DNA of 64,000 bases. Origin: Pelecanus crispus. Lineage: Eukaryota > Chordata > Aves > Pelecaniformes > Pelecanidae. Shown in pieces: positions 1-64,000 of this stretch. Position numbers and translations under genes: made by a program. Every line of letters begins with the position of its first letter. Position 1 is the first letter of the stretch. The notes beneath the pieces were generated by a model. The model ran no database searches. It was not told where the DNA came from and saw nothing but the letters and a program-made list of their open reading frames with translations. The stretch spans positions 6,620,501-6,684,500 of the forward strand of contig NC_134656.1 of the NCBI RefSeq assembly GCF_030463565.1. The letters run 5' to 3'.

Positions 1-3000
1 GAGATTCAGCTTTGCAAATAAAAATGGTAACCCTTGCTGGAGCGAAATCTGTTTACCACAGAGGTGTGTGTTTGCAGCTGTCAAGGGCTCCCTGCTTTCT
101 ACCTGCGGAGGGGGTAAATGACAAATCCCTGCACACAGGTTCAAGCAGCAGGAGATGTTTCAACCTCTTTTTCAAGAGCAGTATTCTGGCTTCCTGCTGA
201 TAACTAAGGACCTGCTAACTGTGCCCTTTTACGGAGACTTCACCTCCTCAGGCCTTAAGAAATGACATGGCAGCACCTTTTAAAATTTAAACTGGTTTAT
301 TTTTTTTCTAGGGCGAGATAACCCTGTCTTGTCTTGCTCCTTCCTTTTGCATGCTGTTCGTTATTTCTCTGCGATCCTTCACTTGCACTCTGTTGTCATT
401 TCAGGATTACACAGCTCTCTCTACCTGACTGGCAATGTGGTTTTTTCCCATTTATTTAAATACTTCCATTTACCTTTTGTCTCTCTTGTCACTTTTATCC
501 CTCATTACATGCAGTCTGACCCACTGGACACAGTTCTATGTCCTTCATAAGCCAACTTCTTTAAAGAAGGATGGCTCTAACCAGTAAGTGTGGGTGCAGA
601 TTCAGAAGGTTTAGCTTGTGTTTTGTCCTCTGCTATGGATTCCCCATTTGATTTTGGACATGTAACTTCACATCTCCAAGCCTTTATTCCCTTTATAGGA
701 AGGGGGTTGGGAGGTCATAATGCCAATTTCTCTCTATTCTTGTGCATTCTCCCTAGTTTGGTAGATAGTTCCTGGCCAGAGGAGTTTAAAACCTAATTAA
801 ACAAGATAACTCTTCTCATCTTTATATCTGTGCCACAGATAGTCCCTGCTGGGTCCTCTCTAGATTATTGTAATGCAAATAGTATGTTCTTATTTGAAAT
901 GAAAACCATTTACTATAACCTGTTTTCTCCTTTCCTAGCAACACAAAAGCACCAACTGGGGCTGAACTGTGTTTTCTGTTTCAAGTGAGATTTGTTCCAT
1001 ATTTGTCCCAGGAAAATAGTTTTGATGAATATGCCATGCATTTTTGTAACACTGGAAGCAACAACAACAGGATAGAGAAGCTGACTGTGCAGAAATAAAA
1101 GCCAGGCTACATCTAAAGGTCAGAAGGCAAATGTGCCTATGTCAAGCACTACATACCTTTTGGTTTTTGAACCTGACTGCTGTAGGAACATCAGCATTAC
1201 AGAAAAACCCAATTACCTCTGTAATAGATCTTGTGTTTACTGGAAAACCCTGAGGTAAGTGTTAAGGGGCCAGGTGAAATCCTACATACCGTACACTTAC
1301 GCTTAGCACATTTCTAATAGGAAGAAGGCAACATGGGTGGACGACAATAGGATTTTTTTCAATGTAAAAGCATTTTTGTTTTGTCAGTGTAAATGGTTCC
1401 TACCAGACAAGCGCCACAAGTATGATTATTGCTGCAAGCAACGCTTGGTAAAGAGGTCAAGGGTTCAACTGGACCCTGGAGATGATACTTTTTTCTTATG
1501 CTTTTAGGAAGACAGAATTCTGAGTCTGCTGTACATGCTTCTGTTGACTGACCGTCTGTACCTGTCTCCAAATTTACTGATTCAGGATGATTCATTCGCA
1601 TATGAATACTGTTTACTTAAAGTGAAACCTCTTATACATGAACTTAAACTAATATATACAAATGAATACCAACCAACTTGCATTCTGCAAATAAAATAAA
1701 ACAAGTAACCCACTTGTTAACCTTGTATAGTTCAGGTATCTGCGTTGCATTAGCACTAAGGCAGTACCTCATTATTTTGGGTGAAAGCATAAATGCGCTC
1801 TGTCAAGGAGATCTTGCGGTTTGAGACAGAACAAGAGACTGTAAGTTTGTAGAGGCAGCTCTGAACAGAGTAATAACCATTATTCACAAAACACAAGTCG
1901 TTTAGCTATTCTCATTTGCTTTTTAGGCACTTCCTCATCTTGCTGTTTAAAAAGATTGTGAAGAGGAGGACTATAAGGCTGACTTTGCTTATTCTTATAG
2001 AAGCATAAAAGATGTACAGTTATGCCTGCTATACCATATTTCTGTTACCTGTTCATGATGGAGAAGCATGGTGTTATCTGGTTTTGGTCTTTAGGTGATG
2101 TATCACTGTAGCAGAGAGGAAGACTCTAAGATTTAAGGTATCTCTGCTGATAAATATTGAGGAGTAAATCACCTGCTGTCAGTGAAGTCACACTAATATA
2201 TGTGTCTTTAAATATGCCCTTAATTGTTGTAGCCCATTCTAGATTTCCTTGGATTTTTGAATTGAGAAGCTTGACTCAAGCTCCTCAGGAACTTTAGTGC
2301 CCATGCCGATTTGTGATCTGAGCTGGAAAAAAAATCACACAGGAAGCTACTGCTCTTCTGAACCAACCAACTAACTCCTTACTGCTGATTTTGCAAGGTT
2401 TAATGTGCACTTGCTGCATATCCACGTGGAAGCAGAATTTGAACTCCTTTGGGTTGTACATCTCACTCATTGGTTTATTAGGACAATGATTTAATGGTCT
2501 CATACTCTGGTGATCCTATTAACTTCCAAGCAATGGTGACTGTTTAGCTGGGCACAAAGAGCTGCTCTCAGAACTGTTTTCCTGATTAAAGATTAACAAT
2601 GCAATAAAATGTAAAAGCAAGGAAACATGGGCATCCTTGGAGTTTGTTTCTTACATCAGTTGGGTTAAACCTTTACTATCTCTTCTCACTGTGTATCTTC
2701 ACTTTGTGTTTGGCAATCAAATTCTGCACAAGTCTAGCACGTTTCCTCCAGTTTAGCAAAACAAGAGGAAAACTTTCTGCCTTTTAAACTTTTAACTCTT
2801 TGACCCTTGCACAAACAGCAGCAGAAACCTTTACACTAACTAAGGGGAGTTGTCTTTAAAACTTTCTTTGCTATCTCTCGGATTAAAGAGTACTCTGTAA
2901 AAACAGTGGAAGTCACTGAGGTGTAGTTAACTGTATAACCATGCTAGTGTCTTTTGAAATGGAAGAAGTAATATGCTTCTCAAGTAAACATCCTTCTTCC

Positions 3001-6000
3001 AAACAGACCCAGGCACATAGATCTGCTGTTTGCCGCAAGCAGCAAACGGACCATTACTGGATCGCAGAATTGTTTCTAAATATATCATGATGTTAGATGA
3101 AACTGTTAATAGGTAAATTGCAATTATGGTTAATATTTTTTAGACCACTTCCCTGCCTTGTGTCTGAGCAATCAATCATCCCTGGTACTTTCAGCTCCAA
3201 TAAGCTTATGTTAAATACTTCCCCTTTTATATATTCAACATCTGTATGCTATTATGCCCTGGTTTTTTTTGTCGTGCTATATAATTCTAAACATTAACAG
3301 TATGGAGCAGGATTTTAAAAGCATAGGCAATACTTAAAATTATTAAGTCCTTTAACTTAATAGAAGTGGCTTTGGTTCTACAAGAACCACTCATATTTAA
3401 AGAGATGATTTGTCTTGTCAAAGTCAAGATTAGCACTGGAGAGAGAGCCAAGCAAGGCTTTCCCCATGCCTTAGGCAAAGCCTACATCTAGCTGATTGTG
3501 CATGAACAGGAAGTCCAAGCAAGTGCTGTGCCTCCGAGAGAGCTCTGCGGCTCTCCTCACCCTCCTCTTTGCACTGAGAAAGAGAAGTGGTAATTTATAG
3601 CTGGGCTAGACACTGGTCAATCAAAACCCTCCAGGATGACTTCTATCTGTCTTTGCTTTGCTATGCTCCCACCTTCACTTTGCTTTGGGGAATAAGTAAG
3701 GAAACAAGCAGGACTGTATATTCAGAAGTTCCTGGGACTGAGGTCTGACTAGCTTTTATATGACCATAGAGACAGGGACCAGAGAATTGTGTTCTTTTAG
3801 GTAGACCGGAAATCCAAGTCAGATCTGAATCCTAAATGATGTCTGCTAGAATAAACTCCAGCTCCCATCTCAGAACCAGATATCTGGGGGGAAAACAAAT
3901 AAGAAAAAAAATAAGCTAAAAGATTTTAATAATACTCTTCTTTCCAAGTGATCAGTATCTGTTCTGAAATTCAGACTGTATAATTTCTCCTGAGAATCTT
4001 CCAGGCCAGCACTGAAGCACTAAGTTAATTCTGAATGTGCAACTTTCAGTTGCTTAGAACAGCATCCAAAAGAATATAATAATTTTATTTTTAATCTCAC
4101 TCATTAGCTGACATGCTTTCATTTTTTTTAATTAAGGTTTTTGGTCGTCTCTGAAGACGTGCTTCATCTGTGTGAAAGTGGGACGCTAAAAGAACAAATT
4201 GACAACAGCACCAGAAAGTACAGTGAAAAGGTTTCAACCATTTAGTAACTACAAATTCATAAGCTGAAAAATATTTAAAGGAGTTACATGAATTAGAAGA
4301 TTATAAAAGTATACTCACTTTCTCTGAAACAGGTGACGGTGTGAAGGAGGTTATCTACTGCTGTCATTATTAAGAGGGGCAATATCTCACTGCAAAACAG
4401 GTGATGAAGGTAGGAATTGTCCCTGGTGTATGAGCAAAAGTAAAGGCGTATATGTTTTCAGTGCGGTGTTAAGGCACATAGATACCGCTATGACAGGTGC
4501 AGTGTGAATACGACATATACTTGGAAACAAAAGTGAGACATTGGAGGAAAGTGAAAATGGAAAACTTTCCAGATGCCAGGTGGAAAATGATATTAAAGCT
4601 GTCAAAATAAGTCACAACAAAGACTGGGTTTTCTCGTAGACTAACAGGAGTCATGTTCTAGAGAAGAATGGAGTTTTCAACTACAAGATGGAATATCATA
4701 AATGAAACAATTAGGAGCATTGGAGGTTAAATTGGGGCTTATTTGTTTAGCTTTTTTGCTTTCGTCTCTCCCCCTTCCCCCCCTGCTTTTTTTCCTCTTT
4801 CAAGTGTACTGCAACAGTCCTGATTTACTCTGAGTTTTGTGGACAGGTCAAAAATGTGTAAATAAATCACGCCGTTATTGCTTCACATAGTTATCTATTC
4901 TGGGCCTAATTCCAAACCCATTTAAATCGATGGCAATCCTTCTGTAGGCATCAGAGGATTGTAGTTTAGGACCTATGATAGGAAGATGGAGGTGAAAAGC
5001 ATACATAGTAAAGGCTGGTTATACAGCCTCTGCAGCCACCCAAAGTGATTTTCTAAAACACAGGAAGAGAATGAAACTGAAGACTTTGAACTACCTTCAA
5101 GGTCAAATATGCTTTATGTTACATAGTAATGGAGCTTTTCAAAAAGTTAGCTCCATCTAACAAGCATTAAGAATCTTAAATATTATAAAAGACATTATTC
5201 AGATTTAAGACTGACAATCTGAACAGATAATCCAATATTTTACTCATCAAAAAAGTCAGCTGCTCTGTTTATACTCGGAGGAAAACGCAGATCAGAACAA
5301 AGTTTGCTGTGTTTCCTTAGTGCAGCCAAGGGTAGAATTTACTCTGCTGATTTAGGATTTTAGTTGTCTGTATATTCACTTTCATGCACCGGTAGATTCT
5401 TATCAGCAATTTATCTGCAGTTTTGTGGCTGAATTTTGTTTCTTTATGTAATATTACTTTAGCAGAAGAGAATGTGCCTACATTAAATTCCTTATATTCC
5501 TTATGAAATACTCCTAACAAACAATAATTCATATTGAGTGTGTTTACCCCCCAAAATATAATTATGACTTAAAAAATAAAAAAAGGTCCTCTCTCCTTTT
5601 CATGATAGATTTTTCATGCTGTTGATCTGTTAGAAAGAAATAGACCCTTTAGAGGAGTGGGTAGAAGCTTGAATGTGGTTAGAGATAGATGGTGCACTAG
5701 GCAGTATTGGTAACTGGAGATTGTACACACAATAGACCATAACAGCCCTTATGGAGCTGTTAACCTCTATCGTGTCAAAATGTAATTAGAAAGCGGCTGA
5801 GTTTGTAGATTGCTGATCCAAGTGGTTCCTTTAAATTCAATAAAAATGAACTGAAGGATTATTCTGCATTTGAGTTATAAATCCTTGAAAATATCAGTTT
5901 ATAATGGAAATAATGACAGACCTTTAACTGTAGCTGCATGGATGGTGCTGGTATTAATAATGCAGAAGTACAAGGCAGGACAACTCTTGGATGCTGATGA

Positions 6001-7500
6001 CTCTTCAAGTGCAGAAAAACTCATTAAAATGACCTAAAGGAGGATATATTATTATAACAACTTTTTTCCTCAGTGCCCTTCAACTGTCATAATGGCACAG
6101 TATACATAGTAACTTGAAAAGATTCAGAAATGTGTAAGAAGTATAATCTCTGGCTACAGTCACCAGCAGCATAATTATATGAATATATTGTGTATTCTGC
6201 ATCCTGTTCTTCGGTTTTGAGAGCCCACAGATTCTGTAGATGATGAATAATGTGGTATCTAACTAAAATATCAGTCCTAAATTGCTGGAATACATATTCA
6301 ACCTTAAATAATTGCTTTGGATTTGTGTTGATTCCAAGTAACATAATAGTTATGACTAATTTGCAGTTATTAAATGTAAAAAATGTACATTACTTTTGCA
6401 TTTAGGATTCTGCAAATTTGTGGATAGTAGTTGTTGTCAAGGGTATTTATGGGAGGTACAGGAACTTGCTGTCTCTAAGGATAAGGTCCAGTAAGGTCAA
6501 TAACCTAAAATCAGGCTTATCATGAGATTCATTTTTCAGGATGTGAAGGTTTTAATTTTTCATTCTTACAAGTTGTTACAGTGGCCCCACTGATGTACTT
6601 TTCATGGCTACATCCTTTGCAGTAATCAGAATCACTGGCTTTTCCAATAGTGCTGTATAGCACCTGCTATCTCAGGCGCCCAAAACATGGAAACAGTAAT
6701 AATGTCCCTGCCAAACTCAGTGGAAAAGGGGACGCATGGTTCCTGGGTACCCAGCAGTGTTAACTGTACTCAGAAACACACCGTATAATATTGGCTTTGT
6801 GCAAAACACCATCTCGTCTGATGGCATAGTACAGCTAAACAGGCCAGTGGCATTTGCTGCTCTTTTGTGCTAAAGATATTTCACAAATGCCAGTTTTAAT
6901 GGGTTACTTACACAGGAAAGAAAAGCCATGAATTGGTTAGGGGTTTGGTTTTGTTTTGTTTAAAGTTCAGTACGTGGTTTAGCAGTGTCTGGACCTCACT
7001 GGGCTATAGTCATTTTGCAATGTACTGTACTTTGCAACGCACTGAACTAATATTTAGAGATAAAGCTCCAAATCCATCCTTTGCACTAGTGTATAATAGA
7101 GTATTAATAGTAAGTGGGCCTTATAAAATGTTTGAGGGTTGGAAATTGCTAGTCTAGAAGGGTACACAAGATTAAATGTTAAGTCCCTCAAATTGTACAA
7201 GTTTACCTCAAAGATATTTTTACAATGCCTTTGGAGAACTCCTAAGTCTAAAACTTCTTGTTCTCATTGAATAACCAATTCTGGCCTAAAGTATAGTGTA
7301 ATGATGCTTATATATTGCTCTACTGCCTCTGCAAATGTACTTCAGCCAATTTTGTGAAGTACTTCAGCTCCCGGGGTAAGAGATGCTGCGGCACTAGCAG
7401 TCAGCCAGCTCTTCAGCAGCACTCCAGCAACATGGCACCCAGGCTGAAGTGCTTCTGTGAGAGAAACATGGGAAGTACTTCAAATATTTTGCAAGCGGGG
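1..7500. other. Intergenic DNA upstream of CTCFL
   Basis: I see no supported gene, RNA gene or well-preserved repeat here. The longest open frames are under 90 codons, have no recognisable protein similarity and are not flanked by convincing splice sites. The sequence is AT-rich, as expected of bird intergenic or deep intronic DNA. In human the neighbour on this side of CTCFL is PCK1, transcribed away from it (from memory). No PCK1 exon is visible, so that gene, if syntenic, lies left of the window. Confidence 0.6.
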
Positions 7501-8081
7501 TGTGCTGGTTTTGGCTGGGATAGTTAATTTTCTTCATAGTAGCTCCTACGGGGCTATGGTTTGGATTTGTGCTGGAAGCAGTGTTGATGACACAGGGATG
7601 TTTTCCTCACTGCTGAGCAGGGCTCACCCAGAGCCAAGGCCTTTGCTGCTGCTCACCCACCCCACCAGCGAGCAGGCTGGGGGGCACAAGGAGCTGGGAG
7701 GGGACACAGCCGGGACAGCTGACCCAAGGGACGTTCCACACCGTATGGCGTCACGCTCGGCACGGGAAGCTGGGGGAAGAAGGGGGAAGGGGGGGACGTT
7801 GGGAGCGATGGCGTTTGTCTTCCCAAGTCACCGTTACGCGTGATGGAGCCCTGCTTTCCTGGGGATGGCTGAGCACCTGCCTGCCCATGGGAAGTGGTGA
7901 ATGAATTCCTTGTTTTGCTTTGCTTGTGTGCATGGCTTTTGCTTTACCTGTTAAACTGTCTTTATCTCAACCCATGGGTCTTCTCACTTTTACCCTTCCA
8001 ATTCTCTCCCCCATCCCACTGAGGGGGAGTGAGTGAGCAGCCGGGTGGTGCTGAGTTGCCAGCTGGGGTTAAACTACAACA
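7501..8081 (+). repeat. 5' LTR of the ERV
   Basis: A 581-bp LTR with TG...CA ends. It begins TGTGCTGGTTTTGGCTGG and ends TTAAACTACAACA. It is directly followed by TTGGCACCCAAA (8089-8100), which sits where a retroviral primer-binding site is expected. The right-hand 240 bp are repeated at 9041-9256. A 128-codon open frame across 7457-7843 runs from flanking DNA into the LTR and is not considered a gene. Confidence 0.8.
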
Positions 8082-8454
8082 GACCTTCTTGGCACCCAAA
8101 ATGGGCTTCAAAGGGCTTGAGATAATGACAGGTTTGATTGGAATGTGCTAAATTGAATTTATAGCTGTTACTGCTCTTTAGCTATTAATCAGCAGGCTCC
8201 TGTGCTTGCCATGGGGCATGCTTGCCTTACTCTATATTAGAGTCTAGTGCTCGTTAGCGGCTGCTTTTTGCTTTCGCTGCTTGCTGTACTGCTGATCAAC
8301 TTACTCCACTGTGCCCGGGAACCCTTTGATAACAGCAGTGGCCATGCGCCTGGGCTAGCAGTGGCCAGGCCATTGGCTGCTCTTTCTGTGCTGCTGTACT
8401 GGACAGGCTGGAACTCCAGTGTGACTCGAGTCGAAGGGACTGTGACCTGGGGAT

Positions 8455-8856
8455 GAGTCCATGTGGGAGCAGGACACCCCAAAGTGTCTGTGGCCATGGA
8501 TAAGCCCATGCCAGAGCAGGTTCATCTTGAAGCATCTGTGGCCGTGGTTATGTGTGTGCCACAGCAGGTATACCTCTGAAGGGATTGTGGCCCAACGACA
8601 AGTCCATGCTGGAGAAGGTACACCTCGAAGCATCTGTGGCTGTGGATAAGGCCGTGCTGCAGCAGGAGCACCCTGAAGCATCAGTGGCCGTGCATGAGGT
8701 CACGCTGGAGCACCTCAAAGCATGTGGCCATGGATAAGCCCAAGAGAGAGCAGGTACCCTCCTGGAGGGACTGCAGCCATGGCTAAGGCCATGTTGGAGC
8801 AGGTTTACTTCTGAAGAGACCACGGCGCATAGGTAAGGCTCCACTTGGAGCAGGTA
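8455..8856 (+). repeat. Degenerate tandem repeats inside the ERV
   Basis: About seven degenerate units of roughly 45-60 bp. Each carries a version of GAAGCATCTGTGGC followed by CATGCTGGAGCAGGT. They account for the overlapping open frames on both strands here, which are not genes. The CATGCTGGAGCAG-type core resembles, in reverse complement, the GC-rich repeat units of the solo LTR at 61839-63061, which suggests related retroviral families. Confidence 0.65.
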
Positions 8857-8984
8857 TAGAATCATAGAATGCTTTGGGTTGGAAGGGACCTTTAGAGGTC
8901 ATCTAGCCTGACCCCCCTGCAGTGAGCAGGGACAGCTTTAACCAGATCAGGGTGCTCAGAGCCCCGTCCAACCTGACCTGGAAT
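8857..8984 (-). mobile_element. CR1 LINE 3' fragment in the ERV
   Basis: Starts AGAATCATAGAATG and continues with GGGTTGGAAGGGACCTTTAG and the CCAACCTGACCTGGAAT segment. This is the reverse complement of an avian CR1 3' end, whose terminus is an ATTCTATG repeat. The element therefore lies on the minus strand, 5'-truncated, and was probably inserted into the ERV interior. Confidence 0.85.
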
Positions 8985-9040
8985 AAGGTACTCCGCTAAG
9001 GGACTGCAGTCTGTGGGTAAATTCAAGCCGGAGCAGGAGC

Positions 9041-9256
9041 ATGGAGCTCTGCTTTCCTGGAGATGGCTGAACACCTGCCTGCCAATGGGCAGTCGTGAAT
9101 TAATTCCTTGTTTTGCTTTGCTTGCATGTGTGGCTTTTGCTCTACCTATTAAGCTGCCTTTATCTCAACCCATGAGTTTTCTCACTTTTATCCTTCCAAT
9201 TCTCTCCCCCGTCCCACCGAAGGGGGAGTGAGCAAGTGGCTGGGGTTAAACCACGA
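9041..9256 (+). repeat. Truncated 3' LTR of the ERV
   Basis: Matches the right-hand part of the 5' LTR (from about 7843 onwards), including the CTGCTTTCCTGG, TTGTTTTGCTTTGCTTG and TTTATCTCAACCCATG blocks and the GGGGTTAAACCACGA end. It lacks the left 340 bp or so of the LTR and has an internal deletion of about 20 bp near its right end. It stops only about 110 bp before the candidate CTCFL start codon at 9368. Confidence 0.8.
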
Positions 9257-9367
9257 CGGGGAAACCAATTGAGCTCAGCCCCGTGGTCTCCAGCCAAGCG
9301 GGAGCAGAAGGTTAAGGGCCTACAATTAAGACTGGGAGATCTCCATCCAGGCCTCGAGCGCGACAAA

Positions 9368-9553
9368 ATGGCAGGCTGCTTTTACAGGAGGCCGCCGCTT
9401 TTACAGGAGGCCTCGCAGGCCAGCGGGGCGGACTTGCTGCGCTTTGGCTGTGAGGAGAAGGGCTCTTTGCTCGCGTCGGGCACGGGCCTTTCACGGGGAG
9501 GCCTTCGGAGGCTCGCCCCTGCCAGGCCCTTGCCCCTCTTGGGGAATGAACAG
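9368..9553 (+). CDS. CTCFL: CTCFL candidate exon 1 (tentative coding start)
   Basis: The ATG at 9368 has a strong context (A at -3, G at +4) and is open for 62 codons to a consensus donor, CAG|GTGAGG at 9553/9554. Splicing to 10008 is phase 0 and keeps the exon 2 frame open. The encoded peptide ([10 protein letters not shown] at its start) has no similarity that I recognise. The exon holds a short direct repeat (TTTTACAGGAGGC twice, near 9380 and 9400). It may instead be 5' UTR, with translation starting at 10167 or at a non-AUG codon. Confidence 0.4.
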
Positions 9554-12500
9554 GTGAGGAACCGGCTCTGCCCCACGGGCGGGCTTCCCTCAGCGCGCAG
9601 CGGGAAGGGCCCGCTCGGGCAGGGCCCCGGCTCGGCCCGCCCTTCCCTGAGGGGCCGCCGCGGCGCCCGGGGCGCGCTCCCTGCCCGCGGGCCGCCCGGC
9701 TGCTCCCGGCCGGGAGGTGGGAGCCTTCCCGCTGCGGGCCGGAGGGTGGGGTGGGGTGGGGTGGGGTGGGGGAGCCGCTGGCCGCGGAGCAGGGGGGGTT
9801 GAGGGTGTGAGGGCCGGCCGGGAGGCTTTGGGAGCGGGGCCGGGGCGGTCAGGGAGGCGGCGGGGGGTGGCAGGCGTGCGGCGCGCCGTGTGCGGGAGCT
9901 GTGCGGGCCGGCAGGGTGGTTCGAGGGCTGGGGTGCGAGGCAGGGCCCGGGGGCTGCCCTGAAAAGCCTGTGGTTTGCCCTCGTTTTTAATCTTGCCTTT
10001 TGAACAGGTTCACTCAGCAGCGTACGTGGCCTTAGGGCGGCTGGAGTCTTTCACCACAATCGGGGGTGCGGAGAAAAACGGGGACAGCAGAGAAGAGTGT
10101 GATGGGGACGGGATAACCCTTGCGAAGGAGAGGAGCAGTGCCAGTGACCACAGCGCAGCACTCGACATGCGGACGGGGGCAAGCGTCCCCCCAGCGTGGT
10201 CCCTGTCTCCTGAAGAGGGTGAAGAACACCTGGTGATGCTACAGACGGCGTGTCCGAAGGCAGAGGAGGTGCAGGCAGCCTGCCAGATAAGTGCCCACCC
10301 GCAGAAGGGCGCGGCGGTGGCAGTGCTGGCCGGGGCAGTTGTGCCGCAGCTGGTGGTGCCGCAGGGGCAGGGTGTGCTGCACGGCGTGCGGGAAGGTATC
10401 TGTGTGTTTTATGACTTAGGGCTCACGCAGATTAGCGTTTTGCAAGATAAAGGGCAAGCGAAGAGTTCAGAAAGCGAGCCAACAGAGAAATCACCAGATG
10501 TGCTGCTGATTGAGGTACGAGTTCTGGATGTGGTGAAGGTGGTGATGAGTTAGCTGTTAGCTTGTACTGTCACACTGATTTGGTTCTGACTTAAATACTA
10601 TTTTTTCTAGGCGTTCAGATTTGTTGGGCTTAAGTTTCTAATCCTTTGTACAGCTTTTTATAATTTCATCCCGTGTTTAGAAAGGCAAACTAAAAATTTA
10701 GCCTTTCTAGATGACTAACCTGTTGAAGTTCAGACAAGTTTTCAATTCAGTTTGCCAGTTTGGTGCTACTTGGTTTGACAGCCTAGATCCCTTAAGTAGC
10801 ATTCGACAATTTCCCTTTTCCTGCATTAGTACAATACAGCAGTCGTCGTTAAAACTGGATATGTAATCTGCTCTCACGCATTTTATTAAAAGGACATGCA
10901 AACATTGGTATTTATCCTGTGCTAGCTATTGGTTTTATAATTTTTCTTTTTCTTTTAAAACTCATATGCCACCTTAGATAATTTCCGAGGTATGGTCATA
11001 TTTAAGTTCATCAAATGCAAAAAGTATCACAACCTTGTTAATTGCTGTATGACAAAGAAAAATACATAAGCATTACCATTAGGCTGCAAAAGTCCTATAT
11101 TAGTTTGGTAAAAAATTGAGAGCATACTTTCTTGTTGTTTTCTTTTAAAAGGTATGTGTACTGAAATTAAATTTAAAATGCTTTTAAAATGCAACGATAC
11201 AAGTTTCTATGTTCTCAGTGCTGTAATCTTAAAATGATGCTCTGAAATTTGATACAAAATTTTGAAGAGCTAGGGCTCAATTTTAGTAATTGTTCACCTC
11301 CCAGTTAGGCCACTGTATGTTAAACGCAGATTTTTGGTTTAGGTTTTGTCCATCACGTTTAAGGCTGAAAATCAAAGTGAATTAGTGTCTTGCATCTTGT
11401 TGATAGCTCAGTCATTTTGCCACTAGCGACTGCCTTTGATGAGGGAAGTTGTAAAATGTTTTGTTCTTTTAAATAGATTGACAGAGATGATGTCATTGCA
11501 TTTGAAAATAAGGACCAGCAACTGACCCCATCTGAAGAGAGGGGAGGAAAGGTACTTTTTTTCACTCCTGGGGAAACAATGAGCCAGAGCTGCAAAGCCA
11601 GTGATGATTTGTCAGACTCATGCGATGGAGGTAAAGAGCAGGAATATGCAACTCCATCAGAACAAACAGTTGTAAGAAATCCCAGAAATCTAAAAACTCA
11701 GATTTGTGCTCCACATCAGAAAAAAGGTAAAAAGTTAATAATCTTTGTAGTTCATTTTTAGATAACATACGTGAAGTTAGATTTTGAAGTGAGGTTGAAA
11801 TCTTACATTAAATATTCACAGCGTTAATTGTTAAGTTTAAATTAGGTTAAATCTAACATTCTGTGGAAATTTGGAAGAAGGAATAATGCCCTTGAGCCTT
11901 AAGTGATAAAAGGTACTTGTTCAGGCTGGTGTCACCTGTGTTGTGCTCAGGAGAGGCATTTTGGATGGCATTTAGAAATTAATGGTCTTTTGAACAGTAT
12001 GTGGTATTTGAAACCTCCAGGGAGATTTCAAAGTTAATAATAAACATCTTTGAATAAACCTAGTAATTTACTTAGTCTTAGTTCCCTTATTCAGCTTCAA
12101 AATGTGCTTGTTCAGGGGTTTATGGATGAGCTTAAGAGTGGTTCCAAGTTGCTGGCTGAGGGTGGTAGGCAAGTATCAATGCCTGTCGGCAAGGTAGCTC
12201 CCAGAACCTAAGTAAAAGTAACAGAAAATGGCTGATTTAAGATTTTAGGAACATAAAAGTATGTTGCAGAAGTTAAGGACTGACTTAGAAGGGAGTGGAT
12301 AAGCAACTGTTTCCCTAGAAACTGTATGTACTGTAAAAGTTGTATGACATTGGTAGTGTGGAAGAGTCTGTAAACGTGTGTGTCATAGTATCTGGACGTT
12401 GAGGTGTCTTGGCTGAGGTTGTTTAACGTGTGGGTATTGTACCAGTTGTTGATGTCCCTTGTTTTAGTTACTGCGTTTATAGGAAGCACATTTGATCAGC

Positions 12501-15500
12501 TTTAACAAAGCTAACAATGTTCTTTTGTGTGGGCATGAATCCACAATGAATAAATAACAATAAAGTGGTTTTGTTTGCTGTTACTGAAGTGGAGTGTTAG
12601 CTGCACATCTCTGTGTGGTATAAAGCATTGTATAAAATACATTTTGGTCTCAGCATGAAAATCATTACAGAGCGTGCACTTGGGAGCTGAGACAACTGTT
12701 CTGGAAAGGCTCTTCAAATACAATGTATTTGCCATTTTGCAGTTTCCAATCTTCTTCAAAAATGAAAGTGTTGCACATTTACTCTTGTTAAGCTCAAAAG
12801 AAATTCATTACTGCTGTGCCATGAACTTGGAAATGTTATGTAATACAGAAAGCATAACTTTATTCTATGACTTCTTCAAGGAATTGATCTTTTTTTCCTC
12901 AAATTCAACTAACAATTTTAAAGAGGCTTTTACATCATGATGTTTTTTACTTAGGCTTACGGATTCAGGACTAGCAGAAAGCTGAGAATAGCTTAACCTG
13001 CCGTTTCCAGGTCTTCGAACAAACTTACTTAGTACTAATTATACAGTTGTCATCAAAAAGTGTGTTGCATGGGTTGTAAGTTCCTTGATGAAGCAGGTCT
13101 TAATGATGTTACCAAGAGAGGAAGTTTCATCCTGTCTTGGAGGTGAGAGCTAGGCTAGGAGTTAGGTTTCCTGGGATGAGGTTCTAAACTGTATCACTAA
13201 CACATGGCACTATTTTTTGGGCAAATCACTTAAGTCTTAAATAGATACAATAACTTCTGTCTGACGCCTTGATTTTTTTTAAATGTATTTTGAAGTCCTT
13301 TTATGTAGAAGTATGAAGTAGTTTTACCCAAAGTAGAGGAACTATATTGAAATTGGTACTATTTTTTGAAAAAGTCAAGTCATTATTTTGTGGCTTATCT
13401 AAATGTGTCTTTGTTCTCACAGAAGAAAAAGAAGTTTTCAGCTGTGGTTTGTGCACGTTCACCTCACTCAGATTATCAAGTCTTAATCGTCATGTGAAAA
13501 CCCATTCTGATGAGAAACGTCATGTGTGTCACCTTTGCCTTAAGGCTTTTCGTACAGCTACTCTCCTGCATAACCATGTGAATGCACATACAGGTATCTA
13601 ATGTGTGAAAATACTTCATTTTACATATTGTCTGCAGAACTTAATTAACAGGCAAATGACTGTCTTAAAGCTGTATTCTGTGATCATTTTGTGCTCAGAA
13701 GCTTTTCTGATCTCGTTTGGAGTTCCATGCTGGAAAGACATGGTCTATAGTTAGTAACTCCCTGTGTATGTATTCATTTATTTTGTTAAATAACATTCTA
13801 AAAATTTTTGTCAACTGAATATTGACTTCAGTTGTGCCTAATTCCTGTGTGCATAATAGAATTTTTTGTGATGTTTTCATTTTGCTATATAACCAAATCA
13901 GCAAATCGATAAAACATGTTTATAATAAACTTATGGTCTACATTTTTTGTATATAAAAATTCCGAATCTCAGAAGAGGTTCTATTAAAAAATTGTGCATG
14001 TTGATTTAAGGCAGACGTTGTTAAATAAAGTTCTAAGAAATGGTGTATCCTTACAGGGACCAGACCCTATAAATGCAGCGACTGTGATATGGCATTTGTG
14101 ACCAGTGGTGAGCTCTCACGACACAGGCGCTACAAACATACCTTAGAAAAACCTTTCAAGTGCTCAATGTGTAAATATTCTAGTGTAGAAGTAAGTGCAG
14201 CCTTCCTGAATCTTTTGGGAGGGTTTTTAGGCTTTCACATACTAAGATTTTACTGTACTGTAAAGTTATAACATTTTTGCAGAGATCTTTAACCTTGAGA
14301 AGTTTCTGCTAATTTGGGAACTACCTGTGCTATATCATACTGTCTGTATGATCCTTGGTTATTGTTAGATTTCTGTATGAGATCAAGTCAATACATTACA
14401 GAGGTAGTTGCAGATGCCAAGCTACAGTATTAATACTTAGCTTGTGATGCGGATGTATATATGCATTCTGAATTAGGAGGAATGGCCAAACTTATTGTTT
14501 CTGTAATACTTCGATACTGTGAAAGAGGACTGTAGAGACCATAAAGCTAGGGAGATCTGCTGGATCCCAGGAATCCGTGGCCCATGTACAATAGCATCAA
14601 AGCAAAGACCACCAGACTCTGCTAATGGCCTTGGACCACAGCGATGGGTTGAATTTCATTTGTCTGCTATGTTACTGCAGTATTACTGCAAGATAGCTGG
14701 TTACTAAAACTTTGTAGTGACATGCATTTCATTTGTATGCACATCTTTTCAGCCCCATCGCCCCTCAGAAAAGGAGCAAGTAATCTGAATTCCTTGAATC
14801 CTTACTTTGTCCATGTAGTAATATTTATAAATGAGTTGCTTCAAATTAGTATTTGTACAATTATTTACCTTTTTAACACTAGTTACATTTTAAGGGTGTT
14901 TTCTTTTTTATTATACTAAAATTGCTGCTCAGCAATATATTTGTGTGAATTTGATCCTACAACAGCATAGTTGGTCCTCCTTTACACTTCATTCCATATA
15001 CTGTAGGACAAGACTGACTAGTGTCTAAAATGAAGCTCATGTATTGTGTTTATGTTTGGTTTTACAGGATTGAAATGTTCTTAATCTGGAAATAAAAAAA
15101 TTAGAGACTGCCTAAGGGTTCACTTGGAAAAAATAGGCTTTCAGTCATACACCTATGATTGAATCACAGTCACAGTCACCTACGATTGAATTACTGTCAC
15201 AGTTTAGTGGATATTCAGTATCTAAATTTTGTATGTGCTATATCCACATCTAAAGCTGTAAGCAAGCCTGAACTTTATTCCATGCACCTTATCTTATTAA
15301 TTAGATTTTGGATAGCTTGCATCTTTAAAAACCTTTTCAGTTCATGTCAAAGTGTCCTATTCTTTCCCTTGTTTCCATAAGGAAGTATTCAGTGCTGATT
15401 TCTGTTGCAGAACTGTCACTAATATTGCTGTAAGCTTTACCTGAAGGAGGAGAGCTGAAGGACCCCCTAGTAATACCATGCATATGACTTGACTTTTGCA

Positions 15501-18500
15501 TAACAAAGATTGGCAATCATGTTTAATTTTATTTAAGTGAATAGTATTGTAGATTTGAATGGATCTAGCAGTGAATTCATTAAGTATGTTTGTAAATGGA
15601 GGAATTGAACATTAGGTAACGCCTAATTTTAGCTTGCATACCTACAATATTTACATAGAACATATCACAAGAAGAGTATAAAAAAAGTAGAATGAATTTA
15701 ACTTTTGCAATGAAAGTGCTTCATTGGGATTTGAAGATGAATAAAGACTTTGGTTAATGAGTTTGGTCTTTCATTTATTTTCCTGAGTATTTTCAAAGAA
15801 TTTTATGTCTGGCATATCCAAGTAGCCTGAAGGTAGTAGGTATCCCCTTCAGCTGATTTATAAATTCTAGCTTTTATGTTCTTATTATAAAATTTGTCCT
15901 TTTGTTTATGTTGGCACTAAACATGGAAGTAAGATCATCTGGGGAAAGAGTACAAAAATGTTACCTAAAACCACAACGAGCTGATTGTACAGGAAGGGGG
16001 CGGGGCAGGAGAGCACTGATTCTGGAATTGATGCAATATTTAAAATTGCAATAGATATATTTTGTAAAATTGCTTATATTTTAATTGATATGTCTCTAAT
16101 GTAAATGTTACTGCAGAAAATGTCTTATTTTTATACTAGGCAAGCAAAATGAAACGACATATTCGCTCACATACAGGAGAGCGTCCTTATGCCTGTGACC
16201 TTTGCAGTTATGCTAGCAAAGATGCATATAAACTGAAAAGGCACATTATAACTCATTCAGGTAGGACTCTGATGTAATGATCAAGTCTATGTCCTTAGGG
16301 CCTTAACATTCATAGTGTTAGCGTGATCTAATTTCAGACTCTAAAATTAGCACTTTTTTCATTTGTGATTTTGCGTAAATATGTGCCTGGAAAACGTTTT
16401 CTTTAAACTTTCTGGATTTGGCTATTGGAAGTCTAGCTGCAGAGTGCTAGTAGTTACAGTCTTGCTGTTCTTCCTAAACTTTTTTTTATATTAGAAAGAT
16501 ATTTCATTTACGTGGTCTTGTTTTCTGTGGATCAAGTTCTTACTTTTATTTCTCAACTAGTTAATTTTATATGGAGATGTATCTGACGGGAGAGTTTAAA
16601 TGTGTGTTCAAAACATGGACATTGTTGTGGCCCCAAATTGCTAGTAACTAATTTGGTCCGCAAAGAATTAAACTGTTTCAACATTGAAAGCAATGTGTTC
16701 CAGTCATGGCTCTGTAACGTGCATGCCTTCTGAAGAAGGCAGTTAGTGTCTATCATATACTTCAGGATTTAACTTAGCTCAGTTATGTTAGCAATGTATG
16801 TTATGATTAGTGTTTTAGTTTGAATCAGAGTGTGAGAGTGTGGTTTGAATCAAATCTTCCAAATATCCCCACTTACCATGCTTTGATTCATATCTCGAGG
16901 CAGTCTGGTGCAATTAAACTCAATTGTTTTTTAATGGGAGTCAAACAGAGGAGTCCAGCAGTGCACCTAGTGTTAGCCAGTACCAGTAGGGACTTGGTCC
17001 ACAGAACCACACTGGAGCTGGTTCAAAATCTGTGTGCATGTTGGGTCCTCAACACTAGCTGTTTCTCTCTGCTCTTACTAGACTGCGCTAATTGCCAGTG
17101 TTGATGTAATTTTTGATGATACTCACACCTGATGTGACTTTTTGGGGCAGAATGGCAAAAAAATAATTTACTGCTTGCTTTTTTGCCATGACCAATGGCT
17201 GGTGTTAAATCATTTTTATCATGATGTTGTTACAGCTGTTCACTTTCTCTCTTTGCACATTTAATAATTCTGCATTTTCGTATGTGAAATGTTCAAGCCA
17301 AAAGTTAATTAAAATAATTCCCAGTTAATAGTTTAGAATTATATTGATGGCTTTATGCTTCATCAGTTTGACTCGCAGCTTCTGGAAACCAAGATTTCGC
17401 ATTGTAATCAGCTATGTAAACTTCTTTAGGTGCATTGTCAACTAATAGTAACATTTTGGTTGGTTTGGAGACTGTTGCTGTTAGAACATGGATGTTGAGA
17501 TCTGTGGGAATTTTGCATTTGTATTGAGTAGAGAGAGTTTCTAAGCGTATATTATTTTAATATGTTTTTTATAGGTGAAAAACCCTATGAATGTTACATT
17601 TGCCAGGCCAAATTCACTCAAAGTGGTACCATGAAAGTCCATATGTTACAGAAGCATGGAGAAAATGTGCCAAAATACCAGTGTCCACATTGTAGTACCT
17701 TTATTGCACGAAAAAGTGACTTGGGTGAGTTGAAAGGAAAAAATTGGAAATGAAATGTAGAGATAATTAGAGGTGAAATCTCTCATTTTCACTGCTTACA
17801 ATGATACCAAATATGTTATATATGACTTTATATAATTATAGAGCATTTCTATGGAAAATGTATTCATTGTTTTGCAGGTAAGTTCCTTCTGCAAGGAGAT
17901 GTGGTGACATCTTGTGGTTGATGTTTTAATTTGCTTAAAATGGAAAGTAGCAAACACTTAGCTTTTTTTCTGCTCGATACCTGTGGCATTGTGACCTTTC
18001 TATTTTTTAGTAAGAAGGTACCTTGCAAAAATCTATGTCCAGGTTGTATTGAAAAGTTTTTTCTCAAAACCACAAAAAATAGTCGGATCTGTATAAAGCC
18101 ATTTCAGTTCTCACATTCTGTTTCTTTCTCAGCTCTACTTAAAATGTGTATATGGGTCTAGCTATATGTGAAACTAAAATAGATTGAATGTTTTAGTATA
18201 TACGGTTTTTTGCATATATCAAATCAACTTTTACCGCTTAAGCTAAAACTGTGCTGCGTGTTTAGTTGCTGAGCATATTGTCCTTATAATTTAAAGAAAT
18301 ACATGTAATTGCATTTGTTAGTAAAGTGCAAGTTAACTTTTGACTTCATCAGTCCAGCAGACAATGGTTTTACTATGCTTCAAGCATTCAAAACTTCGTT
18401 TTGAAAGGATTTGGTTCGTTAAATGATTTCCATTGAACTCAGTAAGATTTAGGCTTATAACTGCTTAATTTCTCTGGAAAGTTACAACATCTTGCTGCAA

Positions 18501-21500
18501 CTTTAGTTATCTTAAACCAATTTGGAAAATTGCCTATTTGGCAATTTTACCCCCATTGCAGAGAACACAGAAAGTTCTTTTTTGTGTTTTCCTCTACAAT
18601 GTATGTGTTACGCAGGGCTATGCGAGTCTAACTCTTGTTCAAAATAGTGGAAATAAAAAATTCACTATTAAAATTAATTGCTTTTAATAACTGTTCAGGT
18701 GTCCACTTGCGAAATCTGCATTCCTACATGGCAGTGGCAATTAAATGCAGTTACTGTGAAGCTGTTTTTCATGAGCGCTATGCTCTTATTCAGCATGAGA
18801 AGACTCATAGAAATGAAAAAAGATTCAAATGCGATCAGTGCAGCTACGCTTGTAAGCAGGTATTTAAATTCACTGAAAAATTATTGCTTATTCAATTGAT
18901 GGTTTGGCAAGGTACGGTGGGCTTTGGAGTTATATTTACCTTGGGAAGATAAAAACTTCTGTTACTGCAATCTAACTAAAACAGTGTAGTTACATTTGTT
19001 TGCAAGATAAATGGTTAACAAATAAACAGTAAAATTGAAATGCTGGAAAGTCTGAGGCTACCTTCTTGATAAATCTTTCGTACATGAACTGCTTGGAAGT
19101 ATAAAATAAGAGTAATCACTTTCAGTGACACTGTGATGAGAACAAAATATAATATGTGCGCCCTAAGTGTGATTTTCAGCGGTGTGTCAGAATAAATTCA
19201 GTCTGAAGTGAAAAGTTTATTTTAAAGAATACATTTAGGATAGCATTGCTTTGGCCTTGATATGTGGGAATGTACCATTGCTCCATTCTGATTATTTTCT
19301 CTGCCAACCTTAATAAGGTTAGGAGGAAAACCTCTGACCTGCTCCAAGTGAGTGGGCAGTATCCCAACGTGTTCAGCATCCGCTTACAGTGGAGGATAAT
19401 CAAGAAGTCTGTGCAGCATCCTTGCACTTTTCTGTGTGCCTGTGGTTTTTTTGAACGTATCACAGAGCTGGGATAGTTATGTAACAGATATTTTCTTTGT
19501 TTCAGGAACAACGCTTAATTGTACATAAACGAACCCATACTGGTGAGAAGCCCTTCACTTGTTTGTGCTGCAGCAAAAGCTTTCGACAGAAGCAGCTTCT
19601 CACTCTTCACTTTAGGAAGCACCACGATTCTAATACTAAGCGTACAGTTTATGAATGCCCTAAATGTGGTAAGGGCTATTCACTCCGGGTAAGACGCTTC
19701 CTTTTAAGGAATCTCAGTGGAGTTATCTTTAGCGAAGTATCGCAGATCATATTGTCACAAAGGCCTGAGAGTAAAAAGCAGTGTACTGGCTGGCATGCTA
19801 ACTCCTTAATGCTAAGCCAGCACAACTTGTTTGTTCTTTTTCCCAAACCTTACATTGGGGGATTAATAAAGAACTTTATAATATCCCCTTTAGGTAGAAA
19901 ATATCTGCCACATCATATTTTCAGGGTTGGTACTGGTTTGTACCATCCAGTATTGAAGTTACTAATGTTTAATACAGTAGTCTTCTTAAAACAAATAAAA
20001 AGGCAGTGTGGAGGTATGAATTCTAAGACAAATTAATTTGGAAAGATAATTGAAGTGAAAGAGGGCTAGGACCAGTTCAGCAGGGAAAGTAAGAAATTAT
20101 TATTCACATCTTCATATGCAGTGAGAACATATCTCTGGTGCACACTTCTAAAGTAAATGTAACCTTTTTTTCCACATAGAGATTTTACATGTAAAACTTT
20201 ATTGCTTATCCAGGAACCAGAAAATTATAAATTGGATTTTATACCAACCAAATGGCAATGTTCCTTTAAAGCAGAATTTTAATATGTATTCTGGAAAACC
20301 TTCAGGAGTTTTATGGAGGTTGTTAACTAAGTCAGCCTTTCACTTAGTGTTCCAAAATTTGTCTGTCAGTACCGTATTTGTGTTTTGTGTGTGTGTTAAA
20401 ATGCTTACATACATTAATATTTGATTCATATGTTTGTGCTTCATTATGCTAACAGAATAATATGCATAAGCATGCTGAAAATTGTGGATTGGTGAGGGCA
20501 AAAACTGCTACACCCAGAAAAAGAAGCAAGGGCAAAAATAAAACCCATGAGAACCCAAAGCGTGTTAAGCAAGAAGGTAATCAACGAATGTTAGAATTTA
20601 ATCATGTAAATTAGAATCAAGAATAAAAGGCTAAGGCAGTGATTTTCCCCTGCTGTTTAATTACTGTTTCACAATGAAGCTAATTTAAGTGCTAATAATG
20701 GAAGAATACTTCAGAATAGTCTTTATTGTGTGTGAGAAATTCTTGTCATCCGAGTTGGGTCATTGCTCAGGTACCCATTCTGAGACTTGTGTTCCCCTGC
20801 TCCTGCAAACGTCTTCCTAAACTCCCTGCTTAGCAATGCTTACAAATGCATTTTCCTTTTCCCTTTTACCAATTCTCTTTGCCTTTATAAAGGAGGATGA
20901 AACACATCATTACTGAGTTGTGCCATAGTGAGTTTTCTTAAGAGCTCATGATTTATAATATACTGCTTTAATACAGACCAGGTTGAAAACTTTTCAATTT
21001 CAGAACTCAGATTGCATGTTAATCCCAGAAGATCTAACACATGTTAATAAAGAAATTGTTCATCTTCTTTCTCTCGTGCTGAGACCAGATAGTGATCCAA
21101 TGATAATAAAAATGCTACTGATTTAAATAGCTAGAGTCATTCTTCTGTCGTACTGTAGAGGTGATCGCGCCAGTTTATAGAGCTCTTCGTTCGGCATGTC
21201 TGTGCAGTCAGAAACTCACTTGTAATTGCTTGGTGTTACTCATTGTGGGTAGCTCTAGAGCGCTGAGTGTTTATTCTGTAAACTTCAATATAAACCAAAA
21301 GATGGTCCATAGTTAATCCCTTTCCTTCTCTTTCTTCTGCTTCTTCATCTTTTCTCATTAGGTTAAGATTCCCAGAAAGTGAGTAAGTCCAGGTTTTGGC
21401 AGACCAAAATAGTAGACTGATTGGTCAGTTGATGTCTTGCCAGCAAGAACTCCACAGCAATAAGTGAAGTGCCTTTTCTATCTGGGTTATGCTAGTACAT

Positions 21501-23024
21501 TGCTGATATAATCATTGATGTTTTATCTTATTTGCAACTCGGAAAACATAGGAAAAAGTTGTTTTTATTCTCGCAAATAAACCTTAGCCTGTCACCACAT
21601 ATGTAGTAATATTCTGGTGGTTTCACCTTACAGTCTAAATTTGACCCAGAGGAGGTGTCTGCTCGTAATTTCAGTAATGTGCATTTCTGTTGAATTAGAC
21701 AAAGCTCAATATGCAATATTCAGTTAGGTCAGGCCATGGGCAGGAACCCTGCATCCTTGTGCATCCTGCCTTCCCCTTGTCTGTTTGATCTAATGCTGAA
21801 TCTCTGCACTGTTGCAGGGTGAGAGCTGGCCATGTGTTTCTGAGGTCACCTTCAGGGCCCCCAGGGCCAAAAAAATAGCTTTGCCTGGCCAGAACGTCGT
21901 GTCATTTTTTGCCTCTCTGCTTCCCAGATGCTGTTTGAAAGCCATAGTAGTCTCCTTGATAGGATTCTTCAGGTGATTTTTATGGAGTAAGAGACAAGAA
22001 TAGAGATACATCTAAGGCCTAGGTGTCCTAAACCCTTAAATTTTGGTATATCAGATTATACCTACAGTGATCTGTGGCCAATGACACTGAGATAAAATTT
22101 GACATATTGAGAAGAAGAAATGTTGAAGCTTTTCTGAATCTAATGAATATATATCAGCAGCTGAGTTTACATTAGCATTGACACTTCTGTTTTCACTGGT
22201 AAGGCTGTAATGGTATGGTTAGAGAGAAACGTTACAGCTGCAGTGTTTATGTTTTTGCAATAATTAGATTTTGCTGTTTATTAATGTTTTGCTATGTGCA
22301 AACAGTTTCTCTTCAGTATCTTGCAGATCCCTTTATACGGAAGATTATTTTCTAGAGCTAAGATAATGTGTCTTTAGATGTTGTTCATGCAAATACTGAG
22401 TCCATTAATTGACTCACACAAATATTAGAAATTTCTGTGCTGGTTCCAGAAGGTTTTTTCCCAAAGTTGACATTTGCAAGTATATGTCACTGTTCACTTC
22501 TTGCACAACTTGCAGGGGCCTGTGGAATACTGTGTGTGGCTTTACGAAACACTGGGGCTGTCAATGATTTGCTGTTACTAATAACTAAAAAATAAAATGC
22601 ATGTATATGAGAATTAAATTTCCAGTTAAATAATAGTTAGTTTTCCTCTGATAAGCATATCGTGGGTACTACTCACTAACATGGCTTGTAATGTAATATT
22701 CAACATAAAATGTATTCATTCTCCAAATCAACTATAAAATAAAAGATGCTGCTGTTATATATTGGCAGTATTTTCTCCACTAAATTAAATTACCTATTTG
22801 TTAAATTTATGGAAATATTTACTTGTCTTTCTGGTTAATCACCACAACGTTTAATTTTTTTTTGCAAAGTTGTCCTGGAATCGTTCCAAGATGTCTCCAC
22901 CATGAAAAATGAACATTGTGCTAGTGAGATTGTTCCTGTTTTAGATGGAATAGAAACAGCAACTCCGAGAGAACAGAAAACAGAAACGACTTGTGAAATG
23001 ATTCTCAACATGATGGACAAATAA
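9368..23024 (+). CDS. CTCFL: CTCFL (BORIS), CTCF-like eleven-zinc-finger protein (spliced gene)
   Basis: A nuclear DNA-binding regulator, paralogue of CTCF. In mammals it is mainly a testis factor that binds CTCF target sites. Exons, with matching phases: 9368-9553 (tentative), 10008-10514, 11477-11726, 13423-13593, 14057-14190, 16140-16260, 17575-17724, 18699-18859, 19506-19688, 20456-20576, 22870-23024. All introns are GT-AG. With the 9368 start the product is 712 residues; from the in-exon ATG at 10167 it is 597; human BORIS is 663 (from memory). The eleven fingers span about residues 322-631, ten C2H2 and the last C2HC, all with complete zinc ligands. BORIS rather than CTCF is indicated by [12 protein letters not shown] in finger 7, PFTCL and HFRK in finger 10, an LFF...ETMS block in exon 3 and the TCEM-LN-MDK end. 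The introns show no other gene. No stop codon or frameshift is seen in any exon. Confidence 0.95.
9743..9773 (+). repeat. GGGGT tandem run, G-quadruplex candidate
   Basis: About five uninterrupted GGGGT units on the + strand inside the CTCFL CpG island. Runs of four or more guanines separated by single T loops are a classical quadruplex pattern. If the first-exon donor at 9553 is used, this run lies in the first intron. Confidence 0.7.
10008..10514 (+). CDS. CTCFL: CTCFL exon 2, N-terminal domain
   Basis: The acceptor TGAACAG ends at 10007 and the donor GAG|GTACGA follows 10514. The exon is 169 codons, phase 0 at both ends. EKNGDSRE and the later [12 protein letters not shown] parallel EKDGVCRE and EESEKYILTLQT of human BORIS as I remember it, so the part before the first in-frame ATG (10167, G at -3) is probably translated. 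The middle is rich in Val, Gln and Ala ([13 protein letters not shown]), as in the low-complexity N-termini of CTCF and BORIS. A YDL tripeptide occurs at 10410-10418. Confidence 0.85.
11477..11726 (+). CDS. CTCFL: CTCFL exon 3, acidic linker before the fingers
   Basis: The acceptor is TTTTAAATAG and the donor AAAAAG|GTAAAA. The exon is 250 nt, entering in phase 0 and leaving after one base of a codon. It encodes an acidic, Ser-rich linker. [10 protein letters not shown] parallels LFFVETMS of human BORIS (from memory), a block absent from CTCF, which supports orthology to BORIS. The exon ends in a basic HQKK segment just before finger 1. Confidence 0.88.
13423..13593 (+). CDS. CTCFL: CTCFL exon 4, zinc fingers 1 and 2
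   Basis: The acceptor is TTCTCACAG and the donor ACAG|GTATCT; 171 nt. It encodes finger 1 (CGLC...HVKTH) and finger 2 (CHLC...HVNAH), both with twelve residues between the second Cys and first His. FTS-R-SS-NRH in finger 1 follows BORIS rather than CTCF. Predicted contact residues of both fingers equal those of human BORIS. Confidence 0.95.
14057..14190 (+). CDS. CTCFL: CTCFL exon 5, zinc finger 3 and start of finger 4
   Basis: The acceptor is ATCCTTACAG and the donor GAA|GTAAGT; 134 nt. It encodes the TRPYKC linker, finger 3 (CSDC...HRRYKH, helix TSGEL-R) and the CSMC half of finger 4. The helix of finger 3 is identical to CTCF and BORIS at the DNA-contacting positions. Reading on past the donor ends after a few codons of intron, so the exon border is clear. 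Confidence 0.95.
16140..16260 (+). CDS. CTCFL: CTCFL exon 6, end of finger 4 and finger 5
   Basis: The acceptor is TATACTAG and the donor TCAG|GTAGGA; 121 nt, starting in phase 0. It completes finger 4 ([11 protein letters not shown]) and encodes finger 5 (CDLC...HIITH, helix KDAYKLKR) with a standard HTGERPY linker between them. The helix contacts are as in human BORIS and CTCF. This exon was found through its splice sites and homology. Confidence 0.94.
17575..17724 (+). CDS. CTCFL: CTCFL exon 7, finger 6 and start of finger 7
   Basis: The acceptor is TTTTTTATAG and the donor TTGG|GTGAGT; 150 nt. It encodes the GEKPY linker, finger 6 (CYIC...HMLQKH, helix QSGTMKV) and most of finger 7 (CPHC...ARKSDL). 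[13 protein letters not shown] is a BORIS signature; CTCF has HTENVAKFHCPHC at this place (from memory). Confidence 0.95.
18699..18859 (+). CDS. CTCFL: CTCFL exon 8, end of finger 7, finger 8, start of finger 9
   Basis: The acceptor is CTGTTCAG and the donor AAGCAG|GTATTT; 161 nt, ending in phase 0. It completes finger 7 (GVHLRNLH) and encodes finger 8 (CSYC...HEKTH, with the invariant [10 protein letters not shown] helix) and the [10 protein letters not shown] half of finger 9. The family-specific non-canonical linker NEKRFKC joins fingers 8 and 9. Confidence 0.95.
19506..19688 (+). CDS. CTCFL: CTCFL exon 9, end of finger 9, finger 10, start of finger 11
   Basis: The acceptor is TTGTTTCAG and the donor CTCCGG|GTAAGA; 183 nt, phase 0 at both ends. 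Finger 9 ends [11 protein letters not shown], where CTCF and human BORIS have ERHM, so two predicted contact positions differ. Finger 10 is CLCC...HFRKHH with the conserved FRQKQLL helix. Finger 11 begins [16 protein letters not shown] and HFRK in finger 10 agree with BORIS rather than CTCF. Confidence 0.95.
20456..20576 (+). CDS. CTCFL: CTCFL exon 10, end of finger 11 and basic tail
   Basis: The acceptor is ATGCTAACAG and the donor GAAG|GTAATC; 121 nt, entering in phase 0 and leaving after one base of a codon. It completes the C2HC finger 11 ([10 protein letters not shown]) and adds a Lys/Arg-rich tail with [10 protein letters not shown], a likely nuclear localisation signal. The equivalent human tail is also strongly basic (RRTRKRK, from memory). 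Confidence 0.92.
22870..23024 (+). CDS. CTCFL: CTCFL exon 11, C-terminus
   Basis: A long T tract followed by GCAAAG gives the acceptor at 22868-22869. The 155 coding bases end at TAA 23022-23024. The frame restored by exon 10 gives [10 protein letters not shown] at the start of the exon and [12 protein letters not shown] at the end. The last residues match the conserved C-terminal motif of the family (TCEMLLNTMDK in human BORIS, TPEMILSMMDR in CTCF, from memory), so the gene is complete at its 3' end. Confidence 0.93.
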
Positions 23025-24264
23025 TGCACGAACAGACTCTGGTCTTCCTTGTTTTCACTGGTTGCAGCTGACCAGTTCAAAGTGTGTAACTACATCCAGT
23101 TAGAAAGCTAGAAAAGACAGTGGTTGAAGGCTGTTGAAGCCCTTCTGTTCTCATTTTTCTTCTTGTTGCAATTTCTACTGTGTAACCAAAATAACATTGC
23201 CAAAGTGTGAAAGTTATAGGGAACCTTCACCTGTTTTATTACATACATGTAATAACAGAATGAAGAAAAAATTGCTAATTCAGAGTAATTTATGAAAAAG
23301 TAGATAGGTTTGTTTCACTTGTTTGCATTTCATTTGCTTGTTTGCATTTCATTTTTCTTCCAGATTTACTCAACAGAATTGCATACTGATCTGAAGTAAA
23401 TTTATTCCTCAGTAGCTCTACAGAATTGAGAGCTGCATGAACTGCAGTCTCTTTGTACTTTCATGAGGTGAGCAGATGAAAGGCAATGATTTTTTTTAAT
23501 GCAAGGAACATTTACTAAATCTCCTTTCTGCAAACACTTCCATTTCTAATAGAATTCACAAAGCTAAAATACAATTTTGTGCTAAAAAAGCGCAGGGTTT
23601 TATGCCCCATTCTTCTAGTAATTATTTAATTAGTTATTATTTGTTAGTTATTAGCTCCATGCTCTTTTTCCCAGTGGTTTTCAATAGGTATAATGTCATT
23701 ATCTTCAGAAGAGTTCCTGTAGTTTTACATCAGCATGGAAAATAGTGGCAGAAGCAGATCCTTTGCTTCTTGGCTTGTCATTAGAGTTCCTGTGAGCTTT
23801 GGGGTATGGTTTCACAGCTGGATCATGCTGCCTGTCCTGTCTTTTTCCCCCATGTCCCAAGCGTAATTATCTTCTGTTTCAGCTCTAGCAACCATATGGC
23901 TGTAGGGCGAGTTGGATCAGCTTGCAGATTTAATAAGAAACTAATCTTTTCTCTTGTCTTAGTTTTGGTCAGATCAGTTAGCTGGACAGACATAGAGCTG
24001 GATGATCGTTAGAGTTGACAAAAACTGAAGCAGCAGCAGTGTGTGCTGGTGTCAGAAAAGTGTCCAGGACCACCCCTTTCTGGGAATGCATAAATTTCCA
24101 TGACATTAAGCTGACTGTTTTTTGAGTGCAGGTGGTAGCTGTTTTCTTCCCCCCTCCTTCCCCTTTAAATAGCCTTCTTGCAACTGTTTCCATGTAAGAT
24201 TGTGATCATACATTTAGTGCTAGATCCAAAACACACCCATGACTTTGATTTTAATTAGGCCTTC

Positions 24265-24270
24265 AATAAA
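24265..24270 (+). terminator. Alternative poly(A) signal of CTCFL
   Basis: The first AATAAA after the stop codon, about 1.24 kb downstream. A short T-rich stretch follows (CTTGTATTATTTAGG). Which signal is used cannot be decided from sequence. Confidence 0.35.
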
Positions 24271-25396
24271 GCACACTTGTATTATTTAGGAAAGTTCATG
24301 TTTGTAGTACCTTTAAGAATCAGAGAAATTTTACCTGTCAAATACAATGCTCTAACTTTTTTTTAGGTTATAAGAACTACTGGGTTTAGTGCTTAATAAA
24401 AAATTAATATAGTTAGAGTAATTACAGTAAGTACTATTGATTTTTATGATTAGTTACAATGATCACAATTACCATTTATGCACTGTTCACTCATTTTTTT
24501 GTCATTTATAATTAATACTTGGAAACCTGTTCATAAAATCTTAAATACGTTTAAAATATTCATCTTTAATGCTGCTATTGTTATGTTACATTTCATTATA
24601 AATAAGCACTAGCATTACTAACCAATTTTAATAATATCGTCATGTAACAAGTAATTTTAATAAAAATGCCAAACCCTTATCCTAATTTCAAGACTAACAT
24701 CTATGTTTAACTTCATTATAAATATAATACAGAACTCAGCCAGTATAAAATTATTTGGTTTTGCATGTTGAGCAAGTTATGTTTGCTAGTTATGCTGATG
24801 TCAGGGGTAGTAAATTCTGCTGTGTGCTGTGCATTCCAGATGAACTGCGGTTTGAGATCCGAATACTGGAACTTTTAACTTTTGTTACTTTGAAAAGACT
24901 GTTAAAATGAAAGTTTTTTCCAGTTAGTATAGTAAGTGAACAGCTTTATCCTATAAATCCTATACTTAATAAGATGTCTACATGCCTCTTCTACTAGAAC
25001 AACTTTTTAAATTTGGCAACTGTTCTGCTGTTAGTAAGACCCAAAACAGTGGCGTGCTTAGGAGCTTTAACTGTCATGCAGTGTCTTAAGTATCTCCATG
25101 TACCTGGCAAGGAGATAAGGATGTCAGTATTGGCATGAGATACTTGCTGTCTTACAGGAGTAAATTATCCAGTTTAGAAGATATAGACCGCTCTACAACT
25201 CAAAGGCCTCATCGAGACCTTGATCAATCAGCTCAACCAAATACATGAACAGAATTACCACGTTGGTAAGAGAAACCTCATTCAGTTTTGTAGCCTATGT
25301 TTTTAGCAATCACTGAGAAGTCAGTGTATTTGAATTTATCAAAATTACTCATTAGCTTTGTCCGCCTTCTATTATAATGGTATTACTTGAGTGTTT

Positions 25397-25402
25397 AATA
25401 AA
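25397..25402 (+). terminator. Best candidate poly(A) signal of CTCFL
   Basis: AATAAA followed within 10-30 bases by a G/T-rich element (TTGTTGTTTTGTGTCTG), the usual arrangement of a functional cleavage site. The earlier AATAAA at 24265 has a weaker downstream element but could be used for a shorter transcript. Confidence 0.45.
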
Positions 25403-25439
25403 GATTCATAATTGTTGTTTTGTGTCTGTTTTCATAACG

Positions 25440-26637
25440 GTAATATTTATCCAGTTTCAGGAAGTCAATGATTTGGTCTGGCTGCCTTACCAATCACAGG
25501 ACTTAATACTTTGGTCCATGATAATTGTTTAAATAATGTTGTTGACTTTATTCTTCTTGTGCTGTTTCCATTTGTGTCATAAATTCTAAGCAACAGATTT
25601 CTTTGTTAAAATTCATTTTAGAAGTGGTATAAATTACTTGATCAATTTTCTGAATAAATATTGTTCATTTGAATTAATAACAAGGCTGACTCATTTTGTG
25701 CTGACATCTGAAAACCAGTATGCATAAAGTGGAATATGAATGTAATGATAAAAGATCTTGTTATCTCTGAACTTGCAAAATTATTATTTAAGTAGTTAGA
25801 AGCTAGAAATGTGTTCTTTTGAAAATCAAGAAATGCTTTGGCCTCTTCAGGAGCCATTCCTAGTGGTCTCATGCTTTTTAACTGCAAACAGTGATTGTTC
25901 TTCATGACTAAGAATTTGCATCACTGTGGCTTTCAGATGTTTAGTTTACAAAGATAATTTAATTTAATTATATTATTCATGTATTTTAGACCAGTACACA
26001 TGTATTACTATCTTTTAAACTAGTACATATTCTGAACAGATGCCAATTTAAAAATATTTTAATTTACTAATTATGACCGAGTTGTTAAATATACAGGAGT
26101 GATTCATGTCATGAAACAGGTAATACTGAAGTATTCTATGGTATTCTCTAACAGTGTTCTTGGATAATTCAGCTATTCAGAAAAGAAAATTTTGACATAA
26201 AAGCATGCATGTTGAGTTTCCTTTGCAAGCAGAAATTGTTTATGCTTTATATAGTTAACGTCTGAGGAAAAGTACAGTTCCTGCACCATACCCAGTAGAT
26301 AAAAGCAGAGAAAGAGTAAAAACAGTACTTTGGATACATTTTTACTAATTAGGCTCCATAACATGAGACCTTGAAGGATAGTAACTTCAACGATGCTAAT
26401 ACTTGGCACATGATGCCGCAAAAGTGCGTGCAGTTTGATGTATCGATTCGAATGAGTTGTCTTCTGAAAGTTTGAAGAACTGTTCCCCAGAAAATCCTAG
26501 AATTTGCCAAGGAAATGCAGAAAAGTAGCAAGTGTCAGCAGGAGTGGGGCGGTAAGTGGGGACGTGTGCTTGCATGATAGCGTGTAATTAAGCTTTGTGC
26601 GGGAGGTGATGGCTGATGGCGGTAATTAGCGGAGCTT
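25440..26637. other. AT-rich intergenic DNA
   Basis: No gene, RNA or clear repeat recognised between the probable CTCFL poly(A) site and the CTCF-like motif at 26638. Confidence 0.5.
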
Positions 26638-26651
26638 CCTGTAGGTGGCAG
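26638..26651 (+). promoter_or_regulatory. Candidate CTCF/BORIS core binding motif
   Basis: CCTGTAGGTGGCAG matches the CTCF core consensus CCASYAGRKGGCRS at 13 of 14 positions. It lies about 1.2 kb past the last CTCFL poly(A) signal and just left of a composite CR1. Motif matches of this quality are often bound, but chance matches also occur. Confidence 0.5.
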
Positions 26652-26693
26652 CAAGCGTTCACATCTCGTTAAGCAGGCAGCAGAACAAATCGT

Positions 26694-26929
26694 AGAATCA
26701 GAATCGTTTGGGTTGGAAAAGACCTTTAAGATCATCCAGTCCAACCATTAACCTAACATTACCAAGTCCACCACTAAACCAATTAAGGGTAGAGTAGCAA
26801 TTTCATGTTTCCTGGCTTGGTGGCTGGATTATTTTTAATTAAAGTAAAAACTAGGAATCACTAAGATTGGAGAGGACCTCCAAGATCATCAGTCCAACCA
26901 TCAACCCAACACCACCATGCCCACTAAAC
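26694..26929 (-). mobile_element. Composite CR1 fragment, copy A
   Basis: Two CR1-type 3' segments in minus orientation (TTGGAAAAGACCTTTAAGAT and TTGGAGAGGACCTCCAAGAT) enclose a 70-bp AT-rich non-CR1 stretch (TTCATGTTTCCTGGCTTGGT...). Almost identical to 32867-33103, with only a few differences over about 235 bp. Confidence 0.75.
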
Positions 26930-29900
26930 ATGGTGGTTATGATGCATGTCAAAGGTGCTTTGGTTCTTTTTGTCTTAGTACTGCCTTAGTGAGGTATCTT
27001 GCGGGTGATTTTATGCATGCCGAGGCTATGTGAAAAGAGTTCTTGGCAGCTTTTTTCCTTAGCAGGCTGGTGAGTCCTAGTACCGCTACAAGGCGTAGTC
27101 ACTGTGAGGAAGAGGATGGGGTGTGCGTACCTGTCTGTCTTCTGCTGAAGCGCAGCTATGGTGAGATGGGGCTGTCTTGTTGCTACCGAAATGGGCATTC
27201 GCGCTCGGTGGAGCTGGCACAGCCCCGGCTGCACGGCCCGTCCCTCCACGTTCATTGACTGCGACGCCTCTTCAGCCCTGCCCATGCCCTTGCTGCGTTT
27301 GTCTTCTGCTCTGGCGTAGCTGACTGAGTTGGCTCAGTGAAAGGTCAGGTGAGTGCCACCAGTGCAAGGGAGGCGTAGGGAGTGTGCGCGAGGGGCATGG
27401 TGATCTCTTTTCTGTTGCTGATGAATTATTTTAATCTATCATGTAAAATTAATGATAATTTAAGCTGTTTAAGAAATCTTTAACTAAAGCGATTTTAAGG
27501 CTTTTAACAAGCAACAGAGTTGTTAGGCAAATTTATGAAGTCTTTTAAGGTGAGGGGAAGTGTGCACACAGACCATGAGAGTTGCTAAGACCCTTCATAA
27601 TAAGGTGAGCTTCTCAACTCCTATAGACTTCATTTTTCTCCAAGTTAAGCTTTGACACAACAGTGTGGAAAGGATGCACAGTCAGTGTCACCGCAAAGAC
27701 TAGGTCTTCCCCTGCGTGCTGGGATGTAAGATTTTACCACGAGGTGATCTTTACTCATTGTCCAAGTGTCATTCCAGTAGAGTAGATGAGGAAAATTGTG
27801 GATTTCCAGCTGATTGGCATTTTTGTGAATGTTCCAAGAAATTTTCTTGAACTATCAAATCTTAAATTCCTGCCATCCTCTCCTTCATATCCAAACTAAT
27901 ATTTTCCCTGTCTTTCAAATCTTTTTGCTGATTGCTGAGTCTGGATTAGGGAAATGTGTCTGCTGTCTGTCGGTACATCTACTGAAGATCTTTGCTGTGA
28001 TTACTTTTTTGTTTGTTAAAATGAATTTGGTTATTTAACAATCTTGCAACTATACTGCAAATATAACTGACAAAAATTTAACAGACAGGAATTTGATTTT
28101 TGTTGTTGTTTTGAGAAAGCCTAAGCTGGTGCTCTCAGCCATAGCCACGTTGTCTCCATTGTGCAGATGAGGACGATGATGTGCAGAACAAAATTAATCT
28201 CTGATTTAATCCTTTTTCTTTCAGGAGCAATGAAGCCCACTGATGATACAGTATGCTGCTGCTTATTACTAGTTTAATCTCAGCAAACTAGAAATAGAAA
28301 CCCGGGGAGTTGCAGCATGTAATGATTAAGTTACATTAGCAGAAGGTGGTGAGCAAATGGGCAAGGACCTAATGACATTAAGCCAGTGCTGTTAATCACT
28401 TCCAGAGACATTAAATTCAGAATATTAAAACTGAAATAACATTTAGAACTTCTTAAAGGTCAGCGCTTAAGCTGGTATAAAGGCACTGTGGCAGCGTGAC
28501 TAATGGCCATGGGCATGAGTAGTGGTATAGCATCTCATAAGGAGGAAATATGGAGAGAGTCTCGTCTGGTGGTAATTGGGAAGGTTCATAAAGGACATGC
28601 AGACTCAATAGTCTTCAGACCTTTAAGTAGGAAGAGTAAAATGTGTAACGTTTTCCTTCGGCACAAGTAGAGGCCCCCATTGCTGTGCTTCCCACTGAAG
28701 GTAAGCTCACTCCATGCAGTCACTAATGGATGACTGAATTATGGCTGACAGTGCTACACATGGCTCTAACAGTAACTTCCACTCGCACAGTTTAATATCT
28801 ATTTTTTGTTTTGTTTAAAAAAACTGAACGTGCATTTGAAAGCAATTTACATTAATACAGTATGCCTTCAGGCAAACATCATTCCCTGTTGCTGTGCTTT
28901 TGAGCAGCCCAGCTATTGTTTGAAGTTAGTCACTGAAACAGTTGGAGTGTCTGGCGTTCTGGGTGTGTGATCTTTACAGAATGGTAAAGAATTCTCTGAC
29001 AGTTTTGGTTCAATCTGTTTTCACTTTGAATTGGCACTTGACAATGAAGAATTTAGTTTCTTTCTTCTTGGGTAGTTCACTATTTGAGTTACCTCTGTAA
29101 GCAATTTTGTTTATTTTTAGCTTTGTTTTTTTTCCAGATTCCGTCTGTTACTGGTTCTATCCCTGCCCCATCCACATAACAACATTTCCAGCTAAAGGGA
29201 GGAATGCAAAGGAGGAGTGACATTGCTGTTTGCTTTGATAAGAGCAAGCCTTGCTTTTATTACCAACTAATCAAATGGTAGGTAGCGGCTAATGATTGAT
29301 TATAATTAAGATTTTGAACTGCCATCCTTTTTCTGGAAGCACTGCATGCTGAGGGAACTAAGCTATCCTCCCTTTAAGGCAAAGGTGATTTTTCATTGTT
29401 CTGTTATTGTAACTCATCAGCTGTTTCTCTGTGAAGTGGAAGTTATAAAACTGTTATAGTAGTTATTTTCCCATCCTATTTTAAATGTCCTGCTCTTTGA
29501 ACTGAGTTATTTATCCCTTCATCGTTTAGCATTACTGACTGTGAATTGAAATCACTTGGTTTTAAATGGGCTGTATCCTCCAGGCGATGTCCTCTGACGA
29601 AACTTTTGCAGGAGTTTTACTTCAATAACGATTGTGTGATAATAAATGTCATAATAGTCTTAATGTAAGACTATGCTCCATCTTTGCATAGGTGTAAGTT
29701 AAATAGTAAATCCATTTAGTTCAGTGAATTCATTCCAGTTAGATGGGAGCTGAAACAGTGGCCTCTTCCTTTTGGGACTAACTTCCAAAAATTGATGCAT
29801 AACCAACAAATCCCAGTGAAGACCGAGACACTCAGCACCTTGTAAGATTAGGCAACGCACTTGTACTTTGCATACAAAAAGATTTTTTTTTTTTCTGTTT

Positions 29901-32866
29901 CTCTTGACATTCCTAAGGGACATGCAGAAGTGTGCGAGTGTGCCTGCCGGCTTCATCTTGACAGAAGAAGAGTATCGGAGGGAACTGCAGTTCATTCCGG
30001 GGCTTGCCACTCCGTCTGGCAGATGCAGGCTAGCTACAGGAGGTCATGTGTATGGGCAGGCAGGCTGTCCTAATAGTGGAGTTTTCTCTTTCTCAGAAGC
30101 AGATGACTGAATAGAAATAATACGTTGCTTTCCCCATTTGATGATGAAGACTGACAGTTTGTAGGAGATGAGTCAAAGGTTACTGATGAGAAGATCCATG
30201 CAGATAATTGCTGTAATTGCACCCTGAGGATGCAGCACTGATCACAAAGCGTTAGGCAGTGATTCTGTTTGTAAATATATACTTGACAGTGAACTTCATC
30301 CTACGCCTTAAATCAAGAAAGTTTCTTCATGAGATATAAATGGAGAAAGTTCTCTTTTGACTTTTTCTTAATCCAACCACGTTTTCTTCTGTCGGCAGGT
30401 GAATAGGAAATAGTCCCATTCTCAAACAGAGAAGTAGTTGTGATTTAAACATAAAAATCCACTTAGTGTTGAATCCTTTGACGAATATGCTAGCTGCTGT
30501 TATTTCACAAGTACCATTAAGCAGCAGGAATGAGTGAATACACATAATTCATAATATTTAATTTGAAAATGCATCTTTTTCTTACAGTTATTGGTTCATT
30601 CTTCTTGAGTTTGTCCAGTGACTTCTTTACAATTAAATACAAAAAGCTTTTATGTTGGAGAGTGAACAGTTACAGACAGGGCACAAACAGTGTCCCTGCC
30701 ACAAAATGAGCTCTTTATTCCACCCCTTCACAAGGCACAGAAATCCGCGATGCTAAAGCATTAGGATGAGAGTTCGTGTTGGGGAATGAGAGGCAATGAA
30801 AGCACATCAAATTTCTCAGCATATCAATAGCTGCTGTTAAATAAATGCTCAACTATTATGAGCTAGAACTCAAAAATGAGTCTTACAACAGCTAGGTAGC
30901 AATTTTAGATGTCGTGGCCCTAGCTTCTTAAACTTGTAAATGAGAGGAAGGTGAATCCATTTGGATTTCCTAGAAAACACACAAGTAATTTTAAAGGTAT
31001 TTATGTGTCTCAAAATGCATTAAAATATAAATGGAACTTCCAGAAGCATCAATGGCTTGGTCTGCGGCAGGGGTGCGTGGTGCTCTGGTACCTGATGGTG
31101 TTTCCAGGTGAACAAAATCTTGTGTGCTCCAGCCTGTTTGTGACTGCACTTGGCATGAAAGCAAGCCTGAATTTGAGAACAGCCGCTCTTTAATGGGTAT
31201 AGACAAAGCTGCTCGATATAACATCCACTGAAATCATTGATCCAAGATTCATATTTTTTCTTCAGAATTCAGGTTGTTCTGTGATTTTTTTATGAAACCA
31301 GTAAAAGTCCCTCTAAGACGTTGAAAGAATGAGATTCATGATTGGAACATTTTTAGAAACTGAAAATTTTGGGGTTTTTAAGTGCTCTGACTTGAGAAAA
31401 TATATGTTGCCTGAATACATGAGTGCTCTTGCTTAATAAAGTAGTAACTTACGTAAGTCCTTGTGCTGCACGATACAGAGCCCATTAACAAGGAAGTGAG
31501 GAAGCGACGAAAGTTGTTCTATTCTAGCCCACGCTCTCTGGGACATGCATCTAGCCTGGGAATCAGCACAAACTGGGCACATAAGTATATTTATTTACAT
31601 TTACCATAATGCTCAGCTGTTGAATATCTTTTCCTTTTGAATATGACTCAATATTTTATGACCATGCACTTAGAAAGAAATTGTAAATAGTATTGATCAC
31701 TGACAGTGGTCTGTTCCTTGTGGCGCGGACTTTTTAGATTAACTGTCTGTTCCAAGCTTATATTCATGCCTTACAAAAGATACAAAAATAATGACATCAT
31801 TTTATGCTACTTTGCAGTGTTACAAAACAAAGCCAGTCTCATGCTTCTTTCTGGGTAGGACTAAAATCCACAAGCATTGCTGGGTGAAACTAAGGAAATA
31901 AGTAACACCACTATCTGTCAGTCCAGCCCTTGGCACTTAGGGTTCAATTATATGAAGAATAAGAAACCTTAAACAGACGTTGTGTGCACTAAGAAGGGGT
32001 TAAAATGGCAGGAACTAACTCAAATACAAAAATTAGCTTGCATTTTTTACCTCAGACAGCAGTTTATGTTTGAATATTGTGTATACCACAGAATGCTTCC
32101 TATTTTAATAGTCTATTTTTTTGCCCATAGGGGAATTTTTCTTCTCTCTTTTTTTTTTTACCAGAGGTCCAAGGAATTGGAAGCAAAATGTTTGTTTTTG
32201 AAAGAAGTTATAGTGTTCATTTTCTGACAAAAACTACATAAAGGATCCTGATTAGCCAACCGTGAGGAAGGTAAGTAAGCATCCAACATTACGTATGACC
32301 TTGTTTATTAACAGACATTTCCAGGCTGTGTGTTCCATATATTAGTTTTCTATGGTTACCAGAAGCTGACAGAATAAAGAAGTGCAGGGGTAACCTTGCG
32401 CGCTTTAAATAAAGACTTGTTCCTCTCTGATGCACTCTGGGGCTGGTTTGCATGTCGAGGCATGTTCCTTTCCTACCGACACTTATACAAAGGCAGGGGG
32501 AGAATACCATTTTCTGGAAACAGCTTAAATTTTTTTTTAATCTGCTGTTATTTTCCCCTTCGTAGATTTTTTTTTTTCCCTGCTCAAATGCCAAGGAAGT
32601 GTGAAAGGAAAGACAAGTACCTGTCTCTAAAGTACATGCCAGTGTAGGTATTATAATAATAAAGCTTTGCTCTCATATTGCAATTTATTCAGTCAGGTTT
32701 CTTTTTTGTTCAGTTAAATTGCTATGAGACTTTTCACACGGATAAAGGCTGCAGTGTCAGAGACATAGTGGTTTACATCATATAACTCTCATGCAAGTAT
32801 TAATTTAAACTTGTCTTTGCTATTATGAAATAAGTAGGTATTAACATAGTCATAAGAAAAATGATT
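26930..32866. other. Intergenic DNA between the two composite CR1 copies
   Basis: No gene supported. A frame at 29916-30107 reads like protein for about 60 codons but has no recognised homologue and no convincing donor. The sequence near 27050-27400 is moderately GC-rich without being a clear CpG island. Confidence 0.5.
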
Positions 32867-33258
32867 GAATCATAGAATCGTTTAGGTTGGAAAAGACCTT
32901 TAAGATCATCCAGTCCAACCATTAACCTAACATTACCAAGTCCACCACTAAACCAATTAAGGGTAGAGTAGCAATTTCATGTTTCCTGGCTTGGTGGCTG
33001 GATTATTTTTAATTAAAGTAAAAACTAGGAATCATTAAGATTGGAAAGGACCTCCAAGATCATCAGTCCAACCACCAACCCAACACCACCATGCCCACTA
33101 AACCATGTCCCAGAGTGCCACGTCTACCCGGTTTTTGAACACTTAGAGGGATGGTGACTCCACCACCTCTCTGGGCAGCCTGTTCCAATGCTTGACCACC
33201 CTTTCCGTGAAGAAATTTTTCCTAATATCCAATTTAAACCTCCCCTGGCGCAGCTTAA
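32867..33258 (-). mobile_element. Composite CR1 fragment, copy B (longer)
   Basis: Starts GAATCATAGAATCG and repeats the arrangement of copy A: CR1 segment, 70-bp AT-rich stretch, second CR1 segment. It continues into ordinary CR1 sequence (CACCTCTCTGGGCAGCCTGTTCC, GAAGAAATTTTTCCTAATAT, CCTCCCCTGGCGCA). Minus orientation, 5'-truncated. Confidence 0.85.
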
Positions 33259-34557
33259 ATTGTGCCAACATAGACTGGTACATTTAGAATTAGATTAGTA
33301 CAAATTGTTTATAGGTTTCAGACTCCACTTAGTACAGTAGAATATGCATGCAATCTGTGAAATTCAATTATTCCCTGCTTACTTTGGTAGAAATCCCTTT
33401 CAAATAATGAATGTATAGTTCAGAATAGAATTTTACATTTTTTTGTATTAGTTCAATAACAGAACAATAGTCTGATATTATGGTCATTTAGTTTATGCCT
33501 TTTGCCACTTACTGAGCAAAATGTATAACAGTACTTCGTGCCCACCATAGATCTTGATGTTTAATTATAACTCACTCAGTGTCCATAATTCAAATACGCT
33601 CTTGGAAGGTTCCCCAAAGCTCTCGCTCGTGGGAAACTAACAGACTTACACCAAACACATCTGCCGCTACTAAAAGCTATTTGATGAGAGACTTGGAAAA
33701 AAACTCTTCTTAAAATACAGTATAAGAGAACTGTAAAAATCGGAGACTGTCTTCTTGAGACAACTGCTGCTCTGGCAGCTATTTTTGCTGGGAGTGCTTT
33801 GGGTAGAAGACAAACATGGTGAAATTAGCTAGAATGCTTGAAGTTCAGTCAAGGATACTGCCTTAAATAGTTCACCCAGAAAAGGACAAAGCTTTCTTAG
33901 GGCAGCCCCTTCAGAATTCCAATTGCAGTAACAATTTTTAATAAGTAAATATCAAATATAGTAATTTTTCTGTGGCTTTGTTTTACAACAGATTATTGGA
34001 ATGTTCTGAGCTCAAACTCAGCCCTCCTAACTATGAAAAACTCACCAATGCAAAAATATATAGCTGAGAGTAGACCTTGATTAATATCGTTGTTTTCCTA
34101 TGCTAGGTTATATTTTTTTCTAATCATGGCAATAGGTCACATAGCTGGAAAAAAAGGATAAAAACAAGATACTAAAATTTAAAGGAAAATGTATTCATTA
34201 TTGGGCTTCTTTTACTGTGTGATGGTTTTTACTTCTTGCCAAATACCTGCTATTTGACTTCTGTGGGCTATGATAATATTGCCCTAAAGAGCACAGGAGA
34301 TTATCTTCCAATGTAGGACTAAAATTCAGTATTTACTCACTCATAAATATTTTTGTATTTGTTCTTGTTCAGTTGTGAGGAAAACAGGGAGGAGTGAGGT
34401 TGCAGTTCAAGTTGCAGAACAAGAAAGTGTTGAAACTGCTGTAGATGTGGGCCCTCGTTCATTAAGACAGTTCAAGCTTGTTCAGGAGGCCACAGAAGTT
34501 GGCTTGAACATTTACCTGTGCTAGGGCCAAAGGAGCATTTCTAGAGGATAGCAGCAG
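33259..34557. other. AT-rich intergenic DNA
   Basis: Nothing recognised. Open frames are short and unsupported. Confidence 0.5.
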
Positions 34558-34674
34558 CCTGGAAGTTTTCAAGGTGCAGCTGGACAGGGTGCTAGGTAAT
34601 CTCATCTAGGCTCTCTTTCCCAAGATGATGGTTCGAGGTCCCTTCCAACCTGGGCTGCTCTGTGATTCTGTGGT
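34558..34674 (+). mobile_element. CR1 LINE 3' fragment
   Basis: Contains GCTGGACAGGGTGCTAGGTAATCTCATCTAGG-type sequence and GGTCCCTTCCAACCTGGGCT, and ends CTGTGATTCTGTG, the CR1 3' terminus. Plus orientation, heavily 5'-truncated. Confidence 0.85.
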
Positions 34675-37600
34675 TCATTTTTGCTTTTCAAGGGCAGTCT
34701 AGTGTTTTTTGGTGTGCTGCTTGGTGCTACAAGTAAAAGCCTGTCAGAGCTGAATTTTAGAAGCTCCTGACAGCTGGTTAGAGGTGGCCAGTGTGAGTGA
34801 GGTTGGGCAAACCCTTCTGTGGCCAGACAATTCAGGTAGGTTGGGCTTGAGATAGGCAGGTGCTGGCAGGCTGCAAAGACCTGACCCCTCTTTTTCACCC
34901 CTCGAATGCAGCGCTTCATTTTGGCCCGCTGGCTGCCATTAGGCTTCAGTGGCTTGGGTCAAATTGGGAGGGGAAAATCAGTGTGCCTGATGCTGGGCAT
35001 CCTTATTCTTCTCTTCTGGTGCTATCTCAGGTGAAATGATCACCTACCACCCCATCTTCTGGCCCAAATATTCCATGCTAGCTTGCCCCTGGTTCTCACA
35101 TACGTGTTTCCTGCTGCGCCACAGTTAAACAACCAACACATACATCCCTGATGCTGCAAATATTCAGCCTTTCACTTGGTCATTCCTGTTCACTCATCTC
35201 AAAATCCTTCAGCTGCCACAAAAGCTTTACAGAAGTTCCAGTCCCTCCCAAAATGCCATATGTGTGGGTGCAACCCCCCATCTGTTAATTAACGTTTGCA
35301 GGCACAGACCGGTTTCTAACCATGTGGGTAGATAGTGGCTATATTCAGCCCACTTGTATAAAAGAGTAATTTTCAAATGTCAAAATTAGAAACAATTCTG
35401 CGGATCATTTGTCATGACCCCTTTGCAAATGCAGCCCTCACTGTGGTTTTATGTTGGTCTCAGCAAAGGGTTAACACGGGCTGTGCACAGCCAGTCCCCT
35501 TACCGCCTCTGCTGAAGAAACATTAATTATAGAGAGCCCTAAGGATTCAGAGCAGCTAAAAAGGCTGAGTAGTATTTAAAACCAAGACAGTCAAATAACC
35601 GGTTAGATTTGATCTCTAATAAATTACTATGTTCGGTGATAAAATTCAGCAAGAGTGTGACAGTCAGATGGGGAGGCTGGCAGCAAAAGTTTTAAAAATA
35701 AATAGTCTTAAATTGCAGGAAATTACAGCAAGCAGCTCCTTGGAGTTATTTTTCTCTGTGCATTGTGTGTCTGAGAAGGCAGGCAGCCTGCTGGCAAGCT
35801 TTTGACCTTTTGTGTGCGACATAAAATATGCAGGTGCGATCGTGTGAATGCACAACGGGTGACAGTGACTTTCAGCTGCGGGTTTGTGCACCGAGGGCCC
35901 CACGGGGCTGCCGGGGTGCTCGGATGAGCCCCGTTAAACTTGAGATAAACACAGTGAGAGGCTGTGGCTGTAAAGGATTGCAGAGTATGTGTGTTTCCTA
36001 CATATATTCTTGTATTACAACCTGTAAATCAGCCAATGGAAGCCTTGTTTTAAATTATCTTGCTGATAACTGATCTGATTCTCATATTGCCCAATTCATA
36101 TTTCAGTCGGAGTAACTCTCCTCAGGGCAGCTGAGTTTAGCTCAGTTACATTGCTGCAACCGAGATCTAACTCCCATTGCTTGTGTGAAAGGAAATCCAC
36201 GCCAGCATGGTATGGACGATGACTTCTCAGTGTAATTGTATTTGAAGAAAATCAGAACTAATTTATATCAAGACATCTTAAAGCTCCTTTTACCGCAGTA
36301 TCTGAGCAGCTCGTAATCTTTCACGTGCCTTTCATCACAAAAAAACCCCTGTGAAATTGGGGAAACGTTATTGCCTTTTTTGTGTGGTTTTGGAGCTGAT
36401 GCAGTGGAAGACTGGCTTACTATCTAGAGAAATTTATGGGAGAAAAAGCCATGCCAAGCTGTAGGCTGACGCAGCAGCATTTTTTCTCATGAAATCTTTG
36501 TCATGGCAAGCAAAATACAGGGATATTTTTGAGGGGAAGAAAAGGGTTAGCTGTTATTTTGACGTTTCCTTGCTCTCCTTTAAAGTTTCACATGAGATTC
36601 TGCATGTGCATGGAGGATAAGTTTTGTGTCATTTTTGCTTTGTAGTGTCAGTGTTGTTTGGCCCATCCTAAATTGTCAGCTGTCTCTTTTTTCCTGTGAA
36701 GGATATCATGCTTTTTTTTTTTCCCCAAGACAAGTTTTAAAGATTAAACTGTGCCAAATTAAATTTATTGCGTAGCTTGTATTATTACATTCTGCACCTT
36801 AAAGAAATGTTAGTTACTTGATTCTAAATTATTTATGTTTAAGAGGAAAAAATATTCTCAAATAAGTTGTTGTTACAGACATAATTTACAGCATTTTAAG
36901 GCCATGTGCTAGTTACTTAAATGAAGTGGCAATTTCATAATTTATGTAACAAATAAGAATATATAATTGGTTATGGTTTCTAAAATGCTTTGCTTATACA
37001 TATCAATAAAGTAGGATTTAAGCCTGGTCCTTTAAAAGAAAGGGCCAATAACTATATTTTACATTGTTAGAATTAATCTAATAAGGCTTTCCAGCACTTC
37101 AGCTGCAGCAGCATAAAGAATGCATTTTGAATGTATCCTTGTTTTAAAGGTGACTTGGGAAGCATTTTTTGACGTTTTTATTTATAACCTATTTTACTCC
37201 TTGATAGTAGAAGAAGAAAGACCAAAGGGGTTTTCATGTTCTATCTCTTTTTTTCCTCACCCTTTTAGAAATTCAAGCTTCAGTCCTGGGGAGGGGGAAA
37301 AAAACCCAAACCCACGAGGTAGTTTCTATCTATAGGAGAATAGACAAACTCTCATGGTGAGCATGTTTGTTAGTGTACCTTTTAATTTTGTATGCCACAG
37401 CATGTTATTTTTAATTGTTCATAGTTTTAGCTTCGTGAAGGCTTTTAATGTAACTGTTCCTGAAAGAACTCTACAAATTGCATATGGGAAGCCTTGCAAG
37501 CAGCTGGTTCCTGCAAATGTATTTGAGGAGCTTGCTTCAGACGTCTTGCTTTGCCTTATTTCTCCATTGAGAGATCTTGCTGGGCCAGACTGGAAGGTTG

Positions 37601-40600
37601 GAGGTGAAGGAGGTGACTTTTTAAGACCAGTCTTCTAACAGTGAAGAAGCAGAGCGTACCATCTCTGAGTGTCCCGCTTGTCAGAAGCACATCAGAGAGC
37701 AGTTTGGCTGACTTCACCCAAGATGGACCAGGCAGTGCCTGAGCCGGTAGATTCCAAGAGGTACGGAAATTTGATCACGGAATGAAAAAGCACTGGTGAA
37801 CTGTGGCAATGTTCTGCATTCAGGTTTTGTTCTGGCTTTCTAACAAATCAAGGAGCGACACCTCTTAGTGACCACTTTTCCACTTTTTTCTTGGGAGTCC
37901 TTTATGCTTGCAACCCTATCTGAGGATGTGTTGGGTTCTATTCCAAATTCCTAAAACCACTAAGTAAATATGAATGACAATTGACCAATTTTAAATGTAA
38001 TAAAGGTGCTATGGATAGGAAGGTGACAGTAATGTTGGGAATGTTGACATTGCAGTGGCTGGAGAAACATGTACTCTCAGTTCTCCCTCTGCAGCAGAAG
38101 TGACAAGAGTCCTGGGTCTCTCTGGAGAAAAGGAGCGGCTCCACTCAGATATTCAGTGTTTATCAGATCAATATTCATGTAAACAAAACTGAAGAGTTCC
38201 AGTCATTCAGTTCTCAGAGTTGAATGTTGTTGTTACTGCTCCAGCATTTGTCAGTTGTTCAGGCATGCAAAATCACCAGTTCCTACTGTGGGAAAAAACC
38301 CCACACTGTCCCAAACCCTTCCCTGTCTTTCTAAATCATAGAGGAACACATAACGAACTTACACAGAGAATTATGAATCCAAAGTTTTATCTACTGATAG
38401 ATCACATTTACAACCAATTTTTAGCTTCCATGTTCTTATCAAAATATTGTTTTAAAAAATTAAAGGATACATTTTTGGAAGTTTAAACAACCAACATAGA
38501 GAAATTTGTATTCTTCTCTAGGTTTTTCAGCTAAAACCAGTTCTAACTATTATCTGCTGGTGGCACCATTACACCAGAAGAATTTAATATCCAAGTCTTA
38601 AACAGAAAAAATGCAACAGATTACACCTTTCAATCTGATTTAATGGAATAAATTGTTTGGGGTTTTGGGTTTGGTTTTTTTTTTTTTTTTTTCATCATAG
38701 GTTGATGTCACTTAGACAATTTAGCTTGTTGTCTGTCCTTCTCAACAACACATGTTATTAAAACAGGTGATTGCAGCAGATTTTGGAGTAAGCATGCCAA
38801 CACGGCTCAAACAGTTAATAAGGAAAGGAAGAACAAACACTTGTGGAGCTGAATATAGCTATTGAGATTTTTTACATGAAACGCATGTGATATTGCCGAG
38901 ATCTGGTAAGAGCTAATGCCTTGAGATTCTGGCTCTCCTGTCAGGACAGGACTCACGCTTTTAGATCCAGCAGAGTTTCAGGATTGATCTTAGTCTACAC
39001 TAGTGAACTTCAGAGAGGACCAGGCCAGACAAAGAACTGCATCGCTCTGTCAAAAAAAGGTCCGCATCCAAGGCAGCTGGCAAGATGGACACTAGCAGCT
39101 GGCAAGGCTTTGACTATCTCTACCCATATGTTAAAATTGCTTGCCTGGTGCTTTCAGAGTTAACAGCTCTGGAAGCTCTAACTCACTCCCATCCCCGACG
39201 CTCGGAGCTGCTCAGCGCGCCCTTTAGCCGGCAGCAGAGCCTGGGCCCTGTCCTCACTAGCAAAGCCTCCTGTGAATACGACATTTTGATGCCATGGGGC
39301 CTTTGCAGGTGACTTAAAGAAATGAGCTTAATAAGGAACCTAATGGTCTGGCATTGTCACCTAAAGCAGGTGATCCTTTATGCAATCATACCCTGTTTTT
39401 TTCCTGCATCAGAAGTGTTTCTACATTGAGTTTTATTTCCATTTTTTTTTTCTTTCAGGAATCTTGACTAAATAAATAAAAAACCAATTTGGAACTTGAT
39501 TCACCTTTTGGATGCTGATGGTTATTGTCTTGACACTTGGCTTTTCTAATTGTAAGTGGGTAGGAACAAGGCCCTTAATCTTATATCTCCTCTCTAAATT
39601 TGACAAGAGTTTGGTTTGTGGTATGATCTATTGATAAAAAGCTTGCTGGTAGCTCTTCATTTGCCATAGAATGACTGAACATGGGTACATTAGCTTTTGT
39701 CTGTGGGGTAACTGCAACCATTTGTTTTTGCTGGCAGCTAAAATACAGCTGATTCTGTTTTCTTCACAAACTTATACTTGTGTGAACAAATCTATGGATT
39801 CAAAACAAGACCTCATTTTTGAAACTTATCAGTTGTGTTTGTGTGTGCAGAGAGATGCAGGGGTTTTTGTTTCGGTTTTCATATAATGAACACTGTACAT
39901 TCAGAATCTTTGAATACAGCTTATATCCATTCTATATATGGTAGTTGCATATATGTATATTTAATGCCTGTACCAAATCTTTCTGCTACCTTAAGTTTAA
40001 TTTTTAAGGACGATATTGATTGCTGCAGTTGTCCTATTGTTAATGTTAGTGTGGGTCTAAATCACCCTCTGGCTCGGGAAGTGCTGGCAGTGCTGACTGT
40101 AGCACGGAGCGGGTATTGCGGGTAAACCTGCGTTGTGTTTACCTTGCTTGTAATAAATGCTCCTCTCTACAGATTTGCTGTTGGCCGCTGCTGGAAGCAG
40201 GTTAGTGTGTCTGGTGGCTCCTCCTCCAGCTGATGAATCGCAGCAGTTGGTAGTTAAATAGTTATTTTCTGTGCACTTTTTAACAAAAATAGAATACAGA
40301 AAGTGTTTTAGATGTACATTTTGCATGTATTTAGTAGTTGCTAAGTTTTCTGAATCTGAATCTGCATTTCCTTTGTTTCTACATTCCCTTTCCGACTCGG
40401 ACAAAAATTTTGAGGTGTGAAAATGTCTGACTTTATACTTTCTCTTTTATTTCTTTCACTGAGCTTTTCCTAATCCTTCACATAATTTCCTAGATTTTTT
40501 TATTGTTGATATATAGGGATACATAACTGTATGAGCCAGTTGTATACCACAGTACACGATGCAGTTTGGCTTCTCCCGTGGCTGGGAGAGGCAATCACTT

Positions 40601-43289
40601 CCAACACACAGAGTGGTAAGTATTTCTCCACAAAGGTTTCTTCTAACTTTGCGTTTTATCTTAATGTTATGAAGATTGAAAACTTTTAGTAGTTACCTGA
40701 ATTAATCTTTCTCATCCCTGGAAAACACAAACACTCTAATTAAATACATAATGGATTCTATTAATTCTGTTTCCTACAAGGATGTAATTACTGTAGTCTT
40801 CTTCCTTTACTCAAAAATGGGAGAATCACAGAACATCCATTGTGAATGTCTTTATCCATGGCACATGATCCTCTGTGTGTTAGGATTAAACAAGACAGAA
40901 AATTATGCAGTTTATAAATCCTCTTACAAACCTCAGTAATTTTCTTTTTCCCTCAATTTTAGAAAATACAGATTCACCCCATGTTGCTCCCTCCTTCTCA
41001 TAGTTAATGTTGCTTTATATCTGGGCAGAAGTAATTTGTGCAAGACATATTGCTTATAGGACAGTGCCTAAAAATATTGCAAAAGGTCATTGCACATCAG
41101 ACAGAAGGCAGCGTTTGTTCCAGCCACTTGCTCTGAGAACTACAGGTCTTTGTTAATATTAATTGTGTATATTTTAAACAGTGCATGTTTTAAAAATACA
41201 CTGTGCAAACACGGAGCGATGAACATTCATAAGCCCTGGGACTGGATAATGGAGGTCAGTTCTTCACTGATGATTTTAGGCAGAAACGTTTGCTGTTCTT
41301 ACTAACTTCAAGGTTTGTGAATTAGAGCCATATTGTGCATATGCTTTCAGGAAAGTGGGATATATTTCCATGCTCACCGTATCCAAAAATAAAAGTGAAA
41401 TAAAAATAGTAACAAAGATGTATAAAGTACAAGATTCAGAGCTAATCATTTGCACAAACATTCACCATGATTGTGCTTAGAATAGTAACTATGTACACAG
41501 AACATGGGAAAAAATCTGCCGGGAGATGAAGGCCAGATTCCTGATGTGCTTAGAAGAAGTTGAGCGGCAGTGAGGAGGTAGGCTTACGGCATCGACAGCC
41601 TCCTGCTCCTCTCTGCCTGCCCCAGTAACTACTGGCCCGAGGATGCGTCTGCCAGGAGGGCTCAGCGCTCACGGCGCACGCTGCTGCGGCTGCCGTCCCG
41701 GCCGCCCCTGCTCGCTGGGACGGTGCAAACGGCTCGCGAAAGGCAGAGGTGGCAAGCTGCTCCGTGGGCTGGCGTTAGGATCCGGCTGGGTTGTCCCCAG
41801 GGGTTATCTTCTTTCTTACAGGGGTGGTGCAACTGGGAAAGGGTGCAGTGAAATTGAAAACTAGCTCCCAAAATGTAATACACTCGTACATTCATCTCTT
41901 CTGACATCCCTTCTTGTGAGCCCAGACAAAACCAAAAGACACAATTCTCTCTTCAGGTGGACATTATCTAAGAACAATGTTTTTACTAACAGCCCCCCGC
42001 CCCCCGATTCTGAGACTTCTATATGTCTCCAGCGAAAAGTCTGCAATATTTGAAAGACTATATCAATATTAAACAAAGAAACCCTAACACTTGGACACCA
42101 TTCCTGTCAAGGCCATCTCGGTCTAGCATGCTTGGTTTGTTCTGTAATTTATCCTTAATAAGAAAATGCCTGATTCTGGCTTTGCATCAAAGGCGGTGAA
42201 GCTGTACATGCACATCGTTGTTTACAATGTGACAGAGTGCTGCATGGCAATTTGCAAACCATATTTATGTTGCTATTGAGTATGGCTTTTTTTGAAAACT
42301 GGCGCATAAATGTGTTTACAAAGGTAATTATTCACACACATTTTTGAAACAAAAAAAGAAGAATGAAGTGTGGTGAAGTGACAGTGTCGTAAGTCTGGAA
42401 GGTGATGCTGTGTAGGTAGTCATTTCAGAAATTCTTTAAGTGTTAAGCTTATTACGATAAACTTTCATTCTCTCTTGGAAGAAAGATTGAGGCAAAACAG
42501 ATGGGGTGGCTGCCAACAAAATGGTTTGAAAGGAAGTAATGTGCACATGTTGACATTTCCTGGTTTTACATAATTTTTTTAAAAAATAACTTATGAAATA
42601 GCCTTGAGTAGAATAATTGTTTATTAGTGTGGTATGAAGACAAGCATTTCCAGGACCTCAGAAGGGCTGTCTTGCACTGTACCTCTCTTCTGTTGTGTTT
42701 GACCACCCCATTTCATCTCTGCCCAACACATGCTTTTATTTTGTTTCTGAGACAGCAAGATGCCAGAAATGGAGCAGCATCTTTTACTTGCTGTGCATGC
42801 AACCTTTTCCACCTAGAGAGGTTAAATGGGACTTTGACCACCTTCCTATGGCTGCCCACTTGAGATGGAAAGTCATCAGCCCTGTCTGCCCAGGGCACAG
42901 GTTTCCTCTCTCTCTTCCTCCAAGCAGAATTACAATTCATCGGTTCATTCCTACTCTCCCTACCTCAGAATCGGATCCATGAAGCAGGTTTGGGAGGGGT
43001 GGATGTTGGTAGGTTGAAGGCCAAGGAATATCTTCCTCCTTGGTCCCTCTCGGTATCCCACCGTGCAGTCACTGCCCCGTGCGCTGGATATCTTCTACCT
43101 CTCTGCTCCTGAGAGATATTACCTGGATTTTCCCCGTGAGAATCCCAGTCTCCTCCCTGAGCATCCCCCCTCCAGCATCCTGTAGCTCTGCAAATAATGT
43201 TCTGCTGTCTTTTTTCCAAGTACCATTTGAACATATGTTTTATATGGAGATACTGATGGGCAGCAACATCTGCTGCTCCCAGCCAGCTC
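34675..43289. other. Intergenic DNA
   Basis: No gene supported. Holds a T tract at 38675-38692 and a short GC-rich patch at about 41640-41800. Short open frames on both strands lack homology and splice context. Confidence 0.5.
38675..38692. repeat. Poly(T) tract
   Basis: An uninterrupted run of 18 T residues, next to T/G-rich sequence. Possibly an old poly(A) tail on the minus strand, but no retroposed body is recognised. Confidence 0.8.
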
Positions 43290-43670
43290 ATGCACTCTTA
43301 TTTGGATTGTAATTACTTCATCGGCTGCGATCTGTGTCCTGTGTTTGCCCACTATCTGTTTCTGTCAGGTCTTCATCTTCTACAAACTACCCATTATGTA
43401 GTGATAATAATTAAATCTCCCCTCCACCAGGCAGGTCTGAGCAGTGCTAGAAGGGCCCTCCTTGTCCGTGCAGCTGCCAAAGAAGATGCAGCTTGCAATG
43501 ATGCCTTAATCACCTGCCTGCTACACAATGGCCGAGACCACCTATTTGTTTCAAACAAGCTATTTTAGCAGCTGTCAGATGCTAATGGCTGTCAGCTGCT
43601 GACAACCTGTGCCCTATGCAAACCAGGGGACATATCATGGAAACGTGCATAAATATTCATGTGGGACTAA
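43290..43670. promoter_or_regulatory. Possible conserved non-coding enhancer-like block
   Basis: Dense in developmental transcription-factor motif types: TAATTA-like sites, two CAGCTG E-boxes (43569-43574, 43593-43598) in an AGCAGCTG...CAGCTGCT inverted arrangement, ATGCAAA (octamer-like) and ATAAATATTCATG. No repeats or coding signals. The call is inference from texture only. Confidence 0.25.
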
Positions 43671-45529
43671 CAAAACCAAAAGTGCGAGTACGGTTATCGG
43701 AGCTCTTGCACAAATATATTGTAGCCTGCCCTGTTGTGTTGGTGTTAGTGTGATGAATGCAGGGCGAATGTTTTGAGGTAATGTCCTTTTTATGTTTGTG
43801 AGACAAAAAAAACCCACCGAAGGTAGTGGGGTTGCAGGGGTGCATGAATAAGAGCAGCATTTGTGCCCCTGCATAATATAGGCAGTTCTAGATCAGCATT
43901 GCTGTCTGTCGTGGATGATGCACTGAAACTTGTTATTGAGAGAAAGGAGTTGTTGTGTTCAGTCATTCTGTTTGCATTTCACTTCTGAACCTGCGTATGA
44001 AGAATGGCAAGTTTCTCACCACATCTGTGCTAGATGCTTAAGGAACACAAGAACCCAGTGAATGAGTTCAGTGTTTTGGTTTTTAAATTAATTAACTAAT
44101 TTCAAGAACAGGAAAGTATCTGATTTGGTCAAGACTTGATAATTTCCCACCATCCTAGCACCCTGAAGCCTCAAGGCTTTGACATTAAAATAGAATCATT
44201 GTGAGTCAGTCTCTTTAGACAGACTGTTTTACAAGTTAATTCTGTCAATGTGTCTGCATGGGATTATTTTAAAAATATTTTGTTTGTAATGCGCTTTTAC
44301 TTTCCTCGGCAGATTCTGGATAGTCGTGCTGAGAGGGGATGTTCAGATTAAAGTACACAATGGGGATGACAAAGATTCTGTAACAACAGAGTCAGTGGAA
44401 AAGGATGGTCCTCTTGAAATTCTTCCTTGGTAGGTCCCTATAAGGTACGTAAGAATCCAGCGGTATGCGTTTGCTCGTGTCTCTCTACCGTATCAGTAAC
44501 CTGCAGTAACATTCAAAATCTGTAAAGTGTTTTTATAATCAGTCTTCTGTAAAAGTAATCAATTTTGAGGAGCCTAGTAAAGCTGTCTTTATCTATCCCT
44601 TACATCTTTTACCTCTACTGCTCATAGTGAAGTTTACCATTAAAATTCACTAAAAAGTTGCCGTCTTTAGGATCACATAAAAAGGTGCAGAGCTAGACAG
44701 GGATTAAAGGATCAATCCTGCAAACTGTTGGAATGCAACCGATTTTACTTATGAGCACTTTGGTGGGAAAAATTCACACAGTGGTTTGACTGTGGTCTGA
44801 TTCTCATTTGCACTGACTCTGCTATACACTGCTAGAAACGGGTGGGAGATTCAGTCCTGAGTGGGACTGACCGCATGATAAATGTTTCAAGACAGACTCT
44901 ATGAAGGCATCCAGTCGATTAGCTTCATCTAAATCCGAAAATAATTATAAATTGTTGCTGGTACCTTAATTCCCTTGCACAATTATCCATATAGCCTGTG
45001 TATGTATATTTTTGTGGCTACGAGGTCTTGTGAAAATTAATTCAGTGTTTCAGATAAAGAAGGATATTTCAGTTAGAAATTGTTGTCATAATAGTTACAC
45101 AAAAGGATTCAAATACTCTGTAACTTGGTGTGAATAAAATATTAAAAGATACAGGTGGTGTTCATGAACCATCAAAGAGTATTCCACTGCCACCGTGTTT
45201 TATTAAAGTGAAAAGAAGAAGAGAAGAGAAAAAAAACCCAGAGCCATGTGCTAATCCTTTCCTTTGTTGCTTAAGGGAAATTTCAGTATAAAGTAGCAAT
45301 TTCCATATCATTTGTATAGCAGTTGCAACCCATTGATGTTTAAAGCAAAACGTGCAACTACTATAATCAGCAAAACAGCTGCAAATGTCTTGTCTGTCTT
45401 TAAATGTAGCTCCCTACTTGCTGTCTCAGATTTAGAGTGCAAAACTCGATCAGATAATTAAAAACACAGAAGCTATTCTTTCATTTCTTTCATAGTAATC
45501 GTTTGTTCCAAAGCAAGTTGGAGTGAGCT
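43671..45529. other. Intergenic DNA
   Basis: Nothing recognised. AT-rich, with short unsupported open frames. Confidence 0.5.
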
Positions 45530-45760
45530 TGGCTGGATGCAGGGGCAGGGTGAGCGAGGGTCCCTGCAGCATCGCCGCCAGCCCCCCCTCCCTCCGGGGC
45601 TGCAGAAGATGCCGCAGCCCGCGCTGCTTTGGAGGTGGGAACGGGACGCGTCTCCTACCCGTTGCCCTGTTCGCCAACCCTTCTCCTGCCCCTGGGGACA
45701 GGAACGGCCTTTCAGTTCTCTTTACGCCCGCCGGCACCCCAGTGCCAGTCTCTGCACGTT
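45530..45760. promoter_or_regulatory. Small CpG-rich patch
   Basis: A GC-rich block of about 230 bp in AT-rich surroundings, with roughly a dozen CpGs (for example GCAGCCCGCGCTG, GGGACGCGTCTCC). Overlapping open frames on both strands reflect base composition. Could be an orphan CpG island or enhancer; no exon is identified. Confidence 0.3.
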
Positions 45761-48300
45761 TTTGTAAATAAGCAATAACAAAAATAAATTACATTTAGCA
45801 TTTAGATCCCAGACCAGTGGTTTTGTTTGTGCTGGGTACAGTGTAACAGGTTAGCTAAAATCCCACTGAACTCCCTCAGCTCTGCCATCCCAGGCTTTGG
45901 GCGGCTGGAACTGTTCTTCAGAGGGCTTTTTAACGCTAAAAAAAAACCTGTAATGGTATGAAGAAAGAGTTTACTTTATCCTTCGCATTTCCAAATTAAA
46001 CAATGAGCAGATGTCGATGGTGCTTTTCTCCGCTCGGTGTATCTGAGCTGCTGGCGTAGCAACTAGAGCTAGGGATTTCCATCAGAATGATTTCTGAGTG
46101 AAGCTGCCTTTCTTGGAAAAGGGAAAACTTCTTAGGAAAATACTTTGCCTTTGATCAAGTTAAGATTAAACTTCTGTGAGATAGATAAAATCGATGACAG
46201 CTTGGCTATCCACCTGGATAAAAGGGTCTTCCCAATTTCTGTAAGGTGTCTGCTGGCAAACCCCGTCTTGCGTCTGTGCCTGGGGAGCTGCGTCCTGGGG
46301 CAAGGGAGGAAAGCGGGGGTGGCACAGCCCCCCCCCCCTTCAGCTCCTGCTGCCAGGCAGAACAGGCTGCAAAGGGGGAGGCCCAGGAGCTTCCCCATCT
46401 GTTTTGAGGTCCCATCTAATTTTTTTTTCCTGAATGGAGAAAGAACATGAAATGGATGAAGCCTCCAAAACAGGTTGCTGATGGGATGGGAAACCCTGCT
46501 TTGCTTCTTCTAAAACACTTTCCTGGAAGAAGGCTTTATTTTTTTTTTAATTAGTATTTTTCCTAATCCAGGAGACATCTTATGGAAAAGGATTTCCATC
46601 TTGTGGTCAGCTGTGGTAATAAAGCACTCCTGCTGTTTTTTTTTTTTTTTTTTTTATAACAAAACAAAATGCTTTTAATAAGAAATAATGCAAATCTGTT
46701 ATAGTTCCTTGTGAAGGTAAATGTTGAAGACCTCACAAAGTCCGCTTGCATTTGTACTTGGGCATGTCTACCTATTTGGAGGTAAAAAGTGTTTCAGGAT
46801 TAACCCCCTTCAGAAAGTCATCTTTGGAACAAAACAGAATTGGAAGAGGTATAAGATAAACAATTTATGACAGAATATTCAATTTTCACGGATTATACAG
46901 CGTGTCGGCCCCAGGAGCCATGCACAGGAGCCCAGGCTGAGAATTATTTGTAGCCATAGGGGAAGAGAGGCAATTACTCCTGACCTTCTGGGAAAATTTG
47001 TATCCAGAGCCAAATATTGTTGCTTGGATTGTTTTCTATTCCAGGATGCCTCTTAGGCTCCGTACAACGTCACCATAACTTCATGCAGATATTTGTTCTT
47101 CAGGACAAATTTTGAGACTCATGCTCTAATCTCGAAATAGCAAAATGCTGCAGGGTTAAGTGCTGGAGTTCACTGGAAAATCTACTCACTTCAGTGGGAA
47201 AGATTTTTTAACATATTAAAAACAAAACAAATTTGGAAAGGTCATTTTAAATATTAAGAACTGTGACTGAAGGGCAGAGATGTGTGCACTGGAGAAGTTT
47301 TCAGCTGCTGGCATTCGGGATCTAGTGTAGGTTGTACCTCCAGTGCCCTTTAAATGACCTCTATTGTACAAGCATACAAATGCAGGTAGGGCTGTTAAAA
47401 AGGAATAAGTTGATTCTTATGTTTAATTATCATCTTATTTGTCCAGTTGTACACTGTGATGCCACCACTGATTACACCAAAGGTATTCTGACTTCAGTGA
47501 GAGCAGGACCAGCCCTGAATATTTATAAGGAGAGTTAAATAAGATCTCAGATCAAATTCTTATAGATACATGTAAGAACTTTATAAGTTCTTTTTGTTTT
47601 GAGGGCTTGTAACTAAAGGAGATGTTCAGTGTGTTCCTTAGTGGGTGCCAAAAAGCTTATTTTCAGAAGTATGAGAGTCTCAGGGAAAGTTAATGACTGC
47701 TATATTTAATCTGAAGTCTATGCAACTGCTGCTGAGCTCAAGCCATGTTCTTTTTGTAGGAAAAAGAAAAAAACCCCAGCATTTAGGTGAAGAATCACGC
47801 ACCATACATACAACTTACCTGACATAGAGTTAGTGATTTTAAAAAAACCAGTTCAACAAAAACGTCTGAAGTTATGCTTTAAATGTTACTGCAAGGAAAG
47901 TAGAAAAGAAGAAAAAATTGTGAACTCTCCGTAGTATTTCCAGAAAAACTTACTTCCGAAGTTTGCACATGGGCCTTGTTCTGTTGGTAACTGAAGTCAG
48001 TGGGAGTTTTTGCCATCGTCTCTACTGAAACAGGGTCCATTTTATTTTTTTTTTTCTTCTTACGTGGAACATAAATCTTGGACCTTAACCACAAAAACAC
48101 TTAAGGAGGAAAATACTTTGTCTTTTTATTAAAAAAAAAATCATCGGAACTGCTGGTTAGTTAAAAGCATTAAAAAATACTCGAGGAAAATTTTCCCTAA
48201 ATCAAACAAATCTCTCGTTTAGCTTTTAGACCTTCCTGGAGAGTGCTGTGTTTATACCATTTATTTTAAGTGTGAGAACTTTATGCCAGACCAAACCATT
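45761..48300. other. Intergenic DNA with homopolymer tract
   Basis: No gene supported. A T tract of 20 bases lies at 46636-46655. Several short fragments resembling TGACTTCAGTGGGAGCAGGA (near 47188, 47490 and 47991) look like very old dispersed repeats. Confidence 0.45.
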
Positions 48301-48561
48301 AGCAGCTCTCCGGGGAGCAAACAGCAAAGCGCCCGGCACGGCTCGGGGCGGCTGTGACGAAATACAGTTTCTACACTTTGACGTTTCGCCACAGGAAGCG
48401 AGCGATGAGGAGAAATGGTCCAGAGAGAGGAGAGAGGCAGATAATGTGGCAACGAAGGGAGCAGCTGAGCGCGCGCAGGGCGGCTGTTCGACGGCCCTGG
48501 GAAGGCAGGCGGGGCTCTCCGGGCTCCCCCGGCCAGCCCGTGCGACGGAGCTCCGGCACCC
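48301..48561. promoter_or_regulatory. Orphan CpG island
   Basis: About 25 CpG dinucleotides in 260 bp by eye, in a GC-rich block inside AT-rich intergenic DNA about 25 kb downstream of CTCFL. This explains the overlapping open frames up to 166 codons seen on both strands. No TATA box or spliced exon can be assigned. It may be the promoter of an unannotated non-coding RNA or a distal element. Confidence 0.5.
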
Positions 48562-51085
48562 ATGTGTGACGTGGGTCATGCACCCAGCAGGCCAGGCTGC
48601 CTGCACTCCCTGGGGTCCCTCTCCGGTTTCGGACTGTTCTGTGAATTGCAATATGTACACGGACGGGCATTTCTTCTTTCAAAGTTTGCGAGCTCGTTGG
48701 GTCCGATGCCCGTGGCAGAGTCAAATGGAGGGGCTTTGCTGGGCCTGATGGTGCAGGCGCTGGCTAGGTTGAGGGATGAACAGCTCTTTTCTTCAATCTA
48801 CCGGATTGCTTCCCTTCTCTGTTTTGAACCACTGAGCAATTACATCCTTTGGAAAACTTGGCTTTGTTTATCTAATTCTTTGGACCAATAATGTTACCCA
48901 GCGCACTGTGTTCGTGTCAGTGAAGAAGCGTTTTACTGTCTGAAATGGCGCTGTGTTGAGGTGAGGTTTGTGCACATGCTTGTGTTCTCATTTCAAAAAG
49001 TTTGCCCCACACAAGTAACTGTAATACCTATATCAGCTCTCATGTATCCCGGAGTCCTGACGACAGCGGGTGGGCACCATCCTCCCTGCTTTTGCCATTT
49101 CCAGCCTTGGAGAGGACTATTTTGTGCAAATTTCGGTTCCCACATCCTCAGCTCTTCAAACCGTGAGGTAGGAAATAAGTATGGGTGCTTTGGAGAGAGC
49201 TGGCTGACCAAATGGCCTGGTTTTTTTCCTTTTATTACCAGTGGCTAAGAAATGTCTGAAGGAAGCTGTTGAGCACGCTTTTGTGGTGTTACTTTCTATA
49301 TAAATGGCTGCTAGGGTCACCAAAGCGTGGCCTCAGGAGAGAGGTAGCTGCTCCCAGGGTCAGGACAGCAGGAGGGTGTCCCAAGCGGGTACCAGCGGCG
49401 GCTTTCAAATAGACAGGGAGGCACTCGTGACATGGACTCTCCTGGGCATGGTCTGTGCCCGGACACATCCATGGAGAGTTTCTCTTGCCTTGCAAGGGGC
49501 TCTCCTGGCTACTCCGCTTGGTTCCGCTTGGACTTAGAAGTCCTGTGTTTTGCAATCCCTGTGCACAGAGTGGAAATCAGCTGTCTTGATAAGTGATGGA
49601 CTTCATGGTGCCTCAGAGCAGGGGTTTCACCCACCAAAAATCTTCAGTTGTTTCTGTGGCCCAGATATGGTGCGTTTTTTTCATTGGTTTTATTTCTTCT
49701 GCAGTTTCTAAGCTGTGGGTGAGTGCTGTGACACCAGGCTGCCAGCTTTCAACAGCAGCATCCCAGAAATACTGGTTAATCACTAGTTTATTAGCTTATG
49801 GCCTTAGGCAAACCTGAAATCATTAACAGCCCATTTGTTGGGCTAATGACTCTTCTTCTACTAGATGTATAATTTAATATATGGTAACTTTCATGCTTAA
49901 TTATGCTCTTCAAAGCTTCTTTTGAAGGAATTTATTTTTCTGCATGCATGTGTATAAAAGGGTTGGAGCTGGCTGGCTTTGCTTGCATGCTACTCTGTGT
50001 TAAAATCTAGATAGTTTATTTAAGAATATTTTAATTTGGATATGGGTATTTCTTCCTTTACTTGTTCTTTCAATATTTTTATCTTTGAGTTCTTGAAAAA
50101 TAAATAATGATGAATTACCAACATGTTTAAAATGGCATCATTTTATGCCCCATTGTAGCTTGCTACATTGTTTTGGACAAGATGTAAACCCAAAGTCCTG
50201 ATCAACAGGGCCATTGTGCCAGCAGTTTCCAAATGAATGCGAGCCTTGATGTCAGTGTCCTGGCTGCGTTCCAGCCCGGCTCACATTTTACTCAACGGCA
50301 AGTCCCACTTCTGTTCTCGCTAACCTCAGTGGGAACAGAGACAGACCACTCTGTAAAGTGCTGCTAATCCCACGTGCCATTTGCATGCAGCACTTGTAAA
50401 GCATTCTGGGATCAGTTTGGATGAAAAAGGCTACGCATGTAAGATGTTTTTCATTGGCATCCCAAATCCGGTGCTATATCAATGAAAGAAGGTTATGACT
50501 TTGTCAATCGGGATAATTTTTTTGAGCTAGGCAGCTGATTGAGAAGGATAATAAAAATGAATTTGATTTTCTTTCTGTGAGCTCTAGCGTCCCCTTCATG
50601 GAGATTAAAAATTTCCCGGTACTGTTTTCAGCTCCACAGAGCAAGCAAAAGATAATCTCCTGCTTGGATATACTCACGCTATTGCGATCCACTAATAGGA
50701 TCACCATACAGTTTTGACTTAACAGGCACTGGGAGAGGATAATCCTGTTTATTTGGTCACCCAAAACTGAGATAATCAGTGGGAGGAGGAGGGATGTGTG
50801 AGGTTCTCTTTGCCCGGGTGGTTCATCTGGTCAGATGCTTAGCACTGGGGAATGGCTTGATCTCATTACTGCAGCCCTGACAGAGCATGGGAGAGAACCG
50901 AAAACCTCCTCACAACACAAGCCAGGGAGAAGCCAACTTGATAAAATAATAGCGTTTGGCAGAGTCTGATCCAGATGTTGCCCTCAACAATTTTCAATTG
51001 TTCTTTTTATGACTGATTTAATATAGAAAGACTCAAATAAGGTGTCCAAGTGGCCACATCAGATACTTTGTACAGAATGCTTTGG

Positions 51086-51099
51086 CTACCAGGTGGCAG
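51086..51099 (+). promoter_or_regulatory. Candidate CTCF/BORIS core binding motif
   Basis: CTACCAGGTGGCAG matches the CTCF consensus CCASYAGRKGGCRS at 13 of 14 positions. Same orientation as the motif at 26638, about 24 kb away. Confidence 0.5.
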
Positions 51100-54000
51100 C
51101 AACTGCGTGGTAAATGGATCATCTCCCCATACTCACTCGCATTTGGGAAGTTAAATAAAGCTAGTATCTTGTACTTGGATCCAAATTTGCCAGGAGTACA
51201 ACTAATGCCATTTTTGCTAGATGTGAGCCACTGCTTTTTTGTAGGATATTGAATATTTGTAGGAGGCCACTAGATCTCTCTGAATGTAGGAGCACATTCT
51301 GCAAATTTCTTTCCAAAAAATATTATCTATAAGACACTTTCCCTTGTGATCTAGAGATATGCATTGAAACTGGGGTGTACAGAATGTCTTGAGAGGACAT
51401 GTTAGTGAGCTTTCAAAGGATTTTCTTTTTCTGTTCTTGTGATCATTACAGCTTTTACACTTCATATTATAGCCTAATCACTTGCCCATTAATGTATTTG
51501 CTTGGGTTTCTGTGAAAGGCCCTATCTTCACTTCTATTTTATCGCATTCAATGTGCATATTTAGCAGTCAATACTTTCCTATTGTAGATATTTTTGTATT
51601 TGTAACATTAACTTTTGCAGCTGGCATGAGCCATGGATTAACTTCAAATAGTGATGTTGACTTGTAAGCCTTATTTTATGATCTCTGAGCTGTCATAGTC
51701 CAGATGACAGGTTTATTGTTTGGGAAGCCAGTAGCAATGGCTAAGCAATTGCTCACTAGTCTTTATAACTAATGCACTGTAGCTAGGTGCAACTCCTCAC
51801 CATGGTGACACTTGCAAATATTGAACACACATAAAATGATTCATGGGACCCACTGTGATGCTTACTTTAATTAATATTTTACAAGACACTAGCTTTATTT
51901 AACTTTCCAAATGTGAGTGGATATGGGGAGATAATCCAAAGGACAGAATGTTGCTATGTAAAATTTATAGGCACTCGTGTTTGTGTGCTTGTTTTTAAAA
52001 TCAATCAAAAAATATATATTTTTTTTCTTCTCTCCCTGCTGGCTGGTGTTCAGGGCCCTGCAAGTGGCTCCTGTGGATTGTGTGTGTGTGTTGAATGATG
52101 AGCTCTGAAAAGTGGTGTTCTTGCTCTCCTGCCTTCCTCCCTCCCTTTGCATTCAAATGCAGTCAGTATGCCAGGGCTGTGCTCTTCCTGAAAGTGCTTT
52201 AGGACATCTTGTGCAGAGAGCACCATGCTGCGGCACAGTCCTGGTGGGAGGTGCACAGCATCACTCTCTATCTGCTGTAGGCAAGCACTGATGTACCCCA
52301 ACCATCAGACCCTTCAGACTCAAGATTTAGCCATTTTCCCCTGAAGAAATGACATGTTTTGAGCAAGTAACACCAGATTCTCTACTAGAGTTGGCAGGAA
52401 ATAAAGGAGTATGGTGGTTGCAGGCTTTTGGGGCTCTGTGGATCTCTTCTAAAGAAACAGCAAGGGTTAAGCAAGATTAACACGCCTTCTGGCACTGGCT
52501 CTGAGTGGTTTTGTAAATACCTGAAAAATCTTGCAGGGTTTGCAAACTGGAAACGACTGGTTATTGAACGGGTTGAAGTGGTTTTGGTAGGTGCTGGCAC
52601 TTCTTCAGCTGGCCCCCAGGGAGCAGTAAAGCGGCACAGGCTCAGTTGGGTTTCATGAGCCACCGCAGGGACAGAGCGGGTTTCCCCTCTGCAAGTTGTG
52701 TACCCTGCCTGGCTGCAGCTCAGCCCCATCCTTGGGAGACTCTGGGCAGCCCATCTTGCTGGAGAGGACAGCGTGGAGGTGGCGGTCCCTGGCCTTTCTT
52801 CCACCCAGCAGGGCCATGTGGCCAGCATGCAGTGAGGACTGAGCACCCAGTGATGCCCGGTCATCAGCTGAGCAATGCCAAGCTTCCCTCCACCGTGCCT
52901 ACCCAAGGCTGCTGTTGACACAGAAAGCTGCTTTTGTGGCACCAGAATCAGCCTCTGGCTGGAGATGAGCTAGCTGAAGCTGATGCCGGGTAGGTGGTGC
53001 TGGAGATGTTGATCTGTGAATGCTGTGCTTCTAGGAGGTCCTTTCTAATGCTCCAGTGCTTTCTTCTTCCCAAACATGATGGGAAATCCAAACAGCCATG
53101 GCAGCAAAATGTTCCCATAGGAAATTAGGCACAAGACTGTACTTTGGAAGTGGTCTGCTGTGATGAGTTTATTCCAGATTTCCATGCTCTTTAACTGGAA
53201 TTCATTGCACCTAAGAATCAATCTACAGACCAGGAAAAAAGTTTTGCCTGACAGAGGATGCATCGACCCATCTACCTAGATGGTGGTCATACCATCCTTA
53301 GAAGTGATCATATCCAGGTGTTTTCCCTTTGGTTATGTCGTAACAATCTGAGATATTGCCTCACATTCATAGACATGACCTCTTATAGCAATGGCACGAT
53401 GACCGACAAGGAGGAGGCTTGTGAGTACATAGCTTCACAATGTGGAAATCCCTGAAGAAAAACTGTTTCTCAATGCTTAGGTTAATATATAAATTTCCCT
53501 TCTATAACTAAGATTTCCTCTTGTAATTTTTCCAACCATAATTGTAAACAAGCAAACATTATCAGATCTTTTAAACTCATGAGCATTCTTCTGCAAGCAA
53601 GGAAAAAAAAATGGCCTATTGTTACTCCAGTTTGTCACATGACTCAGAGAAGTGTCCATTAGCTCCCAACCATTTTATATAAAATTGAGAGCAATGAAGA
53701 CACTGACAGCACTTTTATTTGTCTATATTGATTCCTCAGAGGTAGCAGAGAAAAAAATCCTGCATTAATAAAATAATAAATTCCTCTTCATGTTAACATA
53801 AAATACCTTTACAATGATGAAAAGATTTGGGTTCGCTCCAGTGTGGTTTTCCCTGCATGGCTGGTTTTTGCATTTCTTTCAGCTTGCTCTTTGTAATCCA
53901 TTTCCAGTTGTTTTGGGTTTTTTTTTTTTTCCCCCAAGTCTCACATATAGCATGATGATACAAATTCTGGCCTGTGACAGCTTGAGGTCTATGTTTATTT

Positions 54001-56470
54001 GTTTAGACAAAATCTCTTTCCTTCCAAGTCTATTTTAAATGCCATGTAAACGTTCTCTTAGTCCTGAGGATTTGTTTGTCATTGTTTGTTATTAAAAACC
54101 TATGCTCAAGGTCAGCAGAGACCCAACCATCCTTTGCAGGAGGCATCTTCCACAGTCCAGGGATGGCTTTGGGAAGTCACGAGGGGATGATGGAGAGGAG
54201 AGGAAGATCGAGGGATAAGAACTTTTTCTAGATTATTTGAAAGGTTTCTTTTTCTTTGAAGTGTGTACAGCCAGAAGGAACCACGATGCAGGAGTTGAAA
54301 GCTGAAACTGTATGACACTCAAGCCTGGCCCAGCTCAATGTCAGGGGACAACCTCTGGTGAGTTTTGTTTCTTCCCCTGTCCTCACGGTTGGGAATATGC
54401 CATGATTTAAAACCGCTGTAGCATTAACTGCCCCATTACACAAAGCAGAAAGCTGACTGACTGACCTCATCTGCTAGAGCAAGTGTTTTAATGCTGGCCA
54501 AAGTTCAAATCGATCAAAAGGTCGAACTTGTTTAAGGCAGTGAGTGATAAGAGAGGGGCTGGCTCAGGAAGCTCATTCCCAGCCATTGGAATAGAGCCAG
54601 CCTGGCTGCAGGAAAAACCCCAGATAGCACAAACCCTGGAAAACAGTGACAGCTCAGAAACTGAGGGCTGAGCCTCCCCTTGCTGGAGTCAGTGGCTGGA
54701 GGGAATTCCCACCAAATTCAATAGAAAAAAACTGTACCCTGGTGAACAGGACTTCAGGTAATGCTCGTGGCAAGGCCTGGTCAAGAGTCGAGTCACGGTT
54801 TCTTTAATTTGGTGAGGTTTTCAGTCAGGTGGTAGAACAGACTGTTAGAGGAAAATGTGATTTTCTAGCTGAAATATTTGTCCCTGTGAAGAAGGAAAGA
54901 CCAAGGTTGCATTTGTAATTAAGTGTGCTCATAGCAAGCAGCTCTCTGAAATGGCAGATCTCTGGTGGCATCTCCATCAGCATAGGCTTGGTGGTTAAAG
55001 AGAGATGTGCAAAACTTCTGGTCATTAAGAGAAGCTTGAGGGAAGTTGAATCTGCCAGAAAAAAAGAGGACAGTTTGTCCCCTTTGGGAGGGATGGGAGG
55101 GAAGACTCCTACCTTGCTCAGTTGAGACTGGAACAGACCTTTTTCCAACGCTGTCAAAAGCAGAGTTTTTCCCTCCCAGTGTTTTCTTCTGTGCAGGGGA
55201 GAACATGGGCTCTGTGGAAAACTTACCTTGTGGTTCTGTGGGGGGGTGCCCAGCACCTCCAGCAGCTCTTTGGAAAACTCTTTCCACCGTTTGTACTGGC
55301 TGCTTTTCTGAGGATCTAATGGCTTCATTTAAAACAAATTTAAAAAGAAAAAAAAAAAGGAGTGCGGACTTCTTAGAGTATGTCCCTGCCATGTGAATTA
55401 TGATGGGAGACATTACTGGGGAGCTAGAAAGCCCATTAGCCTCCATGGCACATGGCCACACTTTCATGAGTTTGCAAGGGATGGATTTTTTATAGATACC
55501 TTTTTTTTTTTTTTTTTGGTCATCAAAGAAAGCATTCTCCAAGGGCCAGCTACTGAAAAAATCCCTGGCCTTTTTGGCAGAATTCCCTGTTACTTACACA
55601 GCCAGGATTTTCTGTGCTCCAGCTCTTGTGTGTGACCCACATTCTCAACACATCCAGGGCCAAATGAGGATCTTTTGACTCAGGGCTGAATCTGACCCTT
55701 TTTCTTGTATGGAAAAGATGTAAATAATTCTACGGGTGGATGAAGCAAGGTGATACTCGGGCTGAGGAATCGTGGCCCAGGCTGCTGGGCTGGCGTTAAG
55801 AGGAAGAATGGGTTGAGGACCGAGCCACAGCCCTGCTGCATCACAGGACCACCGCTGCGTGTCAGATCCGATGGGAAGTGGGGGGCGGTCCGCCAGACCT
55901 GGAGGGAGCCTACAGCAGCTTGGGCCTGCGCTGGTGGATGAACAGCAACTCATTTGTGTTATCACACGTTACTCTTATCTAACTGAAAGTAAACAATAAC
56001 TGAAAGCAACATGGCTGCTTTCATTTTGTGATTTTCGGGGCCTCTTTCTGTTGATCACGGTCTTCTCAACAGGGAGCAATACCGTGCGCCCAGGTTTGCG
56101 AAGCCGGTGGCCACTGCACGGTGGCTGCGCCCCAGAAACATTGGCGTGGCGGTAAGAAATACAGGGTCTCCCTTCGGAAAGCAGGAGGCATCACGGACCT
56201 GGGACCCGGGTAAAGACCATGCAAAAGTTCCCTGCAGTCCAGCTCCAGCCCGCTCAGCCCAGGAGGGTGTCTGCACCTCCCGTCCCTCCAGCCTCGGAGG
56301 TTAGTTCTGCTCTGCTTTTTACTCATCCTCAACTTCACTGTTGGCAAAACCAGTACCAGCAGCAACGCTGCAACAGAGAATGTTTTTTTTCTGAGCTCTG
56401 ATTCATGAAACCAGATGTGCCTGTGCTTTTTTCAAGCTCATTTGAATGTATGCAATGGACTTCTAGATTT

Positions 56471-56549
56471 GCAAAACCATCAGTTACCAGATGTCTTTTA
56501 AATTGTCTACCTTGCAAAATCATTAGTTACCAGATGTCTTTTAAATTGT
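56471..56549 (+). repeat. 43-bp tandem pair with adjacent hairpin
   Basis: GTTACCAGATGTCTTTTAAA occurs twice in units 43 bp apart (starting 56471 and 56514), with two substitutions in the compared core. Just to the right, AACCTCTGT-AG-ACAGAGGTT (from about 56551) forms a perfect nine-base-pair inverted repeat. Confidence 0.8.
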
Positions 56550-57450
56550 AAACCTCTGTAGACAGAGGTTAAAACTGTGTCAAAACCGTCACTGATAAGA
56601 ATTTATATTACACTTAAAATACTCTGTGATTTCCTCCAGCTCTTTGCCCTGAAAAGTTCTCTCACGGAAATTTTATGGCTCACAAAAGATTTGCCACCCG
56701 CCCATCGCTACAGTTTCAGTCCCAGATTTACTGATAAATGCTTTTAATAATTAACAGTTGCAGGGGCTCTGTACCTCTGTCTGACAGACAGCTCATCTCT
56801 CTGACAGTAGAAAAAAGGCTTATTGTAACTGGAAGAGTCACGAGGGCTGTGTGCTGGTGGAAGTCACCTGCAGTGGGACAGTCTGGGTCCAAATGCAGAT
56901 CTTCCCCAGTGGCTGAAGCTGTTTGCAAGCAGAATTTTGTCCTGGGCCCAGTTTTGAGCTCAAGGTAGCCAGAGGAGCAGGGATGCTTGCAGAGTTCCTA
57001 AGGTAAAGGAGGTTTTGGGGCTGTATGGGGCTGGGAAGGAGCTATGCAAGTCAAGAGGATGAGCAGGTTGGGCTGTGACTTCCCTTCTTATCCCGGCTCT
57101 CCAAGGTCTCATCCAGCCTCTGCGCTGGCTGCCAACAGCTCATACCGAGTGGCTATTTTGGGATAAAGCAACACCGAGTGTTACTTCAGAGATGTTTGGA
57201 GAGAGACTTAATAAAATCAACTAATAAGGTTTGACGTGCTGAAGATTAGAAAGAGCCGTTCCAAACATCTGCCCTGACCTCGGAGGTGGGAGGCTCCACG
57301 GAGACATGTGTGTCCCATGGGGGCTGGGGTGACCTCTCCTGGGGTGGCTGGTGGGACACAGCCCACCGCTGCATGCTGCACACACAGCTCACCTCTTTGC
57401 AAAGCCACCTCTGAACTGCGAGGGCAAACCGGCGGGATAACCTGGTGCTA

Positions 57451-57453
57451 AAG

Positions 57454-57484
<31 letters not shown>

Positions 57485-57496
57485 AAGAAGAAGAAA
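57451..57496 (+). repeat. A-rich tract
   Basis: Long A runs interrupted by single G residues and ending in GAAGAAGAAA. Could be a decayed poly(A) tail or a simple repeat. Confidence 0.8.
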
Positions 57497-57599
57497 CAAG
57501 CCAGCTCTAAGCTGTTGTGTTTGGGGGCTGGGAGCAGCCCAGCTCTCCGTGCAGCCGGCAGCTGGGGGTGGTAACTTCAGCAGCTGTCCCCGTGTAAAT

Positions 57600-57730
57600 C
57601 ATGCTGTCCCTGGCTCAGAAGGCTCACGGGGGTCACACCGGGGGAGCGGGGGTCCCTGCCGACGGCCGGGCACGCTCCGCTGAAACAGCAGAGCCGCCGC
57701 GCTGCCCTCACCGCTTGTTACGGGCACAAC
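57600..57730. promoter_or_regulatory. Small CpG-rich patch
   Basis: GC-rich with clustered CpGs (GCCGACGGCCGGGCACG, AGCCGCCGCGCTG). Short, and not linked to an identifiable transcript. Confidence 0.3.
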
Positions 57731-59274
57731 TGCAAATTGCTTTGGGCTTTCAGCTTCTGGTTTGATGATTTTTTTTTTTTTTTTTTTCTTTTTTGTCATA
57801 GGACCAGCCCAGAATAGAATCACGAGATCGGTGTTTATTACTTTCCAAATAATCTATGCACTGTTTTTAGTGCTGACACTGTGTATGAAAGGCTGTGTCA
57901 CCGCTGTGCTCATGTTTCCGTGTGACACTGAAGCTTACTGGTTTTTCCCATTTCATAACTAATAAGTGAAATGAGTTTGACAGCCTTGGTTTCAGCTTTA
58001 GCTCGTTGGTTCCCATGTCACAGATAGGCTCGGTTAGCAGCAAATTCTTGTCAGGAGAAGAGAATTACAGTTTAAGTTTGAAATGTGCTAGAGTCCAGTG
58101 CAAAGTTTTAAATTCTTGACCAAAGTTAGATAAAGCTGGCTGAAAGTGTGACGTTTGAACTACACTATCTATTTATCTTTTCCTTCTGACCAAAAATACC
58201 TAGAGTGGAAGTATGTGCCTTATTTGCATCTGCACAGAGAACAGTTCAGCTCCTTTAAAGAAAAGAGTAAACACAGCATTTTAAATATTCTGGTTTTTTA
58301 AAAATCTGTGCAACTCTCCCTATAGGTATGTATGCTATCTATATATAAAAAAAAAAGAAAACCATGTATCTTTAAAGAAAACAGAATGATTGCTTTTCAA
58401 GGTGTAGGAAAGCTTATTTAACCGGTAATAAGAAAAATGCTAGCTGTCCCACAGTAGTCATTAATAGCTCCAAGTTCCAGCCTGAGTACAGACGGAGCTT
58501 TGATATTATCACAGTTTTGCAGCGAGTATGTGCTGTATATCCTGCTGCTAATCCTGTGGTGGAAATCGGCTCCTCTTAACACTTGGTGCCAGGACAAAAC
58601 CATTTGCCTGAACCTGACACAACTGATTCCAGCGACGGCATATGCAGCCTCGTGGGCTGGATTTGGGCATCTCCCAGCTCGGTAAGTCAACGTCGGGGAC
58701 TTTCTCTGACTTGTGCTGTGTGCTGAGGTCCTCCTGCCTCCTCGTGTAAAACATCTCCTCCGAAGCCGCCGTTCGGGGCTGCCCTCCTGGGTCGCTTTCA
58801 GCTCAGCTATTTATTCAAGCTCCACTTTTCTATGCTCACTGGGGACTGCTCCTCCCCTCTGGGCACACAGAAAGAGGATTTGTTTTTAGACAATGTTTTT
58901 AGTTATAGTTTCCAGCAGGATGAGCTATCTCACATCGCAGCTCGGGCGAGGGAGGAACAGCATGTGAAATACAGCAGCTTCTGGGGTCAAATGAGGAGCA
59001 AGCGCCTGTGGAGCTGGGAGCGCTGGGCTCTCCGCTGCAGCCCTGGGCTTTGTCGGGGGGATGCTGTTCACTGAGCCTCCCCGACTGGCTGTGCCTGGGC
59101 AGGCAGCGCGAGGGCTGTAAAAACCGCAGTCAGATGTAGAGTCCCGATGGTTTTGGCCGCTTGGCTAACTTTCTGCAAGCAGGTCTTGTTCTTTAAGAGT
59201 GTTCTAAGAGCTGAATGGAAGACTTGAGGGGGTTTTAGAGGGGCTTTTTTGGTAACAGTTTGCTAAATTTATGT

Positions 59275-59350
59275 TTTAGATCTGAAGGGACCCTTAGCCT
59301 GACCTCTGGTATATAACATGAAGTATTGAATTTCATGCACTTAACTCCCA
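59275..59350 (-). mobile_element. Ancient CR1-like fragment
   Basis: TTAGATCTGAAGGGACCCTTAG, CTGACCTCTGGTATATAACA and GAATTTCATGCACTTAACTCC follow, in eroded form, a CR1-type sequence common in turtles and birds as I remember it. Minus orientation. Heavily decayed, so the assignment is tentative. Confidence 0.45.
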
Positions 59351-60124
59351 CAGTCTGTCCAAGAACTGGCTGACCACAGTGCTTTCCTAAGGGGGAAAAA
59401 AAAAAAAAGCTCTTAAATGCAGTGGTTTCAGCATGGTAGAAATGTTTCTTATTCCTAATAGCATGCTGATAGCTAGAAGTCATGTGGATTTCCAAGAAGG
59501 CTCTTGGACAAAGATCTCCTGACCAGGACTCTCCCTGCCTTTCCCTTGACCCCATCATCCTCCCCAAATTGCACTCTGCCTGCTGCTGTCTCCTCTCCTG
59601 GTCATGCTGGAGGTTAGAGAGATGTTAAATAAGCTAAAGGGGGAGAGGGGGAAGAGGCATCCATTTGGGGAATAAGGAAGGGGCAGGCTGAAAGCAGGGA
59701 TCTTTTAACCCAGCTCAGCAGCAATGGGGTTAATCTGACCTTGCCCTACATTTGGATGGGAAATTGTCAACTCAAAACATGTATTTATTATCTCCACAGA
59801 TGTTTGCAACAATGTATGAGCCATCACTGCTGTTCCTTTGCCTTGCAATAGCTGCTACACAAACCCTGTTGGGCTGGACACTTCACCGGTGCAGAGCAGA
59901 GAGCTGTCCCTGCCCCAAAGAGGTCTACAGACTCACGAGGTAATTACTTATCTTTGTCCATTAATTTCCTTTTTTTTTTTTTTGCATTACCCAGATAATA
60001 CTGTTTCTCTCCCAGACTCAAAATATAATGACAAATAAACGATTTCCTGTAACCTCCTGAGATAGGGAGAACTGAGATAGGTGTGTTGCCATCAGGCCTG
60101 GGGTAATGGAAGACTGGGGGATTT

Positions 60125-60139
60125 GGGGGGGGGGGGGGG
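60125..60139 (+). repeat. Poly(G) tract
   Basis: A run of 15 G residues preceded by GGGGGATTT, with quadruplex potential. The length may be unreliable in the assembly. Confidence 0.75.
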
Positions 60140-61546
60140 AATGCAAAGATCTGGAAAGCTGCAGCATGGCTTTTCTGAAACGACACATCCAAAAACTTGG
60201 TGGTCAAGAGCTTAATGACTCTTAAATAGCAGTCAAATATCTGTTTGTTATCAATCACCTACAGCCAGTTGAACTGCAATAATGAAAGTTTCTTGATAAA
60301 AGCTGCCTTATCATCTGGAACTGAGATACGCAGTCTAATGTGCTCCTGCAAGGCTTGAGGAAATGCTCCTTTCAGCCGCAAAAGGGACGATGGGTCACCT
60401 TCCTGAATTAGGCTGAGTCAAATGGTCCGTCAGGCTCTCCAGAAAGAAGCAATTTCTTTCATCTTTTGGTGTTAAAGGACTGCTTTATCCATGTGCCAGA
60501 AAGGATTCTGGCTGCCTTGCAAGAGTTTAGAGTCTGAGCAAACACACCTTGCTGGCCATTTGCAGTGGCCTGGGCTGAAGGCCACCGCGGCAGCACGGGG
60601 CAGCATCACTGCACCCTGAGGGGTTAGCACAGTGTGTTCACTGTACATCCATCTGCCATAAGCGCGTACCTCCTTGGAGAAAATGGGTTGAAAATGGTAT
60701 TTAACATTGTTGATTATGATTTTTCCAAATTTATTACCTGGTTTTTTTGTTCACTGTTTGGCTGCGTGCTCCCCTTCCATCTGCCAGCCCTGTAATCCAC
60801 CTCCTCTTAGCATAGTTCACTCCACCTCTTGCTCATTTTCATTTTATTGCCCAGCTAATCTCATCCTCCTGCTTTTCCTGACGCTGCTCCCCCCCGCCCC
60901 ATCTGTGGAGATTAAATCACTGCTCCTTTTGTGTGGTGCCACTCAAAATTCCCTCGTTTCACTCAGACTTTGGGATGCTTCCAGGCACTTTTGCTGTTGT
61001 TGCACACATCCGTTTTCCTGGCACAAAAAGGCCTGTCAGCATCTGATGGAAGCGTTAGTGAGTCCTCGTTTCAACCAGTTCTCAGAGATGTCCTGAATCT
61101 GAAATGGAGCTGAGCTCAGCCTGAGACATGCACAGTGCAACAGAGGCAGCTGTATGTCTGCTCACTACAAGAACATCAGCTGGACGCTTAGGACAGCTCT
61201 GCAGTGGTGTCAGAGCCTGGCACCTGAATATTAGTTGAGAAAAATCTAGATCTAAGGCATGGGCTAGAAAATCTCCAAGCTACCAAAATGTGAAGTTTTG
61301 GAAGTGGCTTCTCATACTGTTAGGTGATGTATCAGTGTAGTCAACCCATCATCCCTGTTTACAGCAGCTAGTGGCACGCCAGCATTCATGGCCTCAAAAG
61401 TCTCTCATTCTAGTTAATGCTGAGAGTTGCTGAGGGTTTTAGGCTCAAAGATGAAACCAGCTTCCCTGCTCAGGGGTGCTAAGTGCATCCTGCTTTGGGG
61501 TCACAACTGCAGGTACACTGGATTTTCAAGTCACATGTTTCTGGCA

Positions 61547-61561
61547 CCCCCCCCCCCCCCC
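61547..61561 (+). repeat. Poly(C) tract
   Basis: A run of 15 C residues. The homopolymer may be of uncertain length. Confidence 0.75.
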
Positions 61562-61838
61562 ACCTTCCCGCAACTGAGGACAGTGCTGAGACTCTCCTGC
61601 CCATATTTCCTCCACCTGTGTGACTGTGCAAGTCCACTGACTTCAGTGCTGCTAAAGCCGGCTCAGAACTGGAACCAGCAGCGCCTTTAACCACCTGGCA
61701 AACCCCAGACAACTTCAAAATGGCTTACAGCTGAGGGAGCAAGTCCCTTTACGGGACTCCTCGCAGCTGCCAGGCTGCTGTTCTTCCCCGCTGAGTACCC
61801 ACGTGTGTTTGCTGCCAGGAGCTGGATGAGAACACGTC

Positions 61839-63061
61839 TGTGGTGGGTTGACCCTGGCTGGGCACCAGGTGCCCACCAAAGCTGCTCTATCGCTCCCCTC
61901 CTCAGCTGGACAGGGCAGAGAAAATACACGAAAAAGCTCGTGGGTTGAGATAAGGACAGGGAGAGATCACTCACCAATCACCGTCACAGGCAAAACAGAC
62001 TCGACTTGGGGAAATTAGCTTAATTTATTACCAATCAAATCAGAGTTAGGTAATGAGAAATAAAACCAAATCTTAAAAACACCTTCCCCCCACCCCTCCC
62101 TTCTTCCCAGGCTCAACTTCACTCCCGATTTCTCTCCCTCCTCCCCCAAGCAGCACAGCACACAGAATGGGGGTTGCGGTCAGTTCATCACACATCGTCT
62201 CTGCCGCTCCTTCCTCCTCAGGGGAGGGCTCCTCACACTCTTCCCCTGCTCCAGCGTGGGGTCCCTCCCACGGCAGACAGCCCTCCATGAACTGCTCCCG
62301 CGTGGGTCCTTCCCACGGGTGCAGCTCTTCACCAACTGCTCCAGCGTGGCTCCTTCCCACGGGTGCAGATCTTCACCAACTGCTCCCGCGTGGGTCCCCT
62401 CCAAGGGTGCAGCCCCTCAGGAGCAGCCTGCTCCAGCCTGGGTCCCCCGCGGGGTCCCAATTCCTGCCAGCAAACCTGCTCCAGCCTGGGCTCCTCTCCC
62501 CACGGGGCCACAGCTCCTGCCAGGAGCCTGCTCCGGCGTGGGCTTCCCCCGGGGTCCCAGCCTCCTTGGGGCACATCCCCTGCTCCGGCGTGGGCTTCCC
62601 CCGGGGTCCCAGCCTCCTTGGGGCACATCCCCTGCTCCGGCGTGGGCTCCTCCCCGGGTGCAGGTGGATCTCTGCTCCCGGGGGCCTCCATGGGTGCAGG
62701 GCACAGCTGCCTCGCCATGGGCTGCACCCGGGCTGCAGGGGAATCTCTGCTCCGTGCCTGGAGCCCCTCCTGCCCTCCTCCTGCACTGACCCTGGTGCCT
62801 GCAGAGCCGTTCCTCTCGCGTATTCTCACTCCTCTCTTCTGACTGCTACTGGTGTTGCACAGGTTTTTTTCCCCCTTAACTATGTTATCCCAGAGGTGCT
62901 ACCACCATCGCTGATGGGCTCGGCCTTGGCCAGCAGCGGGTCCATCTTGGAGCTGGCTGGCATTGGCTCTGTCAGACATGGGGGAAGCTTCTGGCAGCTT
63001 CTCACAGAAGCCACCCCTGTGGCCCCCCGCTACCAAAGCCTTGCCATGCAAACCCAATACA
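61839..63061 (-). mobile_element. Solo LTR of an avian ERV (about 1.2 kb)
   Basis: Read on the minus strand it begins TGTATTGGGTTTGCATGGCA and ends AACCCACCACA, the ends of a very common avian ERV LTR as I know it. Flanks ACGTC (61834-61838) and AAGTC (63062-63066) form a 5-bp target-site duplication with one difference. Minus-strand AATAAA is present near 62021-62030. The middle is a GC-rich array of CTGCTCCAGCGTGGG-type units, including two adjacent identical 52-bp units (62529-62580 and 62581-62632). No interior sequence remains, so this is a solo LTR left by recombination. The 303-codon and other open frames inside it are composition artefacts. Confidence 0.88.
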
Positions 63062-63066
63062 AAGTC

Positions 63067-64000
63067 CTAAAGTCTTGATTCAAATAATACTCCTCTTTGA
63101 GTACATGGGGATACTCTCCTAAGCAAGGACCACTGCTGTTTGGCCCTAATTGTGGAGTTAGGTATTCATTTTTAATCTGTTTGGTTTTTATCTCTTGCCT
63201 TACTTCTCAGCTTGCGATGCCAACCGCGATGCATTTGCTGTATCTCCCCTCACTACTTTTATCTGCCGACATGTTTTAAATAAGTTTACAGAGTACAAGA
63301 GCTAAAAAAAAAAAATCAGGCAGCTTAAGATAAAAGCCAGCAGCATGCTTTTAAAAATAGACTGGGCAGCCCTGCAAGAGGTGCCAAGTAAGTGGGTGCA
63401 CGGGAGGGGAACGGAGCTGGCTGAAGACACACTGTTTAAACAGAAGGTAAATAAGTGGCAGGGGGAGCTGCAGTTCATTTTGTTCCCTTACGTGTTGCTC
63501 AGATAATGCAACATATCTTCAGGCAGTCTGGTTCTAAAAATGGATGCAGCTCTTGGGTTTCACTGGGTGACACTCAGGCTGCAGCGCTCATACACAGCCT
63601 CCTGTGAAGCATCCGTGGGAGCGGCACGAGGCCATGCCAGTGAAATGGTATTTAGTGTTTCAAAACCAGCAGCAATACTCAGGTCTCAGCACTGGTACTT
63701 TATGAAGAAGACTTTTGCAGCGAAGAATGTGTGCCCTTGTATTACACCAAGGTGCCTGATGCAGAAGGGGGTGCCCGTAAATCCCTGAGGTCAGGCAATG
63801 TTTTGTTAAAATTCTCTTTCCTGCTGTGGTTGACCTGTGAAAACAGCAATCATCTGACAGTGACAATGGCACTTAATTAGTAAGTCAGGTTTGAAGTGTC
63901 CTGTCCAATGAGTAATTTCACAGAAGCAGAGTTTAGGACTGAAGCTGGTTTAATATAACAAAACAATTGACTTGAAAGCCTCCTTGGCATTTTAATGGTG
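63067..64000. other. Intergenic DNA at the right edge
   Basis: Nothing recognised. No RBM38 exon is visible, although RBM38 would be expected further right if human synteny holds. Confidence 0.5.

Follow-up and report, generated by a model that had tools for sequence, protein, structure and literature searches.

The window analysed here, a 64-kb stretch of DNA (C14:6620501-6684500 of the 1.31 Gb genome of Pelecanus crispus), carries a plus-strand gene for CTCFL/BORIS, the germ-cell paralogue of the genome organiser CTCF, with 10 coding exons at 10008-23024. Sequence comparisons make it highly probable that this gene is the CTCFL/BORIS orthologue of a neoavian, that purifying selection acts on it, and that it is functional. 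The pattern of interest would lie beyond its presence: the fingers that read the core motif are kept in many neognaths, while the N-terminus and, in passerines, the upstream-motif fingers appear to erode.

The retention of CTCFL by birds is already in print, and the main claim of the original prediction is known because bird orthologues have been published (PMC5871936, 2018; PMC7471279); PMC7471279 identifies BORIS orthologues in birds. The earlier comparative study referred to in that prediction, in which BORIS was found in mammals and reptiles with a trace in chicken, matches PMC2515639 (2008), which reports only a trace of BORIS in chicken. At least 68 CTCFL models from at least 58 bird genera are present among the matches listed, and four of these genera (Numida, Meleagris, Cyrtonyx, and Callipepla) are galliforms; therefore, the absence from chicken, taken here from the literature, is not bird-wide, which supports the predicted lineage-specific loss.

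Gene model and translation start

The open frame comprises 1953 nt (650 residues) and has a terminal stop only, the stop codon ending at 23024, and all internal exon borders show an AG acceptor and a GT donor with compatible phases. Exon 1 (10008-10514, plus strand as all the others; AG/GT, phase 0), aligned to Struthio and turtle N-termini, and exon 2 (11477-11726) encode the N-terminal region. The finger array follows in exon 3 (13423-13593; ZF1-ZF2), exon 4 (14057-14190; ZF3 and the start of ZF4), exon 5 (16140-16260; the end of ZF4 and ZF5), exon 6 (17575-17724; ZF6 and the start of ZF7), exon 7 (18699-18859; the end of ZF7, ZF8, and the start of ZF9), exon 8 (19506-19688; the rest of ZF9, ZF10, and the start of ZF11, in 61 codons with phase 0/0), and exon 9 (20456-20576; the end of ZF11 and a basic tail), and exon 10 (22870-23024) supplies the C-terminus and the stop. 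The 11 zinc fingers are complete, ten of the C2H2 type and ZF11 of the C2HC type, giving 22 ligand pairs, and the C-terminal motif CEM(I/L)LNxMDK is present; the ends of CTCF resemble it, and we take the motif to mark the CTCF/CTCFL pair. The canonical borders, matching phases, open frame, ligand pairs, and C-terminal motif of the original prediction were all re-derived from the sequence. Pfam assigned the protein to generic zinc-finger families, and an Rfam scan returned 0 matches. A chance open frame is ruled out by phmmer scores of 540 bits against human CTCF and 1206 bits against penguin CTCFL and by nine introns with canonical borders, and a processed copy by the same introns and by exon 2, whose DNA has one match in the genome.

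The description of the gene as intact does not hold at the 5' end, which lacks the ancestral initiator and has no in-frame ATG within 10008-10166. Palaeognaths, turtles, and mammals begin at the ancestral start position, where exon 1 has no ATG. The N-termini of Struthio and Dromaius read M(E/D)AAFGL(A/V)EPFTKIKG, Tinamus carries almost the same sequence behind a short extension, and the FTKIK peptide is common to turtles and human; the ancestral initiators of Struthio, MEAAFGLAEPFTKIKG, and Dromaius, MDAAFGLVEPFTKIKG, are aligned with codon 5 of Pelecanus crispus, which is GCG. The remnant of this N-terminus, the counterpart of EPFTKIKGAEK, was delimited at 10008-10166 (plus strand) by codon-by-codon reading and tblastn of the Struthio and Caretta N-termini, and within it FTKIK is degraded to FTTIG. 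Compared with human CTCFL, N-terminal identity is only 34/182, and the initiator and the FTKIK peptide have been lost.

As the ancestral initiator is gone, the start was placed at 10167-10169 (plus strand), where exon 1 has its first in-frame ATG, which follows residues 1-53 and opens the sequence MRTGAS; translation most likely starts at this codon 54, with the conserved N-terminal peptide thereby lost. Out-of-frame ATGs at 9546 and 10102 could lower translation from 10167. Model starts in other non-passerine neognaths fall on residues 52-57 of the window protein in 20 of 37 cases, among which Aegotheles is counted with a start unrelated in sequence; earlier Met starts occur in Cariama (21), Alca (35), Grus americana (39), Porphyrio (40), and Phalacrocorax and Cyrtonyx (both 42), and later ones, at 104-107, in Tyto, Patagioenas, Apus, and Columba. 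Almost all passerine models (24/25) start at residue 104 or beyond, 10 of them at 123.

An FTKIK-like peptide, defined as [FH]T[KQ][IST]K within the first 80 residues, is found in 23/28 non-avian CTCFL models (hand-picked from listings), in 4/6 palaeognath models, and in 0/62 neognath models, a count that cannot by itself separate loss from annotation because most of the 62 start later. Near forms occur among the five non-avian models without the pattern (Callorhinus FTRIK, Paroedura FTHIK, Hemicordylus STKVK), and both palaeognath models without it start downstream. At the DNA level, loss of the FTKIK initiator region is seen in one species, Pelecanus crispus. The N-terminal change appears from these comparisons to be derived and neognath-wide in the models, and no condition of CTCFL orthology.

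Two other readings of the 5' end have to be weighed. Translation might begin in a candidate upstream exon (9368-9553, plus strand), whose in-frame ATG at 9368, GT donor at 9554, and fitting phase give an open read into 10008; about 115 residues would then be added to the N-terminus, and there would be no N-terminal loss. The context of this ATG, GACAAAATGG, is presumably a good one for initiation. However, the 62 residues encoded there sit in a CpG-rich stretch (CpG o/e 0.63-0.83 across 9200-10549), tblastn of the Leptosomus, Amazona, Fulmarus, Struthio, and Caretta N-termini gives no match at 9368-9553, and the FTKIK peptide would be degraded even when translated, which together make an upstream start unlikely. 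The gene could also be a recently silenced copy, its frame still open, its start codon lost, and its product no longer translated. The lost initiator fits this, as do damaged CTCFL copies in other birds and the matches of two models that extend further upstream, Fulmarus (10010-10090) and Leptosomus (10010-10066); tblastn places these matches in another frame, which indicates that this N-terminal part is not maintained as coding sequence. Recent silencing is nevertheless very improbable, since 15/37 non-passerine neognath models begin exactly at codon 54, the internal Met proposed for Pelecanus crispus; the initiator was thus probably lost long ago, and the remaining frame stayed open and constrained afterwards. 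A start at 10167 is the reading retained below.

Some annotated starts of other bird models also match DNA upstream of the gene. For the CTCFL model of Leptosomus discolor, the N-terminus matches 528-608, with a stop in the match, and 1508-1654, with 78% identity over 49 aa (both plus strand); this part of the model resembles a repeat or an upstream gene joined to CTCFL, and Pfam matched no family in it. Besides generic zinc-finger families, Pfam gave one bacterial peptidase domain for the Leptosomus model, below its cut-off. The Amazona ochrocephala model matches 7383-7496 (plus strand) with its first 38 residues, with stops in frame, and its start is probably annotated non-coding or repeat sequence.

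Identity and locus

The best protein matches, among the best 120 of 1942, are bird CTCFL models, of which that of Aptenodytes scores highest (87% identity over 92% coverage); the best match of known structure is human CTCF. The models of Aptenodytes patagonicus, Theristicus, Gavia, and Struthio share the same 11-finger array and a near-identical C-terminus, and Aptenodytes differs in a segment, NVPAGMAVS, after GVLH that Pelecanus crispus does not have. CTCF also has 11 fingers, but its N- and C-terminal parts are barely alike, with 30/167 and 18/73 identical positions in the comparison with Apteryx CTCF.

The tree proposed with the original prediction was run on the finger array (54 rows, namely the window protein, 45 CTCFL models, and 8 CTCF models; 316 columns) and separates CTCF from CTCFL at 100/100, with the Pelecanus crispus protein on the CTCFL side. 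It falls within a neognath CTCFL clade supported at 100/99 in this tree, the bootstrap of which had not settled, and again at 100/99 in a second tree of 37 rows and 597 columns. The inner order of the finger tree is not trusted, because of the unsettled bootstrap and because neither the pairing of the window protein with pigeon (92/83) nor the placement of Galliformes beside ibis (80/87) is repeated in the longer alignment, where Aptenodytes and Fulmarus are nearest by path and no supported set includes the window protein.

Gene order in the pelican genome is PCK1-CTCFL-RBM38-SPO11: a genome search located PCK1 exons at C14:6608068-6610675 (minus strand), RBM38 at C14:6726990-6728057 (minus strand), and a SPO11-type domain at C14:6762831-6762953 (minus strand), with CTCFL (C14:6630508-6643524, plus strand) between PCK1 and RBM38. 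Motif scans for RBM38 and PCK1 within the 64-kb window found nothing, in keeping with the positions outside it given by the genome search. The PCK1/CTCFL/RBM38 arrangement falls within the block listed in section 3.4 of PMC5871936, and both the tree and the shared neighbours RBM38, PCK1, and SPO11 make the gene an orthologue of mammalian CTCFL/BORIS. CTCF itself lies on C8, where four stretches of 80-100% identity were found, one of them, at 94%, spanning a TGA; this search scored 60 of 1086 candidates and did not list the CTCFL locus among its matches, so copies cannot be counted from it. A divergent CTCF copy, to which the 70% identity of the fingers with bird CTCF (221/317) might point, is scarcely conceivable and is refuted by the 100/100 CTCFL clade, the separate CTCF on C8, and the CTCFL synteny.

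Constraint, decay, and the passerine exon 8

Selection was examined in every neognath row (31) of the alignment behind the tree as the minimum number of changes per site, which is 0.386 for the 44 zinc ligands, 1.553 for the rest of the array, 2.930 for the N-terminal part, and 3.165 for the C-terminal part; permutation within the array gave a ligand value as low in 0/20000 cases, a test that rests on annotated models, which favour open frames. Ligand sites vary at 13/44 positions, and a changed ligand, gaps not being counted as changes, is present in 9/31 rows (Gavia, Pluvialis, Amazona, Apus, Aegotheles, Numida, Meleagris, Cyrtonyx, and Taeniopygia). When 15 rows were omitted (four LOW QUALITY models, six passerines, three Galliformes, Amazona, and Aegotheles), 3/44 ligand sites vary in the 16 chosen. 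In neutral simulations run on the Pelecanus crispus CTCFL coding sequence at assumed rates of 0.05, 0.10, and 0.17 substitutions per site, the probability of no premature stop was 0.042, 0.003, and 0 of 2000, respectively. The amino-acid substitution pattern bears out the continued selection claimed in the original prediction, and indicates that the gene is constrained.

CTCFL branches are nevertheless mostly longer than CTCF branches in the 54-row tree, and the 37-row tree shows long stems for Galliformes (0.27) and passerines (0.19). Like Pelecanus crispus, 16/44 other bird models keep a full set of ligands across the 11 fingers, and at least nine bird CTCFL models (P0009, P0010, P0013, P0015, P0017, P0019, P0109, P0254, and P0259) carry the NCBI label LOW QUALITY, a sign that the copies there are damaged or the assemblies faulty. 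Together with the changed ligands, these labels make the CTCFL of several bird lineages look decayed.

Exon 8 is missing in the passerine models. Its peptide, with a self-score of 343, scores 195-317 in 32/43 other bird models and 72-101, no more than other fingers give as background, in 25/25 passerine models from 22 genera, including the Lonchura model (P0248), labelled CTCF by its source and counted as CTCFL by sequence. Exon 7 sequence is joined directly to exon 9 in 12 of the 25, with 16 residues in between in Prinia; the remaining models end or diverge near the exon 7-9 junction or earlier, or the end of exon 7 was not located. As this absence is read from gene models, deletion, disabling, and skipping of the exon all fit. 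Exon 8 is also missing from 11 non-passerine models (Meleagris, Cyrtonyx, Callipepla, Aegotheles, Bubo, Phalacrocorax, Columba, Podargus, Grus japonensis, one Pezoporus isoform, and a partial Fulmarus). Across six passerine rows, 1/36 retained ligand sites varies (permutation p 0.0005).

On balance, we lean towards the view that birds cut CTCFL back stepwise under selection, first by loss of the start and N-terminus in neognaths and then by a start shift and loss of exon 8 in passerines, leaving a core-only BORIS in songbirds. The neognath ancestor would have lost the initiator and the FTKIK peptide, with the start moving about 50 codons inward, and in the passerine ancestor the start would have shifted inward again and exon 8 would have gone, so that the first half of ZF9 became fused to the second half of ZF11. 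No report of the neognath start shift or the passerine exon loss was found among the matches listed from the open-licence PMC literature. If this stepwise reduction is true, songbird BORIS would read the CTCF core motif and not the upstream motif, a natural experiment separating both. The parts of BORIS that matter for spermatogenesis would become testable, and the chicken loss would be the end of a wider erosion that is also visible in its galliform relatives.

DNA-contact residues and proposed function

Zinc-finger helices contact DNA through positions -1, 2, 3, and 6. In Pelecanus crispus CTCFL, the contact residues of ZF2-5, 7, and 8 are equal to those of CTCF (24/24), ZF1 and ZF6 each differ at one contact position, which in ZF6 is position 6, and 7/12 are unlike CTCF in ZF9-11. 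Relative to human CTCFL, the contact residues of ZF1-5, 7, and 8 are equal, and ZF6 and ZF9-11 are unlike. In CTCF, ZF3-7 bind the core motif and ZF9-11 the upstream motif, as stated in PMC9004084. With contacts in ZF2-5, 7, and 8 equal to those of CTCF and a divergent ZF9-11, core-motif binding is to be expected, and upstream-motif binding is uncertain; ZF6 is one of the fingers that read the core motif, and its difference at position 6 may count against CTCF-like core binding.

Mammalian BORIS is reported to be unable to retain cohesin (PMC6995019), to sit together with CTCF at clustered CTCF sites of germ and cancer cells (PMC4562119), and to be required, along with CTCF, for spermatogenesis in the mouse (PMC8219828). 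The bird protein probably acts likewise. In the proposed mechanism, Pelecanus crispus CTCFL, with the ancestral initiator gone, would be translated from the internal ATG at 10167 and would bind the CTCF core motif through the CTCF-identical contacts of ZF2-5, 7, and 8. By analogy, its place of action would probably be the germ cell, where it would compete or pair with CTCF at clustered sites and would not retain cohesin.

Elsewhere in the window, 62246-62658 holds GC-rich tandem repeats with units of about 44 and 52 bases, in a stretch that has long overlapping open frames on both strands. A tail pattern that we take to be the 3' end of bird CR1 has seven matches with two mismatches or fewer in the 64 kb, against 0.52 expected, and the four exact matches, spread over the flanks of the gene at 8877-8891, 26711-26725, 32885-32899, and 34636-34650, are expected in a bird genome.
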